Origin: a virus
Strand: one strand, 5' to 3'
IMG/VR virus record: IMGVR_UViG_3300040808_001540
Span: 1-55,725 of that record
Length of the DNA: 55,725 nt
Shown: positions 1-55,725 of the stretch, in pieces
How positions within the stretch are numbered: position 1 is the stretch's first letter
How the letters are laid out: every line of letters starts with the position of its first letter
Translations under genes and position numbers: made by a program
Notes under the pieces: generated by a model
Database searches by the model: none
The model's input: only the letters and a program-made list of their open reading frames with translations
Told to the model about the DNA's origin: nothing

Positions 1-1
1 A

Positions 2-1054
2 TACACAGAATACACTTACTTGGTAAACTGGTCAATGTGGGATATGAGTGTATACTGGGATGGCGGCAGTCTTAGTCCTGAATGGGATGATAGTTTAAAG
101 ACACCAGCAGGTATGTTGGCAAATAACCCATTAGGTTATGCATTGTTTAATACATACTTTGCTCCAGTGTTGAGCAAACCAAATTTTACCACAATAGAAA
201 GTATCTTTGGCGAAAATGACACAGGAGCATCAGGATATGTTGCTGATGTTGGAGGCGCTAGCCTTACAGGAAACTTTACAGTAGGCAGTTCAGAAACACT
301 AACACTTACTGTTACAGAAGATGCGGCAACTGAAGGAACTGAAACTTTTGCACTTGCACTAGATAATGGCGAAGCAAGTATTAATGTAACTATCAATGAC
401 ACAAGTGTTGAACCTGTTGCAACTTATGCCCTATCTTCTAGTGCAGATACAGTCAATGAAGGTAGTACATTTACAATTACGCTTTCAACTTCTAATGTTG
501 CAAATGGTACAAACGTTGCTTATACAATTACAGGCGTATCTAGTGCAGACATTAACAATGCAAGTTTAACCGGTGCGTTTAATATACAAAATAACACAAG
601 TCAATTAGTACTTCAAACAACAGCAGATTTAACAACCGAAGGCAATGAAATTTTAAATCTTGCTCTTGACAACGATGAAGATAATGTAAGTGTTACTATT
701 ACAGATTCAAGTCAAGGATCAGGAAATAGTTACAGTGCGTCAGTTACTGCACCAAGTAGTGCTTATTACTCGATATCAAATGGTAATGATAGAAACGGTC
801 CTGTATCAGGAAATAATGCTAGTTTTGCTGTAAATGATGGAGATATTATTACATTTAATGTCAACGTTAGCGGACATCCGTTTTATATTAAAACTACTCC
901 AGGAACAGGTACTGGTAATCAAGCATCTGGCGTGTCCGGACAAGGTAACACCAGTGGTGCAATCATATTAAATACAACTGGATACACAGGACAGACTTTA
1001 TACTATCAGTGCAGTTTACACAGTGGAATGTACGGAGCCATCACAATCACATAA
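2..1054 (+). CDS. Tail/fibre protein, 5'-truncated, with cupredoxin-like C-terminal domain
   Basis: The reading frame is open from base 2, so the true start lies before the window; the TTG at 20 is only an internal codon. The visible part has two Calx-beta-like repeats (each with an 'EG(T/N)E..(F/L)xLALDN' strand, about 300-400 and 615-705) typical of phage fibre proteins. The last 100 residues look like a cupredoxin: a His in 'GHPFYIK' (875) and a 'CSLHSGMYG' loop (Cys 1010, His 1019, Met 1028), the usual type-1 copper ligand set. It lies just before a large structural protein on the same strand. Tail location is inferred from composition and neighbours; metal binding is inferred from the ligands only. 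Confidence 0.7.
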   Translation, partial: YTEYTYLVNWSMWDMSVYWDGGSLSPEWDDSLKTPAGMLANNPLGYALFNTYFAPVLSKPNFTTIESIFGENDTGASGYVADVGGASLTGNFTVGSSETLTLTVTEDAATEGTETFALALDNGEASINVTINDTSVEPVATYALSSSADTVNEGSTFTITLSTSNVANGTNVAYTITGVSSADINNASLTGAFNIQNNTSQLVLQTTADLTTEGNEILNLALDNDEDNVSVTITDSSQGSGNSYSASVTAPSSAYYSISNGNDRNGPVSGNNASFAVNDGDIITFNVNVSGHPFYIKTTPGTGTGNQASGVSGQGNTSGAIILNTTGYTGQTLYYQCSLHSGMYGAITIT

Positions 1055-1057
1055 TAT

Positions 1058-1065
1058 GGTAAATA
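1058..1065 (+). promoter_or_regulatory. Possible weak late promoter box (GGTAAATA)
   Basis: GGTAAATA matches the last six bases of the T4 late box TATAAATA and lies 23 bp before the ATG at 1089. The leader contains an AGGA-rich stretch (1077-1082) that can serve as ribosome binding site. The two mismatched bases make this a weak call. Confidence 0.3.
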
Positions 1066-1088
1066 GTATAAGATAATAGGAAAAAAGC

Positions 1089-4000
1089 ATGGCAAGAACC
1101 AGAATAACAGATTTCGTTTTTACACCAGGTATTTCATACACAGGAAATAAATTCCCTAAGGCATGGGCATTATTTGATGCCAATATAGCATTTATGAAAG
1201 CAGAGGTGTCGGCTTATGTTGCCGCAAAAACACTAGAAGGTGCAGGTGACTGGGCAGGCTATACATATGATGCAGACAAATGTGCTAGAGATGTAGGCTA
1301 TATAATCGACGGGTATCAAAACGATTTACGTTATGGCGGTAACGAAAAAACTGTTAGTGTAGTTACAAAATATTGGGACGGTGATACTCCGCAAGTTGAT
1401 GGTTCAAGAACACCGGAAATTGAAACACATACTTTTTTACGTAATTTAATTCTGAATAATATTTTACTTAAAACAGTACAAAGTTCACCTTACCAACAAG
1501 CAACACCTCAGGTTACAACAGGAAATGATCCTGAAAGTGGTGCTGATACAAGATTACAAACACTTGCAAATATTACTATCGATGTTATTACAAGTGGTTT
1601 AGGTTCTATGCCGACAACAGAGTATAATGAATACTCTAGAATTAGAATACCACAAAGAATTTTGTTAGAAGATATTTTGTTAATTTCAAATGTTACAAGA
1701 GGCAAAGTATTATATAACTTTACTGACACAGCATTATTATCCGATGTTGAATATGTAAAATTTGATAGGGCCAATAGAGATTTTCAACAATTAGATTTTG
1801 AACACGATAGAGATTTTTACAATTATCTACAAAATAGTGATTATGTAACAACATTAAAATTATATGCTAATACTTCGACAGATCAATCAACTGATAATTT
1901 ACAAATCTTTGTTGACAAAGGAGAAACAATAACAAGACCTTTTGATTTTGGTACTGACGCTATTGAAAGACAACGTATTGCTACACCACTTTCGATGCTT
2001 GACGCTGACTTTGAGTATGGCCTACAGCCTACTAAATGGCAAGCAATTGGTATGCTTCGTGGGTATCCTTCGATTTATGAAATTCCAGGAACTGACACAA
2101 CAATATCTAATGTTACTTCAGACGTGTCAGCAGGTACAAACGGAGTTGGTCAATCATTAATTACAGTAACCACACTAGGACCACATGGATTCGATATTGG
2201 TACTCCTGTTACTATTAAAGGTTTAGAACCTAGCATAAAAGGCGCCCAAAGAGCAGAGGGCTCATTTATTATTACAGGGGTTCCTACTGAAAACACATTT
2301 ACATATTACGCAAAATCAAAAGTTGGTGTAACAAATCCAGAGGTATTATACACTCCGTATGTACAAGTGAGACAAGGTGGGTTTTATACCGGTGCTAATA
2401 TTTCAGAAGCACCAACATTTACAGTTACATCAAATGGTAGTTCAGGAAACTTTACCCTTGCATTAAGTACTCCAAGCGGTCAATCTAGATTGCCGTTTTA
2501 CGGTACTGTACCAGAACTAGGTGCTCCGCTAGATGATTTAGGTGCGGCATTTATTCCTACAGGTGCACAGGTTACTGGTGTTGTAGGCGACGGTAGTAAT
2601 CCAGTACTAACACTTGATGTTTCGGAAGATGCTCCTGCAGGGAGTAGCACTATTACAGTAGCAGATACAACAGGGTTGTTGCAGAACATGGCAATCGATG
2701 ATGACGGTGATGCAAACTTTATTCAAACTATTGCCGGACAACAGATTACACTGCTAAATGGAACCAGTGCAGAACTATCTGGAGATAATGTTAATTACAC
2801 AGGAGTTGAAGGTAACAATGTAAGTCCACAAGGTACAGGAGCAAGTTTTGATGTTACCCTTACTAATGGTACTTACAACGTTGTAGGTAATGCTCCTGGT
2901 AGCGGATATGAAATTGGCGATTATATTGTAATTGATGGTAGTTCAGTTGGCGGTCAAAGTGGTACACACGATATCGAAATACGTGTAACTGATAGTGATA
3001 CTCCAGGACAAGTTATTACTTTTGTTTTTAGTGGAACAGGATTTGACGGTGTTGCACAGTATGAAAATTTAGGTGGTACTACACTAGGTGGTAATGGTAC
3101 AGGTGCGGCATTTAACATTACAAAAAATGGTGTAAATTATACAGTTGAAATATTCAGTCCAAACGCTTCAACTGATTATAGAGTAGGCGACAGAATTAAT
3201 GTTCGTGGTTCTTTACTAGGCGGCCTTGATAGTACACACGACTGTTTGATTACTGTAAACAGTGTAGATAGTTTTGGTAACATTTTAACTATTACAGCAA
3301 GTGGTAGCAGTACAGATGCAAACGTAAACTATACTGGCCTAACATACACAACAACAGGTTCAGGTACACTTGCAGGTATTGATGTATTAAAAGATGCAAC
3401 AACATATACTGTTACATTACAAGACGGTGGTGTAAACTTTGCTACTACAGATACACTTACAATTAGCGGTGATCAACTAGGCGGTACAAGTCCTGCAAAT
3501 GATTTAACACTAACTGTTACTGCTGTCGATGTAAACGGAACAATTACAGCGTTTACTGAGTCAGGTACTGGTTTAAACAGTCAAACTTATGAAAGCCAAA
3601 GTGGTGATAATTTAGTTGGTACTGGAGCAATTTTTAATATTGCAACTAGTGGAGGAAACTATACTGGAACAGTAGTTGACGGTGGTGAAGGTTATGCAAC
3701 AGGTGATGAGATTGTAATTCTTGGTAGTGACCTAGGTGGTACTAGTCCAGATAACGATGCTACTATGACAGTCGCAGGTGCTGTTGATAGTATTGGTGGT
3801 ATTATTAATGTTACTGGCAGTGGTAATGCTGTTTCAGGAAATGGAGAATTTACAGGCGTTGAAGGATTTAACGAATCTCCAAGCGGTAATGGAGCAAGTT
3901 TTGATGTTAACAGAAATCTCGGAGTGTATACAATTAACGCTGTTGCAACAGCAGGTACTGGATATAAAGTAGGAAATAGAATAGTGTTATCAGGACAAAA

Positions 4001-6911
4001 CTTAGGTGGTCAAAGTCCTGCAAATGATTTAACTGTTACTGTCGACAGCGTAGATACAAATGGCGAAATTTTAACAACGTCAAATTCAGGATCAGCGGCA
4101 CAGGGTAGCCAATTAACAGTGTATAGTACTGTAAGTATGAGTGAATCGACGACTGGATTATTGCCACAAGGCACAACAATCGATTTTGATGCACTTGCAA
4201 CAATTAGTGTATCATTTGGTAGTCCACACGGATTAGTACCAGGGTCAACATTTATTGTTAGTGTTGCTTCTGACAACGGAACAAACAATCACTATCTAGC
4301 GGCAGGATCATTTATAGCAACATCTGTAAGTGCTTTAGATCAAATATCATATCAAGCATTATCGGTAGGTAATATTTCAACTGGTACAAACAATGATGAA
4401 CCTATACAAGGTACAGTTTATCCAAGACCAGATGCATTCTTCTTGCATAGACCATTTGACGGTGGTGTACAATTAGGTACTGGTTCTCCTGTACATGGTG
4501 CACAAGCAATACGTCAAAGTAAAAAATATATTAGATACCAGTCAGGTAAAGGTATTATGTACACAACTGGTGCTTTATTTGCACCAAGTTATGACTTATT
4601 AAGTATTACAGCAGGCGGTACAGCAGTTGGTAGTGTTATTACAGTAACTACTGACGATGTAGATCATGGGTTACAAGTTGGTGCTGGCATTAGATTAAAA
4701 GGCATTGTAACACCAGGTTACGATGGAAATTATAATGTAGATAGTATTGTTGATGAACGTCAATTTACAATAAGAGCAAAATATATACTAGGTGATACTA
4801 CTGCAACTCTTACAGATAACCCGCAAGTACAAACACGTACATGGCACGGGTCTGTGGTAAGAGCAGGTACATATGATGATCAAAATGGTATTTTCTTTGA
4901 ATACAATGGTAAGCACTTGTATTGTGTACAACGTAGTGCAACTTTCCAACTTTCGGGAACATGTACAGCATACAGAGATCAAAACGAAATTACTGGTTCA
5001 AATACAAGATTCCAAGATCAATTAAGTGTAGGTGACAGAGTTGTTATACGTGGTATGACACACGTTGTTACTAAAGTTAATAACCAGTCAAGCATTAACG
5101 TTTCACCAGACTTTAGAGGTGTAACTAATATTTCAGGTGCTAAGATGGCCAAGGTTGTTGATAAAAAAGCACGTCAAGGACAGTGGAACAGAGATAACTG
5201 TGATGGAACAGGCAAATCAGGATACGATCTTGATGTAACATACATGCAGATGATCGGGATTCAATATTCATGGTATGGTGCTGGTTTTATTGATTACATG
5301 TTCAGAGGTAGTGATGGTAACTTTATCATGGCACACAGAATGCGTAACTCAAACATTAACACAGAAGCGTATATGCGTACTGGTAACCAACCTGTGCGTT
5401 ATGAAGTTATTAATGAAAGTGCTATTGGTAAACTAAAATCAAATATTGGAGTTGCTGATGCATCAATTGAACTAGAAGATGCAAGTGATTTTCCAGATGA
5501 TGGTGGTACAATTTACATTGACAACGAACTTGTTACGTATACTGGAATAACAGGAAATACTCTAACAGGCTGTACACGTGAAGCACCATTACAGCAGTTT
5601 GCTTCAGGTGCAACTAGAACATACACAGCAGGACCTACGGCGACACACGCGGCTAAAACCGGACTAGTACTTGTAAGTAATACTACAACACCAATTATCC
5701 AACACTGGGGTTCTTCGTTTATTACAGACGGCGGCTTTGACAGTGATAGAGGTTTCTTGTTTAGTTACGCGGCGACCGGTGTTGCATTTGGTACTACACC
5801 ATTTACATCATTCCTAATTAGACTTGCACCAAGTGTTAGTAATGCACTTGTAGGTGATTTAGGTGAAAGAGAATTAATTAATAGAGCACAGTTGCTACTA
5901 GAAGGTTTGGAAATTACCACAGAACCTAATGCTAGTGGGCAAACAGGTAACATTGTTGTAACAGGAGTTTTAAACCCACAAAACTATCCTGCTAACCCAG
6001 ACGATATTGGTTGGCAAGGATTAACAGGTGTTGCACAGGGTGGTCAGCCAAGTTTCGCACAGATTGCACCAGGTGGATCGGTTAACTGGAACTCAGGTGC
6101 GGTTACACTAACAAGGGCCGCAACTACACTTGCACCAATTACAGAAACGATTGTTGCTATTGATAGAGGATATAGAAGTAATAACGATTATTGGGATAAT
6201 ACTATTAGACAAGGTAGAAATTTATTCTTTGTTACAGAAGCCTTTTATCAAGCAAACACAGATTTATTTGAATTAGGTACAGAGGTTGGCGATGGAATAA
6301 ACTTTTCATCAGGAACAACAATTACACAGGTTGGAAGTTGGACAACAGGTAGTGCTGGTTCAGGAACACTAAGACCAATTTATGTTTCAAGTAACGGTTT
6401 AAGAAACGTACCAATTGGTAATGTTAACTTAACATTTACAAAAACATTTAAAAATCCACCAACTTCAGAAATTTGGTTTACAAAAGCAAGTTGGGAATCA
6501 GCCGGTGCTACCCAAGGTACGTCAGTTGCATCAAGTGAAACTAGATTTCCTGCAAATACATCAGTATCAAGTGTATCATTAGAAAGTTATGGTTCAACAG
6601 AATACTATAAAGTACAGTTTTCTCAGAGTACTGATGCTAGTACACTTACCAAAGGCACAGATACAGTAACGTTTGACTTTACACAACCACCGTATGCACA
6701 GCCGGGTGAAACAATCTTTGGTTTTGTTGCTAGACCGGGAGAAAGATCAACGCTAGATTTATCATTCATTAAAGAATTAACCAATACCACACTAGGTGGA
6801 AGAGGTACATTCCCTAATGGTCCAGACGTGTTGGCACTGAACGTGTATAAAACATCCGGTACTGACGTTACAGGGGAAATTATTCTACGTTGGTCAGAGG
6901 CACAAGCATAA
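1089..6911 (+). CDS. Giant virion structural protein (tail fibre/baseplate type), 1940 aa
   Basis: A very long Gly/Thr/Asn/Ser-rich protein, clearly a virion component. The N-terminus carries the motif 'CARDVGYIIDGYQNDLRYGG' (about residues 75-94), a signature I associate with structural proteins of marine T4-like phages. The middle holds three 'HG(L/F)xxG(x)xVxIxG' beta modules (near nt 2185, 4225 and 4670) and five tandem repeats of about 87 residues (nt 2805-4106). The C-terminal half has a conserved block around 'MIGIQYSWYGAGFIDYMFRG' (nt 5240-5300) followed by 'YMRTGNQPVRYEV'. No catalytic motif is seen. Host-surface contact is plausible for such a protein but is inference. The start has an AGGA-rich sequence just upstream. 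Confidence 0.8.
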   Translation: MARTRITDFVFTPGISYTGNKFPKAWALFDANIAFMKAEVSAYVAAKTLEGAGDWAGYTYDADKCARDVGYIIDGYQNDLRYGGNEKTVSVVTKYWDGDTPQVDGSRTPEIETHTFLRNLILNNILLKTVQSSPYQQATPQVTTGNDPESGADTRLQTLANITIDVITSGLGSMPTTEYNEYSRIRIPQRILLEDILLISNVTRGKVLYNFTDTALLSDVEYVKFDRANRDFQQLDFEHDRDFYNYLQNSDYVTTLKLYANTSTDQSTDNLQIFVDKGETITRPFDFGTDAIERQRIATPLSMLDADFEYGLQPTKWQAIGMLRGYPSIYEIPGTDTTISNVTSDVSAGTNGVGQSLITVTTLGPHGFDIGTPVTIKGLEPSIKGAQRAEGSFIITGVPTENTFTYYAKSKVGVTNPEVLYTPYVQVRQGGFYTGANISEAPTFTVTSNGSSGNFTLALSTPSGQSRLPFYGTVPELGAPLDDLGAAFIPTGAQVTGVVGDGSNPVLTLDVSEDAPAGSSTITVADTTGLLQNMAIDDDGDANFIQTIAGQQITLLNGTSAELSGDNVNYTGVEGNNVSPQGTGASFDVTLTNGTYNVVGNAPGSGYEIGDYIVIDGSSVGGQSGTHDIEIRVTDSDTPGQVITFVFSGTGFDGVAQYENLGGTTLGGNGTGAAFNITKNGVNYTVEIFSPNASTDYRVGDRINVRGSLLGGLDSTHDCLITVNSVDSFGNILTITASGSSTDANVNYTGLTYTTTGSGTLAGIDVLKDATTYTVTLQDGGVNFATTDTLTISGDQLGGTSPANDLTLTVTAVDVNGTITAFTESGTGLNSQTYESQSGDNLVGTGAIFNIATSGGNYTGTVVDGGEGYATGDEIVILGSDLGGTSPDNDATMTVAGAVDSIGGIINVTGSGNAVSGNGEFTGVEGFNESPSGNGASFDVNRNLGVYTINAVATAGTGYKVGNRIVLSGQNLGGQSPANDLTVTVDSVDTNGEILTTSNSGSAAQGSQLTVYSTVSMSESTTGLLPQGTTIDFDALATISVSFGSPHGLVPGSTFIVSVASDNGTNNHYLAAGSFIATSVSALDQISYQALSVGNISTGTNNDEPIQGTVYPRPDAFFLHRPFDGGVQLGTGSPVHGAQAIRQSKKYIRYQSGKGIMYTTGALFAPSYDLLSITAGGTAVGSVITVTTDDVDHGLQVGAGIRLKGIVTPGYDGNYNVDSIVDERQFTIRAKYILGDTTATLTDNPQVQTRTWHGSVVRAGTYDDQNGIFFEYNGKHLYCVQRSATFQLSGTCTAYRDQNEITGSNTRFQDQLSVGDRVVIRGMTHVVTKVNNQSSINVSPDFRGVTNISGAKMAKVVDKKARQGQWNRDNCDGTGKSGYDLDVTYMQMIGIQYSWYGAGFIDYMFRGSDGNFIMAHRMRNSNINTEAYMRTGNQPVRYEVINESAIGKLKSNIGVADASIELEDASDFPDDGGTIYIDNELVTYTGITGNTLTGCTREAPLQQFASGATRTYTAGPTATHAAKTGLVLVSNTTTPIIQHWGSSFITDGGFDSDRGFLFSYAATGVAFGTTPFTSFLIRLAPSVSNALVGDLGERELINRAQLLLEGLEITTEPNASGQTGNIVVTGVLNPQNYPANPDDIGWQGLTGVAQGGQPSFAQIAPGGSVNWNSGAVTLTRAATTLAPITETIVAIDRGYRSNNDYWDNTIRQGRNLFFVTEAFYQANTDLFELGTEVGDGINFSSGTTITQVGSWTTGSAGSGTLRPIYVSSNGLRNVPIGNVNLTFTKTFKNPPTSEIWFTKASWESAGATQGTSVASSETRFPANTSVSSVSLESYGSTEYYKVQFSQSTDASTLTKGTDTVTFDFTQPPYAQPGETIFGFVARPGERSTLDLSFIKELTNTTLGGRGTFPNGPDVLALNVYKTSGTDVTGEIILRWSEAQA
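2805..4106 (+). repeat. Five tandem protein repeats of about 87 residues within the giant tail protein
   Basis: Five diverged copies begin with a Gly-rich turn of the type 'GxGAxFxV' and continue with 'GYxxGDxIxIxGxxLGG' and 'SPxND(L/A)T.TV.xVD..G.I'. Copies start near 2805, 3070, 3340, 3600 and 3855. The first and fifth share 'GVEG(N/F)N(V/E)SP'. They are protein-level repeats: DNA identity between copies is limited, so they are old duplications or under diversifying selection. Confidence 0.75.
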
Positions 6912-7036
6912 TGGAAATCACAGCAGATCTAATTAGAGCAATGAACGAAACATCGTGGGTAGATGGTATTGGTACTATTGTTGTACTATTATTAGCCTAT
7001 GCGGCTTATCGTTGGATTAAAAATAAGACTAAGTAG
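6911..7036 (+). CDS. Small single-pass membrane protein, 41 aa
   Basis: The ATG overlaps the stop of the preceding giant gene by one base (TAATG), which suggests translational coupling. The product has a short polar N-terminus, one hydrophobic helix of about 17 residues ('GIGTIVVLLLAYAAY') and a basic tail ('RWIKNKTK'), so it should insert as a single span with the tail inside the cytoplasm. The size and topology would fit a small phage membrane protein such as a holin-like or spanin-associated factor, but no family is recognised. Its end overlaps the convergent cupin gene by 8 bp. Confidence 0.6.
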   Translation: MEITADLIRAMNETSWVDGIGTIVVLLLAYAAYRWIKNKTK

Positions 7037-7418
7037 TTTTATCTTCTTCTTTTTGTGAATCACCAGGAATAATTCTATAATTATCTTCTACACTATCTGG
7101 TGTACTTACTTCTGTAAGACTAGAGTTGTCTTCTAGTGCTTCTAATTGGTGTGGCATTAGTGGAGGATTTCTCCAAACATCTCCAGGTCCTAATTCTTTT
7201 GTAAACATTACTGCTTTTGTTGTATCCACATAACGAAGTAAAAATTTACCATTGTTAATAAACCAAGTTTCATCTTTTTCTTTATGAAAATGCATTGAAA
7301 ATTTTGCACCTTTCTTTTCAAAGAAAAGTATTTTCCCGCAGTATTTGTCATTAGTAGCAAAGATTAGTTCATATCCCCAACCTTTATCTACTTTTCCACT
7401 TAGTCTATTAGTAGGCAT
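7029..7418 (-). CDS. Cupin-fold protein (sugar-metabolism type)
   Basis: 129 residues with a single cupin barrel: motif 1 'FSMHFHKEKDETWFINNGKF' gives His, His and Glu ligands, and motif 2 'GPGDVWRNPPLMPHQLEAL' gives the fourth His. The sequence around 'WGYELIFAT' resembles the small cupins related to type II mannose-6-phosphate isomerase. It is the last gene of the minus-strand operon and overlaps the end of hldD by 11 bp, so a role in nucleotide-sugar or heptose processing is likely but not shown. Isomerase, epimerase or sensor functions are all possible for this fold. Confidence 0.75.
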   Translation of the reverse strand: MPTNRLSGKVDKGWGYELIFATNDKYCGKILFFEKKGAKFSMHFHKEKDETWFINNGKFLLRYVDTTKAVMFTKELGPGDVWRNPPLMPHQLEALEDNSSLTEVSTPDSVEDNYRIIPGDSQKEEDKTT

Positions 7419-8244
7419 TAATGTATTCCTTAACTGTCATATAGTCTTCTATTTTACAATGTTTATTTAAATTTGTCAAGTCTGCACAAGTATATTCTTG
7501 ATATTGTCCTTTTAATTTTTCTGGCATGGGAATAGTTTCAATAGTTGCCCCAAACTTACTGGCAATAGTATCAGCAACACTTTGGAAACTTGTAGTTGTT
7601 CCTGTACCAACATTAAATATTCCGCTAGTATCTTGTGAAAGCATTTTTTCGTGTACTCTACATACATCACTTACACAAATAAAATCTCTAACATAGTTGT
7701 CGCTGTTTTCAAAAACTTTTATCACTTTATCTTTTTTGGCTTGTTCAGTAAATTTGTGTACAGGACTTGCTTGGTCACCTTTGTGTTCTTCTTTTGGCCC
7801 ATATACATTAAAGTACCTAAACGCTTGAATGTTCATGTTAAACTCTTTATTGTAGATACCTGCTTCAACTAAAAATCTGTCAATAAGATACTTGCTCCAT
7901 GCATAAGGACTTTGTGGTAAACATTTACTATCTTCTTTGTATCCGTCTAAACCTGGACCATACACACTAGCAGAACTTGCTATTTGCATGTTAACACCAA
8001 ACTTATCACATATTTGAATTAGATTCATTGTGAATTCGTAATTTTGTTTAAGCACTTTTTCCACATCTGTTTCTGTTGTAGAACTAATAGCACCTAGGTG
8101 TATTACCCAATCAAATTTTTCTGGATTAGGTAAAACGTCAGGTCCCTTCCAATCAAAGCCTTCAATACTATGTCCGCGGTCAACTAGATAAAATGCTAGA
8201 TTTTGACCGATGAACCCAGCGTCTCCTGTCATTAATATATTCAT
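7408..8244 (-). CDS. hldD: ADP-glycero-manno-heptose 6-epimerase-like SDR protein (HldD family)
   Basis: 278 residues of the extended short-chain dehydrogenase family. The NAD(P)-binding 'TGDAGFIGQNLA' is at the N-terminus (the first Gly of the usual TGGxGFIG is Asp here). 'HLGAISSTTETD' is close to the HldD signature, followed by catalytic Ser in 'SSASVYG' and YxxxK in 'YAWSKYLID'. 'FNVYGPKEEHKGDQAS' and 'RDFICVSDV' are also HldD-like. Known HldD converts ADP-D-glycero- to ADP-L-glycero-manno-heptose for LPS core. It lies two genes after HldE in the same operon, which supports the assignment. It is shorter than the roughly 310 residues of bacterial HldD. A related nucleotide-sugar epimerase cannot be excluded. 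Confidence 0.85.
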   Translation of the reverse strand: MNILMTGDAGFIGQNLAFYLVDRGHSIEGFDWKGPDVLPNPEKFDWVIHLGAISSTTETDVEKVLKQNYEFTMNLIQICDKFGVNMQIASSASVYGPGLDGYKEDSKCLPQSPYAWSKYLIDRFLVEAGIYNKEFNMNIQAFRYFNVYGPKEEHKGDQASPVHKFTEQAKKDKVIKVFENSDNYVRDFICVSDVCRVHEKMLSQDTSGIFNVGTGTTTSFQSVADTIASKFGATIETIPMPEKLKGQYQEYTCADLTNLNKHCKIEDYMTVKEYINAY

Positions 8245-8732
8245 GTAGCAAAGTCCACCATAAAACTTCTTCTAGGTTCTTTAGCAGGATATACTCCGTG
8301 CCATACGTCCCAGTTCATCAAAATTAATTTGCCTGGTTCAGGCTTAAATGTTCTATGAACATCATCATATATAGTATACATTAAACCGTTTAATGTTGTC
8401 AACTTGTCTTCTTCGGGTTGTGTATCAAAATATAAAATTGTAGCAACACTATCTTGGTTATGTCTATGTAATGTTTGATATCCAAAATCTCTATAATATA
8501 CACCCCAGATGTTTAATATCTTTCCAAAATTCCAATTAGGTATAATACTTTGTATTGCTTTGTTGTAGTCTTCTTTTATTTTCCAATCAAACGCATTAGG
8601 TATACCTGGTTGTCCAATATCAAATCCTACAGTAGTACTATCTGTGTTGTAATTTTCTTTGTTCTTTTCTGACCATTCATTATAAATTTCCTCGTAGTCT
8701 TTCCAGTTAGGCAAATAGGCTTCGACAATCAT
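8241..8732 (-). CDS. Putative 2-oxoglutarate/Fe(II) oxygenase, 163 aa
   Basis: Shows the double-stranded beta-helix pattern of small phage 2OG-Fe(II) oxygenases: 'LHRHNQDSVATILYFDTQ' (proximal His pair and strand), 'PGKLILMNWDVWHGVYPA' (distal His) and 'EPRRSFMVDF' (Arg for the 2OG carboxylate). The proximal motif is His-x-His rather than His-x-Asp, as also in the oxygenase at 48401. It overlaps HldE and HldD by 4 bp at each end, so it is part of the heptose cassette. Its substrate is unknown; hydroxylation of a sugar or of a protein is equally possible. Confidence 0.7.
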   Translation of the reverse strand: MIVEAYLPNWKDYEEIYNEWSEKNKENYNTDSTTVGFDIGQPGIPNAFDWKIKEDYNKAIQSIIPNWNFGKILNIWGVYYRDFGYQTLHRHNQDSVATILYFDTQPEEDKLTTLNGLMYTIYDDVHRTFKPEPGKLILMNWDVWHGVYPAKEPRRSFMVDFAT

Positions 8733-9967
8733 TCTTTGATCCTTCCTATAATATCTGTTGTGCTATGACCTTGAATTGTAGGAAATATTTTTACTTCTGC
8801 TAATTCATGACCAACTGTTGTTTCTCTTGTATAGTCACCGCCTTTTACAATAATATCAGGTCTAATATTTTCTAAAATTTCTTGAGGCGTATCTTCTGCA
8901 AATACAACAACTTCATCTACCCACGGTAGCATTTCTAATTGACGTTTTCGTGTTACAAAATCATTTACAGGTCGTCCATCGCCCTTTAAACGCCTTACAC
9001 TTTCGTCATCATTAATACCTACAATTAGTTTTTGTCCTAAATTTTTAGCATACTTTAGTAGTTCTAAATGTCCTGGGTGTAGTATATCAAACACACCATT
9101 TGTCCATACAACGCCTCTATACAAGTCTTCAAAACTTACAGGATGTACTCCTCTTTTTTCAACATTTCTAGCACTTGCATAACAGGCTAATTTACAACTA
9201 TCTTGAATATTCATGTTTTTAATAACATGGCCGTATACTAACACTGCTAAAAAAGTATCTCCTGCACCAGTAACATCTGCAACTTCTCTAACATCTTCTT
9301 TAAAATGCCAGTGATCTTTTTTGTTTATAACATGCACACCGTTTGCACCATCAGTAACAACCAACCATTCCCAGTTAAATTGAACTAGATGTTGCTTTGC
9401 TTTTGCAATGTCAAACTCTCCAAACCAACTGTTATATTCAGACATATTAGGTTTTACTAAAAAACAATCTTTGTACATTTGTGGCATTTGTTTTGGATCT
9501 ACAAACACTTTTACATCTTTTAAACTGTTCATTAGTTCTAGATCAATAACACCTTTATTGTAATCACTTACTACAACTACATCATTATTATTAACATTAA
9601 GTGATTTCTTTGTGTCACCTTGATAGTGTGTTTCTCTATCCCAACGTAGGATATGTTGACCACCTTGACCTACAAGCCTAGTTTTTGTTGTTGTTAATTC
9701 ATTATCAAATGAAACATTACTGGTCAGTGTATTACAGTCTTTTAGTAATTCAATGACTTTATAACCTTCTTTGTCACTACCTACTGCACCATGTAAACTA
9801 ACGTCTACGCTTAAATTTGCAAGGTTTAAAGCAAGATTTCCTGCACCACCTACACTGTATTCTTGTGATTGTTCTTTTAGTACAGGTACGGGTGCTTCTG
9901 GACTCATTCTATCTGCTGAGCCGAGAATCCAACGATCAAGCATTATATCGCCAATTACTTTAATCAT
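8729..9967 (-). CDS. hldE: Bifunctional heptose-7-phosphate kinase / heptose-1-phosphate adenylyltransferase (HldE)
   Basis: 412 residues with both HldE domains. The N-terminal PfkB-type kinase shows 'GDIMLDRWILG', the substrate loop 'SVGGAGNLALNLANL' and the catalytic 'VTGAGDTFLAVL'. The C-terminal nucleotidyltransferase (from about residue 285) shows 'TNGVFDILHPGHLELL' with the HxGH motif and 'IVGINDDESVRRLKG'. Known HldE phosphorylates D-glycero-manno-heptose-7-P and later adenylates the 1-phosphate to ADP-heptose. It is somewhat shorter than the E. coli enzyme (477 aa) but both active sites look intact. GmhA and GmhB, the other steps of the pathway, are not in this window and may come from the host. 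Four-base overlaps on both sides indicate coupled translation. Confidence 0.93.
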   Translation of the reverse strand: MIKVIGDIMLDRWILGSADRMSPEAPVPVLKEQSQEYSVGGAGNLALNLANLSVDVSLHGAVGSDKEGYKVIELLKDCNTLTSNVSFDNELTTTKTRLVGQGGQHILRWDRETHYQGDTKKSLNVNNNDVVVVSDYNKGVIDLELMNSLKDVKVFVDPKQMPQMYKDCFLVKPNMSEYNSWFGEFDIAKAKQHLVQFNWEWLVVTDGANGVHVINKKDHWHFKEDVREVADVTGAGDTFLAVLVYGHVIKNMNIQDSCKLACYASARNVEKRGVHPVSFEDLYRGVVWTNGVFDILHPGHLELLKYAKNLGQKLIVGINDDESVRRLKGDGRPVNDFVTRKRQLEMLPWVDEVVVFAEDTPQEILENIRPDIIVKGGDYTRETTVGHELAEVKIFPTIQGHSTTDIIGRIKE

Positions 9968-10410
9968 AAACTTTTTACTATTTCTACTATTGTGTCAATC
10001 TTGGTTTGATTTACTTTATTTTGAAGGGTATTACGTAATCCAACGTGCAACGGTTTTGGATAATCTTTTGCGTTTGTCCAAGCATAACCGCTATGTTCTT
10101 CATTTAGTACAGGAATAAACTCTTTTTCAACAATTACAACATACGTATGAAAAAAGAATTTTTGATCTTTGGATGTGAATAATTCTAATGGAATAATTTT
10201 TTCAAATTTTGGAGTTTCACCAATTTCTTCTTTGATTTCACGTTCGAGTGCTTTCCAAGGTGTTTCACCTTCTTCACTCATACCACCAACTAGGCCCCAT
10301 TGGCCTGCTGTTTTATGTTTTGTTCTTTGTAGAAATAAAAATTTGCCGGTGCTTTTTGCAAAAAATAATGCACCACTACAAATTATGTCTTTTACAGGAC
10401 TAGTCTCCAT
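9964..10410 (-). CDS. Nudix hydrolase
   Basis: 148 residues with a complete Nudix box of the form GX5EX7REUXEEXGU, beginning at 'GGMSEEGETPW' and ending in 'REIKEEIGE' (residues about 42-64), so the Mg-binding glutamates are present. The surrounding sequence ('FLFLQRTKHKTAGQWGLVGG') resembles the MutT/ADP-sugar class. Its start overlaps the end of gp15 by 19 bp and its end overlaps HldE by 4 bp. The position suggests action on a nucleotide sugar or housecleaning of dNTPs; the sequence alone does not decide. Confidence 0.88.
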   Translation of the reverse strand: METSPVKDIICSGALFFAKSTGKFLFLQRTKHKTAGQWGLVGGMSEEGETPWKALEREIKEEIGETPKFEKIIPLELFTSKDQKFFFHTYVVIVEKEFIPVLNEEHSGYAWTNAKDYPKPLHVGLRNTLQNKVNQTKIDTIVEIVKSL

Positions 10411-11813
10411 TCATCTGCCTCGTATTCACCTTCAAAACTTTTCAGCCAAGATCCGTTCTCCCACTTGTACTGAATTCCAGTATATGTATTAGTTATGTAC
10501 ACTGGGTCTGGTGATGAAGCAGAATCGGCTCCGTCGTTTGAGCCACTTGCATCTAGTGTTTTTTCCCAACTATTACCGTTCCAAGTAATAATATCGTTTT
10601 GGTTTGCTTTGAATATTGAACCATCTCCGTTTTGCCAAGCATTAGCATTAGCATCAGAACTGTCGCCTTTTACATTTGGATTTATATCATTAAGTATCAA
10701 ATACCTTGTTCCTGCTGTTATTGTGGTATAATCAGGTGCAAAAGTTGTAGGATCAATAATAGCATCTACGGTTCCTCTACTGTTTACACTGTCTACAAGT
10801 GTTGTATTTGCAGGTACAGTATCACTATCAATAGACAATACCATTTGTGTATCGTCTGTTGGATTCAGACTAACTGTTGCTACAACTTCATTGCCGTCAC
10901 TTTTTGTAAGTCTAATAGTGCTTGTTCCAGCAGTAAACTTACCAGGATATTGATCTAGTAATTTAAACCAACTTATCGGATCTCCGGTTGTAGTAAACGT
11001 TCCAGTTTTACTTTCATCTACACCTTCATGTGCATGTAACAAACGTGCTGTGTTATTTAGAACTAGTAATTTATAATCGCCTGGTGACTTAACAACTGTT
11101 GCTGTTGGTATAGTTGCATCAATAATTCCGTCACTGATACTTCCGCTTTCATCGAAAATATTCATAATAATTTTTTCAATAACACCAAGTTTTTTAACTT
11201 TAGCCGGAGGTGTAATCCATATAGGCATTGTAAATTCCATTTCGCCTATGTCAATTTCTGTTTCAGTTCCTTGCGGAATACTTCTAGTTGAATAGTTTAC
11301 ACTTGCTAGTTCAATTAAACTAAGTGAAGTCCAGTCAACATAGTTGTTTGTTGTTTGTATTTCTAGTGCAGGATTATATAGAACAAGTATTTGTTCCATA
11401 ATTTGTAATTTTTGATCTGTATTAGTTGACCAAATATCTGCTTTCATTCTTAGTGTAAATGGTACAGGCATTAAACGCTCTACAGTGTTACCGACGCCTT
11501 GCAAGTCTTTATAAGTTCCTGTTGCATCATCATATTCTCTATGTCTAATATGAACTTTATCAACGTGTGTTGGACTTTGTACACGTTCTCTTGCATACTC
11601 TAACCCTGTAATATAACAAGCAATACGAGGTGCACTAATAACTTTGTTTTCTGAATTATCTCTTATAATGTGTGCTACTTGACGTGTTAAGTTTCCGTAA
11701 CTAGTAGGCACTTTTCTTAAAGTACCAGCATTGTCTTTGTAACTAAAGTTACTAAATGCACGAATGAATTGTGTAACAAATCTTCTAATTTGTCCGTCGT
11801 AAAAATGTTCCAT
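10392..11813 (-). CDS. 15: gp15-like proximal tail sheath stabilisation / neck protein
   Basis: The N-terminal 250 residues align by pattern with T4 gp15: 'FYDGQIRRFVTQFIRAFSNF', 'VPTSYG', 'PVPFTLRMKADIWSTN', 'MEQILVLYNP' and 'WITPPAKVKKLGVIEKI' match the gp15 order 'F(Y)xxxxRR...LFSN', 'VPITY', 'EQILPYF', 'YPPV'. T4 gp15 caps the tail and stabilises the contracted sheath at the neck. At 473 residues it is far longer than T4 gp15 (272): the extra C-terminal part holds two Trp-containing beta modules ('IITWNGNSWEK', 'YKWENGSWLK') like those inserted in gp14 and gp18 here. It starts one base inside the gp14 stop. Confidence 0.8.
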   Translation of the reverse strand: MEHFYDGQIRRFVTQFIRAFSNFSYKDNAGTLRKVPTSYGNLTRQVAHIIRDNSENKVISAPRIACYITGLEYARERVQSPTHVDKVHIRHREYDDATGTYKDLQGVGNTVERLMPVPFTLRMKADIWSTNTDQKLQIMEQILVLYNPALEIQTTNNYVDWTSLSLIELASVNYSTRSIPQGTETEIDIGEMEFTMPIWITPPAKVKKLGVIEKIIMNIFDESGSISDGIIDATIPTATVVKSPGDYKLLVLNNTARLLHAHEGVDESKTGTFTTTGDPISWFKLLDQYPGKFTAGTSTIRLTKSDGNEVVATVSLNPTDDTQMVLSIDSDTVPANTTLVDSVNSRGTVDAIIDPTTFAPDYTTITAGTRYLILNDINPNVKGDSSDANANAWQNGDGSIFKANQNDIITWNGNSWEKTLDASGSNDGADSASSPDPVYITNTYTGIQYKWENGSWLKSFEGEYEADEWRLVL

Positions 11814-12931
11814 TAAGCGTCTGCCTCAGGTTTCAATGCAGTTGATAAAGGCTGTTTCTCTGGCTGAGTGTTGCCTTTTCTATTTGTATATGTTTCTGTA
11901 TTGTTTGTAAATTCATTAACAACACTATTTTGTACAGTGTTAGTAAGACTCATTCTTGCACCGTCATCAACTTTAATCCAATGATTGCCATCATATCTAA
12001 ACAGTCTATTAGGATAATAGTCAGTTCTTAAATGATATGCACCTTTATCAGGACTGCTAGGATAAGAAGTACCAAATGTATATGGTGAACCATTCGCTGG
12101 TAATCCGTCCCCGCCACCATATGCAATATAATAGTTTCCACTTGGTGTTTGTAGAGTTGGAGTGTTTGAACCGTCATCGACAATATTAACATCACCTGCA
12201 TCATCAGTAGGTACAACAAAATATTGGTTTGTATCATATCCTGTTTTTGGTGCATCGGCCTCTGCTTGTGCAATTACTTGTTCATTAATTTGCATTTCTT
12301 TTTCATATGTAGAAAGCACATCACGTAAGTTCTTGCCTTCTTCACCTGACTCTTTATCAAAAATATCTTTAAATTCTTGGCTGTCCATAATTGGTTTGCA
12401 TTTTGCTCTTAACAAGTGTGGATACCAAGTTTGTGAAAAGCCTTCGCTAGGACGACTTATATCTTCAATTACATAAAATCGTTTTAGTGATACTTGGAAA
12501 TCATTTAGTGCATAGTCATCTGCCAAGTGCGGTAGTTCTAATACATCGCCACTCATAAGTTTTCTACCAATCGACTCGACACTTCTGTTTAGATGGAATG
12601 TAATAAACACGGTATCGTTTTGTAAAAACATTCCAAACTGTGATAAGTCAAAATCTAAATCTTGTACATTGTAAATACCACGCAATGTATAAACATCGTC
12701 TGAATATTTTCTATCACGATTTTCTAAAAATAATAAATCCTGTATTTTAGTCTCAGGAATATCACTTACTCCTTTGGGTTGAGTTGGCGTTCCTACACCT
12801 GGCTCAACAGGACCCTCATATTTGTGAACAAATATGTCTGTTCCACCGATTTGAAATGCTTCATATACAGTCTTGTCTATAAAGCGATAATCAGCGGATT
12901 TCTCCGGTTTGTATAAACTTAATCTGGGCAT
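11813..12931 (-). CDS. 14: gp14-like neck protein
   Basis: 372 residues from the ATG at 12931; the longer frame to 12985 runs through the divergent promoter region and is unlikely. The segments 'DLDFDLSQFGMFLQND', 'LMSGDVLELPHLADDYAL' and 'KRFYVIEDISRPSEGFSQTW' follow the T4 gp14 pattern ('FGMQVQDEVTL', 'EGDLIYFPMDNSLFEI'). gp14 forms the neck collar with gp13 at the head-tail joint. The C-terminal third carries an added module 'NRLFRYDGNHWIKVDDG'. It heads a minus-strand operon that continues into gp15 and the heptose genes, with a late box 8 bp before the ATG. gp13 is transcribed divergently from the other side of a 42-bp gap. Confidence 0.78.
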   Translation of the reverse strand: MPRLSLYKPEKSADYRFIDKTVYEAFQIGGTDIFVHKYEGPVEPGVGTPTQPKGVSDIPETKIQDLLFLENRDRKYSDDVYTLRGIYNVQDLDFDLSQFGMFLQNDTVFITFHLNRSVESIGRKLMSGDVLELPHLADDYALNDFQVSLKRFYVIEDISRPSEGFSQTWYPHLLRAKCKPIMDSQEFKDIFDKESGEEGKNLRDVLSTYEKEMQINEQVIAQAEADAPKTGYDTNQYFVVPTDDAGDVNIVDDGSNTPTLQTPSGNYYIAYGGGDGLPANGSPYTFGTSYPSSPDKGAYHLRTDYYPNRLFRYDGNHWIKVDDGARMSLTNTVQNSVVNEFTNNTETYTNRKGNTQPEKQPLSTALKPEADA

Positions 12932-12939
12932 AACAAATG

Positions 12940-12968
12940 TATTTATTGGAATGACGATCGAATAAATA
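12940..12968. promoter_or_regulatory. Divergent pair of late promoter boxes between gp14 (-) and gp13 (+)
   Basis: TATTTATT at 12940-12947 is AATAAATA on the minus strand, ending 8 bp before the gp14 ATG. AATAAATA at 12961-12968 on the plus strand ends 5 bp before the gp13 ATG. The two boxes form a perfect 8-bp inverted repeat around a 13-bp spacer in a 42-bp intergenic gap. Neither gene has a Shine-Dalgarno sequence in the space left after the box, so leaders would be almost absent. Confidence 0.7.
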
Positions 12969-12973
12969 ATAGC

Positions 12974-13735
12974 ATGAGCACACAATTAGATACCGCAAAA
13001 ACAAAACTGTTTAATTACGTCAAGAAGTTGCTAGGTGACGGTATGATTGACGTTGAACTAGATGTTGATCACTACGAAGTAGCACTAGAGAAAGCACTTG
13101 GCAAATATAGACAAAGAGCAGAAAATGCTGTAGAAGAATCTTACGCATTTTTAGAATTAAAAGAAGACACTAACGATTACATACTTCCAAATGAAATACA
13201 AAGTGTCAAAGAAGTGTTTCGCAGAAGTATTGGGTCAAGAAGCGGTGGTGGTCAAGGTGGTACAATATTTGAACCATTCAACCTTGCATACACAAACACC
13301 TATCTATTAAGTTCTACGCAAATGGGCGGGTTGGCAACTTATATGGCCTTTGCTGGATATCAAGAACTTGTAGGTAAAATGTTTGGCTCTTTTATTAACT
13401 TTAAATTTGATCCAGTTAATCACAAACTAACAATAATGCAAAGACCTAGAGGCGATGAAGAAGTTATGTTAGCGGTGTACAATCAACGACCAGACTTTAT
13501 TTTACTAAGTGATCCTTATGCAGGACAATGGTTAAAAGATTATACACTTGCAACGTGCAAATACATGATTGGTGAAGCACGTGGCAAATTTGCTACAATT
13601 TCAACACCGCAAGGAGGTACTTCATTAAACGGAGACGCACTCAAAGCGGATGCACAATCGGATATTGAGAAGTTAGAACAAGATTTGGCAAACTATGTTG
13701 ACGGTTCTACTCCATTATCGTTTGTTATTGGATAA
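12974..13735 (+). CDS. 13: gp13-like neck protein
   Basis: 253 residues. The pattern 'DVELDVDHYEVALEKALGKYRQRAENAVEESYAFLEL' followed by 'YILPNEIQSVKEVFRRSIG' and 'LKDYTLATCKYMIGEARGKF' is that of the marine T4-like gp13 neck protein, which closes the filled head and receives the tail together with gp14. The Gly-rich stretch 'SRSGGGQGG' (residues about 92-100) is a flexible linker. The ATG lies exactly 5 bases after a late promoter box, with no Shine-Dalgarno, so its mRNA may be leaderless. It is followed by an early-type promoter for gp1 rather than by the other neck genes. Confidence 0.8.
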   Translation: MSTQLDTAKTKLFNYVKKLLGDGMIDVELDVDHYEVALEKALGKYRQRAENAVEESYAFLELKEDTNDYILPNEIQSVKEVFRRSIGSRSGGGQGGTIFEPFNLAYTNTYLLSSTQMGGLATYMAFAGYQELVGKMFGSFINFKFDPVNHKLTIMQRPRGDEEVMLAVYNQRPDFILLSDPYAGQWLKDYTLATCKYMIGEARGKFATISTPQGGTSLNGDALKADAQSDIEKLEQDLANYVDGSTPLSFVIG

Positions 13736-13741
13736 AAACAC

Positions 13742-13770
13742 TTGACTTTTTTATTCACCTAGTATATAAT
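13742..13770 (+). promoter_or_regulatory. Sigma70-type promoter for dNMP kinase
   Basis: TTGACT (13742-13747), a 17-bp spacer and TATAAT (13765-13770). This is a near-consensus host sigma70 promoter, 5/6 and 6/6 matches, lying in the only non-coding gap between gp13 and gp1. Transcription would start near 13777, giving a leader of about 25 bases. It fits early or middle expression of a nucleotide-metabolism gene placed among late genes. Confidence 0.85.
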
Positions 13771-13800
13771 AAACTTTTACATGGGATATATAAACTTACT

Positions 13801-14463
13801 ATGATTGTTGGTTTCGTTGGCCTGATTGGCTCTGGAAAAGATACCTGTGCTGACACCCTTGTTAGCGAAGGTGGGTATAAACGTGTTAGTTTTGCCACTA
13901 CACTTAAAGATGCTGTTTCTGCTGTATTTGGTTGGGACCGAGAAGCACTAGAAGGAAACACAGAAGAATCACGTGCATGGCGTGAAGAAGTAGATGAATG
14001 GTGGGCAGAAAAACTAGAAATGCCAAAACTTACTCCACGTTGGATATTGCAATATTGGGGTACAGATGTTCTACGTAAAGGTTTTCATGACGATATATGG
14101 ATTGCTAGTTTAGAAAGCAAACTGCTACAAATGAAGCAAGATGCTGTTATTAGCGATGTACGTTTCCCTAACGAAATTAAAATGATCAAAAGACTGCGTG
14201 GTAAAGTATACCGTATCAAACGTGGGCCTAATCCTATATGGTTCGATGATGCTATTAAACAAAACGAACATAATAAAGAAGCACTAGTTACTAAGAATAT
14301 GATACTTACTGATAAGATGAAAGAGCAACACCCAGATGTGCATATTAGTGAATATGCTTGGGTAGGTGAAAAAGTTGACGGTGTTATTGAGAATGATGGG
14401 ACTTTAGAAGATCTAGGTAACGCTGTTAGAAGTCAGGTGTTAGGTCTCCCTGCTTCCAAGTAA
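13801..14463 (+). CDS. 1: Deoxynucleoside monophosphate kinase (T4 gp1)
   Basis: 220 residues with the P-loop 'GLIGSGKDTCADTL' (residues 7-20) and the T4 gp1 pattern 'RVSFATTLKDAVSAVFGWDR', 'TPRWILQYWGTDVLR' and 'VISDVRFPNEIKMI'. The T4 enzyme phosphorylates dGMP, dTMP and hydroxymethyl-dCMP for DNA synthesis. Length is close to the T4 protein (241 aa). It has its own sigma70-type promoter. The 3' end overlaps the convergent small gene at 14426 by 38 bp, an unusually long tail-to-tail overlap. Confidence 0.93.
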   Translation: MIVGFVGLIGSGKDTCADTLVSEGGYKRVSFATTLKDAVSAVFGWDREALEGNTEESRAWREEVDEWWAEKLEMPKLTPRWILQYWGTDVLRKGFHDDIWIASLESKLLQMKQDAVISDVRFPNEIKMIKRLRGKVYRIKRGPNPIWFDDAIKQNEHNKEALVTKNMILTDKMKEQHPDVHISEYAWVGEKVDGVIENDGTLEDLGNAVRSQVLGLPASK

Positions 14464-14764
14464 CACCTGTTTTTTGCATAATTCTTTGACAGTTAGCACA
14501 AATAGTTTTTAAGTTGCTATGCTTACAATTAGTTAAGTTTCCGTCTATATGATACACATTGAACTGTTCAGTGTGTTTGCTTGAATATCCACACTTATCA
14601 CACTTGTCTTTTTGACGATATCCTGCTTTATGCCAAAACGGTATTCCGGGTGATCTGCCACTAGCACAACGATCACATTTACTTCTATAGTATGGTGTTT
14701 TGCCCTTGTAATAGTTAATAGCAACTGGGCGTTTCTTGCATTGCTTACATAAAGACCTAGTCAT
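14426..14764 (-). CDS. Small zinc-ribbon / HNH-like protein
   Basis: 112 residues from the ATG at 14764. It has CxxC pairs 'CKQC', 'CDRC', 'CDKC' and 'CANC', and a central 'FNVYHIDGNLTNCKHSNLKTI' stretch that resembles the core of HNH endonucleases (His plus 'N...L.TIC'). It could be a homing-type or packaging-associated nuclease, or only a zinc-binding protein; the classical catalytic His pair is not complete to the eye. It is an isolated antisense gene between gp1 and gp18, with a late box GATAAATA exactly 5 bp before the chosen ATG, which decided the start. Confidence 0.65.
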   Translation of the reverse strand: MTRSLCKQCKKRPVAINYYKGKTPYYRSKCDRCASGRSPGIPFWHKAGYRQKDKCDKCGYSSKHTEQFNVYHIDGNLTNCKHSNLKTICANCQRIMQKTGVTWKQGDLTPDF

Positions 14765-14769
14765 AACTG

Positions 14770-14777
14770 TATTTATC
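14770..14777 (-). promoter_or_regulatory. Late promoter box GATAAATA, 5 bp before the ATG
   Basis: On the minus strand the sequence reads GATAAATA-CAGTT-ATG. Seven of eight bases match TATAAATA. The in-frame upstream ATG at 14779 would lie inside this box, so the start at 14764 is preferred. Confidence 0.65.
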
Positions 14778-14833
14778 ACGCCCTTTTCAACCCCTTTTCA
14801 TACGTATATTAAGTAGCATTTTTCCTAGATCTG

Positions 14834-14841
14834 TATAAATA
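14834..14841 (+). promoter_or_regulatory. Late promoter box TATAAATA for gp18
   Basis: Perfect T4 late box. Transcription would start near 14847 and give a leader of about 33 bases that contains AAGGAG (14866-14871), a strong ribosome binding site 8 bp before the ATG at 14880. This is the conventional leader-plus-Shine-Dalgarno arrangement. Confidence 0.85.
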
Positions 14842-14879
14842 CTTTTAGAAATACTAAAACCATACAAGGAGTATATAAC

Positions 14880-17800
14880 ATGGCACTATCATCACCCGGA
14901 GTTGAAGTTAGCGTAATCGATGAAAGTTTCTATACCCCAGCCGCTGGTGCTACAACACCTTTAATTGTTGTTGCTACTGCTGAAAGCAAACCATCAGGCA
15001 CAGGGACAGGAACTGCGGCAGGTACACTAGCATCAAACAAAAATAAAGTTTACTTAATTACCAGTCAGAGAGAGTTAACAGAAACCTTTGGTAATCCAAC
15101 TTTCTATACAGACACTTCTAATAACCCACTACATGGTAACGAATTAAATGAGTATGGTTTACAGGCGGCTTATTCATACCTAGGCGTGGCTAACAGAGCG
15201 TATGTTGTAAGAGCGAATGTAGACTTAGGAAAATTACAAGGATCAAACGATGCACCAGCAGGTGCTCCAGCAGACGGAACTTATTGGTTCGACACTGACG
15301 ATTCTTTATATGGATTATTCCAATGGAATGGTTCTACACAAACATTTACAAATAAAACACCAACTGTTATTGGTGCATCATCAGATCTTACAGGAGTAAG
15401 TGGTGCAACATACACAGGTGTTAAAGGAAGCGTTGGCGCAAAAGGCGACTATGCTGTTGTTACTTGGAATACAGAAAACAAAGTTTGGTACAAAAATGAA
15501 GATAACATTTGGGTACAAGTTGGTTCATATGACGAGTCAGCATTTGATGCGGTAGGATTTGCTACATCAACTACTTGGAACTCAACTACTTGGAAAACAA
15601 GTTGGCCAACAATTACTGCTACACTAACACCAAGTGCATTAGGAAGCACAAACGTTATTATTAACAATACACAGGTTAACAATGCAGGTTCAACACCAGC
15701 AACATTTGTACAAGCAATTAACGATGCGGCTATTCCAGGTGTTGGTGCTAAACTTGATGCTAATGATAGAGTTAAAATCTACTCAGACGGAACTTCAAGC
15801 ACAGATGGTACAACTACTGACGGTGCTATTTTAATTGAAGAAGGTTCAGGACAAATTTTAACTGACTTAGGTATTACAGCAGGATATTTCCATTCACCAG
15901 AACTACAAATTTCAGCACACAGTTCAGTTCCATTATGGAGAGCAACTGACAGGGTTGAAGTTGGTGGAACAGGTTACAGTGGATTAAGACCTACTGGTTC
16001 TGTTTACATGAAAACTACTACACCTAATTTAGGTGCAAGTTTAAAAGTTAAATTATACAGCACAGGTACAGGCTTATGGTCAACTGTTGCAACACCAATT
16101 TACAACAGTGCGGCAGAAGCAATTAAAGCACTTGATTCCGAGGGTGGAAAAAATATTCCAACTGGAACATTATTTGCTTTAGCAAACACAACTGAAGACT
16201 CAAAACAAATTGCAGACTTCAAATTGCACAGAAGACTAATTCCAAGTCCTACAAGTGCAACTGGTAGTGTTGCTAACCCAACTATTAGTGCTGGTACAAA
16301 AACATTTACAATCGCTGAAACAACAGCAGGTGCAACAGCATTTACAAGTGCAAGTGTAAGTTTCACAGGCACTGATGCAGATGCACTAGTTGAAGCAATC
16401 AGTGACGCAGGATTAACAAACGTGGTTGCAGAAGTTACTGCAAACGGAAATGTTAAAATTAGTCACACAGTTGGCGGCGAAATTAGATTAACAGACGGAA
16501 ATGGTACTCCGTTAGCAACAGCAGGCTTTACAAGTTCAGTTGACAACGTTTATGACGCTGGTAGCCAAGCAAGTGAAGACCTAGTTATTTCTAACTGGAA
16601 GCCATTAAGTTATGAAGCAAAAGCAGGTGCACCTACAAGTGATCCAGAAAATGGAACACTATGGTATAATACTACACTTGATGAAGTAGATATTATGGTA
16701 CACGATGGTACTACATGGAGAGGCTATAACAAAGTATATAGTGATGCTGATCCTAAAGGCCCTATTGTTTCAGCAACTGAGCCTACACAACAGTCAGACG
16801 GAACTTCACTAGTAAATGGTGATCTTTGGATTGACTCAGGCAACACTGAAACTTATGGACAAAAGATTTACAAATACGATGGCTTAAATCTAGAATGGGC
16901 GGCTGTTGATGTAGCAGACCAAACTTCAGAAGATGGTATCTTATTTGCTGATGCACGTTATGGTGAAACAGGTGTAACTGGTGATACTAAAGCAGACATT
17001 GAAGATATGCTTGTAAGTGATTACTTAGATCCAGACGCTCCAGATCCAGCATTATATCCAAGAGGTATGTTGCTATGGAACACTAGACGTTCAGGAAACA
17101 ATGTTAAAATCTTTAGAACTACACACATTGATATTAACGAAAACTCAGGTAGGAATAAGAGATTCCAAGGTACTGGCGCTGTTTACGATGGCGGATCAGA
17201 CGAGGCAATGGCTTCTTACAAAGTTAATAGATGGGTTGGTTGGAATACAACTGCTGAAGATGGTTCAGGATTGTTTGGTCGTAAAGCACAACGTAAAACA
17301 GTTGTTGCGGCACTAAAATCACAAATTGATACCAACGACGATCTAAGAGATGAAGAAACAAGAGCATACACATTGTTAGCGGCTCCTGGTTATCCAGAAC
17401 TAACAAGCAACCTTGTAAATCTAAACATTGACAGAGGAATTACTGGCTTTGTTGTAGCAGATACTCCATTTAGATTATCAGCAAGTGCAACTACGTTACA
17501 AAATTATGGTAACAACACAGGTAATGCACTAGCAGATGGTGAAGATGGATTTGTAACATATGATGAGTATATGGCAACATTTTATCCATCAGGATTTACA
17601 ACAGACTTAACTGGTAACAACATTGTTGTTCCACCAAGTCACATGATGCTTAAAACTATTGCACTGAGCGATCAGGTATCGTTCCCATGGTTTGCACCAG
17701 CAGGTACAAGACGTGGTGGTATTAGCAACGCTTCAAGTGTTGGTTATATTAATGATGAAGGTGAATTTACACCAGTATCATTAAACGACGGTACAAGAGA

Positions 17801-18227
17801 TACAATGCAAGGTGCTAAGATTAACCCAATCACATTCATTACTGGAAGTGGATTGGTTAACTTTGGACAAGTTACAAGAGCAAGAAACGCAAGTGCATTA
17901 GATAGAATTAACGTAGCACGTTTAACAGCGTACCTAAGACGTCAATTAAATCTACTTGCTAAACCGTTCTTGTTTGAACCAAACGATAAGATTACACGTG
18001 ATGAGATCAAACAAGCGGCAGAAAGTTTATTGCTTGAATTAGTAGGTCAAAGAGCACTATACGACTTCCTAGTTGTATGTGATGAAACTAACAACACACC
18101 AAGCAGAATTGATAGAAATGAACTTTACTTAGACATTGCTATTGAACCTGTCAAGGCTGTTGAATTTATCTACATACCATTACGCTTAAAGAACACAGGC
18201 GAAATAGCAACTTTGGGGGCTCAATAA
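14880..18227 (+). CDS. 18: Tail sheath protein gp18, with large insertion
   Basis: 1115 residues against 659 in T4. The N-terminus 'SSPGVEVSVIDESFYTPAAG' with 'TPLIVVATAESKP' and 'YLITSQRELTETFGNP', and the C-terminal half from 'GYPELTSNLVNLNIDRGITGFVVAD' (about nt 17395) to 'YIPLRLKNTGEIATLGAQ', are the conserved sheath domains that polymerise around the tube and contract. Between them (about residues 125-730) lie two beta domains of the 'xxVxAxVxAxGxVKI' type (nt 15620-15880 and 16260-16530) and four short Trp/Gly modules such as 'GTYWFDTDD' and 'GDLWIDSGN'. These would sit on the outer sheath surface. Strong late promoter and Shine-Dalgarno. Confidence 0.95.
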   Translation: MALSSPGVEVSVIDESFYTPAAGATTPLIVVATAESKPSGTGTGTAAGTLASNKNKVYLITSQRELTETFGNPTFYTDTSNNPLHGNELNEYGLQAAYSYLGVANRAYVVRANVDLGKLQGSNDAPAGAPADGTYWFDTDDSLYGLFQWNGSTQTFTNKTPTVIGASSDLTGVSGATYTGVKGSVGAKGDYAVVTWNTENKVWYKNEDNIWVQVGSYDESAFDAVGFATSTTWNSTTWKTSWPTITATLTPSALGSTNVIINNTQVNNAGSTPATFVQAINDAAIPGVGAKLDANDRVKIYSDGTSSTDGTTTDGAILIEEGSGQILTDLGITAGYFHSPELQISAHSSVPLWRATDRVEVGGTGYSGLRPTGSVYMKTTTPNLGASLKVKLYSTGTGLWSTVATPIYNSAAEAIKALDSEGGKNIPTGTLFALANTTEDSKQIADFKLHRRLIPSPTSATGSVANPTISAGTKTFTIAETTAGATAFTSASVSFTGTDADALVEAISDAGLTNVVAEVTANGNVKISHTVGGEIRLTDGNGTPLATAGFTSSVDNVYDAGSQASEDLVISNWKPLSYEAKAGAPTSDPENGTLWYNTTLDEVDIMVHDGTTWRGYNKVYSDADPKGPIVSATEPTQQSDGTSLVNGDLWIDSGNTETYGQKIYKYDGLNLEWAAVDVADQTSEDGILFADARYGETGVTGDTKADIEDMLVSDYLDPDAPDPALYPRGMLLWNTRRSGNNVKIFRTTHIDINENSGRNKRFQGTGAVYDGGSDEAMASYKVNRWVGWNTTAEDGSGLFGRKAQRKTVVAALKSQIDTNDDLRDEETRAYTLLAAPGYPELTSNLVNLNIDRGITGFVVADTPFRLSASATTLQNYGNNTGNALADGEDGFVTYDEYMATFYPSGFTTDLTGNNIVVPPSHMMLKTIALSDQVSFPWFAPAGTRRGGISNASSVGYINDEGEFTPVSLNDGTRDTMQGAKINPITFITGSGLVNFGQVTRARNASALDRINVARLTAYLRRQLNLLAKPFLFEPNDKITRDEIKQAAESLLLELVGQRALYDFLVVCDETNNTPSRIDRNELYLDIAIEPVKAVEFIYIPLRLKNTGEIATLGAQ

Positions 18228-18231
18228 TGAA

Positions 18232-18239
18232 GATAAATA
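18232..18239 (+). promoter_or_regulatory. Late promoter box GATAAATA for gp19
   Basis: Located 4 bp after the gp18 stop. A leader follows with AAGGAG (18249-18254) 7 bp before the gp19 ATG. It should boost tube protein over read-through from gp18. Confidence 0.75.
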
Positions 18240-18261
18240 AAACTGTAAAAGGAGCAAGATA

Positions 18262-18888
18262 ATGGCAATTTCAAGTTTAAGTAGATTTACAGTTCCATTA
18301 GCAAGTGACCAGTCAGCATCCACCCAAGGTTTGTTGATGCCAAAACTAAAGTATCGCTTTAGAGTATCACTTGAAAATTTTGGTGCTGGAAGTCCGAGTG
18401 TAGAATTAACAAAGCAGGTTATTGATGTAACAAGACCTAATGTAAACTTTGAATCTGTAGCAATTGATGTCTACAACTCAAAAGTTTACTATGCAGGTAA
18501 ACATACATGGCAACCAATCACAATCACTCTAAGAGATGATGTGAACAACTCAGTTAACAAACTGTGCGGTGAGCAACTTCAGAAGCAATTTGACTTCTTC
18601 GAACAGTCAAGTGCGGCATCTGGTGTTGATTACAAGTTCAAAGGTAGAATCGAAATACTTGATGGTGGTAATGGCGCTAATGCTCCTAGCGTACTTGAAA
18701 CTTTCGAGTTAGTAGGTTGCTTTGTTCAAGATATTAACTACAACCAGTTATCATACAGTGATTCAAATCCAGTTGATATTCAACTACAAATCCAATATGA
18801 TAATGCTATTCAAACTAATGGTGCAGGTCAACCAAGCGGCTTAGGCGGCGCAATTGGCAGAACAATTAGAACGTTAGCAACAGGTTAA
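18262..18888 (+). CDS. 19: Tail tube protein gp19
   Basis: 208 residues, somewhat longer than T4 gp19 (163). 'LMPKLKYRFRVSLENFG', 'LTKQVIDVTRPNVNFES', 'YYAGKHTWQPITITLRDDVNN' and 'FVQDINYNQLSYSDSNPVDIQLQIQYDNA' are the tail-tube fold signatures shared with gp19. The protein forms the hexameric rings inside the sheath. It has its own late promoter and ribosome binding site and is followed at once by a strong terminator, so it is a single-gene, high-level transcription unit, as expected for a protein needed in many copies. Confidence 0.93.
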   Translation: MAISSLSRFTVPLASDQSASTQGLLMPKLKYRFRVSLENFGAGSPSVELTKQVIDVTRPNVNFESVAIDVYNSKVYYAGKHTWQPITITLRDDVNNSVNKLCGEQLQKQFDFFEQSSAASGVDYKFKGRIEILDGGNGANAPSVLETFELVGCFVQDINYNQLSYSDSNPVDIQLQIQYDNAIQTNGAGQPSGLGGAIGRTIRTLATG

Positions 18889-18908
18889 TAAAAACTTTTA
18901 AAATTTAA

Positions 18909-18941
18909 GGTCGGAGACGTAAAAATCTCCGGCCTTTTTTT
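18909..18941 (+). terminator. Strong Rho-independent terminator after gp19
   Basis: A 9-bp GC-rich stem (GGTCGGAGA / TCTCCGGCC, one G-U pair), an 8-base loop and seven T residues. It ends transcription of gp18-gp19. A new late box starts 4 bp after the T tract. Confidence 0.93.
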
Positions 18942-18944
18942 ACG

Positions 18945-18952
18945 ACTAAATA
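18945..18952 (+). promoter_or_regulatory. Late promoter box ACTAAATA, 5 bp before the ATG
   Basis: Reads ACTAAATA-ATAGT-ATG directly after the terminator. There is no room for a Shine-Dalgarno in a transcript starting at the expected point, so the mRNA is predicted to be leaderless. Confidence 0.7.
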
Positions 18953-18957
18953 ATAGT

Positions 18958-20097
18958 ATGGCAAAGTTAACAAAGTTTTTAGGAAACGTATTCAACGGTA
19001 TATTCGGAAGTGAAGGCGACATGCGTGATTATCAACACGCGGCTCGTTTGTTTACTGATGACTACATGCGTCTTGCACCTAAGGTTGGATTTTTATATCA
19101 TGTAACATTTAATATTAATAATATTGCGTTACGATCACCAGATGCTAGTTTTAACAGAGCAAGTCCACAAATTGAATGCGGTATGCTAGTTAAGGATGTG
19201 AAATTACCTGGAATACAAGTACAAACAGATACAAAAAATCAATACGGTAAAAAAACAAATTACCAAACAGCAGTAACATACGCACCTGTTACAATTAATT
19301 TTCATGATGACAATGACGGACTAACCAATGCGTTCTGGCAACAATATTTTAAAGCAAACTACAACGATAGTTTATATTGGCAGGAACTTTATAAGCAAAC
19401 ACCTTATCAAGGATCAGAGCAATATGTTAAGTTTGGTTTAAACAGTGATAGAAATAAAAACTTCTTTCAAAATGAAGGTGTTAGCATATATCAATTAGCA
19501 CGTCATAGATTTTTTGAATTTACACTAATTAATCCTATGATACAAAGTTGGGATCCGCCAAACATGACTGCTGGTAGTTCACAACCTGTAGAGAATCAAA
19601 TGACTGTTATCTATGAAGGTGTAAAATATGCAACAGGCAGGATTACTACTGATAATCCTACAGGATTTGCAACACTGCACTACGATAGAACTCCTTCACC
19701 GTTAAGTGTAATGGGAGGAGGAACAGCAGGATTTTTTGGAGCAAATGGTGTACTTGCAGGAGGCTTAGATGTATTCGGAGATGTTGCAAGTGGTGATGCT
19801 TTTGCAAATCCATTTGCATTTATTGGTACTGCAATTAAAGCCAAGAACACAATTGATAATGCAAAACAGTTAACTAAAGAAGGTGTACGTAACGAAATCC
19901 AAGGCATTACAGAAAAAAGTTTAATAAGAACTGCTAGACAAACAATTGATCAAAAAGGTGCTGACAAGTTTGATGCGGCAAAACGTACTAAAGCAGAATC
20001 CGGCAATCCATCCGGAACTGCATCTGGTCAATTAGAAAACAATCAACAAGGTGCCGGGAATAATGATACTACAAATCAAGAAACCGTTGGAAGATAA
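18958..20097 (+). CDS. Tail-tube-fold baseplate/tail protein (gp48/gp54-like candidate)
   Basis: 379 residues. The first 250 resemble a tube-fold protein: 'FLYHVTFNINNIALRSPDAS', 'VKDVKLPGIQVQTDTKNQYG', 'VTINFHDDNDGLTNAFWQQYF' and 'YEGVKYATGRI' follow the gp19 pattern of strands. The C-terminal 130 residues are Gly/Ala/Asn-rich and probably helical then disordered. A tube-like fold with a C-terminal extension suits the tube initiator (gp54) or tube cap (gp48), but marine phages carry other tube-like proteins, so the identity stays open. It starts a new transcription unit after the terminator. Confidence 0.6.
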   Translation: MAKLTKFLGNVFNGIFGSEGDMRDYQHAARLFTDDYMRLAPKVGFLYHVTFNINNIALRSPDASFNRASPQIECGMLVKDVKLPGIQVQTDTKNQYGKKTNYQTAVTYAPVTINFHDDNDGLTNAFWQQYFKANYNDSLYWQELYKQTPYQGSEQYVKFGLNSDRNKNFFQNEGVSIYQLARHRFFEFTLINPMIQSWDPPNMTAGSSQPVENQMTVIYEGVKYATGRITTDNPTGFATLHYDRTPSPLSVMGGGTAGFFGANGVLAGGLDVFGDVASGDAFANPFAFIGTAIKAKNTIDNAKQLTKEGVRNEIQGITEKSLIRTARQTIDQKGADKFDAAKRTKAESGNPSGTASGQLENNQQGAGNNDTTNQETVGR

Positions 20098-20100
20098 AAA

Positions 20101-20481
20101 ATGAGTACTAATGTATACACAACAGTAGGTGAATCAGCAAATAATAGTGCAGATAAAACACTAGATTTTTTTAATAGTTTTAATAAGCAAGAAATAAATT
20201 TAAAGTCTAGTGATGTAACTGCGTTTGTTGATCTATTAACAAGAAAAGGTATGGCGCCTGAAACTGCAAAACAATCAACTAATATTATTTTAAAGCAGTG
20301 TAACATTGATGAAATTGATCCGATGACAATTTATGAGGAACTTAGACAAACTTCAAACATGCAATTAACAGATACACTTGGAGAAATTTTAAATATCAAT
20401 AGGCCAAAGTCAAGCACGTTAGGAACTGCAAAAGAAAAAGTTGACAACAGTGCTAAAAGAAATATCATCGATGGGGCATAA
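20101..20481 (+). CDS. Small conserved phage protein, possible baseplate hub assembly factor
   Basis: 126 residues, three bases after the preceding gene. It appears all-helical with a C-terminal 'GEILNINRPKSSTLG' segment. The arrangement of a small helical protein between a tube-like protein and gp4 suggests a tail or hub assembly role, but I do not recognise a family. No catalytic motif, signal or membrane segment is visible. The N-terminal 20 residues are Asn/Ser/Thr-rich. Confidence 0.6.
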   Translation: MSTNVYTTVGESANNSADKTLDFFNSFNKQEINLKSSDVTAFVDLLTRKGMAPETAKQSTNIILKQCNIDEIDPMTIYEELRQTSNMQLTDTLGEILNINRPKSSTLGTAKEKVDNSAKRNIIDGA

Positions 20482-20483
20482 AC

Positions 20484-20921
20484 ATGGCTATGAAATTTGC
20501 CCAAGGCAGATACGATCTTAAAAATCCAGACAAATATATAGGAACAAAAACACCTATGTATAGAAGCAGTTGGGAATGGCACTTTATGAAATTGTGTGAC
20601 GAACATCCTGCTATTGCTAAATGGGCCAGTGAGTCAATTAAAATTCCTTATAGAGATCCGCTTACAGGAAAATATACAATTTATGTTCCAGACTTTTTTA
20701 TTGTGTACAGTAATAAAAAAGGAAAAACAAAAGCAGAAATAATTGAAATTAAACCTCAGAATCAAACTGTAAGAGAAAATGTTGGTAAGAATACATACAA
20801 TCAAGCACAGTTTATAAAAAACAAAGCAAAATGGGAAGCGGCAAATGCTTATGCTAAACAGCATGGTATATTTTTTAGGATTGTAACAGAAAAAGATTTG
20901 TTCCATCAAGGGAAAAGATAA
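20484..20921 (+). CDS. 4: Head completion protein gp4 (nuclease-like fold)
   Basis: 145 residues, close to T4 gp4 (150). 'QGRYDLKNPDKYIGTKTPMYRSSWEWHFMKLCDEHPAIAKW' and 'KIPYRDPLTGKYTIYVPDFFIVY' followed by 'IIEIKPQNQT' match T4 gp4 along the whole length. The 'YRSSWE...PDF...IEIKP' order is also that of TnsA/restriction-endonuclease-like folds (E-x-D-x-ExK). gp4 acts at the end of packaging, on the head vertex or the DNA end. It starts 2 bp after the previous stop. Confidence 0.9.
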   Translation: MAMKFAQGRYDLKNPDKYIGTKTPMYRSSWEWHFMKLCDEHPAIAKWASESIKIPYRDPLTGKYTIYVPDFFIVYSNKKGKTKAEIIEIKPQNQTVRENVGKNTYNQAQFIKNKAKWEAANAYAKQHGIFFRIVTEKDLFHQGKR

Positions 20922-20929
20922 GTACTATT

Positions 20930-21424
20930 ATGACGAAGAAATTAGAAGAATTACTTGATCTCCCAGAAGTTAAAGAAACTATGGAACAAGTAGAAGAACC
21001 AAAACAAGAAGTAGTTGATACTCCAAAACAAGCCAAGCAGATGGAAAGAAGCATTGCAGAGTTTGATAAAATATCAGCGGCGTTGCCTATGGTAAAAGGA
21101 CTTGGAGAATTAGCAGATAAAGAATTAGACGAACTTGCAGATAAAGCAAAAGCAACGTACGAAGATCTAATGGATTTGGGTATGAACGTAGAAAGCCGTT
21201 ATGCAGGCCGTGTTTTTGAAGTTGCTGTAGGCAGTCTTAAAAATGCTATTGATGCTAAGAGTGCTAAACTTGATAAGAAGTTAAAAATGGTTGAATTGCA
21301 ACTTAAAAAGCAACAAATAGACCAAAGAGCAGGTGATACTGCAAATACAGTGGATAGTGAGGGTGTAATCATCGATCGCAACTCACTCATTCAAGAGATT
21401 TTAAACAAGAAAGAAGATAAATAA
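20930..21424 (+). CDS. 16: Terminase small subunit gp16
   Basis: 164 residues, the same length as T4 gp16. The central helical hairpin 'MNVESRYAGRVFEVAVGSL' followed by a long Lys-rich helix 'DKKLKMVELQLKKQQID' mirrors the T4 pattern (NADSPRHMEVFATLMGQM, then HKDMKDI), flanked by acidic, flexible ends. gp16 oligomerises on DNA and stimulates the large subunit gp17, found four genes later. The three intervening genes are unknown; in T4 gp16 and gp17 are adjacent. Confidence 0.75.
   Translation: MTKKLEELLDLPEVKETMEQVEEPKQEVVDTPKQAKQMERSIAEFDKISAALPMVKGLGELADKELDELADKAKATYEDLMDLGMNVESRYAGRVFEVAVGSLKNAIDAKSAKLDKKLKMVELQLKKQQIDQRAGDTANTVDSEGVIIDRNSLIQEILNKKEDK
21416..21423 (+). promoter_or_regulatory. 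Late promoter box GATAAATA over the gp16 stop
   Basis: The box overlaps the end of gp16. A leader of about 17 bases follows with AGGAG (21436-21440) 5 bp before the ATG at 21446, the leader-plus-Shine-Dalgarno class. Confidence 0.65.
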
Positions 21425-21445
21425 CTATACATATTAGGAGTAACC

Positions 21446-21943
21446 ATGGATTTTAAAAAGTATCTAGCAGAAGCGAATAAACAATACGATTTTGTCATTA
21501 AAGTAGCGGGCGAACTACCTGAAGGCTTTGAAGATAAGATGGAAACTGCTTTGAAAAAATATGAAATTGCAAATCTTACAGCAGGTAAGAAAACTCCTAT
21601 TCAGAGTGTACCATTAGACTTTCCACAAATGACTCATACAGAAGTAACTGTGTTTGAAACTACTCTAAATTATCCAACTACACAGGATCAATTAAGACAC
21701 TACATTGCAAACTTTACAAACGTAAGCGTAGAAAATATTAGAGTGCGTAGACCGGGTGAGCCATATGAAGAATATCAAAAAGAGTCAGATGATACTACAT
21801 ATGAATCAAAATTAATGGACGGTGAATACAAATATGATGGTCCAGATGTTAACAAAGACGACTTAGTTGTTACAGAAAAAGGTAAAGAAACATTTTTGCA
21901 AAGTCTTGCTAAAGAAGCAAAAGACAGACAAGCAGGGGAATAA
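21446..21943 (+). CDS. Conserved virion-region protein of unknown function, 165 aa
   Basis: A soluble, acidic alpha/beta protein beginning 'MDFKKYLAEANKQYDFVIKV'. The core 'TVFETTLNYPTTQDQLRHYIANFTNVSVENIRVRRPGEP' looks like a ferredoxin-like beta-alpha-beta unit; the C-terminus is charged and probably disordered. It has its own late promoter and Shine-Dalgarno, so it is likely made in quantity with virion proteins. I do not recognise the family; a prohead or scaffold-related role is only a guess from position. Confidence 0.7.
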   Translation: MDFKKYLAEANKQYDFVIKVAGELPEGFEDKMETALKKYEIANLTAGKKTPIQSVPLDFPQMTHTEVTVFETTLNYPTTQDQLRHYIANFTNVSVENIRVRRPGEPYEEYQKESDDTTYESKLMDGEYKYDGPDVNKDDLVVTEKGKETFLQSLAKEAKDRQAGE

Positions 21944-21945
21944 TT

Positions 21946-23517
21946 ATGGCTACACGTGAAATGATTGATGTAATGAAAAAATTAAAAGACTTAGGTTATT
22001 ACGATCAAGTCGATGAAGGTAAAAAAGCAAAACCTGATTACATTGACATTGACGGTGACGGCAACAAAAAAGAGCCAATGAAGAAAGCCGTGAAAGATAA
22101 AGAAAAGAAAAAGACTAACGAAGCCAAAGCATGTAATTGCAATGAAGATTGTGCATGTGGCGGTAACTGTGGTCCTAATTGTAATTGTGGACCAGACTGC
22201 GGTAAGTCAGTTAAAGAATCTGTAAACGAAGCAATTACTATTACTGCTGACTCACCAGATGATTTACCTGCACTACAAAGAATTATGAAACTTGCTGGTA
22301 TGGAACCAGTAGGTCAAGACATGATGCCACAAGGCGACACACCAGACATGACTATGAAAGGTGATGACAATATTAATGGCAACTGTGGTTGTGAAGACGA
22401 AGCCGAAGGTTATGCAAATGAGCCTGATGCACATTACAGCACAACAAATGACATCACAAGACTAGCAGGCTTAAATGGTTTAAATGGTTCTAAGAATCCT
22501 AAAGACCTAAGAGTAAAAGATCCTGCATACCATGAAGACGAGCAAACCGAAGAAGGTTATGCTAATTCAATAGGCAAAGAAAAAGAAGAAGAAACATATC
22601 CCGTAGACAGTTTAGAAAAACAATACGGTAAAACAGAAATCAAAAAACTACCTCGTAAGTTTTCTATGCGAGGCGATAATCCACTCGAAGATATCGAAGA
22701 GGCACTACGCCAAGACTACATTACATTTGTTAACGAAAGTGCAGATGTAAAAAAAAAGACTAACCACTCACAAATAAACGAAGGCTTTTTCATCCCAGCA
22801 TTCATATGGGCACTTAGAATTGGTTCTGCGGCCGCATCCATATATGGAACTTATGGCATGATTAAAAAATTAATAAGAATTTATGAAGATGGAAACGGTG
22901 ATTGGTCTGTTTATATCCAAGCACTTCCTTTTACAGAAGAAACTTCGTCAGCAGAGTGTGGAGCATATTACAATGAACATGGTTATGCGAAAGCAGGATG
23001 GTGTAACCTAACTAGTGACGAAGGTGACGGGCCTGATCAGGCCGCGGCGGCAATGATTACAAATTTATATATAGATATTGGCCTTATGTTTGGCGGCGCT
23101 GGCCTTTTCAAACTATCAGGAATGATGATTAAAAAAATAAAAGCCAACAAGCAAGCCGCTAATGAATTAGCCGAAACAGGTAAAAAACTTGTTGAAGAAC
23201 TTAGTAAACAAAACAAAGTACCGGTAATTCAAAATATTGACGAAGTTAAAAAAGTGAATGCAAGTGTATTAAAAGGTATAGCCGCTATTAAAAATGCAGA
23301 TCTTGCAATTGATGTCCAAGGCGGAATGAGAGTTATAACAAACTTAAAAACTGGTGAAAAAATATTCCTAGATCCAAGCAATGCTAAAGTAGCAAATTTA
23401 CTTAAACGTTTACAAAAATTCGACGGGGACACTGATATTACTGCGGCATTTAATACACTTAAAAAATATTCAGATCCAAATGTAACTTCTGGCGGTATTA
23501 TTAAATCGACAAAATAA
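21946..23517 (+). CDS. Unknown virion-region protein with metallothionein-like Cys cluster and membrane helices
   Basis: 523 residues in three parts. Residues 1-60 are Lys/Asp-rich with an EF-hand-like loop 'DIDGDGNKKE'. Residues 63-85 (nt 22132-22200) hold eight Cys in 23 positions (CNCNEDCAC, CGPNCNCGPDC), with a further CGC near nt 22383. After an acidic, flexible middle come two hydrophobic segments (nt 22786-22866 and 23060-23120), then a charged C-terminal domain. The Cys spacing suggests binding of several metal ions. The first part resembles Lys/Glu-rich prohead-type proteins. Function unknown. Confidence 0.65.
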   Translation: MATREMIDVMKKLKDLGYYDQVDEGKKAKPDYIDIDGDGNKKEPMKKAVKDKEKKKTNEAKACNCNEDCACGGNCGPNCNCGPDCGKSVKESVNEAITITADSPDDLPALQRIMKLAGMEPVGQDMMPQGDTPDMTMKGDDNINGNCGCEDEAEGYANEPDAHYSTTNDITRLAGLNGLNGSKNPKDLRVKDPAYHEDEQTEEGYANSIGKEKEEETYPVDSLEKQYGKTEIKKLPRKFSMRGDNPLEDIEEALRQDYITFVNESADVKKKTNHSQINEGFFIPAFIWALRIGSAAASIYGTYGMIKKLIRIYEDGNGDWSVYIQALPFTEETSSAECGAYYNEHGYAKAGWCNLTSDEGDGPDQAAAAMITNLYIDIGLMFGGAGLFKLSGMMIKKIKANKQAANELAETGKKLVEELSKQNKVPVIQNIDEVKKVNASVLKGIAAIKNADLAIDVQGGMRVITNLKTGEKIFLDPSNAKVANLLKRLQKFDGDTDITAAFNTLKKYSDPNVTSGGIIKSTK

Positions 23518-23691
23518 ATGCGTATACACGAACTAACAGAACGTAAACTTTCTAAGAAAGAAGAAAAGACCAAGGAAAAATACGTTAAAGGTATGAAGAA
23601 AGCAAAGAGTGATTTTAAAGATCGCTATGGCAAAGATGCAGAAGCAGTAATGTACGCTACTGCAACTAAGATGGCTAAGAAAAAAGCCTAA
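23518..23691 (+). CDS. Small basic protein, 57 aa
   Basis: The ATG follows the previous stop without a gap (TAAATG). The product starts 'MRIHELTERKLSKKEEKTKE' and is almost entirely Lys/Glu-rich helix, ending 'MYATATKMAKKKA'. Such a small basic helical protein could bind DNA or serve as an internal head peptide. The 'GMKKAKSDFKDRYGKDAEAVMYATAT' stretch looks conserved-type rather than random, which supports a real gene. Function unknown. Confidence 0.75.
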   Translation: MRIHELTERKLSKKEEKTKEKYVKGMKKAKSDFKDRYGKDAEAVMYATATKMAKKKA

Positions 23692-23705
23692 CCACTCAAA
23701 ACTCC

Positions 23706-23713
23706 ACTAAATA
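23706..23713 (+). promoter_or_regulatory. Late promoter box ACTAAATA, 5 bp before the gp17 ATG
   Basis: Reads ACTAAATA-TTAGT-ATG. No Shine-Dalgarno fits between box and ATG, so the transcript from here is predicted to be leaderless. Confidence 0.7.
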
Positions 23714-23718
23714 TTAGT

Positions 23719-25308
23719 ATGGCACAACAAGGAAAAAGTCTTGACGGTGTACTAGTTAAAAAAGCACACTCAAAGACTAGATACACAAAAGAACAAATTG
23801 AAGAACTTACGGCCTGTATGGATCCTACTACAGGTGCTAAATTCTTTATGGATAATTTCTTTTATATTCAACATCCTACTAAAGGCAAGTTGTTGTTTGC
23901 GCCTTTTGAATTCCAAGAGCGTCTTGTAGATTCATATCACAACTATAGATTCAATATTAACATGTTGCCAAGACAGACAGGTAAGTCAACCACGGCGGCA
24001 GGTTATCTACTGTGGTATGCAATGTTTAATCCAGATGTTACCGTACTAATTGCGGCACACAAATATGCAGGTGCTCAAGAGATTATGCATAGAATAAGAT
24101 ATGCATATGAAGATTGTCCTGACCATATACGTTGTGGTGTTGTATCATACAACAAAGGATCGATGGAATTTGATAACGGTTCACGTATTGTGTCACAAAC
24201 AACTACAGACAACACAGGACGTGGTATGTCCATATCACTACTATACTGTGATGAGTTTGCGTTCGTTAACCCAACCATTGCCAAAGAATTCTGGACTGCT
24301 ATTTCACCTACACTAGCAACAGGTGGTAAGGCAATTATTACTTCTACTCCAAACAGTGACGAAGATCAATTTGCACTTATTTGGACAGAAGCAATGAAAC
24401 GATTTGACGAACACGGTAATGATACCGAAGTAGGTATTAATGGATTTTATGCTTTTACTGCACATTGGAGTGAACATCCGGACAGAGATGAACAATGGGC
24501 AACAGAAGAAAAATCACGCATTGGTGAAGAACGTTTTAGACGTGAACACGAGTGTGAATTCTTAATCTTTGACGAAACATTAATCAACAGTGTAAGACTT
24601 GCTGAACTCGAAGGCGAAGAACCTTTGAGAAAAATGGGTCAAACACGGTGGTACAAAGACTGCAACGATAAGATGACTTATGTTGTAAGTATGGACCCAA
24701 GTTTAGGTACAGGAGGTGACTATGCGGCTATTCAAGTTTTCGAATTGCCAACTTTTGAACAGGTAGCAGAGTGGCAACACAATTTAACACCTATACAAGG
24801 ACAAGTACGAATACTTGCTGATATCACAAAAACTATAAAAGAACAATGTGAAGAAGCAACCGGACGCTTGCCACAGGTGTACTACTCAATTGAAAACAAC
24901 GCCATAGGCGAAGCGGCACTTGTTACAGTCAAAGACTACGGTGAAGAAAACATTTACGGTATGTTTTTGAGTGAACCTATTAGAAAAGGGCATGTGCGTA
25001 AATTTAGAAAAGGATTCAATACAACACACAAAACTAAAATGAGTGCTTGTGCTAAGTTCAAGCATTTACTAGAGCAAAGCAAACTTAAGATACGCAGTAA
25101 ACCACTTATAAGCGAATTAAAAGCATACGTAGCACACGGAACAACGTTCGGTGCCAAGACAGGAGAGCATGATGACTTGGTTAGTGCTACACTGTTAAAT
25201 GTACGTATGCAACAGATATTGGCTGATTGGGATCCTGCTATATATGAAAAAATGAAGGATATTAACTCGGAAACAGTGTTACCAATGCCGGTATTCGTTT
25301 CGTTCTAA
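23719..25308 (+). CDS. 17: Terminase large subunit gp17
   Basis: 529 residues (T4: 610). The ATPase domain shows Walker A 'LPRQTGKSTTAAGYLL' (residues 83-98), an 'AHK' motif region, Walker B 'SLLYCDEFAF' (173-182) and coupling motif 'TSTPN'. The C-terminal RNase H-like nuclease shows Asp in 'VSMDPSLGTGGDYAA' (Asp 326), 'YSIENNAIGEAA' (Glu 392) and 'EHDDLVSATLL' near the end. It cuts the concatemer and pumps DNA into the prohead through the portal. The portal (gp20) is not in this window. A leaderless late transcript is predicted. Confidence 0.97.
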   Translation: MAQQGKSLDGVLVKKAHSKTRYTKEQIEELTACMDPTTGAKFFMDNFFYIQHPTKGKLLFAPFEFQERLVDSYHNYRFNINMLPRQTGKSTTAAGYLLWYAMFNPDVTVLIAAHKYAGAQEIMHRIRYAYEDCPDHIRCGVVSYNKGSMEFDNGSRIVSQTTTDNTGRGMSISLLYCDEFAFVNPTIAKEFWTAISPTLATGGKAIITSTPNSDEDQFALIWTEAMKRFDEHGNDTEVGINGFYAFTAHWSEHPDRDEQWATEEKSRIGEERFRREHECEFLIFDETLINSVRLAELEGEEPLRKMGQTRWYKDCNDKMTYVVSMDPSLGTGGDYAAIQVFELPTFEQVAEWQHNLTPIQGQVRILADITKTIKEQCEEATGRLPQVYYSIENNAIGEAALVTVKDYGEENIYGMFLSEPIRKGHVRKFRKGFNTTHKTKMSACAKFKHLLEQSKLKIRSKPLISELKAYVAHGTTFGAKTGEHDDLVSATLLNVRMQQILADWDPAIYEKMKDINSETVLPMPVFVSF

Positions 25309-25311
25309 TAG

Positions 25312-25319
25312 TATAAATA
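25312..25319 (+). promoter_or_regulatory. Late promoter box TATAAATA, 5 bp before the ATG
   Basis: Perfect late box; the sequence reads TATAAATA-CACAT-ATG. It lies 4 bp after the gp17 stop and no ribosome binding site fits downstream of it. Confidence 0.8.
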
Positions 25320-25324
25320 CACAT

Positions 25325-27739
25325 ATGAAAGGTTTAGATTCAATAGCATCATCATTATTTGAGAAGATTCGTTCTCGCTTCCCACGCATAGAAATGGGGG
25401 ACGAAAACGGAGCGCCTACTAGCGAAGATAGCAAGGCACGATTTTTTGACTTTGACTACATTGTTAACGGAGAAAATCAAGGTGCTGTAAGCATAAGCAT
25501 TAAGGATCCAGATACACTTAAACTGTATTACAGCCAAGGAATGCTTGAAAACGCTAATGAAGCAGTTGAAAACGCTTGGTATGCTTTTTTAAAGGAAATG
25601 CGTTTCTTTAGTAAAAAACATATGATGGGGTTTGATGCTAGAGATATTGCAAAAACAAATTTAGATAAAAGAGACTATAAATATCTAGGTAACAAAGTTC
25701 AGGAGTCAGCAATGTATGGAAGTACAAAGTCTAGTTATGAAAACCTAGACAAAACTAAGTTAATTATTAGACACAAAAAAGAAATAAACGCAGAACAAAT
25801 GGGTGCTAGAGCACGTAACATTCAGACGCTGTTTATTGAAAACGAATCAGGCGAAAGATTTAAGTATCCATTCAATCATCTAGCAGGTGCAAGGGCAATG
25901 GCTCGTCACGTTGCTAACGGTGGTATGCCGCATGATGAATTTGGTAAACACATTATTGAAACTTCTGGGAACATTGCAAAACTAACAACTTTCAAAAGAT
26001 ATGTACAACACAAAGACTTTATGAATTCAACATCAAATGATATTATTGAAGGTGCAACAGTTGAATTAGAAAGTTTAAGAAACCATATCAGAAAATTACA
26101 GACACAAACATATTATACACAACAAAAAGAAAACTTTATGCCTTTAGAGGCGGGAACAGAATTGGGAGAAGACATTGTAAATGATCTTACCAATGCATTT
26201 ACTATTCCACAGTTTAATGAAAATTTAACTGACATGTTTCCTTTGCTACATAAGATTCATCAAAAGAGAATTGCTGAAACAACAGTTAATCTCGACGATG
26301 TAATATCCGGAGTAGTAGAAGGTTTTGATCCAGATCATTTTGATGGTGAATTTGATTGGGATGGTGTAGGCGACGATGGCGAAACAACACCATGCACTGT
26401 ATATTATACAGCAACAGTAGTTGATGGTAAGCCTGTTGTACATCCTAAATCAATTGAAATAAGTTGCCAACAAGATAGTAATAGCAAATTAGGTTTTGAC
26501 AAAGACATGGACCTTGAGATGCAAGACATGGATGAACTTATGAACTACGCTCAAGAAGATGCCGAAGAAAGATGGGCAGAGCGTGATAACAAATATGCAC
26601 ACGGCGAAGACATTGATGAATTCGAACAGTGGGCAGACTCAGTAATGAGTGAAACAATAGATAAGCAAAAAGTTGCTTTATTAAATAAAATGATTAACAA
26701 ACATCTGCCAGTAGGGCCAGATGGAACAAACGCAATTAGTAGTCTTGAAGGTATTATCGACGATGAAACATTTAAGAAAGATGTTATTGCACTCGCAGAC
26801 AAAGATGCTGACGCATGTGTAAGACCTTTAATTTATTCTTATGTTAAAAAGAATATGCCTGAAGTGTTAGACGATTTAGATTTTGGTGATCTAAAACAAG
26901 AAGACGACACTACTGATGTAACAATTGACAAAGACGGTGCTATGAAATTAGCAGGTCAAGATGATGGTGTTGAAGATAAAAAAGCATCAACTGAAGATGT
27001 CATTGAGTTTGTTCGCTCATTCTATGATAAAGAAACTGGAGCGTTTCCAAAAGGTGAAACGGGTGTTGTAATCTCCGCTCGTAAGCGTTTTGGTGATTCC
27101 GTAGGGGATCTAGTCGAGCGATTTGTATCCAAACTAACAGGCAAAAAGGTACAAGTCGAAAACGATGATATCGAAGAAGCAATACCGTATATGTACAAGT
27201 TACATAAACAAGGGAAGAGTGCTGAAGAGATTGCTAAAGAATTAGGCATGTCACCCGAAGAAGTAAAACAGGCTATGAAAAAATCAGCACCTGTTGCAGA
27301 AGGCGGTAATGCTTGGGATATGGCACTAGTAGATGCAGAAAAAATTATCGAAAATGCTAGTACTGTTGAAGATGCTGTTGAAGAACTAGAGCATTTAAGA
27401 GATAGCCATAGCGAAAAAGACGCTGATGACAGATATGCTAGATCAATAGTAAATGATTTTATTGAAGACCTAAAAGAAAAAGGTTTAGAAGCAGTACAAC
27501 AAAAGATTAGTACAACGCACGAAGGTACTGAAAAGCAAGAGTTTAGTGATAAGCAGATAAAAATGGCTTATGGTGTACTTAATGATAAACGTTACAAAGG
27601 CGGTAACTATTCAGGTGCAGTTAACACTATTGAAAAAATTGCTAAAGGTTTATCAGATCATCCAGGTGTAAGAAAAGCGTTGAAAAAGACTAACGAAGAT
27701 CTAAACAGAATCATTCATTTAGCCGGAATCAAAAAGTAA
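25325..27739 (+). CDS. Large virion-associated protein of unknown function, 804 aa
   Basis: An acidic, mostly helical protein. Residues 1-270 form a folded domain with 'YSQGMLENANEAVENAWYAFLKEMRFF' and a conserved 'FPFNHLAGARAMARHVANGG'-type block (nt 25865-25925). The middle (nt 26290-26960) is Asp/Glu-rich. Near nt 27180-27290 the segment 'YKLHKQGKSAEEIAKELGMS' reads as a helix-turn-helix. The C-terminus ends 'NEDLNRIIHLAGIKK'. The gene directly follows terminase and has a perfect late box, so it is probably a head or DNA-associated protein. I recognise it only as the type of long protein found beside gp17 in marine T4-like phages. Confidence 0.7.
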   Translation: MKGLDSIASSLFEKIRSRFPRIEMGDENGAPTSEDSKARFFDFDYIVNGENQGAVSISIKDPDTLKLYYSQGMLENANEAVENAWYAFLKEMRFFSKKHMMGFDARDIAKTNLDKRDYKYLGNKVQESAMYGSTKSSYENLDKTKLIIRHKKEINAEQMGARARNIQTLFIENESGERFKYPFNHLAGARAMARHVANGGMPHDEFGKHIIETSGNIAKLTTFKRYVQHKDFMNSTSNDIIEGATVELESLRNHIRKLQTQTYYTQQKENFMPLEAGTELGEDIVNDLTNAFTIPQFNENLTDMFPLLHKIHQKRIAETTVNLDDVISGVVEGFDPDHFDGEFDWDGVGDDGETTPCTVYYTATVVDGKPVVHPKSIEISCQQDSNSKLGFDKDMDLEMQDMDELMNYAQEDAEERWAERDNKYAHGEDIDEFEQWADSVMSETIDKQKVALLNKMINKHLPVGPDGTNAISSLEGIIDDETFKKDVIALADKDADACVRPLIYSYVKKNMPEVLDDLDFGDLKQEDDTTDVTIDKDGAMKLAGQDDGVEDKKASTEDVIEFVRSFYDKETGAFPKGETGVVISARKRFGDSVGDLVERFVSKLTGKKVQVENDDIEEAIPYMYKLHKQGKSAEEIAKELGMSPEEVKQAMKKSAPVAEGGNAWDMALVDAEKIIENASTVEDAVEELEHLRDSHSEKDADDRYARSIVNDFIEDLKEKGLEAVQQKISTTHEGTEKQEFSDKQIKMAYGVLNDKRYKGGNYSGAVNTIEKIAKGLSDHPGVRKALKKTNEDLNRIIHLAGIKK

Positions 27740-27758
27740 TACCCAAAAAAATCTAATA

Positions 27759-27766
27759 CTTAAATA
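27759..27766 (+). promoter_or_regulatory. Late-type promoter box CTTAAATA, 5 bp before the ATG
   Basis: Reads CTTAAATA-TACGT-ATG. Six of eight bases match TATAAATA. No Shine-Dalgarno follows. Confidence 0.55.
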
Positions 27767-27771
27767 TACGT

Positions 27772-28380
27772 ATGATGTATAAAGTATTTGACGATGTATT
27801 ACCCACTTCTATGCAAGAACACCTTGAACTAACTTTCAAGGATCCAAATTTGGTCTGGATGTGGCAAGACAACACAAGTGGATTCCAAGATTGGGAACTT
27901 GCTTTTATTGCAGATAATCCAGAAATAAAAGAATCACCACAGTTTGTACACACAGTACTAGACCCAACAAAACAAATCACATGTTATACTTGGGAAATGG
28001 TCAAACCAATCTTTTACTTTTTAGAAAAAGAAACAGGTATGCAAATCAAAACTATTGAACGTGTGAAAAGCAATCTTATGATGGCAGATGGCAGTGATCC
28101 AACTAAAGTATACAATCCACCGCATATTGATAGTCCACATGATGAAAGTTTAAGCATGATCTATTATCTACATGACTGTGATGGTGCTACTAGACTGTTC
28201 AAAAATTCCCTTAGACAGGGTATGGGTAATATAGAAGTAGAAACTACTGTGGAACCAAAAAGAGGAAGAATGTTTGTTTTTCCTAGCAACAGATTCCATG
28301 CAAGTTCGAATCCAAGCAGTGCAAACCCACGCAGAATGATTGTCAACTTTGTTTTCACTCCTCAAAAGTCACTTTGGTAA
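27772..28380 (+). CDS. 2-oxoglutarate/Fe(II) oxygenase
   Basis: 202 residues with the prolyl-hydroxylase-like pattern: 'NPPHIDSPHDESLSMIYYLH' gives the HxD pair, 'GRMFVFPSNRFHASS' gives the distal His, and 'PRRMIVNFVF' gives the Arg that binds 2-oxoglutarate. The ligand set looks complete, so the enzyme is probably active. Phage enzymes of this type hydroxylate proteins, sugars or nucleobases; nothing in the neighbourhood decides. It lies between a virion gene and gp32 and carries its own late-type promoter. Confidence 0.85.
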   Translation: MMYKVFDDVLPTSMQEHLELTFKDPNLVWMWQDNTSGFQDWELAFIADNPEIKESPQFVHTVLDPTKQITCYTWEMVKPIFYFLEKETGMQIKTIERVKSNLMMADGSDPTKVYNPPHIDSPHDESLSMIYYLHDCDGATRLFKNSLRQGMGNIEVETTVEPKRGRMFVFPSNRFHASSNPSSANPRRMIVNFVFTPQKSLW

Positions 28381-28399
28381 ACAAAGTTCAAAATCGCTA

Positions 28400-28428
28400 T
28401 TGACTTTTACCTAAAGACTAAATATAAT
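28400..28428 (+). promoter_or_regulatory. 32: Overlapping sigma70 and late promoters for gp32
   Basis: TTGACT (28400-28405), a 17-bp spacer and TATAAT (28423-28428) form a sigma70-type promoter with the same elements as that of gp1. A late box ACTAAATA (28417-28424) overlaps the same -10 region. Expected starts are near 28435 (sigma70) and 28430 (late). The gene could thus be read early and late from one site. Confidence 0.82.
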
Positions 28429-28429
28429 A

Positions 28430-28460
28430 GTAGATATGTTGTTAGAAACTATCTACAACA
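28430..28460 (+). promoter_or_regulatory. Structured leader of the gp32 mRNA (possible autoregulatory site)
   Basis: GTAGATA (28430-28436) pairs perfectly with TATCTAC (28450-28456). Alternatively TGTTG (28437-28441) pairs with CAACA (28456-28460). The two folds exclude or strain each other. An A-rich unstructured stretch then leads to AAGGAGG (28482-28488) and the ATG. In T4, gene 32 mRNA is autoregulated through a structured leader followed by unstructured RNA bound by gp32; a similar role here is inference. Confidence 0.45.
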
Positions 28461-28496
28461 GGCACATAAAGGCAAAACATTAAGGAGGCTTATATT

Positions 28497-29492
28497 ATGG
28501 CAACATTAGCAGAAATCCGTGCAAAACTACGTGAACAAGAAGATCGTAAAGGCGGCGGTAATTCAACAAGCGGCGGCGACAACGCAATTTACCCACATTG
28601 GAATATGGCAGAAGGTAGCGAAGCAGTACTTCGTTTCTTGCCAGACGCAGATCCAGAGAACGTGTTCTTTTGGAAAGAGCGTTTGATGATCAAACTTCCA
28701 TTTGCTGGGATTAAAGGACAAACAGATTCACGTCCTGTTACAGTAAACGTTCCATGCATGGAAATGTATGGAGAGACCTGTCCAGTCCTTTCAGAAGTAC
28801 GTGGTTGGTTTAAAGATCCTTCACTAGAAGATCAAGGACGTAAGTATTGGAAAAAGCGTTCATACATTTTCCAAGGCTTCGTTGCTGACAATCCGATCAG
28901 TGAAGATTCAACTCCAGATAATCCTATTCGTAGGTTTATTATTGGTCCACAAATTTTCCAAATCATTAAAGGTGCTTTGATGGATCCGGAGATGGAAGAA
29001 CTTCCAACAGATTACGCAAGAGGTGTTGACTTTAGAATTAAGAAAACATCAAAAGGTGGTTATGCTGACTACTCAACATCACAATGGTCACGTAGAGAAC
29101 GTGCTTTAACTGATGAAGAAAAAGCGGCAATTGATGCACATGGATTGCATAATCTAAATGATTTCCTTCCTAAGAAACCTTCAGAAGTTGAAGTTAAAGT
29201 CATTCAAGAGATGTTTGAAGCATCTGTTGATGGTGAAGCGTATGATCCAGATCGTTTTGGTCAGTACTTTCGTGCTCCAGGCATGAGTGCTCCAACTGGT
29301 GATCCGAACAAAGCATCTGCTCCGGCAAGTGCTCCAGCAACACCAACTCCAACTCCAGCAAGTGAGCCAGTAGCAGAAACTGTTGCAGAACCTGCACCAG
29401 CACAAACTACTACACCTGCGGCTGAAGATGACAAACCAAGTAGCGAACGTGCTCAAGACATTTTGAATATGATTCGCTCACGTCAATCGTAA
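28497..29492 (+). CDS. 32: Single-stranded DNA-binding protein gp32
   Basis: 331 residues (T4: 301). The basic, Gly-containing N-terminus ('AEIRAKLREQEDRKGGG') is the cooperativity domain; the core shows 'FLPDADPENVFFWKERLMIKLPF', 'VNVPCMEMYGETCPVLSEVR' with the Cys of the zinc site and 'YWKKRSYIFQGFV'. The tail is a Pro/Ala/Thr-rich linker followed by an acidic end, the usual protein-interaction tail. gp32 coats ssDNA in replication, recombination and repair and works with UvsX and UvsY, encoded next. Strong Shine-Dalgarno AAGGAGG. Confidence 0.95.
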   Translation: MATLAEIRAKLREQEDRKGGGNSTSGGDNAIYPHWNMAEGSEAVLRFLPDADPENVFFWKERLMIKLPFAGIKGQTDSRPVTVNVPCMEMYGETCPVLSEVRGWFKDPSLEDQGRKYWKKRSYIFQGFVADNPISEDSTPDNPIRRFIIGPQIFQIIKGALMDPEMEELPTDYARGVDFRIKKTSKGGYADYSTSQWSRRERALTDEEKAAIDAHGLHNLNDFLPKKPSEVEVKVIQEMFEASVDGEAYDPDRFGQYFRAPGMSAPTGDPNKASAPASAPATPTPTPASEPVAETVAEPAPAQTTTPAAEDDKPSSERAQDILNMIRSRQS

Positions 29493-29501
29493 GGAGCAAA
29501 C

Positions 29502-30605
29502 ATGGCGAAACCATTTGATGTATCAAAGTTTCGTAAAGGTCTCACCAAGTCTATTACAGGACTTGGTGTTGGCTTTAACGATCCAACAGACTGGGTAAGC
29601 ACAGGCAATTACGCACTTAACTATCTTATTAGTGGCGACTTTCACAAAGGTGTTCCGCTAGGTAAGGTAACAGTGTTTGCCGGCGAATCCGGTGCAGGTA
29701 AATCTTACTTTGCTTCTGGAAATATTGTAAAATCAGCACAAGAACAGGGTATCTTTGTAGTACTAATTGACTCAGAGAATGCACTAGACGAAAAGTGGTT
29801 ACAAGCACTTGGTGTTGATACAGACGAAAGTAAACTATTACGTTTGTCAATGAGTATGATTGATGACGTAGCAAAAACTGTTTCAAACTTTATGAAAGAA
29901 TATAGAGAGGATTATGATGGTGTTGATCCACAAGAACGTCCTAAAGTATTGTTTGTAATTGACAGTTTGGGTATGTTGCTAACACCAACAGATGTTGATC
30001 AGTTTGATAAAGGTGACTTAAAAGGTGATATGGGTAGAAAGCCTAAGGCACTTACGGCACTTGTACGTAACTGTGTAAACATGTTTGGTAGTTACAACGT
30101 AGGTATGGTATGTACTAACCACACATACGCATCGCAAGATATGTTTGATCCTGATGATAAAATCAGTGGAGGACAAGGCTTTGTGTATGCTTCATCTATT
30201 GTGGTAGCAATGAAAAAGTTGAAACTAAAAGAAGATGAAGACGGTAAAAAGGTAACAGATGTACGTGGTATTAGAGCCGCTTGTAAGGTAATGAAAACAC
30301 GTTACGCAAAACCTTTTGAAGGTGTACAAGTAAAAATCCCATACGAAACTGGTATGGATCCATATAGTGGTCTAGTTGATTTGTTTGAAAAACAAGGTTT
30401 GTTAAAACAACAAGGCAATAGACTAAAATTTGTGGACTCAGCAGGTCAAGAACATTTAAACTATCGTAAAGATTGGACTGGAGACCAACTCGAAATCATT
30501 ATGAAGGATTTCGCAAACAATGGTGATAAGTATAACGGAATCGACCAAGAGGCCGATGACAATACAGAAACCGTTGAACAGGAGACTCCAATTGAATCTA
30601 AGTGA
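29502..30605 (+). CDS. uvsX: RecA-like recombinase UvsX
   Basis: 367 residues. Walker A 'GESGAGKSYFA' (residues 61-71), Walker B 'VLFVIDSLGMLL', and 'NCVNMFGSYNVGMVCTNHTY' follow the RecA/UvsX core; 'KISGGQGFVYASSIVVAM' is the loop-2 region. It forms filaments on ssDNA and drives strand invasion for recombination-dependent replication. It lies 9 bp after gp32 with AAGGAG before the ATG, and its 3' end overlaps the next gene by 14 bp. Order gp32-uvsX-x-uvsY makes a compact recombination operon. Confidence 0.97.
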   Translation: MAKPFDVSKFRKGLTKSITGLGVGFNDPTDWVSTGNYALNYLISGDFHKGVPLGKVTVFAGESGAGKSYFASGNIVKSAQEQGIFVVLIDSENALDEKWLQALGVDTDESKLLRLSMSMIDDVAKTVSNFMKEYREDYDGVDPQERPKVLFVIDSLGMLLTPTDVDQFDKGDLKGDMGRKPKALTALVRNCVNMFGSYNVGMVCTNHTYASQDMFDPDDKISGGQGFVYASSIVVAMKKLKLKEDEDGKKVTDVRGIRAACKVMKTRYAKPFEGVQVKIPYETGMDPYSGLVDLFEKQGLLKQQGNRLKFVDSAGQEHLNYRKDWTGDQLEIIMKDFANNGDKYNGIDQEADDNTETVEQETPIESK

Positions 30606-30849
30606 CGAACAATTAATTGACCTTTGGGATTCGTTTGCTGAATTTGTCGATGTTAAAAGCAAACAAGATTGTGCTAACAAGTTTATAAACTGGTGTGTAG
30701 ACAATGGTCTAGAAGAACCGATGTTATATCAGTTAGCAGATCAGGATCCTTATCTCAAAGACGCTGTAACAGAAGTATATGGCGACGAAGAGGTATACGA
30801 TAATGATTATGATGAAGACTATGATGAATATGATTCGGAAGATTATTAA
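30592..30849 (+). CDS. Small acidic protein between UvsX and UvsY, TTG start
   Basis: 85 residues from a TTG at 30592 that has AGGAG (30580-30584) seven bases upstream and lies inside the end of uvsX; the ATG further upstream lacks a site and would overlap uvsX by 86 bp. The N-terminal 60 residues form a helical domain ('NLSDEQLIDLWDSFAEFVD', 'CANKFINWCVDNGLEEPML'). The C-terminus is a strongly acidic tail rich in Asp, Glu and Tyr. Such a tail can mimic DNA or bind gp32/UvsX. Function unknown; location suggests a recombination accessory factor. Confidence 0.75.
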   Translation: MNLSDEQLIDLWDSFAEFVDVKSKQDCANKFINWCVDNGLEEPMLYQLADQDPYLKDAVTEVYGDEEVYDNDYDEDYDEYDSEDY

Positions 30850-31308
30850 ATGATAAATTGGTATTCGAGGATTTCAACTGATATTTCTTGCATTCCTGAT
30901 GCTATACTATGGTATGAGGGACAAATGGAAGATGCTAGGATAGAGTGTGCTTTGAAAGGCAATCTTGAAAAGAACGCCTCTAGTTTGCCTGGTGTTGTAG
31001 AAAAACGTTTTGGACAACTACAAGAAATTGAAGCAATCCTCGAATACCTAAACATCGAACTACGCAGAACAAGAAGTAAATATTTTAAGCAATACTTAGA
31101 AAACTATCAAAGAGCATTAAGCAGTCGCGATGTTGAAAAATATGTTGACGGCGAAGCAGACGTAGTTGATATGGAAAAAATTATCAACGAGTTTGCACTG
31201 CTACGTAACAAGTGGTTAGGAATCTTAAAAGGCATCGACATGAAGCAATGGCAGATAACTAATATTACTAAATTACGTGTAGCAGGAATGGAAGATGCAT
31301 CACTTTGA
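30850..31308 (+). CDS. uvsY: Recombination mediator UvsY
   Basis: 152 residues (T4: 137). The helical segments 'QLQEIEAILEYLNIELRRTRSKYFKQYLENYQRAL' (central) and 'SSRDVEKYVDGEADVVDMEKIINEFALLRNKWLGILKGID' are the UvsY pattern in marine T4-like phages. UvsY loads UvsX onto gp32-coated ssDNA as a heptameric ring. It starts directly after the previous stop. Its last 14 bases overlap the first gene of the glycan island, so the island is read from the recombination operon. Confidence 0.9.
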   Translation: MINWYSRISTDISCIPDAILWYEGQMEDARIECALKGNLEKNASSLPGVVEKRFGQLQEIEAILEYLNIELRRTRSKYFKQYLENYQRALSSRDVEKYVDGEADVVDMEKIINEFALLRNKWLGILKGIDMKQWQITNITKLRVAGMEDASL

Positions 31309-31885
31309 TGTTATAATAATAAAAACCAATCAAAACAATTACCAAGAGTGTTATGACCGTTGTGTTGAACTAGGTTATAACAATAGATCTATTACAGGTA
31401 TTCGAACAATCGATCAAGTAAACAAAATACCTCCAGCAACTTTCGGAAAATATAAAAATTATAGAAACAGTAACCATAGAGAAAATGGTCATTTTTTAAC
31501 ATTTTATGATCATCTAAAAGCATGGCGACTGGGTGCTGAATCTGATAAACCAACCCTAATAATTGAAGACTGCTGTTGGCAACAATGGCCTATTCCAGGC
31601 AATGTAAATGACTTTTATACTGAAGTTTTAAATTTAAGTGCCGGTGAATGGGAGTACGAAAACTCAATACAATCTTTACCTAAACCCAATTACAATATAG
31701 GCGGAGATGATTATCCTTACTTTGAAAACAACTGTTTAAAGAATGCAGATGCGTATCTTATTACACCTTTAGGTTGCAAAAAAGCACTTGAAGTGGTTAG
31801 AAAATACGGTTGGATAATTCCTAGAGTAATGTTTAACAGTATACTGTTTGATGTAAAATATTATAGAAGAAAATTATTTGTATGA
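31295..31885 (+). CDS. GT25-like glycosyltransferase
   Basis: 196 residues with the layout of family 25 LPS glycosyltransferases: an N-terminal 'DVIIIKTNQNNYQECYDRC', the helix 'FLTFYDHLKAWRLGAESDKP', the acidic motif 'TLIIEDCCW' in the place of the usual 'LILEDD', and 'ADAYLITPLGCKKALEVV'. The second acidic residue of the metal motif is Cys, so catalytic activity needs proof. GT25 enzymes add galactose to lipooligosaccharide. It opens the glycan island and overlaps uvsY by 14 bp and the next gene by 4 bp. Confidence 0.7.
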   Translation: MHHFDVIIIKTNQNNYQECYDRCVELGYNNRSITGIRTIDQVNKIPPATFGKYKNYRNSNHRENGHFLTFYDHLKAWRLGAESDKPTLIIEDCCWQQWPIPGNVNDFYTEVLNLSAGEWEYENSIQSLPKPNYNIGGDDYPYFENNCLKNADAYLITPLGCKKALEVVRKYGWIIPRVMFNSILFDVKYYRRKLFV

Positions 31886-32541
31886 ACTTTAAAAAACAAG
31901 ATACAAAATTAATATACGATTATATTACAACTCATGCACCTACAGACATGACTATGATTGATATAGGATCACGCACAGGTAAATGGTTGGTTCCTTATGT
32001 AACATATTTTCCTGATGCAGAATTTCATTGTATTGAAGCGTTGCCGGATCATTTTAATAGACTAAAACGTCGTTATAGAAAAGATAATAATGTATTTGTA
32101 TACAATGATGTGGTATCTAATGAACCAGGTAGTGTAACATTTTATCAAGATCTTGATCGTGCAGGGTGGAGTGGATTAAGAAAACATTATAGATTAGAAA
32201 ATTACAACGAACTAACACTACAAAGTAAAACCGTTGATAGTTATAACATCGATCCTTACTTTATTAAGATAGATGTAGAAGGTGCAGAACTTCCTGCACT
32301 ACAAGGCGCAGTAAAAACTTTACAAAAAACTAGTCTAGTTTATTTTGAATGTAATCAAATACATTTTCAAGAGTACAACTATACTGCTAATGATTTGTAT
32401 GACTTTTTTACAGAAAATAACTTTACAATACACAGTATTATTACACTAGATAAAATACCGAGAGATGTATTTTCTAATATTACACAAAAAGAACGCATTC
32501 TAGATACGGTATACGAGAGCAACTTTTTAGCAATAAAATGA
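31882..32541 (+). CDS. FkbM-family methyltransferase
   Basis: 219 residues. The SAM-binding motif 'MIDIGSRTGKWLVPY' (residues about 21-35), 'HCIEALPDHFNRLKRRY', 'KTVDSYNIDPYFIKIDVEGA' and 'QGAVKTLQKTSLVYFECN' are the FkbM signature, with the 'KIDVEGAE' motif intact. FkbM proteins O-methylate sugars or polyketides; next to glycosyltransferases a sugar is the likely acceptor. Four-base overlaps (ATGA) on both sides indicate coupled translation. A second FkbM protein lies at 39353 on the other strand. Confidence 0.88.
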   Translation: MNFKKQDTKLIYDYITTHAPTDMTMIDIGSRTGKWLVPYVTYFPDAEFHCIEALPDHFNRLKRRYRKDNNVFVYNDVVSNEPGSVTFYQDLDRAGWSGLRKHYRLENYNELTLQSKTVDSYNIDPYFIKIDVEGAELPALQGAVKTLQKTSLVYFECNQIHFQEYNYTANDLYDFFTENNFTIHSIITLDKIPRDVFSNITQKERILDTVYESNFLAIK

Positions 32542-33443
32542 ATATTGTATCTTTTAAAGAAATTAATTATTTTAACATTGGGTTCAACTTACCAAATTGG
32601 CACCTAATAGATTACGATAATTCGTTAAAAGAAACTGCTGATGTGTTTTTTCAAATTAATGTACAAAAAAGCAAAACAAAAAATGTAAAATCATATCAAT
32701 ATATTAAAGAACAAAATAAACCTACACTAGTATGCGAAAGTAATTTGTTTAGAAAAAACAGTTTTCCTATTACAGATTCTCGTTGTTATTTTAGGTTAGG
32801 TTGGAATCATTTTTTGCGTAATGGCAATTTTAATAATGAGAATAGTCCTGCAGATAGATGGAATACAATTAAAGATTTACAAAATTTAGAAATTAAAGAT
32901 TGGAGTTCACCTGGTGACAACATTCTTGTGTGTTTACAAAAACCCGGTGACAGCACACTTAATTCTTTATACGAAAAATATGGTACTTATGAACACTGGA
33001 TTAGATACACTATTGAAACAATTAGAAAATATACAGACAGAAAAATAATAATTAGACCTCACGTACATCATAAGAAACTAAACTTCTTACAATTTAAATC
33101 AACTATAGATAATGTAGAAATATCATCAGTGTTCAAAAACAGAAACAAGATAGAAGGTGGCAAATCATTAGAGGAAGATTTTAATAATGCTTGGGCGGTT
33201 GTTGGGTACAACACTAACGCATTAGTTGAGAGTACACTAGAAGGAATTCCTACATTTCCGTTAAGTGATGAAAGTGTCGTTTGGAATATTAGCAATCAAA
33301 ACAAATTAGAAAATATTGAAAACCCTAATGTTAATATTGATAGAACACAATGGTGCTATGATGCTGGATATATGCTATGGACTAAAGAAGAAATATCCAA
33401 TGGTACAGCATGGGAACATTTAAAAGGAGTTTACTTTGACTGA
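32538..33443 (+). CDS. Glycosyltransferase-B-like protein, paralogous family member 1
   Basis: 301 residues. The C-terminal half has 'GDNILVCLQKPGDST', 'WIRYTIETIRKYTDRKIIIR', 'AWAVVGYNTNALVESTLEGI' and 'IDRTQWCYDAGYMLWTKEEI'. The same four blocks in the same order appear in the products at 35359, 37855 and 42410. The 'RPHxH' and 'xNxxxxExxxxGIPxF' blocks resemble the nucleotide-sugar-binding half of capsule or LPS glycosyltransferases (Kdo-transferase-like), so a transferase role is likely but inferred. The N-terminus is diverged and may bind the acceptor. It overlaps both neighbours. Confidence 0.65.
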   Translation: MNIVSFKEINYFNIGFNLPNWHLIDYDNSLKETADVFFQINVQKSKTKNVKSYQYIKEQNKPTLVCESNLFRKNSFPITDSRCYFRLGWNHFLRNGNFNNENSPADRWNTIKDLQNLEIKDWSSPGDNILVCLQKPGDSTLNSLYEKYGTYEHWIRYTIETIRKYTDRKIIIRPHVHHKKLNFLQFKSTIDNVEISSVFKNRNKIEGGKSLEEDFNNAWAVVGYNTNALVESTLEGIPTFPLSDESVVWNISNQNKLENIENPNVNIDRTQWCYDAGYMLWTKEEISNGTAWEHLKGVYFD

Positions 33444-33879
33444 ACCCGTGTGGAGTGAAAGAAATCGTTTCTTAAAAGATTACAATATAGAAAATAAAAC
33501 AGTTTTAGATTTTGGTTGCGGAGATAAATCTGTTTGCAACTATCTATCTTTTAAAGATTATGTAGGATATGACTTAAACCCTTTAGCAGATTATCAAATT
33601 GATTTTAACGAAGAATTTACAATCAAACATACAGCAGAAGTAGGACTTGTATTAGGAGTCCTTGAGTATTTAGATGATCCAGATAAATTTTTAAAAACTA
33701 TACAACCAACTTGTAGCAGATTTATCTTTATGGCTTTAGCAATTAAGGCGCCAAAGACATCTCGTGGGTGGAAACAAGTATATAATGAAAATACACTTTT
33801 TACTTTATTGAATAAACACTTTTCAACAGTAAAAATAGCAAAAATCAACAAATACATACTGGCAGACTGCTACAAATAA
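33436..33879 (+). CDS. Class I SAM methyltransferase, TTG start
   Basis: 147 residues from a TTG at 33436 preceded by AAAGGAG. 'TVLDFGCGDKSVCNYL' is the SAM-binding motif I, 'YVGYDLNP' motif II with the acidic residue, and 'VGLVLGVLEYLDDPDKFL' resembles the post-motif of small Methyltransf_11-type enzymes. It is short for the family but the Rossmann core is complete. Probable acceptor is a sugar made by the island. The stop codon overlaps a late promoter box for the next gene. Confidence 0.8.
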   Translation: MTEPVWSERNRFLKDYNIENKTVLDFGCGDKSVCNYLSFKDYVGYDLNPLADYQIDFNEEFTIKHTAEVGLVLGVLEYLDDPDKFLKTIQPTCSRFIFMALAIKAPKTSRGWKQVYNENTLFTLLNKHFSTVKIAKINKYILADCYK

Positions 33880-33882
33880 ATA
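33875..33882 (+). promoter_or_regulatory. Late promoter box AATAAATA, 5 bp before the ATG
   Basis: Reads AATAAATA-TTAAC-ATG and overlaps the stop of the preceding methyltransferase. It is the only late box seen within the plus-strand part of the glycan island and no Shine-Dalgarno lies between it and the ATG at 33888. Confidence 0.6.
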
Positions 33883-33887
33883 TTAAC

Positions 33888-34682
33888 ATGAAAGTTGTAA
33901 TAGTAACTGGAGGGTTTGATCCCTTACACTCAGGGCACATTGCCTACTTTAAAGCCGCTAAAGAATTAGGCGATTATTTGGTTGTTGGAGTCAATTCTGA
34001 TGAGTGGTTAACACGTAAAAAAGGCAAACCGTTTATGCCTTATGAGGAACGTGTAGCAATAGTTAAAGAATTAGCAGTAGTAGACGAAGTTATTGCGTTC
34101 GATGACAGTGATAACACAGCATCAGATGCAATTAGACAAACTATGTCTAAATGGCCACAAGAAGATTACATATTTGCTAACGGCGGTGACAGAACAAAAG
34201 AAAATATTCCAGAAATGGAAGTATTTCATCCTAGATTAACATTTAAGTTTGGTGTAGGTGGTGAAGATAAAAAGAATTCAAGCAGTTGGATACTAGAAGA
34301 ATACAAATATCCTAAAACTGAACGTCCTTGGGGTTATTATAGAGTTTTATTTGGTGTTGGCAATGAAGTTAAGTTAAAAGAACTTACAGTTGACCCAGGT
34401 AAACGGTTGAGTATGCAAAAACACAAACACAGAAATGAACTATGGTTTGTAAGTGAAGGCACTGCCACGGTAAACACTATAGATCGTAGTACAGATTTAG
34501 ACGAGTGGGCAACACTTAGTAAATTCCAAAGTTTAAATATAGATGTAGGTGAATGGCACCAACTAGAAAACAAAACTAACAAACCGTTAAGAATTATTGA
34601 AATACAATTTGGTGATAATTGTATTGAAGATGACATACAGCGTGTTGGCGTTGATGAAAATTACGGGAAAGAAGGAAAATAA
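33888..34682 (+). CDS. Fusion of a cytidylyl/adenylyltransferase and a mannose-6-P isomerase-type cupin
   Basis: 264 residues in two domains. Residues 1-130 are a HldE-C/glycerol-3-phosphate-cytidylyltransferase-like domain: 'TGGFDPLHSGHIAYFKAA' with HxGH, and 'VVGVNSDEWLTRKKGKPFMP'. Residues 145-264 are a type II phosphomannose-isomerase cupin: 'RPWGYYRVL', 'PGKRLSMQKHKHRNELWFVS' and 'VDVGEWHQLENKT'-like metal ligands (two His, Glu, His). It could make an NDP-sugar from a sugar phosphate in one polypeptide. The two domains are usually separate proteins. The chemistry is inferred from families. Confidence 0.85.
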   Translation: MKVVIVTGGFDPLHSGHIAYFKAAKELGDYLVVGVNSDEWLTRKKGKPFMPYEERVAIVKELAVVDEVIAFDDSDNTASDAIRQTMSKWPQEDYIFANGGDRTKENIPEMEVFHPRLTFKFGVGGEDKKNSSSWILEEYKYPKTERPWGYYRVLFGVGNEVKLKELTVDPGKRLSMQKHKHRNELWFVSEGTATVNTIDRSTDLDEWATLSKFQSLNIDVGEWHQLENKTNKPLRIIEIQFGDNCIEDDIQRVGVDENYGKEGK

Positions 34683-35374
34683 TGAACACTATTTTTATTG
34701 GGTATGACTCCCGTGAACCAATTGCAAGTGATGTTTGTGAATACAGTTTACGTCACACAACTGAAGAACCTATTGACATAAAATATTTAAAAATTAACGA
34801 ACTTCGTGACAAAGGCATATACACAAGGCCACATGATTCGCTTGGTAGCACTGAATTTACATTTACAAGATTTTTAATTCCTTATCTAATGGATTATAAA
34901 GGTTGGGCATTGTTTTGTGATTGTGATTTTTTATGGTTAGACGATGTTGATAAGTTATTATCACAACGTGATGACAAATATGCAGTAATGTGTGTGCATC
35001 ATGACTATACTCCCAAAGAAGGTGTCAAAATGGACGGCAAACAGCAGACACTTTATCCAAGAAAAAACTGGAGTTCAATGGTATTATGGAATTGTGGACA
35101 TCCTAGTAACCAACAAGTTATACCTAGCATGGTAAACAAAGAAACTGGAAAGTTCATGCACCGCTTTAGTTGGCTAAAAGACAAAGAAATTGGTCAAATC
35201 AGCCATGAGTGGAACTGGTTAGAAGGTTGGTACAAGGAACCACAAGACGGAAAACCAAAAGCAATTCACTTTACCGAAGGTGGACCGTGGTTTGCAAACT
35301 GTCAAGATGTAGACTATGCTGATTTGTGGATTGAAACTGCAAACAAAACAGGTCAACAATGGAAAACAATTTAA
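34682..35374 (+). CDS. GT-A-fold glycosyltransferase
   Basis: 230 residues. 'MNTIFIGYDSREPIASDVC' begins a GT8-like nucleotide-sugar domain; 'STEFTFTRFLIPYLMDYKGWALFCDCDFLWLDD' carries the DxD metal motif (residues about 79-90), and 'WNCGHPSNQQVIP' and 'AIHFTEGGPWFANC' are late strands of the fold. Proteins with this 'IGYDxRE...Y.CDxDxLxxxD' pattern occur in bacterial and phage sugar loci. The start overlaps the previous stop by one base (TAATG) after a GAAGGA ribosome site. Confidence 0.82.
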   Translation: MNTIFIGYDSREPIASDVCEYSLRHTTEEPIDIKYLKINELRDKGIYTRPHDSLGSTEFTFTRFLIPYLMDYKGWALFCDCDFLWLDDVDKLLSQRDDKYAVMCVHHDYTPKEGVKMDGKQQTLYPRKNWSSMVLWNCGHPSNQQVIPSMVNKETGKFMHRFSWLKDKEIGQISHEWNWLEGWYKEPQDGKPKAIHFTEGGPWFANCQDVDYADLWIETANKTGQQWKTI

Positions 35375-36150
35375 CATTCCTAAGTAAAAACGCTTCCGAC
35401 GAATATATTAACATGCTCGCCAAGAGTTTTGGTGTTGCCCCAACACATTCTGATCAATTTAATTTTAATGAAACATCAGGACCTATCTTTTTACGTGGAA
35501 TTTTAAAATTCAAGTTAATGCAACAGTGTTGGGCAGAACAAAGAGACTTCTATTACATGGATAGTGGTTATATAGGTAACTATAAAAGTCCAATTAACCC
35601 AAACGGATTTAAATTATTTCATAGAATTGTAAAAAACGACCTACAACACGATATTGTCGAACAAAGACCTTCGGACAGACTTGAAAAATTAGGCATTAGC
35701 ATTCCTACGTGGAAGAGAGATGGTAGAAATATTCTTGTAGTAATGCCAAGTGAAAAGCCTGCAAGGTTTTATAACATTGATATGGTAAAATGGCGTCGAG
35801 AAACAGTAGAAATGATCAAAAAGCATACCGATCGACCTATTGTAATTAGAGAAAAAGCCAAAAGACAAGAAAGAATTGAAAAAACAATCTACCAAGAACT
35901 AGATAATGCGTTTGCTGTGGTAACACTACAAAGCATTGCGGCAACTGAAGCCATATTATACGGTATACCAGTATTTACACTGGCTCCAAATGCCGCTATG
36001 GAATTGGCATCTGATGATTTGACACAAATTGAACAACCAAGGTACCCTGATCAAGACGAAGTATATGAATGGGCATGTCATTTAGCCTATGGGCAATTTC
36101 ATATTGACGAATTGAAGGACGGTACTGCAAAAAGGATATTAGGATTTTGA
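35359..36150 (+). CDS. Glycosyltransferase-B-like protein, paralogous family member 2
   Basis: 263 residues, overlapping the previous gene by 16 bp. It shares the family blocks 'GRNILVVMPSEKPARFYN', 'WRRETVEMIKKHTDRPIVIR', 'AFAVVTLQSIAATEAILYGI', 'DDLTQIEQPRYPDQDEV' and 'FHIDELKDGTAKRIL'. Compared with members 1 and 3 its histidine-bearing 'RPH/RCH' position is 'REK', so the phosphate-binding site may differ. The last two blocks are closest to member 3 (37855). Function as a transferase is inferred from the fold and setting. Confidence 0.62.
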   Translation: MENNLTFLSKNASDEYINMLAKSFGVAPTHSDQFNFNETSGPIFLRGILKFKLMQQCWAEQRDFYYMDSGYIGNYKSPINPNGFKLFHRIVKNDLQHDIVEQRPSDRLEKLGISIPTWKRDGRNILVVMPSEKPARFYNIDMVKWRRETVEMIKKHTDRPIVIREKAKRQERIEKTIYQELDNAFAVVTLQSIAATEAILYGIPVFTLAPNAAMELASDDLTQIEQPRYPDQDEVYEWACHLAYGQFHIDELKDGTAKRILGF

Positions 36151-36881
36151 AATTTATAGCAGTAACAACACAGAATAAAGCCTATTACGACAAATTAGGA
36201 AAAAATTGCATCGACAGTTTTGTAAAATATTGGCCAAAAGAAATTACACTTCATGTTTTTGCTGAAGATTTTACATTAGATAATCACGACAATGTAATGT
36301 ATCACAGTTTTGATGAACTTGATCAAGATTTTAGAGATTTTCAAGAAACAGACTACAAAAAGAGAGTGAAAATTTTCAGTTATAAAGCATTTAGTTGGTT
36401 ACGTGCCTGTCAGTTTCAGGGTGTGGATCGAGTCATATGGCTAGATAGCGATGTAATTACATTTAAACCTGTACCTTATGACTTTTTATGTAATCTTGCT
36501 CCTGGACACTTTCTTGCAACCTACATGGCTGTTGTTTATGACCATAAAAAAACCAAAGGTGAAGGGTTTCAAAAAATAAAACCTGTACTTTGTGGTGAAA
36601 CAGGGTTTTATATTACAAACACTAGACATTATTATTTTGAAGATTTTGTTAATCGCTATCGTGAATACTACGTTAGAGGTTATGGTGCAGAACTTAGAAG
36701 GTTTTATGACGGAGATGTGTTTGGGGCAGTGGTAAATGAGTTCCAAAAACACGGAAATATCTTCAATGATTTGGGTAATAGGAAACATAACACAATTTTT
36801 AAGCACACCGTTCTTGCAGAATACATGACACACTATAAAGGTAAAGTCAAGAAAAGTGATACCTTTGAGGTTCGCACATAA
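36147..36881 (+). CDS. GT-A-fold glycosyltransferase, TTG start
   Basis: 244 residues from a TTG that overlaps the previous stop (TTGA), with AAAGGA upstream. 'KFIAVTTQNKAYYDKLGKNC' and 'FVKYWPKEITLHVFAEDF' begin the fold, and 'VDRVIWLDSDVITFKPVP' carries the DxD motif. The protein is a diverged paralogue of the minus-strand product at 41548 (shared 'FAVVTTFNKAGMD', 'DSFEKNWPAEVDLYVYAEGC', 'DELIWMDADTL'). No membrane segment. The sugar donor and acceptor are unknown. Confidence 0.8.
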   Translation: MKFIAVTTQNKAYYDKLGKNCIDSFVKYWPKEITLHVFAEDFTLDNHDNVMYHSFDELDQDFRDFQETDYKKRVKIFSYKAFSWLRACQFQGVDRVIWLDSDVITFKPVPYDFLCNLAPGHFLATYMAVVYDHKKTKGEGFQKIKPVLCGETGFYITNTRHYYFEDFVNRYREYYVRGYGAELRRFYDGDVFGAVVNEFQKHGNIFNDLGNRKHNTIFKHTVLAEYMTHYKGKVKKSDTFEVRT

Positions 36882-36901
36882 TTAAAAATAAAGGATAATA
36901 C

Positions 36902-37855
36902 ATGTCAATAAAAGCAGTAGTAATTCACAGAAGAGACGCAAATAATATTGGAGATATGGCTAGTGATCCATTACAATATTTTTTAAAAGACAGCGAATAT
37001 GAAAAAGTAGATATCACACAAATTGGTAGGCACCCTTTTCCAGATGATATTCCTGTAATTTATGGTGGTGGTGGTTTATTAGCCAACGAATTTTTTGGCG
37101 ATGCTATAAACATGGTTTTTGATCGTCCAGATGTTAACCAATTAAATGAAATGTGGGATCATCGTTGGAGATTGTGTAATCCAAAATATAAAGAATTATA
37201 TGCAGAATTTAATAAAAGATTAAAAGAAGATGTTGTTAATATAATTAGACAAATAGAAGAAAATAAAGAAGTTAAAAGAGTTATTTGGGGAGCAGGACAC
37301 AACCAAAGAGACTACAATTCTGCAAATTCACACAATATAAAATACCCAAGACGCATGAAAGATTTTGATCTCATTGGAGTTCGCGATTATTGGGGCGAAC
37401 TATTTCAAGCACAACATCCTGATTGGGATTGGGTTCCTTGTGCAAGTTGTATGCATCCAGCATTTGACAAAAAATATCCGGTTAAGAACGATATTATTGT
37501 TTTTGAACACAAAAAACAATTAATTAAAGGTAACGATTTTGGACCAACACCTGTTCCAAGATTTATCAATAGTGGTTCCAATATGGAGCAAACAATTGAA
37601 TTACTAGGTAGTGCTAATACAATTTTAACTAACAGTTATCATGGTGCATACTGGGGTACACTTTTAGGTAAAAAAGTAATTGTGTTAGGACCTTGGAGTT
37701 CAAAATTTTATTCATTAAAACACAAACCTTATTTGTTAGGTAAACCCGCAGGTTGGCTAGATGCTTTAGACGAAGCACCGATATACCCTAACGCATTAGA
37801 AGAAGCAAGAAACGCCACAAAAGATTTTTGGACTAAAGTCAAGGCAGTTCTTTAA
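36902..37855 (+). CDS. Polysaccharide pyruvyl-transferase-like protein
   Basis: 317 residues. 'NNIGDMASDPLQYFL' at the N-terminus, 'IPVIYGGGGLLANEFFGD', 'RVIWGAGHNQ', 'FDLIGVRDYWGELF', 'WVPCASCMHPAFD' and 'ANTILTNSYHGAYWGTLLGKKVIVLG' are the ordered motifs of the pyruvyl-transferase family, a GT-B-like fold. Known members add ketal pyruvate to exopolysaccharide or cell-wall sugars. The His in 'SYHGAYWG' is conserved. It has its own AAAGGA ribosome site and a 20-bp gap upstream, and the next gene starts on its stop (TAATG). Confidence 0.85.
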   Translation: MSIKAVVIHRRDANNIGDMASDPLQYFLKDSEYEKVDITQIGRHPFPDDIPVIYGGGGLLANEFFGDAINMVFDRPDVNQLNEMWDHRWRLCNPKYKELYAEFNKRLKEDVVNIIRQIEENKEVKRVIWGAGHNQRDYNSANSHNIKYPRRMKDFDLIGVRDYWGELFQAQHPDWDWVPCASCMHPAFDKKYPVKNDIIVFEHKKQLIKGNDFGPTPVPRFINSGSNMEQTIELLGSANTILTNSYHGAYWGTLLGKKVIVLGPWSSKFYSLKHKPYLLGKPAGWLDALDEAPIYPNALEEARNATKDFWTKVKAVL

Positions 37856-38781
37856 TGAAAGTAGTAAGTTTTTTAGGAGGTATTCCTCCACGCAACAATA
37901 ACCCGGCTAAGCCTGCAATGTTACATGCTTATGTGCAAGGAGTAACTGCCGCCGGTGACGAAGGTGTTGCAATAGAAGGTACAACATATCAAGAATGTGA
38001 TGTTGCTGTACTGCAAGGTTTCGTTCATGAACATGGAAAAAATGCACCTCACTTGCAATTTAGGCGTCTAGTACATCAAAGAAATACAGTAAAACCTAAA
38101 CGCTGTGTTATTATTGATAGTAATATGTTTAGTTACGCAACAGGCAAATTTAACGACAGTGAATTAATACGCTTTAGTTTTGATGGTGTATTTCCTACAA
38201 CAGGAGATTATTGTAATCACGATATTACTACTCCAGAGCACTGGGACAGATTAGCAAATAGATATGGACTACAATTACTTCCGTATACAAACAGCGGCGA
38301 CCATGTTCTTATCTGTCTACAAAGAAACGGTGGGTGGAGCATGAAGGGGGAACATGTTATTGATTGGTTACGTAATACCTTAACAACATTGCGTAAACAC
38401 ACAAATAGACCTATCAAGATACGTTGTCACCCAGGAGATAAAACAGCATTACACTACGGCAAACAAATAGAACAAGAATTTGGTGTTCGTGTTAGCGATA
38501 CTACTAAAATAACACTGTTAGATGACTTACAAAATTGTTGGGCGATGATTGTTAAAAATTCAAGTCCAAGTGTTGCGGCACTAATGAACGGTATTCCTAT
38601 ATTTGCCACAGATCCAGATGATTGTCAAGCAGGCCCTCTTGCTAATATTGACTTAACACAAATTGAAACTCCACAACGTCCTGATAGAAAAGAATGGTTA
38701 TGGAAGTTGTGTGCCAGCCATTGGAGTATTGATGAACTTAAAAATGGTACGTGTTGGCGCCATATGAGAAAATACGTTTAA
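37855..38781 (+). CDS. Glycosyltransferase-B-like protein, paralogous family member 3
   Basis: 308 residues. Blocks 'GDHVLICLQRNGGWSMKG', 'WLRNTLTTLRKHTNRPIKIR', 'CWAMIVKNSSPSVAALMNGI', 'IDLTQIETPQRPDRKEWLW' and 'WSIDELKNGTCWRHM' match members 1, 2 and 4. The 'RCHPGDK' motif, with His-Pro, is like that of LPS and capsule transferases of the GT-B fold. Its stop codon shares the bases TTAA with the stop of the convergent methyltransferase, with no terminator between. A sugar-transfer role is inferred. Confidence 0.65.
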   Translation: MKVVSFLGGIPPRNNNPAKPAMLHAYVQGVTAAGDEGVAIEGTTYQECDVAVLQGFVHEHGKNAPHLQFRRLVHQRNTVKPKRCVIIDSNMFSYATGKFNDSELIRFSFDGVFPTTGDYCNHDITTPEHWDRLANRYGLQLLPYTNSGDHVLICLQRNGGWSMKGEHVIDWLRNTLTTLRKHTNRPIKIRCHPGDKTALHYGKQIEQEFGVRVSDTTKITLLDDLQNCWAMIVKNSSPSVAALMNGIPIFATDPDDCQAGPLANIDLTQIETPQRPDRKEWLWKLCASHWSIDELKNGTCWRHMRKYV

Positions 38782-39356
38782 ACTTTTTGAACGTACCAGC
38801 ACCTGCCTTTTTTTCTAACTTTCCTTTTTAAATCTTTAAAGAAATCTCGTGTAGCACGTATTACATCGGGATGACCTTTCGTAAAATCGTCCCCTCCGAA
38901 GTAACTTCCTGTTTTAACTTTAGGCCACCATGCTATTAGATCTTTAGTAACACTTTCATAACTATGATCAGCATCAATATAAACAAAATCTACACTTTCG
39001 TCTTCAAACTGATCAGCCACTTCCCAACTTAAAGATTTTATTGGTGTAATTCTGTCTTTTATAGGATTAGTGTTTTTTAAAAATGTAGTATATAAATCGT
39101 CGATATTATCTAAGCCATGGGGCAATGTATCTCTTGTAAAATGTATGGGACTACCTTCCCATGTATCTACACAAACAAACTTTCCTAACTTATTTGCATT
39201 GTATAATTCTACAACACAATACGCCGTACTTTTTCCAGTCCACGATCCTAACTCTACCCATGTGCTATTATTAGGCAGTTTAGGAATAACCATATCAAAG
39301 AAAATTAAATTTTGTGGATAAGTGTACCCTAAAATATCTTGGTAAAAGTGTTTCAT
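38778..39356 (-). CDS. Class I SAM methyltransferase (Methyltransf_24 type)
   Basis: 192 residues. 'NSTWVELGSWTGKSTAYCVV' is the SAM-binding motif, 'FVCVDTWEGSPI' the acidic second motif, and 'SVDFVYIDADHSYESVTKDLIAWWPKV' plus 'GSYFGGDDF' the catalytic-side motifs of the macrocin/rhamnosyl O-methyltransferase-like group. The likely substrate is a sugar. It is the last gene of the minus-strand half of the island and overlaps the FkbM gene upstream by 4 bp. Confidence 0.85.
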   Translation of the reverse strand: MKHFYQDILGYTYPQNLIFFDMVIPKLPNNSTWVELGSWTGKSTAYCVVELYNANKLGKFVCVDTWEGSPIHFTRDTLPHGLDNIDDLYTTFLKNTNPIKDRITPIKSLSWEVADQFEDESVDFVYIDADHSYESVTKDLIAWWPKVKTGSYFGGDDFTKGHPDVIRATRDFFKDLKRKVRKKGRCWYVQKV

Positions 39357-40054
39357 TGAGGAATCAACATATAATCGTCTTTACGTTGCTCCACAAATTT
39401 ATATCCCCAACTTTCAACTAATTTTACAGTATCAATACTACTACGTTTTACAGTAGTTTTCTTTTCACGTGTAACTTCAAGTGCAATTACAGGCTTACAT
39501 CTTTTAATGGTTTTTTCTGCACCTGCAAGTACAAACTCTTCAAAACCTTCAACATCAATTTTCATTAAATCTATTCTATCGTAATTAAAACTATCTAATG
39601 TTTTAATAGGTATTTCTACAATTTCTACCATATGTTGTTTAGGGTGTTTGCCTGACAGATATAAATCTAACTGTTGTTGATCATTTATAATTTGACTATG
39701 CCCTGCTGTTTTCTTTCTACGCTTTGCATACATCTTATCGTTTGATTTACCTAGTCCACAATCGTGTAATACAACATTATCAAACCCTTCACAGTTTAAT
39801 TTTAAACAGTCAAATGTTTTTGGAATTACTTCAAACGCTTCTACACGATTATAGAACTTACTCATAGCAGTTACCATAAATCCATAATTAGCACCAATGT
39901 CAACAAATACACCTCTTTTATCTTCTGGTACAAACTTATTTAAATATAAAGGAAAGTTACCTTGCCAACTAGGATCGCCCCTTTTAGCAACCTCAGTATA
40001 CTTCATCATATTTTGTTCTTCGTCACATATCCACCAATCGCCGGACTTTTTCAT
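39353..40054 (-). CDS. FkbM-family methyltransferase
   Basis: 233 residues. 'FVDIGANYGFMVTAMSKF' is the SAM motif, 'VEAFEVIPKTFDCLKLNC', 'IPIKTLDSFNYDRIDLMKID' and 'VEGFEEFVLAGAEKTIKRCK' complete the FkbM pattern. Relative to the other FkbM protein (31882) the sequence is strongly diverged, so the two are not recent copies and may act on different hydroxyls. The start overlaps the end of the GT17-like gene by 4 bp. Confidence 0.9.
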   Translation of the reverse strand: MKKSGDWWICDEEQNMMKYTEVAKRGDPSWQGNFPLYLNKFVPEDKRGVFVDIGANYGFMVTAMSKFYNRVEAFEVIPKTFDCLKLNCEGFDNVVLHDCGLGKSNDKMYAKRRKKTAGHSQIINDQQQLDLYLSGKHPKQHMVEIVEIPIKTLDSFNYDRIDLMKIDVEGFEEFVLAGAEKTIKRCKPVIALEVTREKKTTVKRSSIDTVKLVESWGYKFVEQRKDDYMLIPQ

Positions 40055-40920
40055 TTTGTACTCCTTAAATGTGATTCATATTTGTTTTTAAACCAAGGAC
40101 TTAGTAGATCAAATTTTAAAAACTCTTTTTGTAAACTTGTATCTATTTGTAAATTATCATCTAGTTGTCTGCCTTGAATTTTCTTTTTACGTACAACGTT
40201 ATTCCACTCTTGTATTGTTTTTACTCTTGTGGCAATTTGTGCATAACTCATTCCTGCTTTGCGTTCCCAATCCATTGCATTTTTAATGTTTGCAATTTTT
40301 TCAGTACGTTGATTATCACTGCCAAAGTAACTAAAGTGCCAACCATTTTTAATTACAGTGTGTCTTTTAAAAGCACCTGCTTTAGTGTATTTGAACGCAC
40401 CTGTGCTTAATGGCTTTTCTTCTGGTAGATTTTCTAAATTAGTAATTCGTGTACCAGGCCAATTACGCATACGTGCATACCAATCAAGATATACAACTCT
40501 TAAATCTTGATCACAAACAATTTGTTTTTCTCCTGCTTTTAACAAACGTTTAATTTCTGCCAATCCTCTTTTATCCCAAATTTCATCTAGGTCACTGTAA
40601 AAGAAAATTGCTTTGTCAGTTATTTTACGTGCTTCATATACTAGGTTATCTCTAGTAATATTTTGTATTGTTTTAAGGTTAGTGTGTTCTTCACTGTCTA
40701 AATACTCGTCAGGGTGTTCTACCCATTTGTAAACTATTTTATCTGTTATGTGTTGTGGAACTTTTTCTAAAACTTTCAAAAACTTTTGTTTGTTAGGGCG
40801 ACAACGCCATGTTTGATTGCTTTCGACAATTATAAATTTGTCTACTGCATCTTGAAGATAGTTTAATCTAATTAAACAAAGTTCTTCTTCATTAAAATAT
40901 GGAAATGCATCAATAATCAT
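40051..40920 (-). CDS. GT17-like glycosyltransferase
   Basis: 289 residues. 'DAFPYFNEEELCLIRLNYLQDAVDKFIIVES', 'FFYSDLDEIWDKRGL' with its DxDE metal motif, and 'NGWHFSYFGSDNQRTEKI' are the ordered motifs of glycosyltransferase family 17, whose eukaryotic founder is the bisecting N-acetylglucosaminyltransferase. Bacterial and phage members act on surface or virion glycans of unknown structure. All visible motifs are intact. It sits in a minus-strand run of five genes, with a 1-bp gap to the gene upstream. Confidence 0.85.
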   Translation of the reverse strand: MIIDAFPYFNEEELCLIRLNYLQDAVDKFIIVESNQTWRCRPNKQKFLKVLEKVPQHITDKIVYKWVEHPDEYLDSEEHTNLKTIQNITRDNLVYEARKITDKAIFFYSDLDEIWDKRGLAEIKRLLKAGEKQIVCDQDLRVVYLDWYARMRNWPGTRITNLENLPEEKPLSTGAFKYTKAGAFKRHTVIKNGWHFSYFGSDNQRTEKIANIKNAMDWERKAGMSYAQIATRVKTIQEWNNVVRKKKIQGRQLDDNLQIDTSLQKEFLKFDLLSPWFKNKYESHLRSTK

Positions 40921-40921
40921 A

Positions 40922-41551
40922 TTACTTCCTAAATATTACAGGCTGTATGTGTCCTGTTGGTTGTCCAAGAACAAACTGTTTTTGTTTCTTGACTTTGTGT
41001 GGCATAAACGAATATACAGTTTCGTTTAGATTTTTTATTTTATCTAAATCCCAATCAACTTGTACAATAGAATTTTTATATATGTATTCATCTACATATC
41101 TCTTTACATCAGGTATCTGATAATCATCAAACACTACAATATTGCTCATTTCTAACTTTTCGTGATCATGTTTTACAGTTTCATAACTATGACCGCCATC
41201 TATATAAACTAGATCGTACTTGCCTTGTTCTAGTGTGTTTTGTGTCCAACCTTTGATTAGTTTGAATTTAAAATTTTTGTTGTTTATACGTCTAAGCATA
41301 TGATTAGCATACATATAATCACCCGGACCTTTTCCATTTATTTCGTCATTGTCACTATCTGGGGTTGCTAATTCAAAGGCATCATAACCTACATAACGCA
41401 ACTTGCAATTATGATTTTGTAATATGTGTAAGCATATTTGTTCTGCTGTTTTTGCTCTGTGCGTTCCTATTTCACATATAGAAACACTTTCGGCATCTTT
41501 GAACATAACATCTAGTAAACTAGACCACGGGCCAAATAAACTTTTCTTCAT
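40922..41551 (-). CDS. Class I SAM methyltransferase
   Basis: 209 residues. 'SVSICEIGTHRAKTAEQICL' is motif I, 'LRYVGYDAFELATPDSD' motif II, 'KYDLVYIDGGHSYETVKHD' and 'NIVVFDDYQIP' the later motifs, as in the Methyltransf_24 group. It is related in layout to the protein at 38778 but not a close copy. The start overlaps the GT-A gene upstream by 4 bp. A sugar substrate is inferred from context. Confidence 0.8.
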   Translation of the reverse strand: MKKSLFGPWSSLLDVMFKDAESVSICEIGTHRAKTAEQICLHILQNHNCKLRYVGYDAFELATPDSDNDEINGKGPGDYMYANHMLRRINNKNFKFKLIKGWTQNTLEQGKYDLVYIDGGHSYETVKHDHEKLEMSNIVVFDDYQIPDVKRYVDEYIYKNSIVQVDWDLDKIKNLNETVYSFMPHKVKKQKQFVLGQPTGHIQPVIFRK

Positions 41552-42363
41552 TTCCAGTAATCTTCTTTACGTTTTACTTTAAGATCTTTTGCATATGACT
41601 TTCCATCAACTTTTCTATTGCCCTTCATATGGTCGATATATGCACCTAACTTACTGTTGATAATAGGATGTCCTTCACCTTGTATTGTTACATTACTTAA
41701 ACTATGTTCTACAAAACCTTGCACCTGTCTAAATTCTTTTACAATTTCATAGAATACAAAACTGTCATGCCATTCCTTCATTGTAAAAATACCTTCTTCG
41801 GCATGATCATATACCCATTGAAATCTACTTAAAAACTTTTTAGTAATATCTTCTTTTAGTTTCATAGAATAAAATCCGCACTCAGGCCATTTAGGTTCTC
41901 TACTAAAATAACAAATATGACTATTGTGTGGAATAAATTTGTCTAAGAAATCTTTTGGCATTGCACTATGGCACAGTGTATCAGCATCCATCCAAATTAA
42001 TTCATCAACATTTGAGCCGTCTAGGCTTTTCGCACAGTCAAAGATAGCAAAAACTTTATGACAAAATCTAATAGCGTCCCACTTAAACCCCTTGTGTGCA
42101 TCTACTCTACCTTTTGGATTTTCTAATCCATTTGCCTTAGGAACGTCTTTCCACTTTGCTTTAAATTTTACAATGCCTGCATTTTGCATCAATTCTCTAA
42201 CGTATGTATTGTTTCTAGTTTTGTTAGGTGTGCAACCTTCTGCATATACATAAAGATCAACTTCAGCAGGCCAGTTTTTTTCAAAACTGTCTATCATTTT
42301 TTGTCCGTACAAGTCCATGCCTGCTTTATTGAACGTTGTAACAACCGCAAATTTTCTTGACAT
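41548..42363 (-). CDS. GT-A-fold glycosyltransferase heading the minus-strand island operon
   Basis: 271 residues from the ATG at 42363, which has GAGGA six bases upstream; the longer frame to 42477 would run into the divergent gene and its promoter. 'RKFAVVTTFNKAGMDLYGQK' and 'DSFEKNWPAEVDLYVYAEGC' open the fold, 'VDELIWMDADTLCHSAMP' carries the DxD motif, and 'HKGFKWDAIRF' matches the helix seen in the paralogue at 36147. It is the first of five overlapping minus-strand genes, read from a late box at 42393-42400. Confidence 0.82.
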   Translation of the reverse strand: MSRKFAVVTTFNKAGMDLYGQKMIDSFEKNWPAEVDLYVYAEGCTPNKTRNNTYVRELMQNAGIVKFKAKWKDVPKANGLENPKGRVDAHKGFKWDAIRFCHKVFAIFDCAKSLDGSNVDELIWMDADTLCHSAMPKDFLDKFIPHNSHICYFSREPKWPECGFYSMKLKEDITKKFLSRFQWVYDHAEEGIFTMKEWHDSFVFYEIVKEFRQVQGFVEHSLSNVTIQGEGHPIINSKLGAYIDHMKGNRKVDGKSYAKDLKVKRKEDYWK

Positions 42364-42373
42364 TTTATCCTCT

Positions 42374-42400
42374 AATAAATATAATATACGTATATTTAGT
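42374..42400. promoter_or_regulatory. Divergent late promoters around a 14-bp palindrome
   Basis: AATAAATA (plus, 42374-42381) lies 28 bp before the ATG at 42410. ACTAAATA (minus, 42400-42393) lies 29 bp before the ATG at 42363. Between and over them is a perfect 14-bp palindrome centred on ACGT (42383-42396). Each box points across the other, so the transcripts start on opposite sides of the palindrome. Binding by a regulator is possible but not shown. Confidence 0.6.
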
Positions 42401-42409
42401 AGGCAATAG

Positions 42410-43270
42410 ATGAAGTTCAAATTATTCAGAGAGAATGGTGCATTAAACAGTACAGCAGTTTTTGATGCATTTAGCACAGGATTAAAACACCTAGGACACG
42501 AAGAACACGAAGACTTTGACGTAGCAGTTATTTGGAGTGTGCTCTGGCATGGTCGTATGAAAAATAATCAGCCTGTGTGGGAATATTGTCAAAAAAATAA
42601 TATCCCTGTAATAGTATTAGAAGTAGGCGGAATCAAAAGAGGAACAACATGGAAGGTAGGAATAAATGGAATCAATAGAGATGCTTTTTTTGGTCCTAGC
42701 AGTAATGATAGCAGTAGGGCTAGACGACTCGGACTCGAATTAAAGCCGTGGTCATTTGGAGAACATATTGTAATTTGTGGACAACATGATAAAAGTCATC
42801 AATGGCGTGATATGCCTCCTATGAGCAAATGGATATCAGACGTTATAGATGAAATTAGAAAATACTCCGAAAGAAAAATATACTTTAGGCCACACCCAAG
42901 ATGTCAGTTACCTGGAATAGAACACGAATTCAAAAATGTGTTTAGACAAATACCATTGCATGTTACAGGAACATATGACGACTTTGATTTTAGTTTTAAA
43001 GGTGCTCATGCTGTTGTAAGTTGGACAAGTAATCCAGGAATTCAAAGTATTATAGGCGGAGTTCCTGCATTTGTAGGCCAATCAAGTTTAGCATATGACG
43101 TTGCTAATCACAGTTTTGATACTATTGAAGACCCTATAAAGCCTGAAAGACAACAGTGGTTAAATGATTACGCACATACAGAATGGACCGTTGATGAAAT
43201 AGCAGAAGGTCTACCTTTGGCAAGATTACTGCCAAAATTAAATGAATTTTTGGTTGACAAAACTGTATAA
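42410..43270 (+). CDS. Glycosyltransferase-B-like protein, paralogous family member 4
   Basis: 286 residues. 'GEHIVICGQHDKSHQWRDMP', 'WISDVIDEIRKYSERKIYFR', 'AHAVVSWTSNPGIQSIIGGV', 'IEDPIKPERQQWLNDYAHTE' and 'WTVDEIAEGLPLARL' follow the block order of the products at 32538, 35359 and 37855. The 'FRPHPRCQLPG' motif is the clearest His-Pro version of the four. The N-terminus ('VIWSVLWHGRMKNNQPVW') also resembles a GT-B first domain. It is transcribed divergently from the minus-strand part of the island. Confidence 0.66.
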   Translation: MKFKLFRENGALNSTAVFDAFSTGLKHLGHEEHEDFDVAVIWSVLWHGRMKNNQPVWEYCQKNNIPVIVLEVGGIKRGTTWKVGINGINRDAFFGPSSNDSSRARRLGLELKPWSFGEHIVICGQHDKSHQWRDMPPMSKWISDVIDEIRKYSERKIYFRPHPRCQLPGIEHEFKNVFRQIPLHVTGTYDDFDFSFKGAHAVVSWTSNPGIQSIIGGVPAFVGQSSLAYDVANHSFDTIEDPIKPERQQWLNDYAHTEWTVDEIAEGLPLARLLPKLNEFLVDKTV

Positions 43271-43281
43271 TCTGCTATAAT
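43254..43281 (+). promoter_or_regulatory. Sigma70-type promoter for the UvsW operon
   Basis: TTGACA (43254-43259), a 16-bp spacer and TATAAT (43276-43281), both perfect hexamers. Another TATAAT at 43266 is too close to the -35 to pair with it. Transcription would start near 43288, giving a leader of about 30 bases before the ATG at 43320. Confidence 0.85.
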
Positions 43282-43319
43282 TAAAACATAACTTATAACT
43301 TAACATTGGTGACATAGTC

Positions 43320-44528
43320 ATGGTGAATAAATTACCTCAAGGAATCAACAACACAATCGATGACGCAATACAGTTTTTAGGCGGAACTCTATGGGCCTAT
43401 AACTTTAGTAATGAACAACTTCCTACTGTTGCAATCAATCAATATGATCTAAACATTGTAAAAAGTTTAGCAATGCAACTAGAACGAAATCTTGCACTTA
43501 CTGAAAAGCAAGGAGAAATTGGACTACGGGTTGTTAAAAGATACGAACCGGCACTACGCAAGATTGGTTTTGATACTGAAACACTAATTACTAAGAAAGT
43601 TTTTGCAAGACCGTTTAGGGTAATTGATAAAACAAAAACGTTACACATCGACGGCGACCAAATTGTTTGTAAAAGTCCATTCATCGCAGACCTAGTTAAT
43701 AAGTTTAAGAAAAGAAAAAAACATGTGTATCTTGCTGGTACATACAACGGAGAAAACAAAGAATGGAGTTTTCCTTTTAACGAAAAAAATATTGAATTTT
43801 TACTCGATGCTGTAAGAGGAAAAGGTTTTTCTATTGACGAAAATCTTACAGACATTAAAAAGAAAACAGATACAGTTAAAAAAGAAGGATTAAAATATTT
43901 TCCGTTGTTGACAATTCAAGACAACGAGTTTACAATTAATAATTCAGATATCCCTGCAGATTACTTGCAACCTTTAAAAGATATTGACGATCCTGTTGAG
44001 GCAATATTGTATAGTAAAATGCTTGGTGTAACTGTTTATGATTCACCGGTGGTTAAAAAACTAGGACATAAAACATTTAGAAAAATATTGTTAGGAGACC
44101 AATCACGTTGGACAGTTAATAGAAAAGTTCACGAGCGTCAAAATTTCTTGGAACTTATTAAGCCTAGTAAACAAACACTTATTATGGTAAGCAGTGTAGA
44201 GCATGAAAGTCTGATTAAATGGATTGAATTGCTAGAATGGGCAGGTCTTTCAAACCAAACATCGGTAGCATTTAGATATCCTAAGAACAAAGAAATGAAC
44301 GATTATATTAAAGATAGGAAAGTTAATAAGTTTGATCCTGAAAGCAAAATTATACTTACTAACGAAAAAATCAATAAGAACTTTGTAAAATATAACATCA
44401 CACCTAATGTTGTTATAGTTGACTTAGCAACTGAACCTAGTCATTACAAAACACAAACGTATCTTGCAAATAAACCATTGTTGGTACATTATACATTTAA
44501 AGGAGACTCTGCAAGTGGCATCCTGTAA
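43320..44528 (+). CDS. Unknown UvsW-linked protein, possibly helicase-related
   Basis: 402 residues directly upstream of uvsW and overlapping it by 14 bp. Near residue 140 'VYLAGTYNGENKEWSFPFN' resembles the HARP-type annealing-helicase accessory motif (strand, then 'WSFP'), and the C-terminal part ('LIMVSSVEHESLIKWIELLE', 'NVVIVDLATEPSHYK') looks like a helicase second domain without clear ATPase motifs. No Walker A is visible. It could be a UvsW partner that targets branched DNA. This is a weak resemblance, and the protein should be treated as unknown. Confidence 0.6.
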   Translation: MVNKLPQGINNTIDDAIQFLGGTLWAYNFSNEQLPTVAINQYDLNIVKSLAMQLERNLALTEKQGEIGLRVVKRYEPALRKIGFDTETLITKKVFARPFRVIDKTKTLHIDGDQIVCKSPFIADLVNKFKKRKKHVYLAGTYNGENKEWSFPFNEKNIEFLLDAVRGKGFSIDENLTDIKKKTDTVKKEGLKYFPLLTIQDNEFTINNSDIPADYLQPLKDIDDPVEAILYSKMLGVTVYDSPVVKKLGHKTFRKILLGDQSRWTVNRKVHERQNFLELIKPSKQTLIMVSSVEHESLIKWIELLEWAGLSNQTSVAFRYPKNKEMNDYIKDRKVNKFDPESKIILTNEKINKNFVKYNITPNVVIVDLATEPSHYKTQTYLANKPLLVHYTFKGDSASGIL

Positions 44529-45969
44529 ATTAGTAATTAGAGATGAAGTAAACGTAAAGTTTGAAGGCTTGGACTTATCAATGCGTAAGCACTTGGTTAA
44601 TAAGTTTAAGTATGACATTCCGTATGCACGTTACTTGCCAGCATATAAACTAGGACGTTGGGACGGTACCGTAAGTTTCTTTGGACTGGGCGGTACAACT
44701 TATGTTAGTATGCTGAAAGAAGTTTTAGAAGCACTAGACGAAAAAGGTGTTTACGTTGAAGTTGAAGATCAGCGAACTCCTATACAAATTAAATTTAATG
44801 AAATAAGAGAAGACTACTGGGGAGACACTTGTTGGCCTAAAGGACATCCAGCAGAAGGACAACCAATTCGTTTACGTGACTACCAACTTGAAGTTATTAA
44901 CAACTTTTTATCTAATCCACAAGCACTACAAGAAGTTGCTACTGGTGCAGGTAAAACTATTATCACTGCTACACTTTCGCATCTGTGTGAACCATATGGA
45001 CGTAGCCTAGTTATTGTTCCTAACAAATCGTTAGTAACGCAGACAGAAGAAGACTATGTTAATTGCGGATTAGATGTTGGTGTATACTTTGGTGATCGAA
45101 AAGAATTAGGTAGAACACATACAATCTGTACTTGGCAAAGTCTAAACATTCTTAGTAAGAAAACTAAGAACCACGAAGCGGCTGTAACTTTTCAAGAAGC
45201 AATGGAAGATGTACGTTGTATTATTGTTGACGAAGTGCATCAAGCAAAAGCAGATGTTTTGAAGCAACTGCTTACACAAAACTTTGCACACGTTCCAATT
45301 CGTTGGGGACTTACAGGTACTATTCCAAAAGAACAATTTGAGTTTCAAGGTATTAGAGCAGGACTAGGAGAAGTTATTAATCATATTAGTGCAAGTGATC
45401 TACAAGCAAAAGGTGTACTTGCTAACTGTCATGTTAATGTTATTCAAACTGAAGATGTACAAGAGTTTAGATCTTATCAAGAAGAATTAAAATATCTAAC
45501 AACTAATGAAAAAAGAATAGAATGGATTTCAAAATTAATTGCCAAAATAAGCGAAAATGGCAATACTTTGGTACTTGTAGATAGACTTTCTGCAGGAAAG
45601 ATGTTACAATCACATATAGAGAATAGTGTTTTTATCTCTGGCGAAACAAAAGCCAATGATAGAAAGGAACAATATGACGAGGTTAAAACTGCTGAAAATA
45701 AAGTTCTTATTGCAACTTATGGTGTTGCCGCAGTTGGTATTAACATTCCTAGGATTTTTAACCTTATTCTTATTGAGCCTGGTAAGTCTTTTGTACGTGT
45801 TATTCAGTCAATTGGTAGAGGAATTAGAAAGGCTGAAGATAAAGACCATGTCCAAATATGGGACATCACAAGCAGATGTAAGTTTGCAAAAAGGCATCTT
45901 ACACAACGTAAAAAATTTTATAAAGAGGCTAATTACCCCTTTACAATCGAAAGGATAACAATTGATTAA
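44515..45969 (+). CDS. uvsW: DNA/RNA helicase UvsW
   Basis: 484 residues from a GTG at 44515 with AAAGGAG nine bases upstream; an ATG 51 bases earlier lacks a site. The N-terminal domain ('YDIPYARYLPAYKLGRWDG', 'GTTYVSMLKEVLEAL') is the UvsW accessory domain. Superfamily 2 motifs follow: 'LRDYQLEVI', Walker A 'EVATGAGKTIITATL', 'IIVDEVHQAK' (DEVH box), 'WGLTGTIPK', and motifs V-VI 'GVAAVGINIPRIFNL' and 'QSIGRGIRKAED'. UvsW unwinds branched recombination intermediates and R-loops, shifting replication to the recombination-dependent mode. Confidence 0.94.
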   Translation: MASCKLVIRDEVNVKFEGLDLSMRKHLVNKFKYDIPYARYLPAYKLGRWDGTVSFFGLGGTTYVSMLKEVLEALDEKGVYVEVEDQRTPIQIKFNEIREDYWGDTCWPKGHPAEGQPIRLRDYQLEVINNFLSNPQALQEVATGAGKTIITATLSHLCEPYGRSLVIVPNKSLVTQTEEDYVNCGLDVGVYFGDRKELGRTHTICTWQSLNILSKKTKNHEAAVTFQEAMEDVRCIIVDEVHQAKADVLKQLLTQNFAHVPIRWGLTGTIPKEQFEFQGIRAGLGEVINHISASDLQAKGVLANCHVNVIQTEDVQEFRSYQEELKYLTTNEKRIEWISKLIAKISENGNTLVLVDRLSAGKMLQSHIENSVFISGETKANDRKEQYDEVKTAENKVLIATYGVAAVGINIPRIFNLILIEPGKSFVRVIQSIGRGIRKAEDKDHVQIWDITSRCKFAKRHLTQRKKFYKEANYPFTIERITID

Positions 45970-46473
45970 ATGAAAATATTAACACTAGAAAACAAATCAT
46001 ATGATCTAAATAATCTTCCAAAAGAAATCAACGAGGACATTAGATATTCAGTATTAGATAATTCGGATCCTAAAGAGCCGGATTATTTCTTTATGCCTTT
46101 AATATATTTAGAAAGTTTTTCAGCACCTGCTGTTGTACTTCAAGTAGGAAAACATCAAGTACAAATGCCACTAGAATGGTCTATGTTAATTGGATCAAGC
46201 GAAGGCGGCGATCTGGAAGTACTACCATTAACAAGTTTAAATGATAGAGGATTTGAAGCATTTCAATTCAATCCATTAACATCTTTTAGACCTGACTTTG
46301 TTAGTGTAGATGTTGTTAATGTGTATCAAGATGTGAAATGGTACTTTCCTAAACTAAAAGCAGGGCAATTATTAACCACACCGTTGGGCGATGCAGACAA
46401 TCCTGAATGTGTATTTTTTGTAAAAGAAATTTCTCGTTCAAGTGAAACACTAGATTATAGTTTGTTGTTTTAA
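45970..46473 (+). CDS. Conserved protein of unknown function downstream of UvsW, 167 aa
   Basis: Starts directly at the uvsW stop and ends at the start of the next gene. A compact, mainly beta protein: 'YFFMPLIYLESFSAPAVVLQ', 'VQMPLEWSMLIGSSEGGDLE', 'GFEAFQFNPLTSFRPDFVSV' and 'WYFPKLKAGQLLTTPLGD'. The pattern looks well conserved and I associate it with this position in marine T4-like phages, but I know no function. No membrane or signal segment. Confidence 0.7.
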   Translation: MKILTLENKSYDLNNLPKEINEDIRYSVLDNSDPKEPDYFFMPLIYLESFSAPAVVLQVGKHQVQMPLEWSMLIGSSEGGDLEVLPLTSLNDRGFEAFQFNPLTSFRPDFVSVDVVNVYQDVKWYFPKLKAGQLLTTPLGDADNPECVFFVKEISRSSETLDYSLLF

Positions 46474-47184
46474 ATGTTTTTTAATAAACCTATCACAGTA
46501 GATTTATACACAGACGATCAACATGCATACGACATGTTTAGGCCAAACTTGTCTAAATATTTTATTCCACGTTGGTGGAAAAAGTTACCTATATCAAGAC
46601 CAGACAATCACGAACACGTTCATGTACAAGGTTTAGAAGTTGCAGGTATGAAAACTTGCCCTGCAATTATAGACATTATGAAACGTGGTATTATTATTCC
46701 TAGTCCTGCAAGTTTTGTGATACAGCGTTTTATGGACGGTAAGATTGCATTTGATGTTATGCCAGAAAAATTTAAACAGCCTAGCAGTCATAGTTCAGAT
46801 GACTATGCTGATCACAAGCCTGGTTATCATCATATTAAATTTCCTTTGCCATGGAGAATTAAAACTAGTCAAGACATTGAATGGCTATGGATGCAACCCA
46901 CATGGCATCAAAAAAATCCTCTTAGCCATTGGAGTAGTCCCGGAACTATCAATTTTAAATATACACATATAGCAGAATTTAATTTCTTTTTACCACACGG
47001 AAGTAGGTTATCTTTAGAGCCTGGCGATCCTATTGCACAACTTATACCATTAAATGATAAACCAATTAAAGTAAACCATCACCTAGTAACAACAGAAGAG
47101 TTTCATCGTTTAGACAATTACAAAGGATGGAGAGTTAATAATTTCAAACAAAGACTGCGAATGCAGAAGGAGAAAGGGCAATGA
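46474..47184 (+). CDS. Conserved protein of unknown function, 236 aa, His/Trp-rich
   Basis: Contains 'FIPRWWKKLPISRPDNHEHVHV', many His and Trp residues, and 'LEPGDPIAQLIPLNDKPIKV' near the C-terminus; this last strand pair resembles a jelly-roll or cupin-type barrel, and 'FVIQRFMDGKIAFDV' a preceding strand. A metal-binding beta barrel is possible. It has no recognisable catalytic motif. The next gene overlaps by 4 bp and is a true cupin. Confidence 0.65.
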   Translation: MFFNKPITVDLYTDDQHAYDMFRPNLSKYFIPRWWKKLPISRPDNHEHVHVQGLEVAGMKTCPAIIDIMKRGIIIPSPASFVIQRFMDGKIAFDVMPEKFKQPSSHSSDDYADHKPGYHHIKFPLPWRIKTSQDIEWLWMQPTWHQKNPLSHWSSPGTINFKYTHIAEFNFFLPHGSRLSLEPGDPIAQLIPLNDKPIKVNHHLVTTEEFHRLDNYKGWRVNNFKQRLRMQKEKGQ

Positions 47185-47537
47185 CTATGAAAGCAGGAAA
47201 GATTTGGGGTCAAACAGAATTGATCCATGCTAACGGTGTACTAGAGTTTCACCGTATTGAATTTAAGAAAGGTTACAAGTGTAGCGAGCATGAGCATCGT
47301 TACAAATGGAATGGATTCTTTGTTGAGTCGGGCAAGATGCTTGTTCGTGTTTGGCAAGATGACCAAGAAGGATTAGTTGATGAAACTATTCTTGGTCCTG
47401 GTGAATTTACACAGGTTAAGCCTGGTAAGGTTCATCAATTTGAAGGCATTGAAGACGGAGTTGCCTTTGAACTGTATTGGGCAGAGTTTAATCATGATGA
47501 TATTGTGAGACGCACTGTCGGTACTAAAATAAAGTAA
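47181..47537 (+). CDS. Cupin-fold protein
   Basis: 118 residues, one cupin barrel. Motif 1 'CSEHEHRYKWNGFFVESGKM' carries His-x-His and motif 2 'GPGEFTQVKPGKVHQFEGI' the later His; the Glu of motif 1 is displaced (Asn/Glu), so metal binding may be altered. The sequence 'GVLEFHRIEFKKGYKCSEHEH' is typical of stand-alone small cupins. It overlaps the previous gene by 4 bp. Function unknown. Confidence 0.75.
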   Translation: MTMKAGKIWGQTELIHANGVLEFHRIEFKKGYKCSEHEHRYKWNGFFVESGKMLVRVWQDDQEGLVDETILGPGEFTQVKPGKVHQFEGIEDGVAFELYWAEFNHDDIVRRTVGTKIK

Positions 47538-47556
47538 TAAAATAAGGAGGAACTAT

Positions 47557-48177
47557 ATGTTCACTAAAATGTTAGAAGGTGTAGACAAGGCTCTTGTAAG
47601 CAAGTTAGTAATTCTACACACACTTGTAATTGCTGTTAGTAATTACTTAGTAACAATTAGATTTGATGTATTCCCTGGCGCAGACTTACCATTGTTTGGT
47701 TCGTTTCCACTTGCGGCGGCGGCATTTACATTTCCGATCGTAGTTGTTGCCACTGACTTGACTGTACGTCTTGTTGGTAAAGAAGCAGGTCGTGCTGTTG
47801 TAGCAATGGCTATTATTCCTGCGATTGTTGCATCAGTGCTTGTACTATTAGCACTTGGTGATGAACACGCATACAGAGTAGGTATTGCATCAGGTACTGC
47901 TTATGCAGTTGGTACAATGCTTGACGTATATGTATTCCAGCACATTAGAGAGCGTTATACAGAAGCATGGTGGGCGGCGCCAGCGATTTCAACTATCGTG
48001 GCAAATATTATTGATACGTACACGTTCTTCTATACAGCGTTTTATCCTGCACCTTGGGTACATGGCGTAGCGTTTAATAATACACTTACTAAAATTGTAG
48101 TAGGACTTATTGTGTTCCTACCAGCATATGGTATGCTACTTGCTTATCTTAGAAATAAAGTAGGTGCTAAAGTATAG
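47557..48177 (+). CDS. yhhQ-like: YhhQ/VUT-family queuosine-precursor transporter-like membrane protein
   Basis: 206 residues with six hydrophobic helices (near residues 14-36, 45-68, 80-98, 105-126, 142-165 and 172-195). The helix-2 motif 'FTFPIVVVATDLTVRLVGKE' matches the YhhQ signature (TFP/TYP...TDL...G), and 'LDVYVFQHIRER' and 'ANIIDTYTFFYTAFY' match helices 4 and 5 of that family. Known YhhQ imports preQ0/preQ1 for queuosine or 7-deazaguanine synthesis. Strong Shine-Dalgarno AAGGAGG. It would act in the host inner membrane during infection. No deazaguanine gene is seen elsewhere in the window. Confidence 0.88.
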   Translation: MFTKMLEGVDKALVSKLVILHTLVIAVSNYLVTIRFDVFPGADLPLFGSFPLAAAAFTFPIVVVATDLTVRLVGKEAGRAVVAMAIIPAIVASVLVLLALGDEHAYRVGIASGTAYAVGTMLDVYVFQHIRERYTEAWWAAPAISTIVANIIDTYTFFYTAFYPAPWVHGVAFNNTLTKIVVGLIVFLPAYGMLLAYLRNKVGAKV

Positions 48178-48180
48178 CAT

Positions 48181-48420
48181 ATGGTTAAGATATACGAATC
48201 CCCAGATGGAGGTAAAACAGTTTACGAACGTGATACTAAAACTGGGGATCGTATTTGTATTGAAAAAGAAATATTGCCCGAATGGCATTTAACAGAATTA
48301 GAGATAAGTGAAATTGTAGATTATGCAAACGAAGGTAATAGAACACTACAAGAAATGTTAAAAAAATTAAAAACAATCTACTATTTGACAAAAGAAGATC
48401 ATGAGCATTACACCGATTAA
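48181..48420 (+). CDS. Small unknown protein, 79 aa
   Basis: Begins three bases after the transporter stop and overlaps the next gene by 20 bp. An N-terminal beta hairpin ('IYESPDGGKTVYERDTKTGD') is followed by a helix ('ELEISEIVDYANEGNRTLQE') and a charged end. No known motif. The tight spacing and codon pattern support a real gene. Confidence 0.6.
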   Translation: MVKIYESPDGGKTVYERDTKTGDRICIEKEILPEWHLTELEISEIVDYANEGNRTLQEMLKKLKTIYYLTKEDHEHYTD

Positions 48421-48997
48421 TACAACACCTAATCTTGTATGGAAAGCAACATACCCAGGTGATTTTTCATCTGCAAGTTCTCGTGCTATTAAAGATACAA
48501 TGCTTATGCCGGAGAACGCAGGTAGTATGCGTGGCGGCGGAAAAACAAATGCAAATCATAATATACTAGATCCTCATCTATGGGAAGAACTACATGATTT
48601 TATGGTTTGGTTGCAACCTATAGTAAATCAAGTTTGGAAAGAATGGGATATGCAAGATATTCCATTAGAAGTAATGAATAGTTGGACTAATATTACAAAT
48701 CAAAAAGGATATGTAATCGAACACGATCATAGTCCAGCACATATGGCGGCTAGCGTTTATTTAAATAAACCTAAAGATAGCGGTAACATAGAGTTCCGAA
48801 ATCCTTTACATTCAAGTTGGACATATATGCCAAGAAGTCATACAGATTTTAGTAGACAAGACTTCTATCAGGAAGTACAATGTAATACTAACGATGTGTT
48901 ACTATTTCCTGCATGGTTATCACATAGAGTGCAAGAAAACAAAGTTAATGAAAATAGAATTGTTATGAGTATGAATATAGTAGGAGTAAAACGATGA
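48401..48997 (+). CDS. Putative 2-oxoglutarate/Fe(II) oxygenase
   Basis: 198 residues. 'VIEHDHSPAHMAASVYLNKP' (His-x-His and the following strand), 'SGNIEFRNP', 'NDVLLFPAWLSHRVQENKVN' (distal His) and 'NRIVMSMNIVG' (2OG-binding Arg) fit the 2OG-FeII_Oxy_5-type proteins common in marine phages. As in the protein at 8241 the proximal motif is His-x-His, so the group may share a variant iron site. It overlaps the neighbours at both ends. The substrate is unknown. Confidence 0.78.
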   Translation: MSITPINTTPNLVWKATYPGDFSSASSRAIKDTMLMPENAGSMRGGGKTNANHNILDPHLWEELHDFMVWLQPIVNQVWKEWDMQDIPLEVMNSWTNITNQKGYVIEHDHSPAHMAASVYLNKPKDSGNIEFRNPLHSSWTYMPRSHTDFSRQDFYQEVQCNTNDVLLFPAWLSHRVQENKVNENRIVMSMNIVGVKR

Positions 48998-49320
48998 AGT
49001 TTAAAAGTTCTAGTATAGAAGGAACGGTTGTAAAAAATGATGATCGTTATATTGTTAAAGACAACACAACATTAAAAAATCTTGTTGTTAGTAGTACAAG
49101 ATTAAATCCACGCAAAAGCACAAGCGGACATAAACATGAAGGACAAGAAGAAGTTTACATGTTTCTAGAAGGTTATGGAACTATGGAACTTGATGATGTT
49201 ACACACAATGTTGAAGCAGGTGATACTGTACTGATTGAAGACGGTGTGTTTCATCGTGTACATGCAGGCAACGAAGAATTATATTTTGTTTGCGTATTTG
49301 ATGGAAAGAGATATGGCTGA
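48994..49320 (+). CDS. Cupin-fold protein
   Basis: 108 residues with a standard cupin barrel: motif 1 'SGHKHEGQEEVYMFLEGYG' (two His, Glu) and motif 2 'EAGDTVLIEDGVFHRVHAG' (His). All four metal ligands are present. It overlaps the oxygenase upstream by 4 bp (ATGA) and the next gene by 8 bp. A cupin directly after an oxygenase may act on the same pathway, but the substrate is not known. Confidence 0.82.
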   Translation: MKFKSSSIEGTVVKNDDRYIVKDNTTLKNLVVSSTRLNPRKSTSGHKHEGQEEVYMFLEGYGTMELDDVTHNVEAGDTVLIEDGVFHRVHAGNEELYFVCVFDGKRYG

Positions 49321-49765
49321 AAAGAAAAAGTTTCTTGATTTAAAAGCAATGTTACGTGCAGTAGACAAACGTGACAAGGACTGGTATAATAAACTTAGCG
49401 ATGATGATAAAAAGTTATTTGCTCCGTTTATTGCTATGCGTTACGTAAGCAATGTAAAAGGTGATAGGTTTTTTCAAGAACATTATTTAGAAATGACAAA
49501 TGAGTTTGTTAACAAACATCATTGGACTCTAAGCAAAAATCATAAAGGCTTGCTTTGGAAACTAATGGCAATGTGTGGTGCGTATGAAAACTTTTTTCAT
49601 CAGTATGTAGCGGCGCCAAAGAAACAAGCAAAGAATAAATTTGAACAATATCTTTTAGATAAGAATCCTAATATGAAGGTAGATGATGCAACAACCTTAT
49701 CAAGTGTTATGTCAAAAAGCGAACAAAAAGAATATATGGAAGAACAGGATCCAAATGCCAAGTAG
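49313..49765 (+). CDS. 62: Probable clamp-loader small subunit (gp62-like)
   Basis: 150 residues from the ATG at 49313 (GAAAGAG upstream); the longer frame would lie over the cupin. 'KDWYNKLSDDDKKLFAPFIAMRYVSNV', 'YLEMTNEFVNKHHWTLSKNHKGLLWKLMAMCG' and 'YVAAPKKQAKNK' match the pattern I associate with the phage clamp-loader A subunit (T4 gp62), an all-helical protein that works with gp44 to load the gp45 clamp. gp44 and gp45 are not in the window. The resemblance to T4 gp62 itself is low. Confidence 0.6.
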   Translation: MAEKKKFLDLKAMLRAVDKRDKDWYNKLSDDDKKLFAPFIAMRYVSNVKGDRFFQEHYLEMTNEFVNKHHWTLSKNHKGLLWKLMAMCGAYENFFHQYVAAPKKQAKNKFEQYLLDKNPNMKVDDATTLSSVMSKSEQKEYMEEQDPNAK

Positions 49766-50438
49766 AGATTTTGAATGTGTGCATTGCGGCAAAGCGTTTC
49801 AAAAAGAAAAAACGCTGATTGCTCATGTGTGCGAGCCTAAGCGTAGACATCTACAAAAAGATGAGAAGCGTGTTCAAGTAGGCTTTTTAACATTCAATCG
49901 TTGGTATCAACAAGTACAACGTTCAAAAGAAAAGACATACGAAGACTTTTGCAAAAGCAGTTATTACAATGCGTTTGTAAAGTTTGGTAGTTTTGTTACA
50001 AATGTAAGTTGTATCTATCCTGAAAAGTTCATTGACTTTGTAATTAAAAGCGGAGTTAAATTAGATCATTGGTGCAGAGATGAACTATATGATACATATC
50101 TATTTGAAATGATCAAACTAGAACCAGTAGAAGGTGCAGTAAGAAGATCTTTACAAACAATGATGGAGTGGGGTGATAAAAACGAAGCACCTTATAATGA
50201 TTACTTCAAGTATGTAAATCATAATAGAGCAGTTAACGATATTAGATATGGACGCATAAGTCCTTGGTTGCTGTTAAACACACCTGCTGGTATTGAACTT
50301 GTTGGTAGTTTTAATGATGAACATTTAGAAATTGTTGAACCTGCTTTGGATATTTCTTTTTGGAAAAAACACTTTACAAAAAATACAGAAGATGTTAAAC
50401 TAGTAAAAGAAATTATAAAGGAAGCAAATATACTTTAA
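49755..50438 (+). CDS. Zinc-finger protein of unknown function, replication cluster
   Basis: 227 residues from the ATG at 49755, inside the end of the previous gene. The N-terminus is a C2H2-like finger: 'FECVHCGKAFQKEKTLIAHV' followed by Cys (Cys-x2-Cys ... His-x-Cys). The rest is alpha-helical with 'VGFLTFNRWYQQVQRSKEKT', 'DFCKSSYYNAFVKFGSFV' and 'RISPWLLLNTPAGIELVGSF'. The following DnaE-like gene starts on its stop codon. A DNA-binding replication or transcription role is suggested by the finger and the neighbours; no function is known to me. Confidence 0.68.
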   Translation: MPSRDFECVHCGKAFQKEKTLIAHVCEPKRRHLQKDEKRVQVGFLTFNRWYQQVQRSKEKTYEDFCKSSYYNAFVKFGSFVTNVSCIYPEKFIDFVIKSGVKLDHWCRDELYDTYLFEMIKLEPVEGAVRRSLQTMMEWGDKNEAPYNDYFKYVNHNRAVNDIRYGRISPWLLLNTPAGIELVGSFNDEHLEIVEPALDISFWKKHFTKNTEDVKLVKEIIKEANIL

Positions 50439-51022
50439 TGCCTGATATTGATTTAGATTTTTTTGATCGTGACGCAGTGCTTGAAAAGTTTAAGCACGTT
50501 AAAGCATCACGAGTTGAAAAGGGTGAATTGAAAAAACATAATACAGGTGTTTACTTTCATGACGCTCCTATAAATCCATTTACAGAACTATGTACTATTG
50601 ATCATAAAGAAGCAGACGAGCGTGGCTACTTTAAAATTGACATGCTAAATGTTCACATATATGAAGGTGTGAGAAACGAAGAACACTTAAATACTCTACT
50701 AGCCAAGGAGCCATTATGGGAATTACTTACAGAACCAGAATTCAGCAACAATCTATTTCACGTCGCAGAACACAGTACAATATTAAAAGAAATGAAACCA
50801 CAGAGCATAGAACAACTAGCGGCAGTACTAGCAATTATCCGTCCAGCGAAGAGACATTTGCTTGGGAAGAAGTGGGATACGGTGATGAACGAAGTGTGGA
50901 CGAAACCAACTGACGGAAGTTATTATTTTAAAAAAGCACACGCAGTTGCTTATGCTCATGCAATAGTTGTACACATGAACTTGTTGTGCGAAATGGTAAG
51001 CCAACAAAGGGCAGGATCATGA
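50438..51022 (+). CDS. Truncated DnaE-like protein (bacterial Pol III alpha remnant)
   Basis: 194 residues. 'MPDIDLDFFDRDAVLEKF' matches the DnaE palm motif PDIDxDF, whose two Asp are catalytic in Pol III alpha; 'GYFKIDMLNVHIYEGVR' matches 'xxKxDxLGLxTL', 'SIEQLAAVLAIIRPAKRHLL' matches the 'ALYRPGPM' region, and 'YYFKKAHAVAYAHAIVVHMN' matches 'FNKSHAxAYxxxxYxxxxLK'. About 190 residues keep pieces that span several hundred in DnaE, so the fingers and PHP domain are gone. It is unlikely to be a full polymerase. It may bind DNA or the clamp. Confidence 0.7.
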   Translation: MPDIDLDFFDRDAVLEKFKHVKASRVEKGELKKHNTGVYFHDAPINPFTELCTIDHKEADERGYFKIDMLNVHIYEGVRNEEHLNTLLAKEPLWELLTEPEFSNNLFHVAEHSTILKEMKPQSIEQLAAVLAIIRPAKRHLLGKKWDTVMNEVWTKPTDGSYYFKKAHAVAYAHAIVVHMNLLCEMVSQQRAGS

Positions 51023-51255
51023 TTCCAGAAATGCAAAATCCAAGACCACCTAAAAAACCTAATTTAGGTAGTTGGCCTTTTTGGAGTTCACCAGAAGAGT
51101 TGGCATTTGATTATGTGCTTAAGATTGCACTTTTTTTGGTTGGTATTCCTATGTTGTTTGGAATAACATATACACCGGTTGGACTTTTTATCAATTATCT
51201 AATAATTGATTACATCATATACATACAGTATAAAAAGATTACTTCAACTTTCTAA
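51019..51255 (+). CDS. Small membrane protein, 78 aa
   Basis: ATG at 51019 overlaps the previous stop (ATGA) with GGGCAGG upstream. A Pro-rich start ('PEMQNPRPPKKPN') precedes two hydrophobic helices ('YVLKIALFLVGIPMLFGITY' and 'VGLFINYLIIDYIIYI'), then a short basic tail. A two-span inner-membrane protein is predicted. No family recognised. The end overlaps the convergent gene by 17 bp. Confidence 0.65.
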   Translation: MIPEMQNPRPPKKPNLGSWPFWSSPEELAFDYVLKIALFLVGIPMLFGITYTPVGLFINYLIIDYIIYIQYKKITSTF

Positions 51256-51619
51256 CTAACTGAATACTTTTACGCTTTACACGTTTTTGTGCAATGTCGT
51301 GTAGTCTAACAACAGGACCAAATAGTATTTCAACATCTTTAGTATTAAAACTTTTTATCATGTGTTTAAAGTTTTGCATTTCACGTTTCATAAAAATGTT
51401 AATAGGAATTTTTCTATTTGATTCCCACCACCATACTTCACCGCATTGCAGTATCAGTTTTTTCTCCTCGTCGGAGCAATTTGCTAGATCGTAGATGCTC
51501 GTTACAGCATGATCTTGATTGATGATAATACCTACATACTCGTTAGATGCATGTTTTATGCCGCTTACGAACGGTATTGTTTGTTCTAAATCTTCGTTTT
51601 TAATAGTCATGTCTTTCAT
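51239..51619 (-). CDS. Unknown protein, 126 aa, antisense singleton
   Basis: The chosen ATG (51619) is one of two close starts (the other at 51610); the frame further upstream lies under the promoter and start of the opposite gene. The protein shows 'IPFVSGIKHASNEYVGIIIN', 'AVTSIYDLANCSDEEKKLIL' and a basic C-terminus ('RLHDIAQKRVKRKSIQLVRK'). It is a small alpha/beta protein without a motif I recognise. No late box is seen on this strand. The 3' end overlaps the convergent membrane-protein gene by 17 bp. Confidence 0.6.
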   Translation of the reverse strand: MKDMTIKNEDLEQTIPFVSGIKHASNEYVGIIINQDHAVTSIYDLANCSDEEKKLILQCGEVWWWESNRKIPINIFMKREMQNFKHMIKSFNTKDVEILFGPVVRLHDIAQKRVKRKSIQLVRKLK

Positions 51620-51626
51620 ATAAATA
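51619..51626 (+). promoter_or_regulatory. Late promoter box TATAAATA
   Basis: A perfect late box 20 bp before the ATG at 51647 and overlapping the start of the antisense gene. The transcript would start near 51632. No clear Shine-Dalgarno is present before the ATG. Confidence 0.75.
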
Positions 51627-51646
51627 CAATTGGATGACACAATGAT

Positions 51647-52453
51647 ATGCTCAAAGTACCAATATATATTTATGAAACCGGTAGTACCATTTACAGTGAT
51701 TTGGACACCGGAGTAGAACAAGGATATGCACCTATGTATCAGAATGATTTAAAGGTTTTTAAAGGTGTCGCAAACACCCTTAAATTTACAGTAAAGAATC
51801 AGGATCAAAAGCCTATTGACATCAGTTCAGGCAACACGTTTAAATTTACAATACTTGACAAAGAAAACGGCGCAAGTTTCCTAAACAAAACAATGACTGT
51901 GGTAGATGACGGTAGCACACGTTCTACACGTGGTGTAGTTACAATTGATTTAAACGAAAGTGATACAATTGATCTAGTTTCACAAATGTATAGATTCAGC
52001 ATTACAAGAACTGTGGATAACAAAATTAAACCAATGTATGTAAACACCTATCATGACGCATGTGGAAGAATAGAAATATTAGATGCATGTTACGCTATGC
52101 ATGAGGCCAGTGATGAAGTTACAACGTTTTCTGAAACCACCGATCCCGACACACAAGTTTCAAGTTATTACAGCAGTCATATAAATGCTAACGCAAGATT
52201 AAAACGTGCAAATGATTTACACACAGTTCAATATTATACTACCGGATATGATGGTACTATTGAACTAGAAGCAACACTAGATAATCAACCTAGTAATGGA
52301 ACAGATTGGGTAAGTATCAAAACTATCACCCTATCAAATGCAACAGTTAATGATTACTTCAATGTAAATGGAGTATACAATTGGCTAAGAATTAAGCATA
52401 TTCCTTCCAATTCGAACACAGGAACACTTGACAAAGTACTAGTAAGATCGTAA
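51647..52453 (+). CDS. Virion structural protein (baseplate/fibre type), 268 aa
   Basis: An all-beta protein: 'LKVFKGVANTLKFTVKNQDQKPIDISSG', 'FKFTILDKENGASFLNKT' and 'GVVTIDLNESDTIDLVSQ' are sandwich strands, and the C-terminus 'DGTIELEATLDNQPSN ... WVSIKTITLSN ... GVYNWLRIKHIPSN ... GTLDKVLVR' is a pattern I know from marine T4-like virion proteins. It has a perfect late box, as expected for a structural gene, although it sits among replication genes. The exact place in the virion is not known. Confidence 0.7.
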   Translation: MLKVPIYIYETGSTIYSDLDTGVEQGYAPMYQNDLKVFKGVANTLKFTVKNQDQKPIDISSGNTFKFTILDKENGASFLNKTMTVVDDGSTRSTRGVVTIDLNESDTIDLVSQMYRFSITRTVDNKIKPMYVNTYHDACGRIEILDACYAMHEASDEVTTFSETTDPDTQVSSYYSSHINANARLKRANDLHTVQYYTTGYDGTIELEATLDNQPSNGTDWVSIKTITLSNATVNDYFNVNGVYNWLRIKHIPSNSNTGTLDKVLVRS

Positions 52454-52456
52454 AAT
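52428..52456 (+). promoter_or_regulatory. Sigma70-type promoter for primase, start at the ATG
   Basis: TTGACA (52428-52433), a 17-bp spacer and TAAAAT (52451-52456). Transcription would start about 7 bp later, at or beside the ATG at 52463, so this transcript would be leaderless. The box lies in the end of the preceding structural gene. Confidence 0.68.
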
Positions 52457-52462
52457 ACTAGT

Positions 52463-53473
52463 ATGAATCTGATACAACAAACATTACTAACCGCCTTACC
52501 TCCGAAACATAAGAAAACTCCTAGTGGGTGGACTAGTTTCAATGCACCATGTTGTGTGTATAATGGAGAAAATGCAGACAAACGTATGCGTGGCGGTATG
52601 ATGCATAACACAGATGGTACAGTGAGTTATCATTGTTTTAACTGTGGATATACTGCAAGTTATGTTCCAGGTAGAAACATATCATACAAGATGCGTAAAC
52701 TACTTGGCTGGCTTGGTGTGCCAGATTCTGAAATAACAAGACTTAGTCTTGAGGCTTTAAAGATAATACAAACTGAATCAGATTCATCAGAAGAACACTT
52801 TATTACGCCTACGTTTCAGAGTAAGGAACTGCCAGTTGGAGCAAGACCAATTATGGAATGTGCAGACTGGAAGGCACTAGAGCCGTCAGGGTTGGATCCA
52901 GATTTATTTGGAGCCATTGAATATCTTTTGAGTAGAGGCCTGATGATAGATGATTATAATTTTATGTGGACACCGGAAGGTTCCTATAAGTCAAGGCTAA
53001 TTATTCCGTTCTATTATCAAGGGGACATAGTCGGCTACACTGCGAGAAAGATAGGAAATGGCTCCCCCAAATATATTACAGACAGTCAACCAGGATATGT
53101 GTTTAACTTAGATAGACAAAACTACTATAGACGTTATTGTTTTGTAGTAGAAGGACCTGTTGATGCAATTAGTATAGATGGTGTTGCTGTGTTAAGTAAT
53201 GACGTTAAAGACACACAAGCAACACTAATAAACAGTTTACAAAGACAGATTGTTGTAGTTCCTGATAGAGACAAAGCAGGTGCTGACCTTTTAGAAAGTG
53301 CATTGCACTATGGCTGGAGTGTTAGTTTTCCTGACTGGGACGATGATATAAAAGATGTAAATGATGCTGTACAAAAGTATGGTAGAGTATACACTATGAC
53401 AAAAATTATCAACAGCATTGAAACTAACAAACTTAAAATAGAACTATTAGCGAAAAGTTATTTTAATGATTAA
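52463..53473 (+). CDS. 61: DNA primase gp61
   Basis: 336 residues, close to T4 gp61 (342). The N-terminal zinc motif is formed by 'FNAPCCVYNG' and 'VSYHCFNCGYTASYVPG' (Cys pairs and a His). The TOPRIM fold follows: 'SRLIIPFYYQGDIVGYTARK', 'FVVEGPVDAISIDGVAVL' (Glu-Gly-Pro-x-Asp) and 'IVVVPDRDKAGADLLESAL' (DxD). gp61 makes the RNA primers for lagging-strand synthesis and works with the gp41 helicase, which is not in the window. The next gene starts 8 bp inside its end. Confidence 0.93.
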   Translation: MNLIQQTLLTALPPKHKKTPSGWTSFNAPCCVYNGENADKRMRGGMMHNTDGTVSYHCFNCGYTASYVPGRNISYKMRKLLGWLGVPDSEITRLSLEALKIIQTESDSSEEHFITPTFQSKELPVGARPIMECADWKALEPSGLDPDLFGAIEYLLSRGLMIDDYNFMWTPEGSYKSRLIIPFYYQGDIVGYTARKIGNGSPKYITDSQPGYVFNLDRQNYYRRYCFVVEGPVDAISIDGVAVLSNDVKDTQATLINSLQRQIVVVPDRDKAGADLLESALHYGWSVSFPDWDDDIKDVNDAVQKYGRVYTMTKIINSIETNKLKIELLAKSYFND

Positions 53474-53993
53474 GATCGAAAATGCAATAGCAAATGACAA
53501 ATTGAAGTTGTTGGAAAGTAACTTAACTAGTAATCTTACACCGTGGACCTATAATCACAATGTAGCATACGGTGAAGGTAAAATGCAGTATGGATTCAGT
53601 ACAAATGTATTTGAAGATAACAAAGTTGAAAATCCTAGTCTTGCAGTTTTGCTTAATCCTGTAAAAGCACTACTAGGAGATATTGATCTAATACGTTGCC
53701 GTGTTGGGTTTATATTTTATTCAGGACAACAGCAAGATGAATATCACGATCCGCATGTTGATTTTGAATTTGAACATAAAACTAGTTTGTTCTATGTAAA
53801 CAATAGTGATGCTCCAACAGTGTTTTACAACGAAAAATATCCATCTAAGAACACTAAATTTACAGTCAGAGATGTAGTATATCCAAAAGCAAATACGCTA
53901 ATTACATTTGACGGACTTGAATATCACAGTAGCAGTAGTCCACGAAATCCTGGACACAGGCTTGTGGTAACATTTAATTATAGAGGTGAATAA
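53466..53993 (+). CDS. 2-oxoglutarate/Fe(II) oxygenase
   Basis: 175 residues. 'EYHDPHVDFEFEHKTSLFYV' gives the HxD motif (His-Val-Asp), 'ANTLITFDGLEYHSSSSP' the distal His and 'GHRLVVTFNY' the 2OG Arg, in the P4H-type pattern. The iron ligands look complete. It overlaps the primase end by 8 bp, so its expression follows primase; the next gene starts on its stop codon (TAATG). Substrate unknown. Confidence 0.85.
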   Translation: MIKIENAIANDKLKLLESNLTSNLTPWTYNHNVAYGEGKMQYGFSTNVFEDNKVENPSLAVLLNPVKALLGDIDLIRCRVGFIFYSGQQQDEYHDPHVDFEFEHKTSLFYVNNSDAPTVFYNEKYPSKNTKFTVRDVVYPKANTLITFDGLEYHSSSSPRNPGHRLVVTFNYRGE

Positions 53994-54781
53994 TGTTTGA
54001 ACTTTTATATGCTTGTGGCGATAGTTTTACACACGGAATGGAAATTCTAGGTGATTGTAATGTTAGTGAAGAAAACAAGTATCATGCATATCCAATGCAA
54101 ATAACAGATGAACTTGGTATAGCAAATAATATAAACAGTGCATTACCAGGCGCACCCAATGAATGGATTGCAAGAACAACCATTCTTGATCTATTAAAAC
54201 TACAAACAGAAGGACAGGATCTGTCCAAAGTATTTGTAATTATTGGTTGGAGTGGAATCAACAGATTAGAAATTACGGCCAAAGAAGAAATTAAAAATTT
54301 AAAGAAAACAGGCGATTGGCCACCACTTGGAATGGTGTCAACTGAAATTGAAATGTTTGGAACAAACTTTGTGAATCCAAACACAACCAAATGGGTTAAA
54401 GATGGCAACGGTGATTTAATTTGTAACTTCGGTGATGATGCACAAATGTTTTGTGCTCAGTTCCTTTGGGACGAGGACCTAGAACATGAAAAATGGTTTG
54501 GATATATCATGGCTGTAAAAAGTTTTTGTGAAGCAAACAACATCAAATATTTTATGCACAATAATGTTCATGAATGGAACAGATCATTAAAAATAAGACC
54601 TAATTTTTTAGTTGATACTGTGTTCGGCAAAGAGTATTATAAATTTGATACATTTAGTTTCAGTCAATGGGCAAAGCAAAAACACAGTTACGGAAAACGC
54701 AGAGAAGGTCATTATAGTAAACAAGTACATACAGAATTTAAAAATTTAGTACTACCTTATATTAAGGAACACATTCTATGA
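53993..54781 (+). CDS. SGNH-hydrolase-like protein, tandem copy 1
   Basis: 262 residues. 'LLYACGDSFTHGMEILGDC' carries the GDSx block I of SGNH/GDSL hydrolases; 'ALPGAPNEWIARTTILDL' resembles block II (Gly-x-x-Asn/Glu region), 'VFVIIGWSGINR' block III, and 'EGHYSKQVHTEF' the end block with His. Members hydrolyse esters, often acetyl groups on sugars. It is a paralogue of the next protein. Activity is likely but the Asp of the last block is not obvious. Confidence 0.72.
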   Translation: MFELLYACGDSFTHGMEILGDCNVSEENKYHAYPMQITDELGIANNINSALPGAPNEWIARTTILDLLKLQTEGQDLSKVFVIIGWSGINRLEITAKEEIKNLKKTGDWPPLGMVSTEIEMFGTNFVNPNTTKWVKDGNGDLICNFGDDAQMFCAQFLWDEDLEHEKWFGYIMAVKSFCEANNIKYFMHNNVHEWNRSLKIRPNFLVDTVFGKEYYKFDTFSFSQWAKQKHSYGKRREGHYSKQVHTEFKNLVLPYIKEHIL

Positions 54782-55542
54782 AAATATTATATGCAGTAGG
54801 AGATAGTCTAACCGCAGGTGCTGAGTGTATTGCTGATGAAGATATGACAGAACAAAATAAACAACATGCATACCCTATGTATGTTGCAAACAAATTAAAC
54901 TTTGATGATTGTATTAACAAAGCATTACCTGGTGCTACTAATGAATGGATCGCTAGACGTTGTGTACAAGATCTTGAAGAACTAAAACGCAACGGAGAGG
55001 ATTTAAAAAATATTTTTGTTGTTGTTGGGTGGTCGAGTATTAACAGGGGTGAAGTCAGTATAAAATCTATTAAGGATAGTATTGAACACGATCAAGATTT
55101 AAAATTAGAGTTTACATCTAGATTAAAACATGCTGAAATGAATTTTTTTGAGACATTGTTTATCAATCCAAATTTAAATCCTAGTGCAGTCAAAGGTGAT
55201 GGTGATATTTTTATTGAAACTTGTTACGAAACTAAAAACTTCTTTGGTAAGTATATCTGGGATTACGAATTAGAATACGAAAGATGGTATACTAATATTT
55301 TATTTCTTAAAAATTATTTACAAAACAATGTAGGTAACTTTTTATTTCATAATAATATACATCCATGTGAAGTAAGAAGCAGTTGTTATGATTTTATAAA
55401 CTACTACGATCCTACTGGAGAAAGTTTTAATGAATGGGCAACAACAAATAATTATAACAGAATGAAACTATTTCATCCTGTTGAAAAAGCACATGGCGAT
55501 TATAGTTCTTTGCTTTGCAAATATATAGATGAAAACTTATGA
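54778..55542 (+). CDS. SGNH-hydrolase-like protein, tandem copy 2
   Basis: 254 residues. The first 100 residues are clearly homologous to copy 1: 'GDSLTAGAECIADEDMTEQN', 'HAYPMYVANKLNFDDCINKALPG'-type block, 'NEWIARRCVQDLEELKRNGE' and 'IFVVVGWSSINRGEV'. The rest is diverged, ending 'VEKAHGDYSSLLCKYIDEN'. The starts overlap by 4 bp (ATGA), a sign of tandem duplication kept in one operon. The two proteins may be hydrolases with different acceptors or a heterodimer. Confidence 0.72.
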   Translation: MKILYAVGDSLTAGAECIADEDMTEQNKQHAYPMYVANKLNFDDCINKALPGATNEWIARRCVQDLEELKRNGEDLKNIFVVVGWSSINRGEVSIKSIKDSIEHDQDLKLEFTSRLKHAEMNFFETLFINPNLNPSAVKGDGDIFIETCYETKNFFGKYIWDYELEYERWYTNILFLKNYLQNNVGNFLFHNNIHPCEVRSSCYDFINYYDPTGESFNEWATTNNYNRMKLFHPVEKAHGDYSSLLCKYIDENL

Positions 55543-55652
55543 AAAAATATTGGATAAAATTAAAAATTTGGTATGCTAATTGGCAAACTAAAAGAGCATT
55601 AAAAAAGAAACTTAAAAAATTACAAGAGAAGGATCCTTTTATCTACAAATGA
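55539..55652 (+). CDS. Small basic protein, 37 aa
   Basis: The ATG overlaps the previous stop and the stop overlaps the next ATG (ATGA at both ends). The product is rich in Lys and Trp ('YWIKLKIWYANWQTKRAL' then Lys-rich helix). Such a short, basic, aromatic peptide might touch membranes or RNA. The coupling on both sides supports that it is translated. Function unknown. Confidence 0.55.
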   Translation: MKKYWIKLKIWYANWQTKRALKKKLKKLQEKDPFIYK

Positions 55653-55725
55653 TGAATGATACAACAATACGCTGGGGTATAGTAGCAAACAGCCACGATG
55701 CCAGTTTGGCTGTATTTAAAGGTGT
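55649..55725 (+). CDS. Carbamoyltransferase (NodU/TobZ type), 3'-truncated by window end
   Basis: Only about 25 codons are in the window. The N-terminus 'RWGIVANSHDASLAVFKG' matches the 'GIxxxxHDxSxAxxxxG' start of NodU/CmcH/TobZ-family O-carbamoyltransferases, which carbamoylate hydroxyl groups on sugars and antibiotics. It follows two SGNH-hydrolase-like genes and a small basic protein and would extend the sugar-modification theme. The start could be this ATG or the next one three bases on. Confidence 0.75.
   Translation, partial: MMNDTTIRWGIVANSHDASLAVFKG

Follow-up and report, generated by a model that had tools for sequence, protein, structure and literature searches.

INTRODUCTION

Blue copper proteins are known as cellular electron carriers. 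Amicyanin, in which the ligand loop has the spacing C-x2-H-x2-M, works as a free electron carrier in the periplasm, and rusticyanin, plastocyanin, and nitrite reductase are also redox proteins. Cyanophages are known to carry the plastocyanin PetE as an auxiliary metabolic gene (PMC3037559). Metal sites have also been placed on phage tails, in the form of iron-binding HxH motifs in T4 gp37 and in the tail fibers of marine phages, for which a role in attachment has been proposed (PMC11705849).

Here we analyze a domain encoded at one end of the window, by which we mean the whole stretch of 55,725 nucleotides studied. This 55.7-kb fragment comes from a T4-like myovirus and carries genes for tail sheath, tail tube, large terminase, UvsX, helicase, and primase. 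The domain shares with amicyanin (TIGR02657) the C-x2-H-x2-M loop, the upstream His, and the cupredoxin fold, but it forms the C terminus of a large phage protein rather than a free protein. Its best structural matches are rusticyanin, plastocyanin, and the N-terminal domain of the three-domain nitrite reductase. The ligand residues align with those of these proteins at about 20% identity to the phage domain, although the ligand loops of rusticyanin and plastocyanin are longer. PetE is another type-1 copper protein encoded in cyanophage genomes, but it stands alone as an electron carrier, whereas the domain described here is fused into a tail-cluster protein. The iron-binding motifs resemble what we propose below in that a metal site on phage tail fibers has been proposed to act in attachment; they differ in being a trimeric HxH arrangement with neither a cupredoxin fold nor a Cys ligand. 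We found no paper on cupredoxin domains in phage tail proteins in the open-access literature (subscription papers and preprints were outside the scope of the search). What we describe is a known fold with a known metal site, in a setting for which no description was found in that literature.

RESULTS

A predicted cupredoxin domain with a type-1 ligand set

The domain is encoded at the end of the first open reading frame of the window, within a tail and structural gene cluster: a virion structural gene adjoins the frame, and genes for tail sheath and tube lie elsewhere in the window. The features are as follows.

2..1054, plus strand: open reading frame of 350 amino acids, cut off at the contig start; encodes the C-terminal part of a multi-domain tail-cluster protein
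2..235, plus strand: C-terminal ~78 amino acids of a ~310-amino-acid nested domain with a zincin-like predicted fold
236..715, plus strand: Calx-beta-like repeats (matched by Pfam only weakly and below its cut-off; the repeats can be seen in the relative L001)
731..1051, plus strand: cupredoxin domain of 107 amino acids (from profile, alignment, AlphaFold2 model, and structural matches)
875..877, plus strand: codon CAT of the His ligand, domain residue 49, in HPFYIKT (read from the sequence)
1010..1012, plus strand: codon TGC of the Cys ligand, domain residue 94 (read from the sequence)
1019..1021, plus strand: codon CAC of the second His ligand, domain residue 97 (read from the sequence)
1028..1030, plus strand: codon ATG of the axial Met ligand, domain residue 100 (read from the sequence)
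1089..6911, plus strand: virion structural protein of 1940 amino acids (phrog_5838, 1.5e-246), the next gene after the cupredoxin frame

An earlier, sequence-only reading of this DNA had claimed a cupredoxin-like, beta-rich C-terminal domain with His 875, Cys 1010, His 1019, and Met 1028 in type-1 copper order, and the four codons are found at precisely these places. The predicted structure bears out the fold as well. AlphaFold2, run on an alignment of 71 sequences, gave a cupredoxin model with a pLDDT of 98.3 and a pTM of 0.90, composed of nine strands and no helix, and the top Foldseek matches of the model were rusticyanin, nitrite reductase, AcoP, and plastocyanin. The best VIA-align match was to Hyphomicrobium nitrite reductase, whose first domain superposes with an rmsd of 1.9 over 89 residues (Z 10.4); rusticyanin was matched at Z 9.3. 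The claim would have failed had the predicted fold been anything other than a cupredoxin; it was not, and a profile built from 17 phage copies agrees from sequence. Searched against the PDB, this profile matched nitrite reductase (4e-5), rusticyanin (2e-4), plastocyanin (3e-4), and amicyanin (1e-3). In the profile alignment, the four ligand residues of the domain fall on the copper-ligand positions of rusticyanin (His85, Cys138, His143, and Met148).

Family models gave signals of varying strength. At a permissive limit, Pfam Copper-bind matches 13 of the 17 members and the amicyanin model TIGR02657 matches 10 of the 17 (best 9.7e-7); single phage copies also match the NCBIfam plastocyanin and rusticyanin models at that limit. 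The window domain itself has no match to Copper-bind (PF00127) at the curated cut-off and none to TIGR02657, and in single-sequence searches of Pfam and the PDB it returned nothing useful, so that family profiles were needed. Its ligand loop reads C-x2-H-x2-M, the amicyanin spacing, and does not match the C-x2-H-x4-M loop of plastocyanin. Both the model and the profiles support membership of the cupredoxin superfamily, and the ligand set is conserved; that these side chains would meet at one metal is inferred only from the rusticyanin alignment, and copper binding is likewise inferred.

Several of these cupredoxins (L386 gp9, L283, and L276) are matched below cut-off by the Pfam family At5g54830-like (PF25489), which may itself be cupredoxin-like. 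Among the BFVD matches of the cupredoxin model are proteins of giant viruses, namely a Fadolivirus "blue type 1 copper protein" and beta-sandwich proteins of Pithovirus and Marseillevirus.

Conservation of the ligands

Related domains were gathered from phages and viral contigs into a first alignment of 17 copies (about 35 to 51% identical to the window copy, except for one that is near-identical), a later alignment of 71 sequences (about 42% identity to the window copy), and a unique set of 172. His49, Cys94, His97, and Met100 are invariant in the 17 copies. Just six columns are invariant across the 71 sequences (H49, G72, Y92, C94, H97, and M100), and because all four ligands are among them, we infer that the motif did not arise by chance. 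The complete His-Cys-His-Met set is present in 161 of the 172 unique copies. In the remainder, either the loop is absent or His, Cys, and His have been lost jointly (FAVM, YAQM, and FNQM); no copy among the 172 has lost one ligand alone. All four ligands are also kept in each of 25 bacterial copies.

Two trivial sources of this pattern were considered. Some scan patterns had included ligand residues, and the count was therefore redone on loci fetched with an unrelated domain as the query; all 17 unique copies of this independent set keep the four ligands, which rules out bias from the search patterns. Conservation of the Cys for a disulfide was rejected because the ligand Cys is the only Cys in most site-bearing copies (136 of 195).

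A second cupredoxin type was seen in L004 (residues 1391-1523 of the frame starting at 1009). It carries C-H-F-H-T-G-Q, with Gln replacing the axial Met, as in stellacyanin.

Spread among phages and the gp9 connector

The domain is attached to proteins of many kinds. In a set of 42 diverse phage proteins that contain it, the accompanying domains are collagen (14), S8 (14), the S74 tail-fiber chaperone (3), baseplate wedge (1), collar (1), and the T7 tail N terminus (1). Of 185 unique phage frames with the cupredoxin, 50 also have long collagen-like Gly-x-x repeats, a combination seen in L024 (P-SSM2) and in many viral contigs. The cupredoxin forms the end of the protein in 72 of 213 copies, and each of 17 phage records searched has between one and five matches.

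In S-SM1, the domain occurs in gp9, the baseplate wedge-tail fiber connector, where T4_gp9_10_N occupies residues 3-96 and a cupredoxin that has the full ligand set forms the C terminus. Two of the gp9 genes that end in this domain are as follows.

S-SM1, 74390-75613: gp9 gene ending in a cupredoxin
Syn9, 79017-80237: gp9 gene ending in a cupredoxin

The cupredoxin domain of gp9 is matched by 329 phage records, and in an even sample of these, the majority of rows are annotated as gp9 or as baseplate wedge tail fiber connector. All nine gp9 copies inspected keep H...C-x2-H-x2-M. We conclude that the cupredoxin is a module of most cyanomyoviruses, the C terminus of gp9 included, and is no rarity. 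The A2 profile found no copy in S-CREM2, a cyanomyovirus whose virion proteome has been published (PMC10665884). Looser models, applied to the 40-kb stretch examined, found nothing beyond a degenerate copy that lacks the ligands; the protein carrying it has been detected in the virion. This proteome lends no support to a virion location. The main texts of two papers (PMC3037559 and PMC2984593) do not state whether gp9 was detected in the virions of S-SM1 or Syn9.

The carrier protein and a nested zincin-like domain

The sequence-only reading had called the carrier a tail protein. Its gene does lie beside virion structural and tail genes, but the description is only partly right, because the frame encodes the C-terminal end of a multi-domain protein that is probably proteolytic, and not an ordinary tail fiber. 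The evidence for this comes from L001, whose cupredoxin domain is 97% identical to that of the window. There, an S8 subtilase domain, in which the catalytic Asp, His, and Ser motifs are present, precedes some five Calx-beta-like repeats, and the cupredoxin closes the protein; the corresponding upstream part of the window protein is off the contig. Subtilase and cupredoxin are also combined in S-CAM4, S-H9-1, ACG-2014i, and P-HM1. The window carrier, encoded directly 5' of the virion structural gene, is thus a multi-domain protein for which proteolytic activity is probable.

The repeats in the window are broken by the end of a ~310-amino-acid domain that is absent from the matching stretch of L001. 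This domain is found in many marine phage structural proteins and is complete in L213 (2326-3261), L200, L255, L266, and L275. It sits in frame within tail-cluster proteins of different kinds: L266 and L275 have it in their S8 catalytic domain, and the window, L002, and L003 have it among Calx-beta-like repeats. In this it resembles a mobile nested domain. It was modeled by AlphaFold2 with a pLDDT of 85, and nearly all of its best structural matches are zincin metallopeptidases (PPEP-2, Z 7.4); its conserved motif is EExxEHxxHTxH, not HExxH. An assembly chimera near position 235 of the window, where the first 78 amino acids belong to another domain family, was considered and rejected because of a similar junction in L002 and L003. 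Contigs often start or end within the nested domain (the window at position 1; also L204, L205, L215, L227, L234, and L262), which is expected if a genome contains several copies of it.

Bacterial relatives and origin

Near-identical phages aside, the closest relatives found for the window copy lie at the C termini of surface proteins from marine Bacteroidetes (56-58% identity), and it forms a clade with them with a support of 0.988; other phage copies are at about 50% identity. These bacterial domains share both HPFYIKT and C-x2-H-x2-M with the window domain and are also C-terminal in large proteins. They differ in that they are cell-encoded and are found on surface proteins with LRR or InlB repeats or as short exported proteins. 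Two of them pass the Copper-bind cut-off (28.6 and 24.5 bits versus 21.2), and short stand-alone bacterial homologues begin with what appear, by eye, to be lipoprotein signals. It is likely that the domain has been exchanged between phages and bacterial surface proteins, in either direction.

DISCUSSION

We propose that the domain holds an intact type-1 copper site with an amicyanin-type loop and serves as a metal-stabilized surface or adhesion module of marine myovirus tails. We consider this proposal probable, if by no means secure, and copper binding, virion location, and adhesion are all inferred. The His-Cys-His-Met site would take up one copper ion, either after lysis or in an oxidizing compartment, and the bound copper would fix the small beta-barrel in a stable form that resists proteases and can serve as a surface module. 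On tail fibers, spikes, and the gp9 connector, such a module could act as a structural or adhesive head group facing the host surface. That the domain binds copper is inferred from its site, which is of the type-1 kind. We infer display on the virion because gp9 and S74 fibers are virion parts in T4 and other phages, and a stabilizing or adhesive role is inferred because the domain is joined to otherwise unrelated fiber proteins, often as a C-terminal cap. Virions are assembled in a reducing cytoplasm in which free copper is very scarce, and this counts against a copper site. A redox role or a copper "Trojan horse" role is possible by analogy with the iron proposal (PMC11705849) but has no direct support.

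The scarcity of copper where virions are assembled also favors a metal-free virion, in which the cupredoxin fold would merely have been put to use for structure or adhesion, with its ligand residues kept for packing. The fold can evidently serve without metal, since some phage copies keep the domain and lack the site, and the copy in the virion-detected protein of S-CREM2 is degenerate. However, the four ligand columns rank with the most conserved, no copy among the 172 has lost just one of them, and packing by itself would hardly be expected to preserve precisely these four residues in both fused proteins and bacterial lipoprotein-like homologues. We therefore regard the metal-free reading as unlikely, though worth keeping in mind. 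A chance motif in an unrelated beta domain can claim only that the window copy alone finds nothing in Pfam or the PDB; the model, profile, and conservation evidence oppose it, it is refuted as far as prediction reaches, and we give it virtually no weight.

Other readings accept the site and place it differently. Copper might act in attachment or triggering, either because a host uptake receptor mistakes the loaded tail for a copper ligand or because the baseplate is triggered by a change in redox state. In T4, gp9 links the tail fibers to the baseplate, and it is gp9 that the domain terminates here. Iron on phage tail fibers has already been proposed (PMC11705849). No receptor, redox partner, or copper measurement is known for such a role, however, and the domain also sits on collagen fibers and subtilases, away from gp9, so that we find this account quite improbable. 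The window protein could also be no part of the virion at all but a soluble subtilase-type enzyme, made during infection and released, in which the cupredoxin is a stabilizing or anchoring C-terminal domain. The S8 domain with its catalytic motifs in L001 and four phage relatives is consistent with this, as are the bacterial relatives, which are exported surface proteins and apparent lipoproteins. Yet the gene lies immediately 5' of a virion structural gene within the tail cluster, and the domain also occurs on S74, collagen, and gp9 proteins; we doubt strongly that the released enzyme is the right explanation.

If the preferred reading of a copper-stabilized surface module is extended, blue copper proteins would be working virion parts in marine T4-like phages. 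Type-1 copper would then be held by gp9 of most cyanomyoviruses, many fibers, and tail-cluster proteases, and the tail would be a copper-dependent, possibly redox-sensitive attachment or trigger device as well as a ligand for copper in seawater. We offer this extension only tentatively, as a possibility open to considerable doubt. An intact predicted type-1 site is nonetheless a recurring module of marine phage tail-cluster proteins, and the annotations of several hundred cyanophage records of gp9, the baseplate-tail fiber connector, are silent on it. If copper is bound, one could test directly whether phage attachment in the ocean, where copper is scarce yet toxic, depends on metal, and the module would widen the idea of iron on tails to a second metal, one with a well-understood visible spectroscopic signature.

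Other features of the window

At 14880-20097, the window encodes a tail sheath of unusual length (1115 amino acids), followed by two differing tail-tube-like genes. On the minus strand at 7029-10410 lies a run of genes whose translations, read by eye, resemble a cupin, an NAD-dependent sugar epimerase, a 2OG-oxygenase, an HldE kinase/adenylyltransferase, and a NUDIX hydrolase, which suggests heptose or LPS sugar metabolism.
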